A stretch of 34,894 nt of DNA, taken from positions 1 to 34,894 of the forward strand of contig VGLH01000031.1 in assembly GCA_016866785.1 (NCBI GenBank), read 5' to 3'. The translations under genes were made by a program, and so were the position numbers. This document shows positions 1 through 34,894 of the stretch, in pieces (the stretch's first letter is position 1; the number at the start of each line of letters is the position of its first letter). The notes beneath the pieces are model-generated. The model was not told where the DNA came from, made no database searches, and saw only the letters and a list, made by a program, of their open reading frames with translations. This DNA comes from Candidatus Poribacteria bacterium. GTDB taxonomy: Bacteria > Poribacteria > WGA-4E > GCA-2687025.

Positions 1-1
1 G

Positions 2-1036
2 AACGACGACTGGAACACGGTCGGTACGACCGAAATCGCCCTGAAAGGCCCGCTCCGCGTCGGGCTGTACAGTGGCGTCACCGATTCGGACGGTTCGCTT
101 GGCGTGAGTTTCTCGGACACGCTCGTCGCCGACGGATCGGCGGGTGTCGAAGGGTCGCGGGTAGAACCGGACGCCATCGCGTCGTCGTGGCAGTGGAGCC
201 GCAAGCCGGTCGAGTGGGAAGTTCGGGGCGACGCTCTGCAGGTGACGGCTCCCGTGAATGCCGACCTGTTCACGGACGACACCGCGGCGACCGTCTACCG
301 GGTCCTCGAGAGCGATTTGGCGTCGATTGAGACGCGCATCGACGCCGACTGGCGGCTCCCGGGCCCGCCGTTTCCTCCCCTGGCGATCCTTCTCATCCTG
401 CCGCTCGCTCTGATGCTCCTGCCTCTCGCGCACTCGTCCCGGAGCCGGACGGACGTCCTGTTCGCAGGTGTGCTGGTCGCGTGCTTGGTCGTCTACTTCT
501 TCTTCTACTTCGAGGGCTTGACGTGGGGCATGACGCCGGTCAGCGCCCGCTACTACAACGAAGCGACGCTGTTGGGGATGATCCCGCTCATCGCACGAGG
601 AGCCTCTATCGCTTATGTGTGGCTGCGCGGGTATCAGAGAAGGAGCGCTCCTGTCGTCGCGGCGGTCGCGCTGGCTCTTCTCACGTGGAACACGGTCGCC
701 ACGTACATCGCGATCGCCGCGCCGTACCAGCATTGGAGTAGCGTGTACCAGCGGCTCCCGAGGCTGGTTCGGGAGGCGGGACTGCATCGCGCAGTCGTGT
801 TCGTGCCCGGGACTCGAGACGCCCCTCTGGGCGACTATCCGTTCACCGACCTCGGAGACGCCGATGTGGTCTACTACAAGCTGGGCCCGGCTCCAGAGTG
901 GCGGCTGACGCACAGCGACTGGGAGTCCGTCTACAGAGCCTACTTCGCTGGGAGGACTCCGTACCTGTACCAAGCCAGCGAGCTCGCGCGTCTCACACCC
1001 CCAACGAACGGGTCGGAACCGCGAACGCGACCCTAG
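2..1036 (+). CDS. Partial membrane protein: concanavalin-like modules joined to a glycosyltransferase-like membrane C-terminus
   Basis: The frame is open from base 2, so the 5' end lies outside the window; 344 residues are visible. Residues 1-43 read like the end of a DUF1349-type concanavalin-like domain (a GPLRVGLYSG strand). Residues ~60-118 read like the start of a second copy (WQW, then VEWEVRGDALQV, then DLF). That second copy stops after about half its expected length and runs into hydrophobic segments (FPPLAILLILPLALMLLPLA; DVLFAGVLVACLVVYFFFYF; further helices). The rest (RYYNEATLLGMIPLIARG, then a soluble AVVFVPG and VVYYKLG part) resembles the C-terminal part of GT39-like membrane glycosyltransferases. 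No catalytic region is visible. The combination looks like a fusion of two unrelated genes. The family calls come from sequence feel and are inference; the coding frame itself is secure. Confidence 0.7.
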   Translation, partial: NDDWNTVGTTEIALKGPLRVGLYSGVTDSDGSLGVSFSDTLVADGSAGVEGSRVEPDAIASSWQWSRKPVEWEVRGDALQVTAPVNADLFTDDTAATVYRVLESDLASIETRIDADWRLPGPPFPPLAILLILPLALMLLPLAHSSRSRTDVLFAGVLVACLVVYFFFYFEGLTWGMTPVSARYYNEATLLGMIPLIARGASIAYVWLRGYQRRSAPVVAAVALALLTWNTVATYIAIAAPYQHWSSVYQRLPRLVREAGLHRAVVFVPGTRDAPLGDYPFTDLGDADVVYYKLGPAPEWRLTHSDWESVYRAYFAGRTPYLYQASELARLTPPTNGSEPRTRP

Positions 1037-1063
1037 CGTCGGCGTCGCCAACGACAGAACCGG

Positions 1064-1771
1064 CTACTCCTCGCGCGGCTCCCAGCCAAGCAGTCGCTTC
1101 GCCTTCGACAGGTTCAAGCGCTTGTGCTCAGGGTCCGAGCACGCCTGGATCGCGTCGAACCCGACGTGACCCTTCAGCGCCAGACCTGCCAGGTAGAGAC
1201 GCCCGAGGTCCTGGGGACCCGTCGCGAACGTCGTGTCCCGTCCAGCAGCGCGTGAGCGGTTCCAGCCGTCCGGCGTGTGCGGCAGCACCATGCGGAACGC
1301 GAGCACGGACAGGTTCGGGTTTGCAGCGGCGAACGCTCGGCAGACCTCCTCGCCGAGCCGCTTCGTGAGACCGTAGACATCCGTCGCGTCCGGCGGCATG
1401 TCTTCGCTGTCGTGATACACGGAACCACAACGCGCATAGACCGACATCGAGCTTGCGTAGATAACCCGTCCGACCCCCGCCTCGACTGCTTTCGCCAGGA
1501 GCACGTGCATGCCCTGGACGTGGACGTTGTACGAGCGCCGGACCAAATCCTCCTTGACGTTCGGGTTCGCCATCACGAGCTGGATGACAGCGTCCTGACC
1601 TGCGCAGGCGTGAGCCACGTCGGCTTCGTTGGTGATGTCGCCAATGATCGTGCGGGTCTCCGCCCCGAGTGCCGGGCGCGTGTCGAAGTAGGTGCAGTCG
1701 TGCTCCGCTTCGAGGAAGGGGCGCAGGATCGTCCCGACGTACCCTGCGCCTCCAGTGACCAGTACCTTCAT
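1064..1771 (-). CDS. NAD(P)-dependent sugar epimerase/dehydratase (extended SDR)
   Basis: A 235-residue short-chain dehydrogenase of the NAD-dependent epimerase type. The Rossmann glycine motif TGGAGYVG is at residues 6-13, an acidic residue follows strand 2 (YFDTR), the ASSMSVY strand carries the catalytic Ser, and the YxxxK pair is YGLTK near 132. It ends with the usual LLGWEPREE, where nucleotide-sugar epimerases have LGWxP. It is shorter than the usual ~310 residues, like uronate dehydrogenase-size members; the substrate cannot be read. The ATG at 1771 has an AGGAA SD 7 nt upstream. It lies 21 bp downstream of the MFS transporter on the same strand, so the two probably share a transcript. 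Confidence 0.88.
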   Translation of the reverse strand: MKVLVTGGAGYVGTILRPFLEAEHDCTYFDTRPALGAETRTIIGDITNEADVAHACAGQDAVIQLVMANPNVKEDLVRRSYNVHVQGMHVLLAKAVEAGVGRVIYASSMSVYARCGSVYHDSEDMPPDATDVYGLTKRLGEEVCRAFAAANPNLSVLAFRMVLPHTPDGWNRSRAAGRDTTFATGPQDLGRLYLAGLALKGHVGFDAIQACSDPEHKRLNLSKAKRLLGWEPREE

Positions 1772-1792
1772 CCAACGGTTCCTGAGAGGGTG

Positions 1793-3238
1793 CTACGTGC
1801 GAGCCGTGCGCGTTCGCCCGCCGAACGCGATGGCAGCGGCAACGATACACAAGACCCCCGCAAAGAGAAAGGCGGCGGTGTATTGCCCAGTGGCGTCGTA
1901 CACCCGCGCGCCGACGATGGGGCCCATGATGCCGGCGACGCCGTACGCCGTGAAGACGAAGCCGTAGTTGGTTCCCAGCCCCTTCGTGCCGAAGGCGTCG
2001 GCGGTGGCGGACGGAAACAGCGCGAAGATGCCACCGAAGTTGAATCCGATCCAGCTCGCCGCGAGCCAAAGCCCGGCGACGCCGCTGAGCCCATTGACAA
2101 TCACCATCATTGCCGCCTGCAAGACGAACATGAGCGACATCGCCCACTCGCGCCCGATGCGGTCGGAGATGGCTCCCCACCCGACCCGACCCGCCGCGTT
2201 GAACACCGCAAAGACCTGGATCATCGCGATGCCCTCATCCGGTGTCAGCGAGTTGAGGGTGGCGAACGGCTTGAGCTGGGACATGGTCATCAGTCCCGCC
2301 GTCGCGGCGAAGGTGAACATCAACCAGAGCCGCCAGAACGCCCATTTGCGGACGACCTCTTCCCAAGGCAGTTCGCCGTACCGAGGCACGGGGCGGGTTC
2401 TCGGCTGCGCCTGCTTCTGGCTTCGTCGTTGCGGAGCCTCGTAGCCCGGCGGCGGGTTCCGTAGCAGGAGACCGCCGATGGTCAACCCCGACATGCACAC
2501 CAGTCCGTGGATCCAGAAGAACGTTGAGAGCCCCACACGCTCCATGGTCCACTGCGCCGACGGCGCGAAGATGAGCGATCCCGCTCCGAAGCCGGCGACC
2601 GCGACGCCGGTGATCAGTCCGCGATGGTACGGGAACCACTTGACGCACGCCGCGATCGGAGACACGTAGCCGAGCCCGATGCCTGCGCCGCCGATGAGAC
2701 CGTACGTCAGGTAGAGCATCCACAGCGAGTCGCTCGGTCCGCCGGTGATGAACTTCTGCGCGACGAGCAGCGACGTGACGGCGGTTCCGCCCACAATCGC
2801 CTGCCTCAGCGAGTCCCCCAACTGGGATTGCCGGTTTCCCTCGAACAGCCGCACCAACTGGATAAGCAGCAGGATCGCTCCGATCGTCACCATGCCGTGG
2901 ATGATGTAGATTCCGAGCAGCGTCCCCATCTGGCTGGCGGCGATGAACGCGATGCCGAGGAATCCTGCGGACCACAGCGCCGTGAAGCGGGGCCCTCGCT
3001 CGTCTTGGAGGATTCCCGCGAAGATCATCGTCAACGCGAAGACCGCCAGCGTGATGCTGCCCGTGGTCGTGATCTGCGTCCGAGTCCAGCCGAACAACTG
3101 CTCGAACGGTTCGACGAAAACGCTGAACGCATAGACCGTCCCCAAGATCATCTGGATCATCAGCGCTCCCACGACGACCAGCCATCGAGCCCAGCTGCCG
3201 GAAACCGTCGCGGAGGCAGGCGCTGCCTGCGAGGACAT
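1793..3238 (-). CDS. MFS transporter, oxalate/formate antiporter (OFA)-like
   Basis: A 481-residue major facilitator with about twelve hydrophobic segments. The N-terminal half begins WLVVVGALMIQMILGTVYAF with FGWTRTQI following, as in OFA-family carriers of oxalate/formate or lactate/pyruvate-like monocarboxylates. The loop-2 region has FAGILQDERGPR, a variant of the MFS GxxxDRxGRR motif, and the second half has GRVGWGAISDRIGRE. A longer reading would begin at TTG 3244, but the ATG at 3238 is preferred because AAGGAA lies 7 nt upstream. The adjacent epimerase downstream suggests import and use of a sugar acid or organic acid. The substrate is inference; the family is secure. Confidence 0.88.
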   Translation of the reverse strand: MSSQAAPASATVSGSWARWLVVVGALMIQMILGTVYAFSVFVEPFEQLFGWTRTQITTTGSITLAVFALTMIFAGILQDERGPRFTALWSAGFLGIAFIAASQMGTLLGIYIIHGMVTIGAILLLIQLVRLFEGNRQSQLGDSLRQAIVGGTAVTSLLVAQKFITGGPSDSLWMLYLTYGLIGGAGIGLGYVSPIAACVKWFPYHRGLITGVAVAGFGAGSLIFAPSAQWTMERVGLSTFFWIHGLVCMSGLTIGGLLLRNPPPGYEAPQRRSQKQAQPRTRPVPRYGELPWEEVVRKWAFWRLWLMFTFAATAGLMTMSQLKPFATLNSLTPDEGIAMIQVFAVFNAAGRVGWGAISDRIGREWAMSLMFVLQAAMMVIVNGLSGVAGLWLAASWIGFNFGGIFALFPSATADAFGTKGLGTNYGFVFTAYGVAGIMGPIVGARVYDATGQYTAAFLFAGVLCIVAAAIAFGGRTRTART

Positions 3239-3337
3239 GCCCAAGTTCCTTCCTAACTACAAGGATTGCTCAGCCGAGGTGCGTTACCGAGCTAAGACGC
3301 CCGTTTCCATCCAGACCATAGCCCAGACTCTCGACTT

Positions 3338-3353
3338 TGTGCAGAGATGCACA
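3338..3353. repeat. Small inverted repeat with GAGA loop between divergent genes
   Basis: TGTGCA-GAGA-TGCACA is a perfect 6-bp inverted repeat with a 4-base centre, in the 197-bp gap between the divergent MFS and PhyH genes. A 9-base direct repeat, CAGACCATA, sits on either side (3312-3320 and 3352-3360). It could be an operator for a dimeric regulator or a minor RNA hairpin. No convincing promoter was identified in this gap. Confidence 0.3.
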
Positions 3354-3435
3354 GACCATATCGACCGTCAGGCGATACCGTGGTAACCTCCTTCGTCGAT
3401 GCCGGTTCAAATGGCTCTTCAGGTGAGGAACACCC

Positions 3436-4329
3436 ATGCCGCAACGCGAATCGCTGAAGGCGCTGACGGTCGAGCAGGCGAGGCAGTTCGTCGAGAAAGG
3501 TCATGTCGTCCTGCAAGGCTGCTTTCCTCGCAGTCTCGCCGAGGAATGGATCGGCCTCGCCTTCCGCCGATTGGGGTACGATGCGAACGATCCGAGCACA
3601 TGGCAGGTGGACCGCGTTCACATGCCGTCAATGCGGTCCGCTGACGTTCGGGTGATCGCACCGATCATCTGGGATTCGATCTGCGACGTTCTGGGCGGAG
3701 CAGAGCGGATCGCGGGAGACACTTGGCATCTCCGCGACGGGTTCATCGTCAACTTCAGCCTCGGCGCGGACCAACCGTGGACGCCTCCATCTCCCGAAGT
3801 GCGTGGATGGCACAAGGACGGCGATTTCTTCCGACACTTCCTCGACAGCCCCGAGCAGGGCTTGCTGACGATCGTGGTTTGGTCCGATATCCTGCCGCAG
3901 AGCGGCGGGACGTTCCTGTCTCCCGATTCGGTCGGGCACGTCGCGCGCCGTCTTCTGGAGCACCCGGAGGGAGTTCTGCCGAACGGCTTCGGAGGGCTCA
4001 TCAAGCGATGCACGGAGTTCGTGGAGCTCACCGGAGAAGCCGGGGACATCGCCTTGATCCACCCGTACATGCTGCATTCGGCTTCGCAGAATCCGTCAGG
4101 TCGGGCGCGGTTCATCACGAACCCGCCGGTTCACTTGCGGGAGCCGATGTGCTTCGACCGCGAGAACCCGGAGGATTACTCGCTCGTCGAGCGAGGCGTG
4201 CTGCATTCGCTCGGAGTGGAGCGACTCGACTTCCGCCCGACTGCCCCGCGAGAGCGGATCGTGCCGGAGAGGGTCCGCATCCAGCAGCAGATGCTCGAAG
4301 AGCAGAAGCGACGACTGGGCGAGCTCTGA
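3436..4329 (+). CDS. Phytanoyl-CoA dioxygenase family (PhyH) protein
   Basis: A 297-residue non-haem Fe(II)/2-oxoglutarate oxygenase. The iron facial triad is visible as HxD at H126-D128 (GWHKDGDFF) and a distal His at H214 (YMLHSAS), with R223 or R225 of the following GRARFI as the likely 2-oxoglutarate ligand. The middle of the fold has LLTIVVWSDILPQSGGTFLSPDSV, the usual PhyH strand and Gly/Ser loop. The substrate is unknown; this family hydroxylates many small molecules. A GTGAGG-like SD precedes the ATG by about 8 nt. It is transcribed away from the MFS gene and appears monocistronic. It differs from the second PhyH gene at 32392, which lacks the HxD aspartate. Confidence 0.88.
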   Translation: MPQRESLKALTVEQARQFVEKGHVVLQGCFPRSLAEEWIGLAFRRLGYDANDPSTWQVDRVHMPSMRSADVRVIAPIIWDSICDVLGGAERIAGDTWHLRDGFIVNFSLGADQPWTPPSPEVRGWHKDGDFFRHFLDSPEQGLLTIVVWSDILPQSGGTFLSPDSVGHVARRLLEHPEGVLPNGFGGLIKRCTEFVELTGEAGDIALIHPYMLHSASQNPSGRARFITNPPVHLREPMCFDRENPEDYSLVERGVLHSLGVERLDFRPTAPRERIVPERVRIQQQMLEEQKRRLGEL

Positions 4330-4417
4330 GTGGTTCATCTGGCAGACCGGTTACGATTCGCAGGGGCGATCCGCCGGGCCGCCCTCGTCGTGAAACGGGC
4401 GCCGCGCCGTCGATGTT

Positions 4418-5194
4418 CTAGCCTTCGATCTCGATGGTGGCTCCGACGAAGTAGTGATCGCTGGGGTATCGTCCGCCTTCGGAGTCGCGGACGATTTCGG
4501 CGTCCAGCACGCGCACGGACCCGCGCACGAAGACCCAGTCGATCTTCCCCAGCGTGGTGCGGTGGGCGGTGCCCTCGAAACCGTGGAACGTGAAGCCGGG
4601 CTCCCCTGGACCGTGAACCGATGCGTACGTGTCCACCCAACCGGCGTCGATGAACGATTTCAGCGCGGCGTTCGTCCCGTCGCAGTTCATGTCGCCGGTC
4701 AGCACTTGCGCGCGTTCAGCCGGGTACGCGGTGGCATCCGCATTGATGAGCGCCGCTTGTCCCTCGCGCGCAGGCTGGGACACGTGGTCGAGGTGCGTGT
4801 TCACGACCCGCAGTTCCGCACCCGTTGACGTCTCGACGAGACGAACCCAGTTCGCCAGACGGACGCAGGAGCTCTCCCACGACGAAGACCCAGCCACGTG
4901 GGGCGTTGCCGAAAGCCAGTATCCGCCCGACGAGATGAGCCAGAACGCGTCGCGGCGGTAGTAGATGGCGTTCTGCGGATTCATTCCGTTCGTCGTATCG
5001 ACCATGCCGTACCACGCGTATTCCGGCAGGAACGCGATCATGTCGCGGTGCTGCTCAATCGACATCTCCTGGGTGCAGACGATGTCAGGTCGTCTCGACC
5101 GGATCACTCGCGCGCACAGCGATTTGCGGTAGTTCCAGTGGTTGTCGCCATCGCGTCCGCCGTAGTACCGGACGTTGCAGCAAAGTATCCGCAT
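4418..5194 (-). CDS. Endonuclease/exonuclease/phosphatase family protein
   Basis: A 258-residue member of the DNase I-like EEP fold. Metal and catalytic signatures are in order: N7 (CCNVRYYGG), E43 in CTQEMS, H134 in VNTHLDH, D168 and N170 in TGDMNCD, D219 in KIDWVF, and the terminal D246-H247 in PSDHYF. The start is taken at ATG 5194 because the MRILCCNVR strand is the canonical N-terminus and GCGAGG lies just upstream; the frame stays open much further but without homology. No signal peptide is seen. Substrates in this superfamily range from nucleic acids to phosphoinositides and sphingomyelin, so the role is undefined. It converges on the PhyH gene and diverges from murJ. Confidence 0.85.
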   Translation of the reverse strand: MRILCCNVRYYGGRDGDNHWNYRKSLCARVIRSRRPDIVCTQEMSIEQHRDMIAFLPEYAWYGMVDTTNGMNPQNAIYYRRDAFWLISSGGYWLSATPHVAGSSSWESSCVRLANWVRLVETSTGAELRVVNTHLDHVSQPAREGQAALINADATAYPAERAQVLTGDMNCDGTNAALKSFIDAGWVDTYASVHGPGEPGFTFHGFEGTAHRTTLGKIDWVFVRGSVRVLDAEIVRDSEGGRYPSDHYFVGATIEIEG

Positions 5195-5374
5195 GGTTCC
5201 TCGCTCGATGTTGCTCTCCGCCAAATGGGTTCCGACGCGCCATTCTCTCACGGATGACCGCGCGGCGCGACGAGGGCGGTGATGTCGGCTTGCATCGGAA
5301 GTCGCGTCGCCGGAAGATACCGGCGTGCGCCCGACCCGTAGACCGTCCGCGGATCGCCCACGTCTAGGCAGTCC

Positions 5375-6967
5375 ATGACTCGCAGCTTGGTGCGCAACGC
5401 CGGCGTCCTCGCCTTCTTCACCGGCATCAGCCGCATTCTCGGACTCGTGCGCGACCAGGTGTTCCTCGCCCTGTTCGGCGCAGGCAACTCGGTGCTGAAC
5501 GACGCCTACCTGGCGGCGTTCCGCATCCCGAACCTGTTCCGCGACCTGTTCGCTGAGGGCGCGATGAGCGCCGCCTTCGTCACGACATTCTCCGCCACGC
5601 GCGAGAATGACGGCGACGAAAAGGCATGGGCGCTTGGGAACCGCGTCATCGCCGGCGTCGCAGTGTTCGTCGGCGGGCTGGTCGTGCTTGGCATGATCGG
5701 AGCTTCGGTCTTGGTCGGACTGATCGCGCCGGGCTTCGGCGACATCCCCGGCAAGGCGGAGCTCACGACGCAGTTGACGCGCATTCTCTGGCCCTTCCTC
5801 CTCCTGGTCGCTCTTGCCGCGGTGTGGATGGGCATGCTGAACGCCCATGACCGGTTTGCCGTGCCCGCGAGCGCCTCGACGATGTTCAACGTGGGCTCTC
5901 TCGCCATCGGCGTGCCGGTCGCGTATCTGATGGACCCGTCATGGGGTCCCAAGGCGATGGTCGGTATGACGCTGGGCACGCTGGCGGGCGGCGCGCTCCA
6001 ATGGCTGGTGCAAGTGCCCGCCCTGCGCCGCGAAGGTTTTCGGACGCGCCCGAAGCTCGACCTGCGCGATGAGGGCTTCCGGAAGGTGGTTGCGCTGATG
6101 GCTCCAGCCGTCGTCGGAACCGCAGCCGTCCAGATCAATGTGACGGTGAACACGGTGTTCGCGACGATGATCGCCGGCAACGGGCCCGTATCGTGGCTGA
6201 GCGCCGCGTTCCGGCTGATGCAGTTCCCCATCGGCGTGTTCGGCGTGGCGGTCGGTACGGCGATGCTGCCGGCTCTGTCGCGGTCCGCGATTCGGTCCGA
6301 CATGGTCGAGTATCGCGCCACGCTCGCCCGGTCGCTGCGCCTGGTCGCCATGCTGTGCCTGCCAAGCGCCTGCGGATTGGCGATCTTGGCGGAACCGTTG
6401 ATCGGTGCGCTGTATCAGCACGGGCGGTTCCTCCAGTCGGACACGATCCAGACGGCATGGGCCCTGCGCTACTACGCGATCGGGCTGACCGGCTACGCGG
6501 CGATCAAGGTGCTAGCTCCCGCCTCCTATGCCCTGGGCGATGCCCGAACGCCTGCGTTGGTCAGTGTGGCGTCCATCGCCGTCAATCTCTTCACGAACTG
6601 GCTGTTCACGATGCGGCTTGGCTGGGGACATCGCGGCTTGGCTCTTGCCGTGTCGGTCGTCGCATTGGTGAACAGCACCGCTCTTCTGGTGGCGATCTCG
6701 CAACGCATCGGCGCGCCTTCGCGCAGGTCGATCATCGAGCTGTCGAAGGTAGGTCTCGCGACGCTCGCCATGGCGGCTGTGTGTTGGCTCGCGTCGGTGT
6801 GGCTGGGTGCGACGCTCGGGGCGTCGTTCGCCGCCCGGTCGACGACCGTCATGGCGTGCGTCGCGCTGTCGATTGTCGTCTACTGGGCTGCTGCGCAACT
6901 GCTGCGCATCCAGGAGACCGCCGACGTCGTGGCAATGCTCCGGCGTCGTCTCCGTCGCCACGCGTAG
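5375..6967 (+). CDS. murJ: Lipid II flippase MurJ (MviN)
   Basis: A 530-residue integral membrane protein of the MOP superfamily that flips lipid-linked peptidoglycan precursor across the inner membrane. The N-terminus has the family hallmarks: SRILGLVRDQ, then FRIPNLFRDLFAEGAMSAAF near residues 43-65, equivalent to the LPNxLRRLFAEGA signature, followed by about 14 hydrophobic segments. Later signatures include QFPIGVFGVAVGTAMLPALSR and ALYQHGRF. Length matches the family. The ATG at 5375 has no clear SD. It stands 180 bp from the divergent EEP gene and 28 bp before the beta-helix gene, with which it may be co-transcribed. Confidence 0.95.
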   Translation: MTRSLVRNAGVLAFFTGISRILGLVRDQVFLALFGAGNSVLNDAYLAAFRIPNLFRDLFAEGAMSAAFVTTFSATRENDGDEKAWALGNRVIAGVAVFVGGLVVLGMIGASVLVGLIAPGFGDIPGKAELTTQLTRILWPFLLLVALAAVWMGMLNAHDRFAVPASASTMFNVGSLAIGVPVAYLMDPSWGPKAMVGMTLGTLAGGALQWLVQVPALRREGFRTRPKLDLRDEGFRKVVALMAPAVVGTAAVQINVTVNTVFATMIAGNGPVSWLSAAFRLMQFPIGVFGVAVGTAMLPALSRSAIRSDMVEYRATLARSLRLVAMLCLPSACGLAILAEPLIGALYQHGRFLQSDTIQTAWALRYYAIGLTGYAAIKVLAPASYALGDARTPALVSVASIAVNLFTNWLFTMRLGWGHRGLALAVSVVALVNSTALLVAISQRIGAPSRRSIIELSKVGLATLAMAAVCWLASVWLGATLGASFAARSTTVMACVALSIVVYWAAAQLLRIQETADVVAMLRRRLRRHA

Positions 6968-6995
6968 AGAGTGGTTGGTTCACGTGGAGGACCTC

Positions 6996-8450
6996 ATGGC
7001 AGCGATTCCCGTCTTTCCGGGCGCGCGCATCCGGCAGTCGGCGCGACTCGAACCACACACGTATCGCGTCGCAGACCCCGGCGGCGGAGCCCTGGTCGTC
7101 GAGGGGGACGACATCACGCTGGACTTCGGCGGCGCGACGTTGTCCGGCGCTCCTGAGCGGGCTGCTCCCGACACGTTCGCGGGGATCGGACTCGTGTCCT
7201 ACGGCAACTCGCGGCTGACGATCCGCAACGCTCGGATCCGTGGGTTCAAGACGGCGATTCACGTCCAGGGAGGCGCAGACATCGTCATCGAGAACTGCGA
7301 CCTCAGCGACAACTACGCGGCGCACCTGGGCAGCACGCCGGAGAGGGAAGACCCCGCCGACTGGATGTGGCCCCACCACAACGACCAGAACGAGTGGATG
7401 ACGAACTACGGCGCGAGCCTCTATGTCGAGGAATGCACACGGGTCGAGGTCCGTCGGAACCGAGGACGCCGCAGTCAGAACGGCATCCTGCTCGACGAGA
7501 TCAGCGAGGCGAACGTCTACGACAACGACTTCTCGTTCCAGTCTGGCTGGGGTCTCGCCATGTGGCGCTCGTGCCGCAACACGATCTCGCGCAATCGGTT
7601 CGATTGGTGTGTGCGCGGGTACAGCCACGGCGTCTACTGGCGTGGGCAAGACTCCGCCGGCATCCTCGTGTTCGAGCAATGCTCGGACAACGTGTTCGCG
7701 CTCAACAGCGCCACGCATGGCGGCGACGGCTTCTTCCTGTACGCGGGGAATCAGACGCTCCGGGAGACCGGCGAGGGCGGGTGCAACCGGAATCTGCTCT
7801 ACGGCAACGACTTCTCGCACGCCGTGGCGAACGGCATCGAGGCGACGTTCAGCGACTCCAATCGATTCATCGCCAACATCCTGAACGACTGCCAGCACGG
7901 CATCTGGGGAGGGTACTCGTACCGGACTACCATCGCCAGGAACACGGTTCGCGACTGCGCGGGCGTGGGTATCGCCATCGAGCACGGCAGCGACAACACG
8001 ATCGAGGACAATGACTTCGGGGGGAACCCGGTCGCGATCCGCCTTTGGTGGAACGACAACCCGGACCTGATGGGCGGCGTCTACGGGAGCAAGCAGAACA
8101 CCGACTCAGAGCGCAATCTCATCGCGCGCAATCGGTTCCTGCGCGATCGCGTGGCGATCCATTTGATCGACACACAGACGACGCGGATCGAGGCGAACCG
8201 GATCGTCGGATGCCTTGAGGACGTGCGTTTGGAGGGAGATTGCCGGGGAAGCGAGTCGTCTGCAAACGCGCAGACGAATGCGGTCTGGGCTGCGGGCGAC
8301 TCAGAACGGGGAGAGCTCGCACCGATGCCGCCGGTTCCGGGAACGCAGGATGCGTTCCTGCCCGCGGACATGCCGAGAGGCAGGCAGCACATCGTGATCG
8401 GCGAGTGGGGACCCGTCGAGCCGGTGCGCCAGTCGGATGCGGACGTATGA
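6996..8450 (+). CDS. Right-handed parallel beta-helix repeat protein (NosD/CASH-like)
   Basis: A 484-residue protein made of repeated ~22-30-residue rungs typical of parallel beta-helices. At least nine N-x-F/V...G-[IVL] units can be followed between residues ~85 and ~400 (for example NDFSFQSGWGLAMW, NDFSHAVANGIEATF, NTVRDCAGVGIAIEH). The entry strand ITLDFGGATLSG is typical of CASH/NosD-like domains in carbohydrate-binding or carbohydrate-cleaving proteins. No signal peptide or membrane anchor is visible. ATG 6996 is chosen because GTGGAGG lies 5-6 nt before it; readings further upstream overlap murJ. Possible roles are a polysaccharide lyase/epimerase-like enzyme or a binding protein; no catalytic set could be assigned. 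Confidence 0.82.
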   Translation: MAAIPVFPGARIRQSARLEPHTYRVADPGGGALVVEGDDITLDFGGATLSGAPERAAPDTFAGIGLVSYGNSRLTIRNARIRGFKTAIHVQGGADIVIENCDLSDNYAAHLGSTPEREDPADWMWPHHNDQNEWMTNYGASLYVEECTRVEVRRNRGRRSQNGILLDEISEANVYDNDFSFQSGWGLAMWRSCRNTISRNRFDWCVRGYSHGVYWRGQDSAGILVFEQCSDNVFALNSATHGGDGFFLYAGNQTLRETGEGGCNRNLLYGNDFSHAVANGIEATFSDSNRFIANILNDCQHGIWGGYSYRTTIARNTVRDCAGVGIAIEHGSDNTIEDNDFGGNPVAIRLWWNDNPDLMGGVYGSKQNTDSERNLIARNRFLRDRVAIHLIDTQTTRIEANRIVGCLEDVRLEGDCRGSESSANAQTNAVWAAGDSERGELAPMPPVPGTQDAFLPADMPRGRQHIVIGEWGPVEPVRQSDADV

Positions 8451-8491
8451 GCGTCGGATCGCTTCGGACACTGCCTACCCGATCCCGACGC
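8451..8491. terminator. Hairpin after the beta-helix gene
   Basis: GCGTCGGATCG (8451-8461) can pair with CGATCCCGACGC (8480-8491), leaving one bulged base and a 17-18-nt loop. It begins directly after the stop codon of the beta-helix gene. No T-run follows, so this would be at most a weak intrinsic terminator or an RNA 3'-end protector. Confidence 0.4.
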
Positions 8492-8503
8492 CGAGGTGTG
8501 CCG

Positions 8504-8706
8504 CTATACGACGGCGACCTCGGCGTCGAACATGTGCTTGCTCGGACCCTTGGCGCGCGCCTGCGCGAACGCGTCGGTGATGCGCGCAAGGTTGTCGATG
8601 AAGGCTTCCCACCGGCAGTCCGCCTGGCTTGCCTGAGCTTCCGCCAGAAGCAGTGCCATAGTGAAGTAGTCCGTCGACTGCGGATCGGGTGCGGCTGCGA
8701 TGCACC
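8504..8706 (-). pseudogene. Minus-strand coding remnant, function unknown
   Basis: Read on the minus strand to the stop at 8504-8506, this stretch gives ~65 helix-rich residues including QSTDYFTMALLLAEAQASQ and WEAFIDNLARITDAFAQARA. Third codon positions are overwhelmingly G or C, as in real genes here. Further upstream the same frame turns into basic, low-complexity residues with no such bias, so only the last ~60 codons look genuine. It may be the 3' stub of a lost gene or a small protein of ~51 residues from ATG 8659. I do not recognise the family. Confidence 0.3.
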
Positions 8707-9093
8707 TCGGTTTCACCGTAAAGCTCCGTGTTCCTTTGCTGAGTTCCCTGGACGCGGTTGTCAGGTCGCCGTTGCACGCCTGAACCGATCTTTGCGCGTC
8801 GTCGCCCAGTTGGAGGCAATCCGCGTGCCAACTGCGCGCCGTGGTCCGACTCGGGCGCTTACGGCACGATTCCCGACCAGCAGCGGCGCGCCTGTGAGCG
8901 GCATCGTGACTGTCCGCGCCTTGAGCGATTCCTGAGACGTACTGGTGCACTGCGTCTGTCAAGTGTCGGAATTTGGTCACATTGTGTCTCTCTGACCACA
9001 CGAGACACCCGTGCTCGTGCAGCGATCCCCCGCGCTCCGCGCATCGACGGCGAGGAGCGATCCGCGTCTCGCGCCGAGAAGCCGCGCCGTGCC
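8707..9093. other. Intergenic stretch without a supported gene
   Basis: About 390 bases between the coding remnant and the rpsB promoter. Open frames exist on both strands, but all are rich in Arg, Ser and Cys and lack a start with an SD or recognisable homology. Composition is somewhat less GC-rich than the flanking genes. I see no tRNA, repeat or convincing structured RNA here. Confidence 0.5.
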
Positions 9094-9123
9094 TTGATCG
9101 TGTCCGTTTCCGTGTGGTATCCT
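9094..9123 (+). promoter_or_regulatory. Sigma70-like promoter of the rpsB operon
   Basis: TTGATC (9094-9099) and TATCCT (9118-9123) are separated by 18 bases, giving a start of transcription near 9130 and a ~115-base leader before rpsB. It is the best match in the long gap before the ribosomal protein genes and has the same style as the promoter at 25720. Confidence 0.55.
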
Positions 9124-9184
9124 TGCCCTGTTCGTGCGTCCGCGGCAGTGCGCCGCGCGAGTCGACACGAGCGCATCCGCATCC

Positions 9185-9240
9185 CAGCTCCTCAGGAGCT
9201 GAAGAAGGGCCCTCTCAGTGAGGGTCCTGATCGGTAGGAG
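9185..9240 (+). promoter_or_regulatory. Tandem hairpins in the rpsB leader, overlapping SD control region
   Basis: Hairpin 1 is CAGCTCC-TCA-GGAGCTG (9185-9201). Hairpin 2 is AGGGCCCTC-TCAGT-GAGGGTCCT (9206-9228), nine pairs with one G-U. The SD AGGAG of rpsB is at 9236-9240. CTCCT (9188-9192) in hairpin 1 can pair either with AGGAG inside its own hairpin (9194-9198) or with the real SD, so two mutually exclusive folds are possible. In other bacteria rpsB mRNA leaders mediate feedback by S2; that role here is inference. Confidence 0.5.
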
Positions 9241-9246
9241 AACGAC

Positions 9247-10053
9247 TTGCCAGAACTCACGATGAAGGCGCTGCTCGAATCCGGGGTTCATTTCGGTCAC
9301 CGGACCCAGCGTTGGAACCCCAAGATGGCTCCCTACATCTTCGGAGAGCGAGGGGGCATCTACATTCTCGATCTGCAGAAGTCCATGCGCATGATGCGCG
9401 CCGCGTGCGGGTTCCTCAGAGAGACTGCGGCAGCGGGAGGTCGCATTCTGTTCGTCGGGACGAAGAAGCAGGCGAGCGACATCGTCGAAGAGGAAGCGGC
9501 GCGTTGCGGTCAGTACTACGTCAACAAGCGATGGTTGGGCGGCATGTTGACGAACTGGCAGACGATCACCAAGAGCATCGCCCGTTTGGCACAGTTGGAC
9601 GAGATGGACGAGAAGAAGGTCTTCGACGAGCTACCCAAGAAGGAAGTCCTGACTCTCCGTCGCGAGCAGGCGAAGCTCGTCAAGAACCTCGCCGGTATCA
9701 AGGCTATGGGACGGCTGCCCTCCGCGGTCGTGGTCGTTGACACGCGCGTAGAGCGCATCGCCGTGGCAGAGGCGAACAAGCTGGGCATCCCCGTCGTCGC
9801 CGTGGTGGACACGAACTGCGATCCGGATGTCGTCGACTACCCCGTCCCGGGCAACGACGACGCAATTCGCTCGATTCGCCTGATGGTCGCCCTCATGGCG
9901 GACGCTGCCCTCGAGGGTCGCGCGTACCGGTCCGAAGGCGCGCTGGAAGAAGCCGCGCCGAGCTCTGAGGACCAGAAGCCCCAGCCTGACGAGCCGTCCG
10001 ATAGCGGCTCCGCAGACGCGGAAGCCGACGACGGCGAACCCGAACAGGCGTAG
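9247..10053 (+). CDS. rpsB: 30S ribosomal protein S2
   Basis: A 268-residue S2 protein of the small ribosomal subunit, needed for S1 docking. The hallmark [22 protein letters not shown] opening, residues [33 protein letters not shown], and the [21 protein letters not shown] segment are all present. The start is a TTG at 9247 with AGGAG 6 nt upstream; the next ATG at 9262 has no SD and would remove residues found in homologues. The last ~35 residues form a Glu/Asp/Pro-rich tail that is longer than in most S2 proteins. It is the first gene of the translation block and is followed by tsf after 51 bp. Confidence 0.97.
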
Positions 10054-10104
10054 AGCGACCCGGGCGACGGCAAGTCGGACGAACGACGAAGGGACAGAGC
10101 GAGC

Positions 10105-10707
10105 ATGGAAATCACGGCAGCGATGGTCAAGGAGCTCAGGGAGGCGACGGGCGCCGGCATCATGGACTGCAAAGTGGCGCTCACTGACTCCAATGGCGAC
10201 ATGGCGCGCGCCAAAGAACTGCTGCGCGAGAAGGGCATGAAGACCTTCGAGAAGAAGCAGTCGCGCAGCGCCAGCGAAGGCGTGGTCGGTTCATACATCC
10301 ACGCTGGAGGCAAGATCGGCGTTCTCGTGGAGGTGAACTGCGAGACGGACTTCGTCGCGCGGACGGAGGCGTTCCAGACGTTCGTCAAGGAAGTCGCGAT
10401 GCAGGTCGCCGCGACGAACCCATCGTACATCTCGCGGGAGGACGTTCCAGAGGACGTGCTGGAGACGGAACGGCGGATTCTGCGCGTTCAAGCGCAGGAG
10501 GAGCGGAAGCCCGAGAACGTCATCGAGAAGATCATAGAGGGCAGGCTTCGGAAGTTCTATGAAGCCAACTGCCTGCTCGAGCAGGCATACATCCGCGACG
10601 AAGACAAGAACATCGAGGCTCTGCTGAAGGAGCTCGTCGCCAAGGTTGGCGAGAACATCGTGATCCGTCGGTTCGCACGCTTCCATGTCGGTCAGAGCGG
10701 TTCGTAG
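10105..10707 (+). CDS. tsf: Elongation factor Ts, short form
   Basis: A 200-residue EF-Ts, the nucleotide exchange factor for EF-Tu. The N-terminal UBA-like part has VKELREATGAGIMDCK, followed by the core GVVGSYIHAGGKIGVLVEVNCETDFVAR, which carries the TDFV motif that contacts EF-Tu, and the end RRFARFHVGQ. The length is that of the compact Thermus/cyanobacterial-type protein with one core subdomain rather than the ~280-residue E. coli form. An AGGGA element lies ~10 nt before the ATG. It sits in the standard position after rpsB, but the next gene is frr rather than pyrH. Confidence 0.96.
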   Translation: MEITAAMVKELREATGAGIMDCKVALTDSNGDMARAKELLREKGMKTFEKKQSRSASEGVVGSYIHAGGKIGVLVEVNCETDFVARTEAFQTFVKEVAMQVAATNPSYISREDVPEDVLETERRILRVQAQEERKPENVIEKIIEGRLRKFYEANCLLEQAYIRDEDKNIEALLKELVAKVGENIVIRRFARFHVGQSGS

Positions 10708-10740
10708 GAACGCTTGGTCAGCGCACGACAGGAGGGCACG

Positions 10741-11298
10741 ATGCCGACACAAGCCCGCAAGGACGCCGAAACGCGGATGAAGAAGGCTGTCGAGGCGACC
10801 CTTCACGAGTTCAACTCCGTGCGAACGGGACGCGCTACACCCGCGCTGCTCGAGTCCGTCACCGTCGAGTACTATGGCGCCAAGACGCCCGTGAGCCAGC
10901 TCGCCACCATCACCGTCCCGGAGGCGCGCTTGCTGGTCGTTCAGCCGTGGGACAAGACGCTGGTGAAGGAAGTGCAGAAGGCGATTGCGGCGTCGAGCCT
11001 CGGTCTGAATCCGTCGAGCGACGGGACGGTAATCAGGATCGTCATCCCGGAACTCACCGCCGAACGCCGCAACGAACTGGCGAAGGTCGTGCGCAAGATC
11101 GCGGAAGACGGTCGGGTTGCGGTTCGCAACATCCGTCGCGACGCGGTCGAGGTCGTCCGCAAGGCGGAGAAGGACAAGCAGGTCTCGGAAGACGAGAGCC
11201 GGCGCGAACAGGCGGAGATTCAGAAGTCCACGGACGAGCACATCGCCCAGGTCGACGATCTCCTGGCGGAGAAGGAGCAAGAGCTCCTCACGATGTAG
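10741..11298 (+). CDS. frr: Ribosome recycling factor
   Basis: A 185-residue RRF, which with EF-G splits ribosomes after termination. The family signatures are clear: EFNSVRTGRATPALLESVTVEYYGAKTP, LLVVQPWDKT, GLNPSSDGTVIRIVIPELTAERRNEL and VAVRNIRRDA. Length is exactly typical. The start at ATG 10741 follows a strong AGGAGGG at 4 nt spacing; an upstream GTG at 10714 in the same frame lacks support. It follows tsf by 33 bp with no uridylate kinase gene between them. A hairpin lies downstream before cdsA. Confidence 0.97.
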   Translation: MPTQARKDAETRMKKAVEATLHEFNSVRTGRATPALLESVTVEYYGAKTPVSQLATITVPEARLLVVQPWDKTLVKEVQKAIAASSLGLNPSSDGTVIRIVIPELTAERRNELAKVVRKIAEDGRVAVRNIRRDAVEVVRKAEKDKQVSEDESRREQAEIQKSTDEHIAQVDDLLAEKEQELLTM

Positions 11299-11331
11299 GC
11301 GGCTGCAGGGCGTCAGAGAGCATGGTCGCGC

Positions 11332-11360
11332 GAAGGGGCGTTCCCAGGAACCGCCCCTTC
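11332..11360 (+). terminator. GC-rich hairpin between frr and cdsA
   Basis: GAAGGGGCG-TTCC (11332-11344) pairs with GGAACCGCCCCTTC (11347-11360) through 13 base pairs with a single bulged base. The predicted helix is very stable but the loop is too tight, so the innermost pairs probably open. The following bases, CTGTCTAG, contain no T-run. It could partly separate translation-factor expression from the lipid genes as an attenuator or mRNA-processing stop. Confidence 0.5.
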
Positions 11361-11380
11361 CTGTCTAGTGAGGACGACAT

Positions 11381-12193
11381 GTGTTGGCGCGAGTGCTGAC
11401 AGCCTTTATCCTCATGCCGACCGTGCTGGCGATCTTGTGGTTCGACCCGCTGGATCGCGGCGTCTTTCTGCTGATCAATCTCACCTCTGCTGGGCTCTCC
11501 GCTGAGTACCTGCACCTGGTTCGGCGCCGCGTTCCCGGGGTGGGGTGGTTCGAGTTCCTCATCATCTGGTCCGCGGCGCTCGTGTGGACGCTCGATCTAG
11601 GCGAGCCCGGGCTCGGGCAATGGCTCGACGTGATCGTCATTGTCGTGGCATTCGCCGCGTTCCTGCCCGTGCTCGTGTCCGGTGACGTGTCTGGCGCGTT
11701 CGCTCGGATCGCTGCCACGACGCTCGGAGCTGTCTACGTCGGGTGGGCATTCGCGCGACACGCCATGGCGCTCTATGATCATGGCGGGGTTGCGTGGCTG
11801 TTCGTTCTTCTGGCGGCGGTCTGGGTCTCGGACTCGGCGGCGTACTTCGTCGGCAGGTCCTTCGGGACGCATCGACTGGCGCCAGCGATCAGTCCGGCAA
11901 AGACCTGGGAGGGAGCTGGAGCCGGCTTGCTGGGAGCGATCGCGGCTGCCGGCATCGTGGGCTGGTTTCTCGTCTCGGATCGGCTGCCGACCGCGCTGGG
12001 CGTTGGGGTCGTGGTGGGCACCATCGGTCCGCTGAGCGACCTGTTCGAATCCGCCCTGAAGCGCGACGCCGATGTCAAAGACTCCGGCAACTGGCTGCCC
12101 GGACACGGCGGATTGCTGGATCGCTTGGACAGCCTGGTCTTCACGGTGCCTGCCGTCTACTACTACCTGTTGGCATCGGGAGCCCTGCTGTAG
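11381..12193 (+). CDS. cdsA: Phosphatidate cytidylyltransferase
   Basis: A 270-residue polytopic membrane enzyme that makes CDP-diacylglycerol from phosphatidic acid and CTP. The C-terminal signature region is well kept: VSDSAAYFVGRSFGTHRL, ISPAKTWEGAGAG, then DLFESALKRDADVKDSGNWLPGHGGLLDRLDS (residues ~218-249), with the conserved Asp residues of the CDP-alcohol site. Start GTG 11381 has TGAGGA 6 nt upstream. Homologous clusters usually have uppS between frr and cdsA; it is absent. It is followed by dxr after 20 bp. Confidence 0.95.
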   Translation: MLARVLTAFILMPTVLAILWFDPLDRGVFLLINLTSAGLSAEYLHLVRRRVPGVGWFEFLIIWSAALVWTLDLGEPGLGQWLDVIVIVVAFAAFLPVLVSGDVSGAFARIAATTLGAVYVGWAFARHAMALYDHGGVAWLFVLLAAVWVSDSAAYFVGRSFGTHRLAPAISPAKTWEGAGAGLLGAIAAAGIVGWFLVSDRLPTALGVGVVVGTIGPLSDLFESALKRDADVKDSGNWLPGHGGLLDRLDSLVFTVPAVYYYLLASGALL

Positions 12194-12213
12194 ATGGGCG
12201 CGGGAGAACACCA

Positions 12214-13383
12214 CTGAGTGCCAAGAGACTGTCGATCCTCGGATCCACGGGATCCATCGGCCGGAGCGCCCTCGACATCGTCAGGGCTCACCCAGACGCG
12301 TTCGAGGTCGTCTCCCTCGCTGCGAATCGGAACGTCGATCTGCTGGAGGAGCAGGTCAGAGAGTTTCGTCCGAAGCTGGTCGCCGTGGCAGATGAACCGG
12401 CGGCACGCCTCCTCCGCGAGAGGCTGCGAGACGGCGACGTCGAGCTGTTCGACGGCGAGGCTGGAATCGTCGAAGCGGCGACCCATGGCGATCCCGACCT
12501 GATGTTGTCGGGCATCGTCGGAGCCGCCGGGCTCGCCCCGACCCTCGCGGCGCTTCGAGCGGGCATCGACATCGCCTTCGTGAACAAGGAAGTGCTCGTT
12601 GTTGCCGGAGAGCTCGTCGTTCGCACGGCTCAAGGGACGGGCGCGCGCATCCTGCCCGTGGACAGCGAGATCAGCGCCGTGTTCCAGTGCCTACAGGGCT
12701 CCCAACGACGGGACGATCTGCATCGCATCTACCTCACGGCTTCCGGCGGACCATTCCGGTCATTGCCTGGGTCGCAGTTTGCGGCGATCACTCCACAGCA
12801 GGCGCTGAACCATCCGAACTGGAGCATGGGCTCCAAGGTGACGATCGACTCGGCGACGCTGATGAACAAGGGGCTGGAGGTTATCGAAGCGCGGTGGCTC
12901 TTCGACCTCCATCTGGATCAGGTCGCTGTCGTCGTGCACCCTCAGAGCATCGTTCACTCCTATGTCGAGTTCGTCGACGGATCGGTGATCGCCCAAATGG
13001 GCGTTCCCGACATGCGAGTGCCGATCCAGTATGCGCTGACGTATCCTCAGCGGATGCCGACCCCAACGCCTCGTCTCGATCTGATGGGCGTTGGCTCGCT
13101 GACGTTCGAGCCCGCAGACGTCGAGCGATTCCCGTGTCTGGGGCTGGCGTACGAGGCAGCGCGTATCGGCGGCTCGATGCCGGCCGTGCTGAGCGGGGCG
13201 GATGAGGTCGCTGTGGACGCGTTTCTGACCGGTCGGATAAGATTCGATGAGATCCCTGCGGTCGTCGAGGCGACGATGGCGGTGCACGAACCGGTGAAGA
13301 GCCCGCCGCTCGAAGCCCTGTTTGCTGTGGATGCATGGGCCCGGGAGGTCGCGGCCGAGATGGTCGCCAAGAGAGCCGCTTAG
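12214..13383 (+). CDS. dxr: 1-deoxy-D-xylulose 5-phosphate reductoisomerase, apparent CTG start
   Basis: A 389-residue enzyme of the MEP isoprenoid pathway that converts DXP to MEP with NADPH. Seen motifs: GSTGSIG (10-16), NKE (124-126), the metal site D150-S-E152, TASGGPF, and HPNWSMGSKVTIDSATLMNK (200-219) with the active-site E222 region. The frame has no ATG, GTG or TTG between the cdsA overlap and the conserved KRLSILGSTG. The only suitable codon is CTG at 12214, which has GGGAG 8 nt upstream and gives the expected MSAKRLSILG N-terminus. A sequencing error in the start codon is an alternative. Confidence 0.93.
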   Translation: MSAKRLSILGSTGSIGRSALDIVRAHPDAFEVVSLAANRNVDLLEEQVREFRPKLVAVADEPAARLLRERLRDGDVELFDGEAGIVEAATHGDPDLMLSGIVGAAGLAPTLAALRAGIDIAFVNKEVLVVAGELVVRTAQGTGARILPVDSEISAVFQCLQGSQRRDDLHRIYLTASGGPFRSLPGSQFAAITPQQALNHPNWSMGSKVTIDSATLMNKGLEVIEARWLFDLHLDQVAVVVHPQSIVHSYVEFVDGSVIAQMGVPDMRVPIQYALTYPQRMPTPTPRLDLMGVGSLTFEPADVERFPCLGLAYEAARIGGSMPAVLSGADEVAVDAFLTGRIRFDEIPAVVEATMAVHEPVKSPPLEALFAVDAWAREVAAEMVAKRAA

Positions 13384-13407
13384 AGCTGGCACGCCGGAGG
13401 AAGTGCG

Positions 13408-15330
13408 ATGTCGCAGAGCCTAGTCAGCATACCCGTCGCCCTGCTGGCGCTGAGCGCGCTCATCTTCATTCATGAGCTCGCCCACTTCCTGGTGGGAAAG
13501 GCGGTCGGGATCCATGCCGAGACCTTCTCCATCGGTTTCGGGCCTCCCCTGGTTCGGTGGCGCTGGGGCAGTACGGAGTATCGCGTCTCGTGGATCCCCG
13601 CCGGTGGCTACGTCAAGTTCCCAGGTGAATACGAAGAGGGCGATGAGCGGCTCAGCGGCGAGTACTACGCGGCGCCGGTCTGGAAGCGCATGTTGGTTGT
13701 CGCTGCCGGGCCCGTCAGCAACCTGATCGTCGGCATCGTCGTCTTCGCGGGCCTTGCCGCCTACGGTCTGCCGGAGCCGGTTCGACCCGTGATCGGCGAG
13801 ATCATCCAGCCGTCGCCGACTCCCGCAACCTACTACGACGACGCGTCCTTCATATCGCCAGCGGCTCGCGCGGGGATTCTGCCACATGACATCGTCCAGA
13901 AGGTGGACGGGAGGCCCGTTCGGACTTGGGACGAGTTCACCCAGGAAGTGATGATCCGCCCCGAGAAGCGCATCACCCTCGAACTGATCCGCGATGGGCG
14001 ATCGACTGAGATCGACGTGACGCCGCGAGCCGTGCTCAGAGGCAAGATGACGATTGGCCAGATCGGCGTTGCGCCGCTTCAGAACGTCGTCATCGTGGAT
14101 GGCGAGCAGCGTCTTCCCGTCGAGAAGGTCGACGGCGCGCCGTTCTATGGGTGGAACCAGTTCCGACAAGCCAACCTCGCGGAGGATGCCACGGGTCCCG
14201 CAGGTGACGCGGTCGGGGCGTCCGAGGCTGCGCCCGCGGAGGGGAAAACGGTTCTCACGCTAGGCGGCGATCCGCGCGACGTGATCGTTCGGTCGCGTCC
14301 CATCGTTGCCCATGTGGACGCCTCCGAAGCGCCCGGAGAGCTGGAAGGCGTGGACCCCGGCGATGCGATTGTCGCTGTGAACGGCGAGCCGACGCCGGGC
14401 TTTCAGCGGCTCCGCGCTGCGCTGCTGATCGCGCCGACCGAGCCCGTCGCCTTGACGGTCGCTGACACCGAAGGAAAGCAGCGGACGGTGACCGTCACTC
14501 CCCGGTTCGATGTGACGGTGGCGGGCGTCGACGCGACAGCCAACGAGTCGTTGCGACCCTTGCGCGCGCGAGACCGCGCCCGTCTGGTGGCGGTGAACGG
14601 CGTTCGACTCGACCTCTACGAGCGTGTCCGCCAGGAACTGGCAAAAGCGGCTGCGGCGGGCGCGCCTGTCACACTCACGTTCGAGCGTGAGCGTCGCGTT
14701 CTACTGTGGCGTCGGTCCGGCTCGTCGACTTTGGACACGCCCGTGCACGCGGACGGTGATCGGTTCGTCATCCCGGGCTTGGCGCTCCAGACGAATTACT
14801 CGTCCTCAGACGGAGCCCTTGACCTTGGCGCGATCACGCTCACGGAGCAGCTCGAGCTCCTCGACGCTCGCACGGAGGCGAAGATCGAGGTCGAATACGC
14901 GACGCCAGGACTCGTGCGGTACGCCCCGGTCGATGCCGTCGGACAGGGGTTCGTCAAAACGGTCGACACGACGCGGCAGATGCTTTCGCTCCTCAAACGC
15001 CTCGTCGTCGGCGAGGTGTCCGTACGCTACATCAGCGGGCCCGTGGGGATCGTCAACATCACCCAGCGCACCATTGAGCGCGGGGGTTGGTCGTGGGACA
15101 CGCTGCTTTCGTTGTTCTATCTCATGGGCTTCATCAGTGTGAACCTGGCGATTGTGAACCTGCTGCCGATCCCCATCGTCGACGGGGGTCAGTTGATGTT
15201 CTTCTCGTTGGAGGGCATCCGTGGCAGGCCGCTCGACCTCAAGTGGCAGGTGGCGATCCAGCAGGTGAGTCTCGTGCTGCTGATCGGCCTCTTCGCCCTG
15301 GTGACGTTGAAGGACCTGGTGTATTGGTAG
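13408..15330 (+). CDS. rseP: Site-2 protease RseP with four PDZ-like modules
   Basis: A 640-residue intramembrane zinc metalloprotease; the usual length is 350-450. HELAH (residues 22-26) in the first membrane helix and [11 protein letters not shown] (584-594) near the C-terminus form the S2P active site, with membrane helices at ~8-28, 95-120, 570-600 and 615-636. Between them, four PDZ-like ligand-loop signatures recur at a spacing of ~75 residues: [13 protein letters not shown] (165), [13 protein letters not shown] (240), [13 protein letters not shown] (323) and [13 protein letters not shown] (395). E. coli RseP has two. GGAGG precedes the ATG. It likely cleaves anti-sigma factors or remnant signal peptides; the substrate is unknown. 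It sits between dxr and ispG, a common order. Confidence 0.94.
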
Positions 15331-15382
15331 TCCAGCCGACACGACGCGAAACGCCCGGACGCGGGGTCGCGTTCGTCTTTCC

Positions 15383-16564
15383 ATGGACTTGATCCCTTCG
15401 CGCCGTCTCACGCGCACGGTCTACGTCGGCGACGTTCCGATAGGGAGCAGCGCCCCCGTCGCCGTGCAGTCGATGATTACGGAAGACACTCGAGACGTCG
15501 ACGCGTGCGTCCGAGGCATCCTGCGCCTCCGTAACGCCGGCTGCGAAATCGTCCGCGTGACCGCTCCCAGCCTTTCGGAAGCCAATGCCGTCTGCGAGAT
15601 CAAGGCACGCCTCGCGCAACAGGGCGTGCGGGTTCCGCTCGTCGCGGACGTTCACCATCAGGGGTCGGCGATAGCGGTCGAGGTGGCGAAGGCAGTCGAC
15701 AAAGTTCGCGTCAACCCCGGTCTGTTCGTCTACCGCAAGCCGCGTCAGCGCACGGAGGACTACTCCCCAGCGGAGGTCCAGGAGGAACTCGACGCAATCG
15801 AGTCCGAGCTCCTGCCGGTGATCCGCGTCTGCAGGGAACGCGGCGTCGCCATGCGTATCGGCGTGAACCACGGGTCGCTGGCAGAGCGTTTGACGGTCAT
15901 GTACGGGGACACGCCGCAAGGCATGGTGGAGTCCGCGCTGGAGTACGTGCGGATCTGCGAGGTGCACGATTACCGCGACCTCGTCATCTCCCTCAAAGCA
16001 TCGCGCGTCTCGACGGTGCTGGCAGCGAACCGTCTCTTGGCGCAGCGGCTCGACGCCGAGAACCTGCCGTACCCGATCCACCTGGGGGTGACCGAAGCCG
16101 GCGACGGCGAGTACGCGCGGGTGAAGTCGTCGATTGGGATCGGCACGCTGCTCGCCGAGGGAATCGGCGACACGATCCGCGTATCGCTTTCGGAGGACCC
16201 GGTAGCCGAGATTCCCGTGTGCTACGGGATTCTGCAGGCATTGGGTCTTCGTAAGACGACCGTGGAATATGTGGCGTGTCCCTCTTGCGGCCGCACGAAG
16301 TTTGACCTACCTACGGTACTGAATGAAGTGCGTCGGGCGACGTCTCATCTCGTCGGGCTCGACATCGCCGTGATGGGCTGCATCGTGAATGGGCCCGGCG
16401 AAATGGCTGATGCCGACTACGGCTATGTCGGCAAGGGCGGCGGCACGATCGCGCTGTATCGCGGACGAGAGATCGTCAAGCAGGCAATCCCGGAGGCGCA
16501 AGGCGTCGAGGAGCTCGTGCGGCTCCTCAAAGCCGACGGCAAGTGGATCGATCCAAAGGGCTGA
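15383..16564 (+). CDS. ispG: 4-hydroxy-3-methylbut-2-enyl diphosphate synthase
   Basis: A 393-residue [4Fe-4S] enzyme of the MEP pathway, converting MEcPP to HMBPP. The TIM-barrel opening [16 protein letters not shown], the KVRVNPG segment and RIGVNHGSL are typical. The cluster ligands are C299, C302 (CPSCGRTKF) and C333 ([10 protein letters not shown]), with the fourth ligand E340. It is the compact bacterial form without the extra plant/Chlamydia domain. The ATG at 15383 has no obvious SD, and translation may depend on upstream coupling. Together with dxr and rseP it forms the isoprenoid section of this run. Confidence 0.96.
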
Positions 16565-16573
16565 GCTCGAAGT

Positions 16574-17071
16574 ATGACACCGTCTGGGAAGGGCGATGGG
16601 GTGCTGAAGCGATTGCTCGCACCGGGTCGCGTCGTGGTCGCGGAGGGCGCGCGTGACAAATGGGAAGCCATTCGTCATCTCGTCGACGTCCTCGTGGACA
16701 CGAGCCAACTGGGAGACATCGAACGCCAGCGTATCCTGAACGCCGTGTTCGAGCGCGAACGGAAGATGAGCACCGGGCTGGAGCGAGGGCTGGCGATCCC
16801 GCACGGAGTCTACGATGGCGTCGCCGAAGAGCTGGGGGTTCTTGGCATCTTCCGTGACGGTGTCGACTTCCAGGCGCACGACGGGCGGCGCAGCGACTTC
16901 GTCATGATGCTCGTCTATCCGCCGGACGCGCGTAAGGAGCATGTCCAGAATCTTTCGGCGATCGTTCGGACGCTATCATCGGAATCGTTGTGCGCGCAGC
17001 TCCGAGTCACCGCCGAGCCGGAGCTCGCGTTCGCCCACCTATCTGCCGCGGACGTGGGAGACGGCGTATGA
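16574..17071 (+). CDS. PTS IIA-like (PtsN/FruA-type) protein
   Basis: A 165-residue phosphotransferase-system EIIA-2 domain. The phosphorylatable histidine is H77 in GLERGLAIPHGVYDGV, and the surrounding KWEAIRHLVDVLVD, ILNAVFERERKMSTGL and VMMLVYPPDARKEHVQNLSAI segments are typical. No EIIB, EIIC, HPr or EI gene is present, so a regulatory PtsN-like role is more likely than sugar import. An alternative start is GTG 16601 with AGGG 7 nt upstream, which gives VLKRLLAPG. Its stop overlaps the next gene's ATG, showing translational coupling to the sugar-phosphate isomerase. Confidence 0.85.
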   Translation: MTPSGKGDGVLKRLLAPGRVVVAEGARDKWEAIRHLVDVLVDTSQLGDIERQRILNAVFERERKMSTGLERGLAIPHGVYDGVAEELGVLGIFRDGVDFQAHDGRRSDFVMMLVYPPDARKEHVQNLSAIVRTLSSESLCAQLRVTAEPELAFAHLSAADVGDGV

Positions 17072-18117
17072 GCCTCGACTCGCTGCGAGTCCTCGACGAG
17101 GGCAAGATGTTCGCCATTCTCGTCTCGCTCAAGGATCATTGGGATCGAGCGCTCGCCATCGGCGACGAAGCGCAACTCCCGGACAGCCTGCGGGGCGCGC
17201 GGAACATCGTCTGGGTCGGGATGGGCGGTTCGGCGATGGGTGGCAGTCTGGTGGAATCAGCGCTGAACTCCGCGCTGAGCGTGCCCCTCACGGTCGTCCG
17301 CGACTACCAGTTGCCTGGTCACGTCTCACGAGACACGCTCGTCGTGGCAGCCAGCTATTCGGGCGACACGGAAGAGACTATCAGCGGACTCAGAGATGCC
17401 ATCCGACGTGAAGCCCGCGTGATCTGCCTGACGAGCGGGGGCGCGCTTGCCGATGCGGCGCGACGCCAAGGGCTCGGGTTCATCACGATCCCCGGCGGCA
17501 TGATGCCGCGCTGCGGTGTTCTATATCTGTTCGGACCCATGGTTCGCGCGCTGTCTCGACTCGAGTACGTCGACGGCGAGGCAGTCGATGCGGCTGTGGA
17601 CGAGGCCGGCAGCGTGATCCGCGACGCCGTGGAAGAGTGCCAACGACCGGAGAGCGTGGCGTACCGTCTGGCGGAAGCGATGCACGGCCGCCTGCCGATC
17701 ATCTACGCGCCCCAGAGCATGGAGGCGGTCGCGCTTCGGTGGCGAGGGCAGATCAACGAGAACGCCAAGTCGTTCGCTCACTGCCATACGATACCGGAGA
17801 TGAACCACAACGAGATCGAGGGGTGGTGCCACCCGTCCGACATCCTAGAACGGGCGCACGTCGTGTTCCTGCGCGACGACCACGAGCCGGACGCAATCCG
17901 GAGACGCATCGACGTGACGCGCGATCTCATTCGTCCGCTCGCGCGGGGCGTGACGGAGGTCCGGGCCCGGGGAGAGTCGTTGATGGCTCGTCTCATGTCC
18001 CACTTGGTCTTCGCCGACTTCACCAGCTACTACCTGGCGCTCCGTAACGGCGTCGATCCGACGCCCGTGGACCGCATCAAAGCATTCAAGCAGGCGCTCG
18101 CGGCCCAAGCTGGGTGA
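17068..18117 (+). CDS. Bifunctional phosphoglucose/phosphomannose isomerase
   Basis: A 349-residue double-SIS-domain isomerase, interconverting glucose-6-P or mannose-6-P with fructose-6-P. The phosphate loop GMGGSAMGG (51-59), SYSGDTEET (96-104), [12 protein letters not shown] (223-234) and [11 protein letters not shown] (243-253) are the hallmarks of the archaeal/actinobacterial PGI/PMI group. The start is ATG 17068 in an ATGA overlap with the PTS IIA-like gene, behind GGGAG. Its stop overlaps the following GTG by 4 bp. The pairing with an EIIA domain hints at sugar-phosphate control of this step; that is inference. Confidence 0.92.
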
Positions 18118-18881
18118 CGGCTGTGGACGAGAACCCTCGCGTTGAGCTGCGTCGCGCGGTCGTCACCTTGCGGCACCGCCTTGAGGAGCAGCTCGACCTC
18201 GGCATTCCGCTTGCCCGGCGGGACTCCGCAACAGCAGTGCCGCAAACCCGACAGCCTGAACCACCGCGTACGACGGAGACCGGACAGCTCGTGATCGAGC
18301 CACCGCCCGCGACGGGCCCATTCGACGGATGGTCGCTAGAACAGGTTCGGGCTGAGGCGGAGAAGTGCACGCGGTGTCCCCTCCACACGACGCGTCACAC
18401 GGTGGTCTTCGGTGTCGGCGATCCCACGTCGAATCTGATGTTCGTCGGCGAGGCTCCGGGGCACGACGAGGACCTCCAGGGCGAGCCGTTCGTGGGCAGA
18501 GCGGGCCAACTGCTCACGAAGATCATCGAGGCGATGGGACAGACGCGCGACACGGTCTATATCTGCAACGTGCTGAAGTGCCGCCCGCCGGAGAACCGGA
18601 ACCCGTTGCCCGCTGAGGTTCAAGAGTGCCAGCCGTTTCTGCTACGGCAGGTCGAGATGGTCTCCCCGAAGGTGATCGTCGGGCTGGGAACCTATGCCGT
18701 CAAGCTGCTCCTCGGCACCGAGGAACGGATCTCGCGACTTCGTGGACGATTCCACGACATGCACGGCGTCGCCGTCATGCCGACATACCATCCCGCCTTC
18801 CTCTTGCGGAACCCGAACGCGAAGCGTGACGTCTGGGACGATATGAAGCTCGTCGTCGCGCGACTTCGTGGAGAGGGATAA
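18114..18881 (+). CDS. Type 4 uracil-DNA glycosylase
   Basis: A 255-residue family 4 UDG that removes uracil from DNA in base-excision repair. The [4Fe-4S] ligands appear as C85-x2-C88 (CTRCPL), C156 ([11 protein letters not shown]) and C172 (ECQPF). The active site has [20 protein letters not shown] (112-131), and the second motif is [11 protein letters not shown] with H226. The first ~75 residues are a Pro/Arg-rich extension not needed for the fold. It starts at GTG in a 4-bp GTGA overlap with the isomerase stop, so it is co-translated. It ends this long plus-strand run and converges on the maturase gene with 41 bp between. Confidence 0.94.
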
Positions 18882-18922
18882 GCAGCCGCCCAGCGCTCCG
18901 ACGAACACCCTCCTCGTCCCGA

Positions 18923-20284
18923 TCATCGTGCGCCAGACGCCTGCGCGCGGTTCCAGCAACATCGCTTGTACTTCCTGCCGCTTCCGCACGGACACGGGTC
19001 GTTTCGGCTAGAGCGCTGCCAGCGTGCCTCCGATTCCCGGATGCGCTTGCGCTCCGCGAGGAGCTGCATGATCTGCGACGCGGGTTGCCCCCGCTCGACC
19101 AGCCGCGCCATCTCCTTCATGTAAGGGTCAATGTGCCGGAAGAACCGTTTGTACCCTGCGCACAGGTAGTTCAGACCCGGCTCGCCGTCGGGCGTGGTGA
19201 GAAAACGGTGCTTCGGACACTCACCATGGCACGCGAAGCGCACATCGCACTCGCGGCAGTAGCGAGGCAGAGCTTCCCGCTTGTCGTCACCGAATCGCCT
19301 CTGTTGGGGCGAATCGACGAGCTCTCGCATCGGCGCATCGGTGATGTTGCCGACTCGGTGCTCCGGGTAGACGTAGTGGTCGCAGGCGTAGAGGTCGCCG
19401 TTGTGCTCCAGCGCCAGGGCGTTGCCGCACGTCTCGCCGAACACGCACATCGCCGATGGCAGTCCGAGCCAGATGCCCAACTGGACATCGAAAAGCTGAA
19501 CGTAGACCGATCCGACGTCATGACGCACCCACTCGTCGAAGATCGCCGATAGGAAGTCCCCGAACGCGACGGGTTCGACGCTCCAGGGCGTGGCGATCTG
19601 CCCCGCCTCCTCCGGCTGGCTGAGCGCGGGCGGCGGCGCGAGCGTGAGCAGTCCATCGGGGGGGGCGGCGCGCTCGACCAGCGGGATGAACTGCATGTAC
19701 CCCGACCCGTGCTCCTTGAGGAACGAGTAGACCTCAAGGGGGTGCCGGGAGTTGACGCGGTTCACGACGGTCAACGTGTTGAACTCGACCCGATAGCGCT
19801 TGAGCAGCTCGATCCCTCGCATCACGAGGTCGAACGTCGGCTGTCCCTGCTTGTCGACGCGGTACCGGTCGTGTAGGTGGCGGGGCCCGTCGATGCTGAC
19901 GCCGACGAGGAACCGGTTCTCGGCGAGAAACGCGCACCATTCGTCGTCGAGTAATGTCGCGTTGGTCTGGAACGCGTTAGCGATCCGCTTGTCCGGTGGG
20001 CAGTGCTGCGCTTGGAGCTCGACGACGCGTCGGAAGAAGTCGACGCCCATGAGCGTCGGCTCTCCGCCCTGCCATGCGAAGTGGATTTCGGATCCCGGCT
20101 GCGACTCGATGTACTGCGATACGTAGGCTTCGAGAACCTCACTGCTCATCCTGAACCGATTGCGCGGCGGGTAGAGCGCTTCCTTCTCGAGATAGAAGCA
20201 GTACTTGCAGTCCAGATTGCAGAGGGGCCCGATGGGCTTCGCCATCACGTGGTAGGGCACCCCTACCGATGTGGAATGATTCAT
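18923..20284 (-). CDS. Radical SAM anaerobic sulfatase maturase with C-terminal SEC-C motif
   Basis: A 453-residue anSME-type enzyme that converts the active-site Cys or Ser of sulfatases to formylglycine. MAKPIGPLCNLDCKYCFYLEK carries the radical-SAM CX3CX2C at C22, C26 and C29, and EIHFAWQGGEPTLMG follows. The SPASM region carries further cluster Cys (CVFGETCGN, YACDHYVYPEHRVGNI, CRECDVRFACHGECPKHR). The protein ends with RNDPCPCGSGRKYKRCC, a SEC-C zinc motif. ATG 20284 lies 7 bp after the rfbB stop and has a weak GAG-type SD; ATG 20305 would add seven residues. The only sulfatase in this window is a 5' stub at 24122, so its partners lie elsewhere. Confidence 0.92.
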   Translation of the reverse strand: MNHSTSVGVPYHVMAKPIGPLCNLDCKYCFYLEKEALYPPRNRFRMSSEVLEAYVSQYIESQPGSEIHFAWQGGEPTLMGVDFFRRVVELQAQHCPPDKRIANAFQTNATLLDDEWCAFLAENRFLVGVSIDGPRHLHDRYRVDKQGQPTFDLVMRGIELLKRYRVEFNTLTVVNRVNSRHPLEVYSFLKEHGSGYMQFIPLVERAAPPDGLLTLAPPPALSQPEEAGQIATPWSVEPVAFGDFLSAIFDEWVRHDVGSVYVQLFDVQLGIWLGLPSAMCVFGETCGNALALEHNGDLYACDHYVYPEHRVGNITDAPMRELVDSPQQRRFGDDKREALPRYCRECDVRFACHGECPKHRFLTTPDGEPGLNYLCAGYKRFFRHIDPYMKEMARLVERGQPASQIMQLLAERKRIRESEARWQRSSRNDPCPCGSGRKYKRCCWNRAQASGAR

Positions 20285-20291
20285 CACGGTC

Positions 20292-21308
20292 TCACGCGTT
20301 ATCATCGCGTTGCGGCAAGACGCGCTCGATCCAGTCCGTGTTAGCGAGGTACCAATCGAGCGTGGACGCGAGCCCGGAGTCGAACGCTACGCGAGGTTCC
20401 CACCCGAGATCGGATCGCAGCTTAGACGCATCCAGCGCGTATCGGAAGTCGTGACCTGGGCGATCCGGCACGAACGTGATGAGCCGGGCGTGAGTGCCCG
20501 CATCGGCGTTTGTCCGCTCGTCGATCAGCCGACAGAGCGCGTTCACCAGGTCGATGTTGCGCCACTCGTTGTTGCTGCCGACGCAGTAGGTCTCGCCGCC
20601 GGGAGCCGACTGGAAGATTCTGTCGATCGCGCGGCAGTGGTCCTCGACGTGGAGCCAGTCGCGCACGTTCGAGCCATCTCCGTAGACGGGCAGCGGCTGT
20701 CGGGCGAAGGCGCGACGGATCATGCGGGGGATGAACTTGTCCGGAAACTGGTACGGACCGTAGTTGTTGGAGCAGTGCGTCACTGTCGCGCGGATTCCGT
20801 AGGTGTGGGCGTACGCACGCACGAGATGGTCGCTGGCGGCTTTCGTCGCCGAGTACGGGTTGTCCGGGCGATACGGGGAGTTCTCGTGGAACACGCCGTC
20901 CTCGCCGAGCTGCCCGTAGACCTCGTCGGTGCTCACATGGTGGAACCGGCGGGCTCCGACCGCATGGCGTCGGAACGCCTCGAGCAGCGTGAACGTAGCG
21001 AGTACGTTGTCACGCAGCGTGGCTGCCGGATCACTGATGGATCGATCCACGTGGCTTTGAGCGGCGGCGTGAACGACTCCCTCGATCGGGTGCTCCGAGA
21101 ACACATTCAGAACGGTCGGCTCGTCGGCGACGTCGCCGCGTACGAATCGCAGTCGGTCGTGCTCGACGCAGCCGATCAGGTTCTCCGGCCGCGTGCCGTA
21201 CGCGAGGCGATCCATGGCGACGACCACGTCGTCCGGGTGGGCGGCGAGCCAATAGCGGACGAGGTTGGCTCCGATGAAACCGGCTCCGCCCGTGATCAGG
21301 ACGTGCAT
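20292..21308 (-). CDS. rfbB: dTDP-glucose 4,6-dehydratase
   Basis: A 338-residue extended SDR that converts dTDP-glucose to dTDP-4-keto-6-deoxyglucose. It has the NAD loop GGAGFIG (7-13), the RmlB-specific active site STDEVYG (T127, D128, E129), Y152-SAT-K156, the SNNYGPYQFPDK substrate loop and NVRDWLHVEDHCRAI. The start ATG 21308 has AGGGA upstream; a longer reading adds a non-homologous Arg-rich leader. Other dTDP-rhamnose genes (rfbA, C, D) are not nearby. It lies between a TPR gene and the sulfatase maturase, probably one transcript. Confidence 0.95.
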   Translation of the reverse strand: MHVLITGGAGFIGANLVRYWLAAHPDDVVVAMDRLAYGTRPENLIGCVEHDRLRFVRGDVADEPTVLNVFSEHPIEGVVHAAAQSHVDRSISDPAATLRDNVLATFTLLEAFRRHAVGARRFHHVSTDEVYGQLGEDGVFHENSPYRPDNPYSATKAASDHLVRAYAHTYGIRATVTHCSNNYGPYQFPDKFIPRMIRRAFARQPLPVYGDGSNVRDWLHVEDHCRAIDRIFQSAPGGETYCVGSNNEWRNIDLVNALCRLIDERTNADAGTHARLITFVPDRPGHDFRYALDASKLRSDLGWEPRVAFDSGLASTLDWYLANTDWIERVLPQRDDNA

Positions 21309-21327
21309 GCGTTCCCTCGCGGAGGCG

Positions 21328-22743
21328 TCAGACCGCGTCGCCTTGCGACTGCTGGGAGAGCTCGTCGTACCGCTTCTGCGCTTTCTCATTGTCCGGTTCC
21401 AGAAGCAGGACGGTGTCGAGCTCCTGGAGCGCCGCCGACGTCTCCTCCAGCAAGACGTAGCACTCGGCGAGTTCCTGCCGGATATGCGTGTCTTCGGGTC
21501 TGGCTTCGAGGTAGGACGTGTAGAGGTTGACCGCCTCGTCGTGAAGTCCGCACTGGTGGCAGATCAGGGCAAGATTCGCCAGCGCGTCGAAGTCCTCGGC
21601 GTCCAGCTCGATTGCACCGCGCAGCACTTCGAGAGCCTCGTCCATCTCGCCCATCTGCCACAGGAGCACGCCCAGATTGCTGTACGCCTGCGCGTGGCGG
21701 CGATCTAACTCGATTGCCTCGCGGAACGTGGCGACGGCGGCATCATAGTCGCCGTCCTCGACGAACAGCTTGCCCAGCAGGTTGAGCACTTCGGCAGGAG
21801 CTTCCGACGTTGTCCGCTGCTGTTCGAGGTACGCGAGCGCTCCGCTCAGATCGTCGGTGTCGAGGAACGGGCGAATGCCCTCGACCAACGCTTCGGCAAC
21901 GCGCTTCTTGACGGCGGAGTCGTCGAGCTCATCGACCACATCGACGTCCGAGAAGTCCCACTGCGGCACTTCGCCAGCGCCGGTGTCATCGGGTACGTCC
22001 AGATCGAGGTTCGGCAGGTCGAGAGATGCTTCCGTTCTCCGTTGTTGAGCCGGCGCGGGTTCATCGGATGTGTCGGGTTCTTCCGAGAGGATCAGATCGA
22101 GTTGCTGCTGGGCGCTCTCGTTATTGGGGTCAATCGTCAGGACTTCGCGGAGAATCGTCTCGGCTTCCTCGCGCCAGCCTGCGTTCTTCAGGCAGAACGC
22201 CAGCATGATTCGGCGCTGCATGTCGTTCGGGAAGTCGGCGAGGTACCGCTCCAAGGACGACACGGCTTCATTCCACATGCCCAACTGCATGAAGATTTGC
22301 CCCATGTTCGCCGAAAGGAGCGCGTCTTGCGTCACGTTGGGCAGCGCATCCTGAAGTACGCGCAACGCCGCCGTACGCTCTCCGAGCTGCCACATGGCGA
22401 AGCCCAAGTTGGCAGTGATCGCACCGTCGTCGGGATACTGATCGACAGCGCGTTGAAATGCCGCGGCGGCTTCCTGAAAGCGTTCCTTCTCATAGTACAG
22501 CCGTCCCAGTTCCGCGAGCACCATGCCCTCGCGGATCGTCGATTCGCGAGGCTGGAGGTACTCGAACGCCTGATCCGCCTTGCCGGACTTCAGAAGTGCG
22601 CGCACGAATCCGAGCTGGGCGCGCTCATGGTCGGGGCTCGCCTCGAGAATCTCCGCATACGTGCCGACGGCATCCTCGTACCGCCCGGCATCCGACTCAA
22701 GCTCCGCCCGATCGAGTAGCTCGCCCAGGTCCGTTCCGCTCAT
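21328..22743 (-). CDS. Tetratricopeptide repeat protein
   Basis: A 471-residue cytoplasmic-looking protein without signal peptide. TPR units with the W/LG-Y-A-F-A-P pattern cover residues ~10-205 (for example LGRLYYEKERFQEAAAAFQRAVDQYP, GFAMWQLGERTAALRVLQDALP) and again ~310-460 (LLGKLFVEDGDYDAAVATFREAIELD, NLGVLLWQMGEMDEALEVLRGAIELD). They are separated by an acidic Pro/Asp-rich linker with EEPDTSDEPAPAQQ. The start is ATG 22743 with GGGAG 8 nt upstream rather than GTG 22752, which overlaps that SD. It is the first gene of the TPR-rfbB-maturase unit; a scaffold role in surface glycan assembly is a guess. Confidence 0.88.
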   Translation of the reverse strand: MSGTDLGELLDRAELESDAGRYEDAVGTYAEILEASPDHERAQLGFVRALLKSGKADQAFEYLQPRESTIREGMVLAELGRLYYEKERFQEAAAAFQRAVDQYPDDGAITANLGFAMWQLGERTAALRVLQDALPNVTQDALLSANMGQIFMQLGMWNEAVSSLERYLADFPNDMQRRIMLAFCLKNAGWREEAETILREVLTIDPNNESAQQQLDLILSEEPDTSDEPAPAQQRRTEASLDLPNLDLDVPDDTGAGEVPQWDFSDVDVVDELDDSAVKKRVAEALVEGIRPFLDTDDLSGALAYLEQQRTTSEAPAEVLNLLGKLFVEDGDYDAAVATFREAIELDRRHAQAYSNLGVLLWQMGEMDEALEVLRGAIELDAEDFDALANLALICHQCGLHDEAVNLYTSYLEARPEDTHIRQELAECYVLLEETSAALQELDTVLLLEPDNEKAQKRYDELSQQSQGDAV

Positions 22744-22859
22744 AGTGCGCACTCCCTACCGTTCCCTTGGTTCACGGCTCAGACGATGCAACCGCACGGC
22801 GCTCCCGTAAAGCCCATCTGTCAGCCCGCCACGCGGTTGGTCTGCGGCTCGCTGAACGC

Positions 22860-22888
22860 TTGACCCGCTGCGACGGTTCAGAGAGAAT
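22860..22888 (+). promoter_or_regulatory. Candidate sigma70-like promoter upstream of the pyruvyl-transferase-like gene
   Basis: TTGACC (22860-22865), a 17-base spacer and GAGAAT (22883-22888). The spacing is ideal and the -35 is the same as in the stronger promoter at 25720. It would give a leader of ~135 bases to ATG 23030. The rest of the 286-bp gap (22744-23029) holds nothing else that I can support. Confidence 0.4.
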
Positions 22889-23029
22889 CATGCCACGGAT
22901 GACGCCCCGTCGCACGGATAAAGAGCGTCGCCGTCCGTGGATCAGCTTTCGACGACGGCTTCGCCCGCAGCCCGCGACCCCTAGCCAAAAGCGCAGTCAG
23001 CGCCCATCGCCATCCCGACGGAACAACCG

Positions 23030-24091
23030 ATGACGGCGATCCCACTGATCACGACGACCGTGCGAACAGGGCACAACCCCGGCGACACGTTCATCGGCGT
23101 TGGGCTCCAGCACCTGTTCGAGCAGGCGCTGGGTCCTCAGCGATGGCTGCTCATCGACCGGTTCTCGGCGCGCGGGTTCAAGGAACACGAGTCGGCTGTC
23201 CGAATCGCCCCGTTCCTCGTCTACGGCGGGATGCCCCAGTACAACAACTACAGCCGCTGGATGTACTGGTACGACCGCGATCTCTGGCGCGACTTCGTGG
23301 CGAAGTGGCGTCTCCGCGTATTCACGATGGCAGGGGGCGCCGGGTTCTCCCATGCCGATATCACCGTCGAGGACTACGTCGCGGATTGCATGCGGAGCTC
23401 CAAGACACGGAAGATCATTCGCGAACGCGTTCCGTGGAGCCTGTGCACCACGGTGCGCGATCCCTACGCGCACGCCCTCCTGAACGCTCTGAGCATCCCG
23501 AACCACCATCTGCCGTGCTCGGCGACGTGGGCGACCCGACACTGGAATATTCAGCCTTCGCATCACCGACCATACGTTTTCGTCGTGCCGGCCCCGCTCC
23601 GGTTCGCCACGCGCCGCGGCGGCGGACGGCTGCACGGTGCGGCGCGGAAAGGCGAAGCGACCGCCCTCGCATGGGGAGCCGTCTATCGTGCGTTGGTCGA
23701 CGCCGGATATCAGGCACGCGTCGTGTGTCATGCGTACGACGAATACTTGGCGTTCCGGAGAACCGTACCGGATGACGACCTCTGGTATCACGGGGACGCC
23801 TTCACGTTGCTGCGCGAGTACGCGTCGGCTCACACGGTCGTGTCGGCTCGTCTGCACGCGAGCCTGCCCGCGTTCGGCTTGGTCGGCACGCGCGTCCTGA
23901 ACGTGTCGGTGGACGTCCGCGGCTCTGCCGTTTCCCTGCTGCCCAAGATCGCCAACCTGGTCATGCGGACACCCGACCCGGCGCAGGTGCTCGAAGCGAT
24001 GCCGAAGCTCGAGCCCTCGACGCCCGAAGATCTGTGGGATTGGGAGGACGCCTACATCCGAGTCATCCGCGACGCGCTTCCGCACACCTGA
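23030..24091 (+). CDS. Polysaccharide pyruvyl transferase family-like protein
   Basis: A 353-residue protein resembling the PS_pyruv_trans family, which adds ketal pyruvate to polysaccharides, or related GT-B-like folds. Visible family features are TGHNPGDTFIGVGLQHLF near the N-terminus (usual NxGD), a CTTVRDPYAHALL strand-loop (the RD contact), and SARLHASLPAFGLVGTRVLNVS near residues 269-290 (usual RLH...A...G). It is rich in Trp and Tyr between ~65 and ~100, and no signal peptide is seen. A GT/EPS-modification role fits the nearby rfbB. The SD is weak. It is followed after 30 bp by the sulfatase stub. Confidence 0.75.
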   Translation: MTAIPLITTTVRTGHNPGDTFIGVGLQHLFEQALGPQRWLLIDRFSARGFKEHESAVRIAPFLVYGGMPQYNNYSRWMYWYDRDLWRDFVAKWRLRVFTMAGGAGFSHADITVEDYVADCMRSSKTRKIIRERVPWSLCTTVRDPYAHALLNALSIPNHHLPCSATWATRHWNIQPSHHRPYVFVVPAPLRFATRRGGGRLHGAARKGEATALAWGAVYRALVDAGYQARVVCHAYDEYLAFRRTVPDDDLWYHGDAFTLLREYASAHTVVSARLHASLPAFGLVGTRVLNVSVDVRGSAVSLLPKIANLVMRTPDPAQVLEAMPKLEPSTPEDLWDWEDAYIRVIRDALPHT

Positions 24092-24121
24092 CCTGCGCGG
24101 AGATGTGACCGAAGGATGCCC

Positions 24122-24235
24122 ATGGACGAATCCCGTCAGACGCAGCGCCCCAACATCGTCGTCATTCTTGTCGACGACATGGGTTACCCGGATATCAGCC
24201 CGTTCGGCGGCGAGATCCACACACCTCATCTGCAG
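24122..24235 (+). pseudogene. Truncated sulfatase, N-terminal fragment only
   Basis: From ATG 24122 (GAAGGA 5 nt upstream) the frame encodes [20 protein letters not shown] followed by [10 protein letters not shown]. This is the first strand and metal-binding DD of type I sulfatases and the conserved GGxxxTPxL step. Homology stops abruptly after ~38 residues. The C-x-P/A-x-R formylglycine site, which should follow some tens of residues later, is absent. The frame runs on to 24601 but is only an antiphase reading of the sigma factor gene. No sulfatase 3' part is found in the window. The gene must have been cut by deletion or by arrival of the sigma-factor segment. Confidence 0.75.
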
Positions 24236-24287
24236 GCGGTCGGATTCAGCGTCGGTGCGAATGCGAACCGAAGCGCCGGACGGAGTC

Positions 24288-24315
24288 TTGTCGTGGGTCA
24301 TGTTAGGATTATGGT
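24288..24315 (+). promoter_or_regulatory. Candidate promoter of the ECF sigma gene
   Basis: TTGTCG (24288-24293), a 16-base spacer and TATGGT (24310-24315), just after the sulfatase break and 48 bases before the sigma factor ATG. It lies in a more AT-rich stretch than its surroundings. GGAAC, the usual -35 core of ECF-dependent promoters, occurs downstream at 24323 and 24354 but without a suitable -10. Confidence 0.35.
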
Positions 24316-24362
24316 GTCGAGAGGAACCTTATCTAAGAACACTCGCGCGGCCGGAACGTCGA

Positions 24363-25379
24363 ATGAAGATGCAGGACGAGGAACGTTGGGTGAACGACGC
24401 CTTGACCGGCTCGCACTCGGCGTTTCAGCGTCTTTACGACGCGTATCGAAAACCAATGCTTCGGTTCACGATGTCGCAAATCAACGACCTCGACGCGGCG
24501 TTGGACATCGTTCAAGCATCGTTTGTGATTGCGTGGCGCGATATGCATCGGTTGCGCAATCCAAAGCGATTCGGCGCATGGTTGATACGTATCGCGAGTA
24601 ATCTGACGAATCGTTGGCTTCGCAATCAGTATCGTCGCCGCCTTGAAACGTCGACGGACGACAGTGTTGCCATACAGACATATCGCCGAGACGAATTGCG
24701 TCAAGAGGTCTGGGACGCCATCGATGTGTTGCCTCCGAGAGAACGCGAATCGGTCGTTCTTCATTACATTATCGGCTACACCTACGACGAGGTAGCGAAC
24801 TTACTGCACGTTCCTGAAAGCACCGTGCTCGGTCGTCTGCAACGCGCTCGCAACCGATTGCGAGAGGAGTTCCAAGACATGGTCAAGCAACTTCGACTCG
24901 AACTCGACGCGACCGTATACGATGTCTTGCAGAAGCAAGCCGAACGCGAGAACACGACTACCGATTCGATGGCGACGCGCATCCTGGCGAAGTACGCAAC
25001 CACCCGATCATTGGACACGGACAACAAGACATTCGATTCGGACAGAATCCCAGTCGTCGCCGATCTGGACGTCGAACCTGCGCGAACTCTCGTTCGGCGG
25101 TTCTTCGAGGCGCTCGCCGCGTGCCGATATACCGAAGCGTCCACGCTGTCCTCACCGAACTACGACGATACGGACTGGTCGAAGAGCGGTCTCGTCTCGG
25201 TCGCTGGCGTGCTCGACATCGGCGAACCCTATCAGAAGCCCGACCGTCGATACGCCGCCGGATGCGGTGTCTTCGTGCCCTACGCCGTCGCGATGTACGA
25301 TGGCTCCGTGCGACGCTTTCGAGCCGCCGTCCGCTGCGACAATCCTAACCGCGAATGGCGACTCGACGGCGGTATCTGA
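24363..25379 (+). CDS. ECF-type RNA polymerase sigma factor with RHH-like segment and NTF2-like C-terminus
   Basis: A 338-residue sigma70-family protein; usual ECF factors are ~180 residues. Region 2 spans ~10-95 ([42 protein letters not shown]), and region 4 spans ~112-170 ([20 protein letters not shown], then [17 protein letters not shown]). Residues 176-212 ([20 protein letters not shown], then [16 protein letters not shown]) match the strand-helix-helix pattern of Arc-type ribbon-helix-helix proteins. Residues 239-338 resemble an NTF2/SnoaL-like domain ([34 protein letters not shown]). Base composition is clearly less GC-rich than its neighbours and codons are less biased, suggesting transfer. 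No anti-sigma gene is adjacent. ATG 24363 is the best start; earlier in-frame starts lack homology. Confidence 0.85.
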
Positions 25380-25415
25380 CAGGTTATTCCGACACCGCGA
25401 CCGCCGTGAAGCGCT

Positions 25416-25672
25416 CCTTCCCCCTTGGTCCAAGAGGGGGAAGGCAAGGAAGGGGGGTCCGACCCTCGACCCAACGCACTCGCGAACCGTCCGTCGTCAG
25501 CGGAATGACCGTTGGAGCCGAAGACCGATGCGCCCGTGGGGCGGGCGCGATACGAAGCGAGCCTCATTGGGTGTCTATTCCGAACTTCGGAGCGGACAAG
25601 GCATGACCAGCGCGCTGTCGTCATCCGTCGCCCAACCCCCTACCTGACCTCCCCCATTCGGAAGGGGAAGGT
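25416..25672. mobile_element. MITE-like element with imperfect inverted terminal palindromes
   Basis: The left end, CCTTCCCCC (25416-25424) pairing with GGGGGAAGG (25436-25444), is followed by CAAGGAAGGGGGGT. The right end, ACCTCCCCC...GGGGAAGG (25647-25671), is preceded by CCAACCCCCTACCTG. The reverse complement of the right end follows the left end over ~40 bases with small gaps (CCTTCCCC, then GGGGGA, CAGG, AGGGGGT). The ~200 bases between code for nothing convincing. A short non-coding unit with terminal palindromes suggests a dispersed miniature transposable or REP-like element. No target duplication was established. Confidence 0.5.
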
Positions 25673-25719
25673 TCCAGAGGCGCGACAAACCGATGCTCCT
25701 GCCTAACACTGCGCGCAAG

Positions 25720-25748
25720 TTGACCCGTCTACTCCGCTGCGGTATCTT
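25720..25748 (+). promoter_or_regulatory. Strong sigma70-like promoter of the secreted-protein operon
   Basis: TTGACC (25720-25725), exactly 17 bases, then TATCTT (25743-25748). Transcription should start near 25755, leaving a ~42-base leader before the LamG ATG with GAAGGAGG as SD. This is the best promoter match in the window and lies just outside the MITE-like element. Confidence 0.7.
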
Positions 25749-25796
25749 GGTCGAGAGCTCAGCCAAGACGCGGCATCCCATCGAAGGAGGGTGGAC

Positions 25797-26561
25797 ATGG
25801 CTCGTCGGCGACGCCCGATACGCACTCTCGTGGCTGCACTCGCCTTGGTCGCCATCGGGCTGCCCCTGTGGGCAGCCATCGACGACTCCGTCGTGCTCTA
25901 CCTGCCCTTGGACGATGCCAAGGGGAACACGACGTCCGATCTGTCCAACGCGAAGAACCCCGCAGAGCTCGTCAACAACCCATCGTTGGTCGACGGCAAG
26001 ATCGGCAAAGCGATGTCGTTCGAGGGTGGGAAGTCGACCCACGTCAAGGTGCCCATCACCGACGCGCTCCAGCTCAACGAGAAGTTCTCTGTCGCTTTCT
26101 GGGTGAAGCGAGCCGAGAACCAGATCAGCGACTGGAACTACATGGTCGCCGGCGGCACGCTGAAATGGGCGGTCATCTACAATCGGAACCAGAATGTCTA
26201 CGTGTGGTCTACGTCGGGCGGCGGATGGGCTCAGAAAGCCGTCACGACGAAGCCGTTGACCACGACCTGGACGCACGTTGCCGTGACCCACGATACGTCG
26301 AAGGGCGTCAGCATCTACTTCGACGCGGCGTTGGCTGGCGAGGGCGGCAAGCCGCCCAAGGTGGACGCGACAGACGGCGCCATCATGGTCGGGGCCCGCA
26401 ACCCGGGGCAGGAGTTCTTCACCGGCATCATCGATGACGTTTTCCTATTTAACCGAGTCATCAGCCTCGACGAGATCAAGACGATCCAAGCAGGGACGTA
26501 CCTCGCCGTCGAGTCCGTCGGCAAGGCGACGGTGCGATGGGCAGAGCTGAAGCGGCACTAG
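25797..26561 (+). CDS. Secreted LamG (concanavalin-like) domain protein with WxxLK tail
   Basis: A 254-residue exported protein. The signal peptide is MARRRRPIRT plus a hydrophobic core to about residue 27. One LamG/Laminin_G_3 jelly-roll follows (~30-228): VVLYLPLDDAKGNTTSDLS, GKAMSFEGGKSTHVKVP, KFSVAFWVKRAENQ, WTHVAVTHDTSKGVSIYFD, and TGIIDDVFLFNRVISLDEI. These domains bind glycans or calcium-dependent ligands. The last 18 residues, AVESVGKATVRWAELKRH, recur in the two downstream secreted proteins. ATG 25797 is chosen over GTG 25791 because AAGGAGG is 6 nt before the ATG. It is the first gene of the operon. Confidence 0.88.
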   Translation: MARRRRPIRTLVAALALVAIGLPLWAAIDDSVVLYLPLDDAKGNTTSDLSNAKNPAELVNNPSLVDGKIGKAMSFEGGKSTHVKVPITDALQLNEKFSVAFWVKRAENQISDWNYMVAGGTLKWAVIYNRNQNVYVWSTSGGGWAQKAVTTKPLTTTWTHVAVTHDTSKGVSIYFDAALAGEGGKPPKVDATDGAIMVGARNPGQEFFTGIIDDVFLFNRVISLDEIKTIQAGTYLAVESVGKATVRWAELKRH

Positions 26562-26581
26562 CTCCTGACGCGCATCGGCGC

Positions 26582-27961
26582 ATGGGGCGTTGGATCCGAG
26601 CGTCGTTCTGCTTCTGTGCCCTGCTACTAGCGGTCGCGGACGCCGGGGCTACGCCCACTCAGTATCAGCAGCAGCGCGCTGAGTTGGAGTCGGAAGTCGC
26701 TCTCTCGACCGGGTCATACGGGGCGCGTCTTCGATTGGGCGTGCTCCATCGCCAGGCGGGGTTCCCGCAACGAGCGATTGCCCCCCTGCTTGCCGCGCTC
26801 GAGCTCGATGCGACGAGCTCTGCCGCGCGGACCGAGCTCGCTGCCGCTTACGCCGAAGTGGGCGACTACGCTGCGGCGTCAAGAGAGCTCACACACGTCC
26901 TCGATTCGGATCCGCTCAATGTCCAAGCGCTGATCCAGCTCGGGGTCGTCCGCAGCGAGCAGAGGCAGTACGCAGAAGCCGAGAAAGCGTATCGGCGCGC
27001 GGTCGCAGCCGATCCTCTCGCGTTCGCTCCGCATCTGGACCTGGGAATCCTGACGCTCCGACAAGGAAAGCTCGCGGAGTCGGCGACTGCGTTTGCGCGA
27101 GCTGCCGAGATCGACTCATCGTCCGCGGATGCCTGGACCGGCTTGGGCGACGTGAGATTGAGGCAGAACGATCTGGACGGGGCTTCGCGTGCTTACGAGT
27201 CCGCCGTTCGGACGGAACCGGCGGCGGCGCTGGCTCTCTACGGTCAGGGGCGCGTCGCGATGAGGCGCTCGCGGTTCGGGGATGCGCTGGCGGCTTTTTC
27301 GCGTGCGGCGTCGGTTCAGCCCGACTATGCCGACGCTGTGTACGGCATGTCGCAGGCGTTGCGTCGGCTCGGTCGAGAGTCCGACGCCGAGGAGGCGTCC
27401 ACACGCTTCGAGCGCCTGCGAGTCACCGAAGCGCTGTTGCTGCGGGCGGATGAGCACGCGCGGCTGAACCCCGACGATGCGCGCAGTCAGGCGAGCCTCG
27501 GAGCGGTTCACATGACGCGCGGCAGGTACGACCTGGCTTCCCGCGCGTTCCTTGCCGCGATCGAGCTCCGCGCTGACGATGGCGGTCTGTGGCACAACCT
27601 CGGGCTCGCCTACACGAAGCTCATGGAGCCGGGTCAGGCGGTCACGGCATACCGGCGCGCCGTCGAGTTGTCCCCTGAGCTGGCGTCGGCGCGCAACAAC
27701 CTGGCGCTGTTGCTCGCCGAACAGGAGTCCTCGCTGGACGAGGCGCTGAGGCATGCGACGGCGGCGACGAACATGGAACCAGCGAACGCGAACTACTGGG
27801 ACACGCTCGCCACCGTGCACTGGGCGCGCCACGACGCGAACGCGGCACGTGCGGCGGCGAAGCGCGGGCTTTCGCTGAATCCCGACGATGAGACGCTACG
27901 GCTGCGGTTCGAGGAACTGATGCGGACGACGTCTGGGCCCAGCCGACGAAAGGAACCATGA
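26582..27961 (+). CDS. Exported tetratricopeptide repeat protein
   Basis: A 459-residue protein with a signal peptide (MGRWIRASFCFCALLLAVADAG, cleavage probably near residue 23). About ten TPR units follow almost to the end, for example LRLGVLHRQAGFPQRAIAPL, IQLGVVRSEQRQYAEAEKAY, LGILTLRQGKLAESATAFAR and NLGLAYTKLMEPGQAVTAYR, each followed by the next helix. ATG 26582 is preferred because it starts the signal peptide; an earlier ATG at 26537 overlaps the LamG gene. Its stop is in an ATGATG overlap with the next gene. It lacks the shared C-terminal tail of its neighbours and may be a periplasmic scaffold or receptor for them, which is speculation. Confidence 0.87.
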   Translation: MGRWIRASFCFCALLLAVADAGATPTQYQQQRAELESEVALSTGSYGARLRLGVLHRQAGFPQRAIAPLLAALELDATSSAARTELAAAYAEVGDYAAASRELTHVLDSDPLNVQALIQLGVVRSEQRQYAEAEKAYRRAVAADPLAFAPHLDLGILTLRQGKLAESATAFARAAEIDSSSADAWTGLGDVRLRQNDLDGASRAYESAVRTEPAAALALYGQGRVAMRRSRFGDALAAFSRAASVQPDYADAVYGMSQALRRLGRESDAEEASTRFERLRVTEALLLRADEHARLNPDDARSQASLGAVHMTRGRYDLASRAFLAAIELRADDGGLWHNLGLAYTKLMEPGQAVTAYRRAVELSPELASARNNLALLLAEQESSLDEALRHATAATNMEPANANYWDTLATVHWARHDANAARAAAKRGLSLNPDDETLRLRFEELMRTTSGPSRRKEP

Positions 27962-28599
27962 TGCGTACACGTATTTCGAGTTTGGCATGGCTCTGTGCTG
28001 CTTTGGCTCTGGGCGGGGTGGCTCAGGCGTGGGCGGTTGGTGTCGATGTGGGACCGGAGTGGCTGTTCGAGACGAAGGACGACGAGAAAGAGCTCCTCCA
28101 GTGGGGGGCGATCAACCAGCTCGCGCCGCTGGACATCGACCAGGTCACGGATGCCAAGAAGAACAAGCGCGGGGTCCTGCTCACCGAGTCGCTCGGCGGG
28201 GACCCGTACATGTTCCCGGGAGGCAACTGGAACGTCGCCGACTATGAGCCATTCAACGGCAAGAAGAACAAGACGCTCTACATGGGCCTTCGGGTCAACA
28301 TGGCGAACACGTGGCAGATCTACTACGTGACGACGAAGGACGGCGCTTGGGGCGAGGTCATGCGACAGAACTTCGATGTCGCGATGGCGGCGGACTTCCA
28401 GGACATCGAGGTCGTCCTAGAGCGCGGCGGATGGCAGGATAGCGACATCAAAGGATTCCGCATCGACCCGGGCACCGCCGCCGGCGTCAAGGCGGAGATC
28501 GACTACATCTCGTTCGTTGGCAGGCCGGAAGGCGCGAAAGCCGTTGATCCCGTTGGGAGACCAGCCGTCGCGTGGGGAGCCCTCAAGGCGGAACGATAG
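27958..28599 (+). CDS. Secreted beta-sandwich protein A (galactose-binding-like) with WxxLK tail
   Basis: A 213-residue protein with a signal peptide (residues 1-26, ...LGGVAQAWA). The mature part has DPYMFPGGNWNVADYEPFNG, KTLYMGLRVNMANTWQIYYV, AWGEVMRQNFDV, ERGGWQDSDIKGFRIDPGTA and AEIDYISF. This pattern fits galactose-binding-like jelly-rolls in environmental secreted proteins that read DPY...LRLDP...EIDYI. It is a close paralogue of the next gene. The C-terminus is AVDPVGRPAVAWGALKAER. It starts in an ATGA overlap with the TPR gene; AGGA precedes it. No catalytic residues can be named; a binding role is likely. Confidence 0.85.
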   Translation: MMRTRISSLAWLCAALALGGVAQAWAVGVDVGPEWLFETKDDEKELLQWGAINQLAPLDIDQVTDAKKNKRGVLLTESLGGDPYMFPGGNWNVADYEPFNGKKNKTLYMGLRVNMANTWQIYYVTTKDGAWGEVMRQNFDVAMAADFQDIEVVLERGGWQDSDIKGFRIDPGTAAGVKAEIDYISFVGRPEGAKAVDPVGRPAVAWGALKAER

Positions 28600-28630
28600 G
28601 TTCGGTGGAGATCACAAAGGAGGAGTGAGC

Positions 28631-29203
28631 ATGCATGGAGTAGTGTCGCTGACAGCAGCCGCGCTCTTTTCGCTGTCGATGGCAGTGAACGCGGCGCCGA
28701 AGTGGACGTTCGACAAGGCATCCGACATCGAGGGATGGACGGCGGTCAACCAGACCGCTCTCTCGGTCGAGGCAGGCGTCCTGAAGGTCGCGGCATCGAC
28801 CGGCGCGGACCCCTACTTCTTCCCCGGCGGCGAGTGGAACAAGGTCTCGTATGAGACCTTCAGCGGGAAGGCGTTCCCGACCCTGTACATGCGGCTCAAG
28901 ACGTCGCCCGCGAGCACGTGGCAGATCTACTACATCACCGTCGAAGATACGGCTTGGGGGGAAGTCCAGCGCCAGAACTTTGATGTCGCCGACACCGGAG
29001 GCTCGTTCAAGGACATCACGGTGAAAATGGAGCGCGGCGGCTGGCAGGAGCACAACGTGAAGGTGTTCCGCCTCGATCCGGGCACAGCGGCGGGGGTCTC
29101 CGCCGAGATCGACTACCTCGGATTCGAGCCGATGACGACGACGGCAGTTCAGCCGGACGGCAAAGCCGCCGCGACTTGGGCAGAGCTGAAGGGCATGAGG
29201 TAG
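28631..29203 (+). CDS. Secreted beta-sandwich protein B, paralogue of A, with WxxLK tail
   Basis: A 190-residue protein with a signal peptide (MHGVVSLTAAALFSLSMAVN, ~22 residues). It shares with protein A the blocks DPYFFPGGEWNKVSYETFSG, TLYMRLKTSPASTWQIYYIT, AWGEVQRQNFDVAD, ERGGWQEHNVKVFRLDPGTA and AEIDYLGF, so it arose by tandem duplication. It is shorter because the N-terminal insert of A is missing (here WTFDKASDIEGWTAVNQTAL). It ends AVQPDGKAAATWAELKGMR. ATG 28631 has a strong AAAGGAGGAG SD; the open frame extends upstream inside gene A without support. It is the last gene of the operon and is followed by a strong hairpin. Confidence 0.86.
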   Translation: MHGVVSLTAAALFSLSMAVNAAPKWTFDKASDIEGWTAVNQTALSVEAGVLKVAASTGADPYFFPGGEWNKVSYETFSGKAFPTLYMRLKTSPASTWQIYYITVEDTAWGEVQRQNFDVADTGGSFKDITVKMERGGWQEHNVKVFRLDPGTAAGVSAEIDYLGFEPMTTTAVQPDGKAAATWAELKGMR

Positions 29204-29210
29204 CGCATCG

Positions 29211-29245
29211 GGTGGATGCCGACGCATACGCGTCGGCATCCCACC
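29211..29245. terminator. Strong hairpin between convergent genes
   Basis: GGTGGATGCCGACGC (29211-29225) pairs with GCGTCGGCATCCCACC (29230-29245) over 15 base pairs with one bulged base and the tetraloop ATAC. It sits 8 bp after the end of the secreted-protein operon and 14 bp before the stop of the convergent hydrolase gene, so it can serve both. It lacks a clear T-run. Confidence 0.65.
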
Positions 29246-29258
29246 AGGCTGGTCTCGG

Positions 29259-30041
29259 CTACTCCGAGTGTACGGCTAGCAGGTCGTCGCTCAAGACCGA
29301 CGGACACCAGTACTTCTCGATGTGCTCGATGACGAGCTGCGTCCCGGCGTCGTGGGAGACGAACGGACGCATCTTCGGGTTGTACATGGCGTCGGTCAGG
29401 TCGCGGACGAGCACGCAGCGAATCCCCCACCGCGTCATCTGACGGATCCCGAACGACCGCCCGAGCACGCACATGTTCGTGTGCACGCCCATGATGATCA
29501 GGTTCCCGATCCCGAGCTGACGCAGCAGACTGTAGACCTCCCGCCCATTGTCCGAGATGCCGTCGCTCTGGGCGATCTCGATCCCTGGGTGTTGACGGGA
29601 CCACGCCTTCCGCCAGGGCGGTTCACCCGTGTCGCATCCGCCGTCGGAGTCGTCGATGGGCAACGGCGGATCCGTGATGGGCAGATCAACTGGAGGATCG
29701 CAGGGCGGCGCGAGCCGCACCCGCTCTCGCGGCTCGCTCTCGGCGTAGAAGTCGAGCGTGTCCGACGGGGCGTGGATGACCTGAACGCCGTGGCCCCGCG
29801 CGAACGAAACCACCTGGTTCATTCTGGGAACCATCGCGTCGACGCGCTCGGTCGCGCCGCGACACCAGTGTTCATTCCACACATCGCAGAGCAGCAACGC
29901 TGTCTCGGCGACCGGGAAGTCGTGGATGACGGTCGACGCCGTCCACTCGTCGGCTCCTTTGAAGACTTGGTGCCGCGTGCGCAGGTTCAGCCTGAGAGAC
30001 CCGCGAAGCGCCGCGCGAAGCAGCGGTTGTGTCGAGCTCAT
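29259..30041 (-). CDS. Isochorismatase-family cysteine hydrolase
   Basis: A 260-residue hydrolase of the nicotinamidase/isochorismatase fold. Catalytic Asp is D53 (ALLLCDVWNEHW) and nucleophile Cys is C191 (IIMGVHTNMCVLGRSFGIRQM). The Lys between them is probably K145 (PPWRKAW). The GVHTNMCV cis-peptide loop and the following VLVRDLTDAMYNP are family-typical. A Pro/Asp-rich insertion lies at ~110-140. The ATG at 30041 has GGAGGAGG 11 nt upstream. Substrate is unknown; family members hydrolyse nicotinamide, isochorismate, ureidoacrylate or other amides. It is the last gene of the minus-strand catabolic group. Confidence 0.88.
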   Translation of the reverse strand: MSSTQPLLRAALRGSLRLNLRTRHQVFKGADEWTASTVIHDFPVAETALLLCDVWNEHWCRGATERVDAMVPRMNQVVSFARGHGVQVIHAPSDTLDFYAESEPRERVRLAPPCDPPVDLPITDPPLPIDDSDGGCDTGEPPWRKAWSRQHPGIEIAQSDGISDNGREVYSLLRQLGIGNLIIMGVHTNMCVLGRSFGIRQMTRWGIRCVLVRDLTDAMYNPKMRPFVSHDAGTQLVIEHIEKYWCPSVLSDDLLAVHSE

Positions 30042-30124
30042 GGCGCGTCGCGCCTCCTCCACTCTTGGATTGGGCTGATACAGTCAGCGGGCAACTCCAT
30101 ACGCGATTCCGAAGCGGCTCGTGG

Positions 30125-31087
30125 CTAATCGATGTGTGGAACCTGGATGGCGTCGCCGGTCTGCATCGACTCGTTGGCTGCGAGCGTCAGCGCGAGGCTG
30201 CGAACGCCGTCCGCGAAGTCCGACCGGATCATCTCCGGCTTGTTCTCTCTCACGGCGCGGATGAAGCGCTCGACCTGGATGTAGTAGCCGCTCTCGGCTG
30301 CCTGGAACTCGACGGTCTCGCCGCCGATGTGTCCGCGCATTCGGTTGGCGGCGTACTCCAAGATCAGGTGCCAGTCGGCTCCGAGGAGCTCCAGCGTGTA
30401 GCGACCCGTGCGCACCAGCGACGTGGACGTGACGTTGCCCACCGTGCCGTTGGCGAAGCGGAGATTGACCGTTGTCACGTCCTCGAAGTCGATGGCTGGA
30501 TTGAGCCGGCTGCCGCCCCATCCGTGGACCTCGGTGACTTCGCCGCAGAAGTAGCGCGCCAGGTCGTAGATGTGTGTCGACTGCTCGACGATCTGTCCCC
30601 CGGACTCACCCAGCACCCGCCACCACGCCGTTCCGGGCGTGTTCACGTGGACGTTGCCGATGACCATGCCGATGGGTCTGCCGTCGATCAGCTCGAAGGC
30701 TCGGTCGGTCAAGTCCGAGTGCCGCCACATGTACCCGACGCTGGTCAGAACGCCGTGCTGGCGGATCGCCGACAACGCGACTCGCGTCGTGGCGAGGCAC
30801 AAGCCCACCGGCTTCGCCACGAACAGCGGGATGCCTCGCGCGGCTGCGTACGTCTCCTGATCCATGTGTGCGAACGGCGGTATGGCGATGAAGAGCGCGT
30901 CGAGCTCCTCGTCGTCGACCATCGACTTGTGATCCAGATAGACGCGCGAGTGGTACTTCGCCGCCACGCTCTCGGCGCGTTCACGGTTCACGTCGCACAC
31001 TGCCGCGACGTGGACATCGTCCAACTTCGCCAGGCTGTTCAGATAGCTTCCGGCGATGCCGCCAACACCGATAAAAGCTACTTTCAT
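30125..31087 (-). CDS. Gfo/Idh/MocA-family oxidoreductase
   Basis: A 320-residue NAD(P)-dependent sugar or inositol dehydrogenase-like protein. The Rossmann motif is VAFIGVGGIAGSYL (GxGGIA at ~7-12), with CDVNRERA after the second strand and LFIAIPPFAH as fourth strand. The signature usually read EKP is AKP here (A91-K92-P93). The C-terminal (alpha/beta) domain includes GGQIVEQSTHIYDLARYFCG, in which the H of STHIYD matches the catalytic HxxD position. ATG 31087 has AAGGGA upstream; a longer reading has no homology. It is grouped with NagA and a PhyH gene, suggesting a sugar or amino-sugar route. Confidence 0.9.
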   Translation of the reverse strand: MKVAFIGVGGIAGSYLNSLAKLDDVHVAAVCDVNRERAESVAAKYHSRVYLDHKSMVDDEELDALFIAIPPFAHMDQETYAAARGIPLFVAKPVGLCLATTRVALSAIRQHGVLTSVGYMWRHSDLTDRAFELIDGRPIGMVIGNVHVNTPGTAWWRVLGESGGQIVEQSTHIYDLARYFCGEVTEVHGWGGSRLNPAIDFEDVTTVNLRFANGTVGNVTSTSLVRTGRYTLELLGADWHLILEYAANRMRGHIGGETVEFQAAESGYYIQVERFIRAVRENKPEMIRSDFADGVRSLALTLAANESMQTGDAIQVPHID

Positions 31088-31201
31088 CGTGATCCCTTCC
31101 GACGACGATCCGTCACGTTGACACATGGAATCGCAACGCTCCGAGCTCTGTCTCCTTCCATCAGGCTCCGCCGACGCCGTGATGTCGGCATGGTCTGCGG
31201 G

Positions 31202-32395
31202 CTATTCGCTCACGTCCTCCGTGAACACCGTTTCTCCTGCGACCACGGTCTCGACTACCGTGAGCCCATGCGCGTCGGCGCGCAGCATGACCAAATCCGC
31301 TGGTTCCCCAGGTTCCAGTCGAGCGCTTGGCCGCGCATCGATGAACGACGCCGGATTCGCAGTCGCCATGCGCCATGCCTCGGCGAGAGAGCACTCGAGC
31401 CAGCGCATCGCGTTCGCGACGCCGTCGATCAAGGGTAATCCGGCTCCAGCGAGGTAGGGCGTTCCGGCAAGCGTTACGCGCCCATTCGCGGACACCTCGA
31501 CTGCTCGCGACTCGAAGCCCTCATACCGCCCTGGAGCCATCCCCGCAAGCGCGACCGCGTCGCTCGTGAGTATCGTGCGCTCCGGCGACTTCGCTCGAAT
31601 CATGCACTTGATCGTGGCGGGGGGTAGGTGGTGCCCGTCGGCGATGAAGCTCGCCCAGAGACGGTCGTCGGCGAGCTGTTCCCAGATGTAGTTCGGGTGC
31701 CGCGGCAGGACTGCATGCGCACCGTTCCCAAGGTGGGTCGATAGCGACGCGCCTGCTTCGACGGCGTCGTGTATCTGCCGCGCAGAAGCCTGGGTATGAC
31801 CGAGCGCCACCCGGACGCCGGACGCCGTCGCTCGCTCGATGAAGGCGTTGGCTCCGTTCCATTCTGGCGAGAGTGTGATGAGCCGGATCGTGCCGTCGGC
31901 ATCGTCCTGCCATCGCCGGAACTCGTCCCAGTCTGGCGGGCGAACGTGGTCTTTCGGGTGAGCGCCGCGAGGACCGTCTTCGGGCGAGATGTAAGGTCCC
32001 TCGATGTGGAGCCCGACGACGCTCTCCGCGACCAGGGGCTCCTTCGAGCACGCCTCGCGCACCGTGCGGATGGAGCGCGACATGCGGTCGTGCGAGCCGG
32101 TGACGACGGTCGGCAGGAATGAGCCGACGCCGGTGCTCCAGACGATCCGAGCCATCTCGATCACGTCCGAAGCTTCGACGGTCGGCGAGTTGATGTCATA
32201 TCCCCCGTAGCCGTTGACCTGGATGTCCACCAGCGCGGGAGCGATGGTCGCGCTGACATCGGCCCCGCCTGGGAGCGCCGACACGTCTTGGATGATGCCG
32301 TCTGTCCAGGCGATGCGGGCGGCGCTGCCGTCTGGAAGCCTGCCGGTTCGTTCAGACGTTCGACCATCCATCGGGCAGCGACTCCTGTCTGTCAT
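31202..32395 (-). CDS. nagA: N-acetylglucosamine-6-phosphate deacetylase
   Basis: A 397-residue amidohydrolase-superfamily enzyme that deacetylates GlcNAc-6-P. The order of motifs is as in NagA: ALVDIQVNGYGGYDIN (56-69), VGLHIEGPYISPEDGPRGAH (128-146, metal ligand E132), ALGHTQA (H200), STHLGNGAHA (H221), IADGHHL and LTSDAVALAG with catalytic D279. ATG 32395 overlaps the upstream PhyH stop as ATGA, indicating coupling. The alternative ATG 32371 would lose eight residues. No nagB or sugar kinase is in the window. It points to use of chitin-, peptidoglycan- or glycoprotein-derived amino sugar. Confidence 0.93.
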   Translation of the reverse strand: MTDRSRCPMDGRTSERTGRLPDGSAARIAWTDGIIQDVSALPGGADVSATIAPALVDIQVNGYGGYDINSPTVEASDVIEMARIVWSTGVGSFLPTVVTGSHDRMSRSIRTVREACSKEPLVAESVVGLHIEGPYISPEDGPRGAHPKDHVRPPDWDEFRRWQDDADGTIRLITLSPEWNGANAFIERATASGVRVALGHTQASARQIHDAVEAGASLSTHLGNGAHAVLPRHPNYIWEQLADDRLWASFIADGHHLPPATIKCMIRAKSPERTILTSDAVALAGMAPGRYEGFESRAVEVSANGRVTLAGTPYLAGAGLPLIDGVANAMRWLECSLAEAWRMATANPASFIDARPSARLEPGEPADLVMLRADAHGLTVVETVVAGETVFTEDVSE

Positions 32396-33192
32396 CCGCG
32401 GACGACGTTATCCTGGCAGTAGACGCCTCGGAAGAGCGTCTGGCGTTTCGGCGGCATTGCCGTGAGCTGTTCGGGGTGCGGCTCCCACTTGTGCCACTTG
32501 CTGCCGACGGTGTTGTACGAGTTGAAGATCGCGACGCGATCCCATTCCGTGTTCGACCAGACCCAGCCTGTATGCGTGATCGCCTCTGTGAAGAACAATA
32601 CGGAGCCCGCCGGGCACGAATAGGACTCCCATCGCGGGGAATCGCGACCCAGAAGCGACGGTGGAGCTCCAAACGCAGCCTTGTGGCTGCCGCAGAGGAA
32701 TGCCGTTCCGCCGTCACCGTCGCGAACCTGGTTCAGCTCCCAGACGACTCGCGTCAGTCCGCTGTGAGCCTTCCCCGGAACGACATGGTACGTGTGATGG
32801 TTGCCGGGGAAACGCAGCATGCCGTTTCCGCCATGGGGGCTGAAGTTGTCGTGTCCCGCGCCTCGGATGGTGCTGAAGCTGCCCTCGAAGCGGAAGCCGT
32901 AGCACTCCTCGCTGGCGTGGTGCAGGTGCGCCACGAACTCGTTCATGAAACCCAGCACGATGGGGTGGTCGGTCAAGGCTTCGAGAGGTCCGCCGATGGA
33001 CGACCGATGCGCAGGCGAGATGGAGCCGCGGTCGCGGTGGAGCCGGTACGTGAACTCGCGCATCTCGCCAACCTGATCGTCAGACAAAACGTCCGGGATG
33101 GCGATCCAGCCCTGCACGTCGAACACATACCGCTGCTCATCGGTGAAGGGGATCGCCGCCGCGCCATCTGCGTTCGTCGCTGGTATCGACAT
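32392..33192 (-). CDS. PhyH-family protein with HGG in place of the HxD iron motif
   Basis: A 266-residue double-stranded beta-helix protein related to phytanoyl-CoA dioxygenases. The fold is supported by SGLTRVVWELNQVRDGDGGT with AFLCGSHKAAF (the Gly-rich GSH loop), and the distal metal histidine is probably H207 in FFTEAITHTGWVW, with R219 in DRVAIFNSY. Where HxD is expected, the sequence reads H120-G121-G122 (FSPHGGNGM). An HxG or HxA triad is known from Fe/2-oxoglutarate halogenases; alternatively the Asp is supplied elsewhere. ATG 33192 has AGGAG 9 nt upstream. Its stop overlaps nagA's start. The substrate is unknown. Confidence 0.85.
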   Translation of the reverse strand: MSIPATNADGAAAIPFTDEQRYVFDVQGWIAIPDVLSDDQVGEMREFTYRLHRDRGSISPAHRSSIGGPLEALTDHPIVLGFMNEFVAHLHHASEECYGFRFEGSFSTIRGAGHDNFSPHGGNGMLRFPGNHHTYHVVPGKAHSGLTRVVWELNQVRDGDGGTAFLCGSHKAAFGAPPSLLGRDSPRWESYSCPAGSVLFFTEAITHTGWVWSNTEWDRVAIFNSYNTVGSKWHKWEPHPEQLTAMPPKRQTLFRGVYCQDNVVRG

Positions 33193-33265
33193 CGATCGCA
33201 TCTCCTGCTGCACCACTGCGGTCGCGAGGATCGCTCGCGCTACTCACCGGTTCAAGGTGATCGCC

Positions 33266-33295
33266 ATGCTAGCGCGTCGCCGCCGCCAACGACAA
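33266..33295 (-). promoter_or_regulatory. Candidate promoter of the PhyH-nagA transcript
   Basis: On the minus strand TTGTCG (33295-33290), an 18-base spacer and TAGCAT (33271-33266) lie in the 138-bp gap downstream of the M20 peptidase gene. They predict a start near 33259, ~67 bases before the PhyH ATG. The same TAGCATGGCGA string recurs at the M20 promoter. Confidence 0.45.
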
Positions 33296-33330
33296 GCGGG
33301 CAGTCCGCGACGACTCCAGCGGATGGCTCC

Positions 33331-34518
33331 CTAACCGCAAAACCTTCGCAGGACCCACTCCGCTGCGTCGATGGATCGGCGGAGATCGGCGATGGAGAGT
33401 CGCTCATCGACCGAGTGCTGCCGGAGCGCTGCATCTGCTGGCAGGAACGGAAAGAAGCCGTACATGGGGATTCCGCGACGACGGAGGAACCGGGCGTCGG
33501 ACATGCCGGGCGTGACGTGCGGCACGACTCGCGCTCTCGGAAGGAACCGGCGGGTGGCTGATTCCAGAACGCCGTATAGCGGTGTGTCCGCAGGCGACTC
33601 GGTCGCTGGCTCGCTGACGTCCGCACTCAGATCGCCGGACGGAATGCCGAAGCCGCTGCCGAGCGCATCTGCCAGCGCTGCTGGATCGACTCCAGGCGGG
33701 AACCGCAGATGACCCGACTCCCCTCGGCGCTCGTAGACCGCGTGTGACACGACTTCGAGGTCGATGGGACAGTCGAGCCGATACCTCACCCACCGAGAGC
33801 GCGCCGCCTGGTGCGCGAACCATCGACCGACCAAGGGTTCCAACGACCGTCGAAGGGCTCGCATCGAACGCGACGGGATGCGGACAAGGGCTCGGTCGGG
33901 CAACCGCTCGATTGCGCCGACCACGGTTGCCGTTCCGCACTCGCCCATCTGACACGTGACGAACGGCTGCCCGCGAACCATGACGACGACGCCCCCTCCC
34001 TCGCAGATGCCAGCTGCGCAGTCACGGACTTCGGGAACGTGCTCCGCCAACCACTGAGTCCCGTGCGCGCCGCCTGATTCCTCGTCCGAAGCCGCGACCA
34101 GCGTGATGCCTCGCCGAAGAGGCGTCCGCGCCGAAACGATGCGTTCCAGCGCCGCCAACCAGACGACCGTCAGCCCTTTGGCGTCAACCGCCCCGCGACC
34201 CCAGACCTCGCCAGCCTCGATAGCGCCCGCGAACGGCGCGACCGTCCAGCCCTGCGGATCGGCTTCGGCGACATCGACGTGGCACAGCAAGAGGAGTCGC
34301 TGTTCGGACGTGCCGTCGATGGACGCGACAAACGACCCCTTCCCGGCGACCGGCTCGACGATGCGCGATGGCACGCCCGCGTGCGCCGACCAGTCGCACA
34401 GGAGCGACGAGACTTCGGTGTCGAGTCCGCTGCCCGGCGTGGACGGAACCCGGATCAAGCGAGAGAGCAGCGACGCGGGTTCCCTCCTAGGATCGTCGGG
34501 CGGCGTTGGTGAAGGCAT
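33331..34518 (-). CDS. M20-family metallopeptidase (deacetylase/carboxypeptidase type)
   Basis: A 395-residue di-zinc hydrolase of the ArgE/DapE/carboxypeptidase group. Zinc and catalytic residues are H80-x-D82 (LLCHVDVAEADPQGW), bridging D112 in GRGAVDAKG, catalytic E146 with E147 (ASDEESGG) and a late His in FLPADAALRQHSVDERL. The middle dimerisation lid is present but Arg-rich. No signal peptide is seen. The ATG at 34518 has no SD and lies six bases from a -10-like TAGCAT, so the mRNA may be leaderless. Substrate could be an acylated amino acid or a dipeptide. Confidence 0.88.
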   Translation of the reverse strand: MPSPTPPDDPRREPASLLSRLIRVPSTPGSGLDTEVSSLLCDWSAHAGVPSRIVEPVAGKGSFVASIDGTSEQRLLLLCHVDVAEADPQGWTVAPFAGAIEAGEVWGRGAVDAKGLTVVWLAALERIVSARTPLRRGITLVAASDEESGGAHGTQWLAEHVPEVRDCAAGICEGGGVVVMVRGQPFVTCQMGECGTATVVGAIERLPDRALVRIPSRSMRALRRSLEPLVGRWFAHQAARSRWVRYRLDCPIDLEVVSHAVYERRGESGHLRFPPGVDPAALADALGSGFGIPSGDLSADVSEPATESPADTPLYGVLESATRRFLPRARVVPHVTPGMSDARFLRRRGIPMYGFFPFLPADAALRQHSVDERLSIADLRRSIDAAEWVLRRFCG

Positions 34519-34554
34519 GTCGCCATGCTACCATGCCCGGCGGGGAAGTGCGCA
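34506..34554. promoter_or_regulatory. Overlapping divergent promoters, M20 gene and lipoprotein gene
   Basis: Plus strand: TTGGTG (34506-34511), 17 bases, extended TGC-TACCAT (-10 at 34529-34534) toward the lipoprotein. Minus strand: extended TGG-TAGCAT (-10 at 34530-34525) toward the M20 gene, with only a weak -35. The two -10 boxes share ATGCTACCAT, so polymerase could occupy only one direction at a time. Confidence 0.4.
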
Positions 34555-34590
34555 GCCGAGCCATGTGCCCAGTGACGGGAGGAGTCGACG

Positions 34591-34894
34591 ATGACTCGAA
34601 CCGGGAGTCAGGACGTCTGTCGGATCAGAGCCTGGATCGGAGTCCTATGCCTGGCTGCTGTCGCCGGGTGCGGCGGCGACGAGGACACGATCATCGGCAA
34701 GGTGGACGATAACGAGGTTCGCCTTGGGCTCTACAAAGACACCTACACGGATGCGGTGTACGGCTACCAGGTGACTGGCTTGCCGCGAGACACCTGGGAG
34801 GTCGCCGAGCGGCAGAAGCGCAGCCAGCTCAAGTACCTGGGTCGTCCGAACGACTGGTACACCGAGCGATTGGTGCTGCGACGATCCGACGAGG
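34591..34894 (+). CDS. Lipoprotein, N-terminal part (runs off the window)
   Basis: 101 residues are visible. The N-terminus has Arg residues, then a hydrophobic stretch IGVLCLAAVAGC ending in a lipobox (VAGC), so the Cys should be lipidated and the protein anchored to a membrane. The mature part starts GGDEDTIIGKVDDNEVRLGL, then reads like a folded globular domain (LYKDTYTDAVYGYQ, TGLPRDTWEVAERQKR). I do not recognise the family. A strong GGGAGGAG SD lies 6 nt upstream of the ATG. It diverges from the M20 gene. Confidence 0.75.
   Translation, partial: MTRTGSQDVCRIRAWIGVLCLAAVAGCGGDEDTIIGKVDDNEVRLGLYKDTYTDAVYGYQVTGLPRDTWEVAERQKRSQLKYLGRPNDWYTERLVLRRSDE

Follow-up and report, generated by a model that had tools for sequence, protein, structure and literature searches.

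An ECF-type sigma factor of Candidatus Poribacteria appears to carry its own regulatory parts, with a ribbon-helix-helix (RHH)-like module directly behind sigma region 4 and an NTF2-like domain at the C-terminus. The gene lies in contig VGLH01000031.1, the 34,894-nucleotide stretch analyzed here as a whole and termed the window. The three-part layout is supported by its retention in two related genomes, which makes the design look both real and unusual. The frame is open and intact over 338 residues, from an ATG at 24363 to a stop codon at 25377-25379, and is organized as follows.

24363..25379, forward strand: ECF-type sigma factor gene, 338 residues, with RHH-like and NTF2-like C-terminal modules (open reading frame and translation; full-length relatives in two genomes)
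24432..24635, forward strand: sigma region 2, residues 24-91 (PF04542, Sigma70_r2, E 2.2e-10)
24699..24860, forward strand: sigma region 4, residues 113-166 (PF08281, Sigma70_r4_2, E 9.5e-14)
24885..24998, forward strand: RHH-like module, residues 175-212, with a putative strand at 175-181 and helices at ~183-195 and ~200-212 (hhalign against RHH_1; reverse profile search; helices in models)
24999..25067, forward strand: variable linker, residues 213-235 (0 invariant columns in the three-sequence alignment; partly low confidence in the full model)
25068..25376, forward strand: NTF2-like domain, residues 236-338, ending in a conserved DNP..W..DGG (VIA-align Z up to 9.8 on a relative's tail model; conserved columns)

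The N-terminal part is that of a group 4 (ECF) sigma factor: a short core comprising sigma70 regions 2 and 4, both of which are as normal as the initial annotation had proposed. Sigma models are the only Pfam models over their cut-off in this protein, and the general ECF model of NCBIfam, TIGR02937, is passed at 86.5 bits against a cut-off of 42.9.

When the whole protein is searched against 58 genomes, the window's own among them, two full-length relatives are recovered beyond the window itself: G005, 41% identical over residues 3-338, and G004, 39% identical over residues 10-338. These two genomes belong to a different genus of the same family. The remaining matches, among those listed, stop by about residue 216. 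Whether homologues keep the three-part layout had been posed as a check, and both full-length relatives (2 of 2) do. A tail-only profile (A2; residue 172 onward), run at E 0.001 across 82 genomes of the class, has matches in three: the window's genome, G004, and G005. This corresponds to three of the six genomes of the family and to none of the 76 elsewhere in the class. Between the window and its relatives, 50 of 169 tail columns are invariant, at ~35% identity over the tail. Neither a sigma-RHH protein lacking the NTF2-like part nor a sigma-NTF2 protein lacking the RHH was seen in the class with the segment profile (A3; 79 genomes) and the C-terminal profile (A6); the latter returns the three proteins and weak partial matches, the best at E 5e-4 (L155, which has no Pfam match). 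The layout is rare, yet it is retained wherever the tail was found. Two sigma-only relatives occur in viral contigs, and a named genome collection gives two sigma-part matches in a search reaching close relatives only.

Related genomes (G052:C1:1525185-1546749, G026:C16, G036:C107, and others) hold dozens of ECF sigma genes with frames of ~1,000 residues, and many of these genes lie in arrays, a few kb apart. Sigma factors with long C-terminal parts seem much expanded there.

The segment behind region 4 has, in the window protein and in both relatives, the strand-helix-helix pattern that had been noticed at residues 176-212. A stretch of alternating hydrophobics (QLRLEL, QIRIDL, and QLRLDI in the three proteins) is followed by a helix, a turn, and a helix, and Gln176, Arg178, Leu189, Ala193, Ala204, Leu208, Lys210, and Tyr211 are invariant in all three. 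The further label of the initial annotation, Arc-like, does not survive this comparison. The KxAE of helix 1 and the Ser at helix 2 are found only in the window copy and are absent from both relatives, and Arc-specific homology is rejected on this ground.

Single-sequence comparisons of this segment give weak matches. None of the three proteins reaches the cut-off of a Pfam RHH model. Searched in isolation, the segments reach RHH_4 at E 0.04 (window) and FitA-like_RHH at E 0.036 (G005), with nothing for G004; ANTAR is also among the matches, at E 0.073 (window) and 0.13 (G005). The top row for the whole tail against the PDB is the RHH protein AvtR (E 0.1). A reference set was drawn from the 15 occurrences of RHH_1 in 56 related genomes. 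Scored one by one with an HMM of these 15 proteins, the three tails rank weakly, at lines 231, 683, and 1390 when mixed with 6,000 shuffled copies.

Profile-profile comparison gives a stronger signal. Aligned by hhalign with the 15 RHH_1 proteins, the three-sequence profile scores 26.9 (probability 82.8%, 40 columns). None of 400 column shuffles reaches this score, the best attaining 14.6, and 60 sliding windows along the whole alignment score at most 14.5 where they do not overlap the module. Compared singly, the window tail scores 14.0 (probability 4%) and the relatives 22.4 and 19.3, so the RHH evidence leans on the relatives. In the proposed check of residues 170-215 against RHH families, profile-profile comparison matches the segment to the RHH superfamily, though the single-sequence Pfam matches (E 0.036-0.04) stay below the cut-off.

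The reverse search points the same way. Run over 79 genomes of the class, the segment profile of the three tails finds the three proteins at E 1.1e-24 or better and then 30 weak matches at E 0.02-1, of which 12 were fetched for a Pfam scan.

L143: CopG_antitoxin, E 2.9e-10
L145: CopG_antitoxin, E 0.001
L144: FitA-like_RHH, E 8e-5
L147: DUF6364, E 6.7e-11, and CopG_antitoxin, E 0.0066
L149, 1471-1659, reverse strand: RHH_5, E 0.0044
L142: DUF6364, E 0.0017
L140: only weak RHH_5 (E 0.17) and ParG (E 0.18), ranking below an unrelated match (E 0.1)
L141: DUF58, not RHH
L151: no Pfam match; resembles an RHH on visual inspection only
L146, L148, and L150: stops or very short frames, outside the Pfam scan

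By Pfam, five of these 12 are RHH below E 0.01, or six if DUF6364 is counted, against a background of only 15 RHH_1 occurrences in 56 genomes; the other Pfam matches of L147 suggest that DUF6364 is an RHH relative. Separately, the reverse-strand gene at L140:1450-2280 encodes a ParB_N protein whose C-terminus looks RHH-like, and L149 holds a similar segment. On the profile evidence, residues 175-212 probably adopt an RHH fold.

Two structure models bear on this segment. The full-length model of the window protein has a mean pLDDT of 68; its sigma part is good, and residues 171-187 and 200-225 fall below 50. A single low-confidence helix runs through 152-179, followed by helices at 183-195 and 200-212. 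The model of the G005 tail, computed with the other two rows aligned, has a mean pLDDT of 82 and shows coil at 8-13, a helix at 14-26, a helix at 31-59, and then the C-terminal domain. Both models thus contain the two helices, and neither draws the RHH strand as a strand. The strand at 175-181 is proposed from the hydrophobic alternation in the sequence, because a ribbon between two molecules is beyond what a monomer prediction can show. Searched by fold, neither the full model nor the tail lists an RHH structure in the rows shown; this is neutral, as matches to the sigma and NTF2 parts take up those rows.

The last ~100 residues very likely form an NTF2-like fold, as judged from the tail model of the relative. 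The 50 VIA-align rows shown have Z 8.2-9.8 and rmsd 2.3-3.7 over 88-105 residues, all within tail-model residues 60-171, and are largely NTF2-like or cystatin-like. They include the RsgI9 NTF2 domain, YchJ, PBP5, and many stand-alone NTF2-like proteins. By Foldseek, the best row for the same model stands at E 0.024, and none falls below 0.001. The domain had been described as NTF2/SnoaL-like, and the first half of that description holds at the level of fold. The second is not supported: no SnoaL model is among the Pfam matches up to E 10, which offer only weak DUF4878 (E 0.032) and DUF4829 (E 0.16).

These parts can be assembled into a mechanism in which the sigma factor carries its own regulator, an RHH behind region 4 plus a cis-acting NTF2-like tail. 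Taken as a whole, this reading is slightly favored. By homology, regions 2 and 4 would bind RNA polymerase and recognize the promoter. The RHH module, about eight residues past region 4, would join two copies by a two-stranded ribbon formed between them. Such pairing is fairly likely, given what RHH folds do, and follows if the module is truly an RHH. RHH proteins usually touch DNA through outward-facing strand residues. Here, Gln176 and Arg178 would be the outward-facing invariant residues at that site, an invariance that covers three sequences only and is thin evidence. Because of these two residues and the short spacer, the sigma pair could conceivably hold on to DNA immediately upstream of the -35 element. 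The acidic residue 180 does not favor DNA contact, and contact by the RHH is a tentative proposal.

Pairing is frequent among NTF2-like folds, as is the binding of small ligands or partners. By analogy with ECF41 and ECF56, this domain may stand in for a separate anti-sigma factor. In the most likely cycle, the tail would keep the sigma factor paired and poorly active; a ligand or partner of the NTF2-like domain would then alter the pairing, and the sigma factor would act at a few promoters, its own likely included. In the fullest and rather speculative form of this proposal, the RHH ribbon of the sigma pair would read an operator beside the -35 element and the NTF2-like domain would be the switch, so that a single polypeptide would serve both as promoter-recognition subunit and as ligand-gated transcription factor.

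Residues 175-212 might instead form a simple hairpin of helices, or a linker made of a long helix, by which the NTF2-like domain packs on region 4, as in other NTF2-tailed ECFs, with neither ribbon nor pairing. The low-confidence helix through 152-179 in the full-length model would deny the strand, and no Pfam RHH model passes its cut-off. An ANTAR helix pair also beats its shuffles: hhalign against an alignment of 30 ANTAR proteins gives 21.3 (probability 35%), with 15.6 as the best of 200 shuffles. The same three-sequence profile nevertheless prefers RHH, 26.9 to 21.3, and its search brings back RHH antitoxins. Moreover, all three proteins have hydrophobic residues alternating at 177/179/181, as suits a strand and not a helix, and the relative's tail model has coil, with no helix, at 8-13. 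A plain linker is thus rather unlikely. A different role for a genuine RHH is suggested by several of the best segment matches, which belong to antitoxin families (CopG_antitoxin, FitA-like). An antitoxin-type RHH and the NTF2-like part could together bind a separate anti-sigma partner protein, DNA contact not being involved. According to an excerpt of PMC7730460, SigG1 of Streptomyces (ECF56) is controlled by a separate anti-sigma factor, RsfG, despite its SnoaL_2 tail. For the window protein there is no conserved neighbor to serve as the candidate partner, as the relatives share only the sigma gene with the window, and this arrangement is improbable.

A last alternative, which concerns the gene as a whole, is that it is a recent arrival or decaying copy whose tail is no longer under selection. 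Its composition fits: GC is 0.575 and GC3 0.678, the lowest of 25 coding stretches (the sigma gene, nine window neighbors, and 15 sigma-like stretches of the same genome). The other 24 have GC 0.610-0.692 and GC3 0.705-0.873, the window mean GC is 0.645, and the sigma genes of both relatives have GC3 0.84, so the lower GC noted in the initial annotation is confirmed. The gene also adjoins a sulfatase start (24122-24238, just upstream; PF00884 positions 1-31 of 301, E 0.001) that is cut off, and its tail occurs in only three of 82 genomes. The intact frame and the invariance of 50 of 169 tail columns at ~35% identity argue against this alternative, which is very unlikely. The cut-off sulfatase start itself looks like a remnant of rearrangement. 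Low GC, patchy presence, and the truncated neighbor suggest horizontal arrival, as had been proposed, and fit arrival or relocation in this genome, with no donor found. Arrival is left unproven because the nearest relatives are of the same family, the tail has no match in plasmids, and no phage or plasmid record covers 80% of the whole protein as query.

The ten neighboring frames scanned include pyruvyl-transferase-like, LamG, TPR, isochorismatase-like, sugar-nucleotide, and radical-SAM genes, and no anti-sigma-like gene is among them. Two adjacent frames farther along (27958-28596 and 28622-29200) encode visibly similar proteins of ~200 residues each, without a Pfam match. G004 and G005 have a gene order in common; with the window they share the sigma gene only, plus an antisense-frame match inside it. 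They also have a divergent gene in common, with a weak DUF3108-like match; a search at E 0.001 of the genome of the window gives no match to it, and it was dropped as a conserved target gene. A candidate upstream motif was likewise rejected. TGTTAGGATT at window 24301-24310, which lies ~62 bases ahead of the start codon, is similar to TGTTAGGTTT and TGTTAGCTTT before the two relatives (8 of 10 columns alike, at about -62/-66/-68), and 11 of 150 shuffles match as well, which is not significant.

The reading of a sigma factor with a built-in RHH and NTF2-like tail can be set against three known systems. ECF41 proteins (Ecf41Bli, M. tuberculosis SigJ) are described in excerpts of PMC8999054 and PMC3426412 as having regions 2 and 4 followed by a SnoaL-like domain of the NTF2 superfamily that regulates in cis; excerpts of PMC3426412 and PMC7730460 give their motifs as WLPEP, located in the linker between sigma2 and sigma4, and NPDKL, located in the tail. 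The window protein shares the order of sigma regions and NTF2-superfamily domain. It differs in having the RHH-like module between region 4 and that domain, and in lacking a SnoaL Pfam match. Both WLPEP and NPDKL are missing from all three proteins, and ECF41 membership is rejected. To ECF56 the likeness is again a sigma core with an NTF2-superfamily tail: Foldseek of the full model lists SigG1 (7qh5) at rank 27 (E 1e-4), and VIA-align on 7qh5 places model residues 7-136 only. In contrast to the window protein, SigG1 is not mentioned as having an RHH in the excerpt of PMC7730460, and it has its anti-sigma factor RsfG, whereas the window gene has none among the ten neighbors scanned.

RHH_1/CopG, CopG_antitoxin, and FitA-like proteins resemble the module in strand-helix-helix pattern and by profile match. 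Most known RHH proteins are small repressors and antitoxins, in contrast to the present module, which follows a sigma factor in a fusion. In the open-access literature, searched by title and abstract start, no ECF sigma factor with an RHH domain was found, which leaves its absence unproven. Sigma factors are normally viewed as working singly, as reading no DNA beyond the -10 and -35 boxes, and as being regulated by a separate anti-sigma factor or a fused tail. If the RHH is real, pairing, and perhaps the reading of additional DNA, would be part of the design of this sigma factor, which would unite a sigma factor and a transcription factor in one chain. The protein is small enough for direct testing in vitro. 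On the best reading, an ECF sigma factor with a C-terminal NTF2-like extension is a known design, and the probable RHH directly behind region 4 would be what is new.

Follow-up and report, generated by a model that had tools for sequence, protein, structure and literature searches.

Why would secreted proteins with unrelated domains, encoded in one bacterial operon, end in the same short peptide? The question comes from a stretch of 34,894 nucleotides (the window), which is contig C31 of a Poribacteria genome of 4.35 Mb that is 95% complete and that clusters with 84 other genomes of one phylum. The initial annotation noticed the common ending on three proteins, suggested that it was an undescribed sorting or anchoring tag and proposed that an exported TPR protein of the same operon might recognize it.

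The operon in the window

The first gene encodes a secreted LamG-domain protein (25797..26561, forward strand, as are the other genes described here) with the signal peptide MARRRRPIRTLVAALALVAIGLPLWA. The LamG domain (PF13385, E 6e-26) matches residues 80-230 of 256, and so the tail, LAVESVGKATVRWAELKRH (26502..26558, with the stop extending to 26561), lies beyond the domain; the C-terminus reads AVESVGKATVRWAELKRH and scores 34.3 bits with the tail profile described below (E 1.8e-7 in a search of its own genome). The next gene (26582..27961) encodes the exported TPR-repeat protein (TPR_2, E 3.5e-34), which ends in SRRKEP and has no tail. Of the two possible starts, 26537 and 26582, the second is the likely one, since the signal peptide starts at this point and the codon model chose it.

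The two genes that follow encode paralogues that are 51% identical. Protein A (27958..28599), a secreted beta-sandwich protein for which Pfam and NCBIfam searches gave zero matches, has the C-terminus AVDPVGRPAVAWGALKAER and the tail KAVDPVGRPAVAWGALKAER (28537..28596, stop to 28599; 30.7 bits, E 2.4e-6 in the own-genome search). Protein B (28631..29203), a secreted protein that its AlphaFold2 model and fold matches suggest to be a beta-sandwich resembling a carbohydrate-binding module, has the C-terminus AVQPDGKAAATWAELKGMR and the tail TAVQPDGKAAATWAELKGMR (29141..29200, stop to 29203; 37.3 bits, E 2e-8 in the same search). Thus, all three proteins do carry the tail. However, the paralogy of A and B means that the window alone provides two independent domain types rather than three, and the case for spread between domains has to come from the genome, which provides at least 36.

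One explanation is that each domain simply has the tail as its final strand or helix. The model of protein B, made from a 3-sequence alignment, is of low confidence (pLDDT 57.9, pTM 0.57), and its best fold matches are weak (TM about 0.4) and mostly to carbohydrate-binding modules. The last core strand in this model ends at residue 164, residues 167-190 have pLDDT values below 50, and a short separate helix is predicted at 183-188 within this low-confidence extended tail. The LamG protein model has a pLDDT of 34.7, and the structural information is from B only. The short helix at the end of B would fit a structural element; however, the B tail is predicted to lie outside the core, the LamG tail follows the Pfam match, and the same type of sequence ends at least 36 unrelated bodies of many folds. 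We consider the structural explanation, which the initial annotation had named as a way to refute its proposal, largely refuted and very unlikely.

The tail in the genome

With the LamG protein as the lone query, 44 places in its own genome were matched, and the tail was present in almost all of the relatives inspected with this query. A profile of 20 positions, built from 39 tails, gave at least 110 matches in the genome, 88 of them at E 0.001 or better. A C-terminal copy was found on 105 ORFs in the 1.48 Mb (of 4.35 Mb) that were read, a sample picked around tail and PorV loci, so that the ratio of 105 to 1,240 genes is not a genome-wide frequency. The profile matches in the ORFs of this sample include 98 at 14 bits or more; reversed ORFs gave zero matches and shuffled ORFs gave zero at that level.

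The tail is roughly 18-20 residues long and has the consensus [LT]-A-V-[EDSQ]-P-x-G-K-[LA]-[AT]-[TA]-T-W-[GA]-x-[LMI]-[KR]-x(1-4)-stop. When 104 tails are aligned on the tryptophan as position 0 (tails lacking it being left out), the N-terminal half has A or P at -11, V at -10 (98 of 104), E, D, S or Q at -9, P at -8 (88) and G at -6 (76). These are followed by K or R at -5 (95), L or A at -4, A, P or T at -3 and T at both -2 and -1; after the tryptophan come A or G at +1 (101), L, M or I at +3 and K or R at +4 (all 104). Upstream of -13 the conservation fades out. The distance from the tryptophan to the stop is 5-9 residues in nearly all tails and 11-14 in a few. No convincing internal copy was found; non-terminal matches are weak, around 10 bits, apart from a single stronger match (17.6 bits) that has its tryptophan 27 residues from the end.

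The bias toward the terminus can also be seen with the pattern W[AG]x[LIMV][KR], of which a set of 1,240 crude gene calls contains 127 copies. Ninety-five of these are in the last 16 residues compared with 5.7 expected (p = 3e-99), and these position statistics, together with the reversed and shuffled controls, reject a chance origin. The initial annotation had noted that its proposal would fall if the tail were confined to LamG and A/B-type proteins at random frequency; neither is the case, since many other bodies have it.

The recent spread of a DNA repeat, or recombination at gene ends, might also place a functionless sequence on many genes. There are 23 adjacent pairs of tail genes, which indicates that local duplication happens. 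However, the tails have a pairwise nucleotide identity of 50%. At four-fold sites the identity is 0.42, close to the 0.38 that codon usage would give, and yet V, P and K are near-invariant. Synonymous sites are therefore almost randomized and the peptide is kept, which implies selection on the peptide and not on the DNA. As the tail is in addition conserved throughout the phylum (see below), we regard a recent DNA repeat as refuted.

The proteins that carry the tail

After removal of the tails, at least 36 clusters of proteins can be told apart, with no significant similarity between them (BLASTP E 1e-4, 60 residues). LamG was found by Pfam in 43 of 102 tail proteins; other bodies include the 3-keto-disaccharide hydrolase (GH16-like), CBM_4_9, CBM9, NPCBM and GH43_C2 families, BNR, Kelch and TolB/PD40 propellers, PKD, DUF362 and DUF4960. 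Their median length is 255 amino acids.

Most of these proteins appear to be exported. By a simple rule (not SignalP), signal peptides are predicted for 78 of 98 tail genes compared with 193 of 1032 others (odds ratio 17, p 2e-34), and a lenient count that accepts a usable signal peptide anywhere in the ORF gives 94 of 105 tail ORFs. With their AxA, the signal peptides look like substrates of signal peptidase I. A pattern search marked about nine N-termini as lipobox-like, and in most of these the match falls within the hydrophobic core.

Distribution of the tail

The tail is present in all 85 Poribacteria genomes, which represent 22 genera and 10 families, with 22 to at least 105 copies per genome. 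In other genera it has the form AVEPSGKLATTWGxLKxx. At E 1e-4 it was found in none of 298 genomes outside of the Poribacteria, a set that samples the domain broadly and is not centered on the nearest sister phyla. The tail has no match in Pfam or NCBIfam, the best match of its profile in the PDB has an E value of only about 1, and a literature search found no description of it.

The tail is thus a real, conserved, phylum-restricted and domain-independent C-terminal peptide of exported proteins. This much of the original suggestion, including the enrichment among signal-peptide proteins, the variety of the preceding domains and the lack of a library match, is borne out in the genome and its relatives; the sorting or anchoring role would be the step beyond these observations.

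Comparison with known sorting signals

Several families of short C-terminal regions occur on unrelated signal-peptide proteins, as the tail does, including PEP-CTERM with exosortase, GlyGly-CTERM with rhombosortase and LPXTG with sortase. These consist of a motif, a transmembrane helix and a basic cluster (PMC3237569), whereas the tail has no helix: a helix-like window of 19 residues was found in the last 60 residues of only 2 of 105 tail proteins, and no LPXTG or PEP motif was found in the tails. Exosortase was detected in 3 of the 85 Poribacteria genomes and is absent from 82, including this one. With no exosortase here and no transmembrane helix in the tails, both exosortase and the tripartite tags in general were ruled out. 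Motif, helix and profile searches agree with the initial annotation that the tail has no LPXTG motif, PEP-CTERM helix or typical T9SS C-terminal domain (CTD).

MYXO-CTERM with myxosortase resembles the tail in being a single C-terminal tag, universal in one phylum and present on dozens of proteins per genome (PMC11980579). However, MYXO-CTERM has a motif with an invariant cysteine, a transmembrane helix and an arginine-rich end. The helix is missing from the tail, where cysteine is also very rare (3 of 105 proteins have one within the last 30 residues).

The type A CTD of the type IX secretion system (T9SS; TIGR04183, Por_Secre_tail) is also C-terminal and domain-independent, has a conserved lysine near the C-terminus and is found in the same genomes; tens of signal-peptide proteins carry it in each genome. 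It is a beta-sandwich domain with a 72-position profile and YPNPFNP and WDG motifs, whereas the tail has about 20 residues and lacks these motifs. The conserved part of the tail, about 18-20 residues, is too short for a beta-sandwich of at least about 70 residues, as in type A or B. TIGR04183 is not among the 25 of 31 NCBIfam families listed for 102 tail proteins, and a type-A profile built from Poribacteria matched zero tail proteins. The type B CTD, which uses PorP/SprF shuttles, provides a precedent for a second class of signal with its own shuttle and one translocon (PMC9143113, PMC12618676). It is a full domain, and genetic linkage to the shuttle gene is common; no such linkage to PorV-family genes was seen for the tail. 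TIGR04131 is not among the same 25 of 31 listed families.

T9SS CTDs and MYXO-CTERM are, accordingly, the closest functional parallels, and the tail fails the defining features of both. We therefore place it among the C-terminal sorting tags but outside of any named family.

Candidate machinery

In 2014, Kamke et al. reported type-A sorting domains in Poribacteria and no Por structural genes (PMC3909097). The T9SS parts in this genome bear on the point that was left open then (PMC3909097). With an E value threshold of 0.001, a SprA-like gene was found in 84 of 85 Poribacteria genomes. The matches are weak though consistent, and one exceeds the curated 200-bit cut-off while almost all of the rest stay under it; such a gene is present in 56 of 56 good-quality Poribacteria genomes and in none of 14 controls. 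The SprA of this genome is split between the end of contig C3 and the start of contig C144 (57.8 and 150.6 bits). Type-A CTDs (TIGR04183) occur in all 85 genomes, with 26 in this one. About 15 PorV-family loci were likewise found here, and five of them score over the cut-off. A PorU-like C25 protein of 1991 residues (NF033707, E 3.5e-94) has a type-A CTD, and its gene adjoins a PorV2-like gene.

Might the tail, then, be a third and shorter class of T9SS signal, read by the SprA translocon, with its cargo secreted or anchored like that of type A or B? The machinery listed above would allow it, and most tail proteins combine a predicted Sec signal peptide with the C-terminal tail, much as T9SS cargo combines one with a C-terminal signal, in a genome with a SprA-like gene. 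Type A and type B cargo use different FadL-family shuttles (PMC9143113, PMC12618676), and deletion analysis in P. gingivalis found that surface translocation of a GFP fusion needs the last 22 CTD residues (PMC3120885). Against this, known CTDs are 7-stranded beta-sandwich domains (PMC10994853) rather than peptides of about 20 residues. Type-A CTD proteins and tail proteins are disjoint sets, the former mostly being much larger (median 1087 compared with 255 amino acids), and the two counts show no visible tracking across genomes when compared by eye, both being lower bounds. PorV-like genes often adjoin type-A CTD genes; the only one beside a tail gene (C29) has a type-A gene on its other side, and this gives little support for a PorV-type shuttle for the tail. 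The T9SS also occurs in other phyla, yet the tail is in 0 of 298 genomes outside of the Poribacteria. The T9SS could therefore serve the tail as a route, but nothing specifically ties the two together. We give this special case of a sorting signal less than even odds.

A second special case, which we consider about equally likely, is a docking tag independent of the T9SS. The proteins would reach the surface by another route or stay in the periplasm, and the tail would bind a fixed envelope receptor non-covalently, by analogy with cohesin and dockerin. The lack of a co-located shuttle and of a transmembrane helix favors such docking, and the W..L-K end with its basic C-terminus may resemble a binding peptide. 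However, a candidate receptor was looked for and none was found. Likewise, no processing enzyme for the tail was detected and no recurrent neighbor of the tail genes fits either role. The recurrent neighbors are sugar-metabolism genes: by inspection of their sequences, Gfo/Idh-type dehydrogenases and sugar isomerase-like, enolase-superfamily and DegT-like proteins.

TPR and PDZ domains are well known to bind free C-terminal peptides. The tail might accordingly serve chaperones or quality control in the periplasm, with a folding factor or a protease (for instance an exported TPR or PDZ protein) as its reader instead of a sorting system, and the operon in the window does encode an exported TPR protein. 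However, exported TPR genes are within three genes of only three among about 100 tail genes, and the tail is restricted to about 100 proteins, many of which are similarly beta-rich. The idea that the TPR protein recognizes the tail is not supported, and a quality-control tag of any kind seems improbable to us.

A probable sorting or docking signal

In our view, the tail is best explained as a C-terminal signal, specific to the Poribacteria, for sorting or surface docking once Sec export has taken place, and we give this reading a probability of about 70%; the lack of a membrane-retention helix was counted against it. We infer that, in the periplasm, an extended AVxPxGK part and a short W-[GA]-x-[LMI]-K helix would be bound by one common envelope receptor, which presumably would move the cargo across the outer membrane or keep it on the cell surface. 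The most concrete candidate for the route would be the SprA translocon with a dedicated shuttle. Because the cargo consists mainly of carbohydrate-binding and beta-propeller domains, the cell would be coated with glycan-binding proteins.

We also lean toward the fuller proposal that Poribacteria have a sorting system of their own, universal in the phylum. Its defining element would be a C-terminal peptide of 20 residues that has a near-invariant tryptophan but lacks a membrane helix, and a putative dedicated receptor, possibly with SprA, would bring about 100 proteins, glycan-binding ones among them, to the surface.

If this is true, a whole uncultured, sponge-associated phylum would mark about a hundred exported proteins in each genome with an address label that is new to the literature. 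The range of C-terminal sorting tags would be widened, as those known tags with which we compared the tail contain a membrane helix or else a complete T9SS domain. Furthermore, a large part of the symbionts' surface proteome would become predictable from sequence, including lectin-like proteins that possibly meet the glycans of the sponge.

Immediately upstream of the operon for the LamG protein, the exported TPR protein and paralogues A and B (genes at 25797-29203, forward strand) there is a gene for a protein that, read by eye, resembles an ECF sigma factor (24340-25379, forward strand, within an ORF at 24105-25379) and has an additional C-terminal region. Ahead of it, the start of a sulfatase-like ORF (24116-24290, forward strand) breaks off and continues into other sequence; by eye, it looks like a truncated sulfatase. 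A gene resembling radical SAM sulfatase maturases, also read by eye, lies at 18923-20305 (reverse strand).

Elsewhere in the genome, a close homologue of the tail-bearing proteins (contig C119, 2635-3156, reverse strand) has lost the tryptophan of the tail (AVSAAGNLAVELGRLKRGR), possibly a decayed tag.

A phylum-wide search found a homologue of the T9SS translocon SprA/Sov in 84 of the 85 Poribacteria genomes; here, it occupies the end of contig C3 and the start of contig C144. The same genome also encodes PorU-like and PorV-family proteins. About 15 genes belong to the latter family, and because several directly adjoin genes for very large proteins with a type-A CTD (TIGR04183), cognate shuttle-cargo pairs are suggested. 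These SprA/Sov, PorU-like and PorV-family matches contrast with a 2014 study, according to which Poribacteria showed no Por structural genes (PMC3909097).
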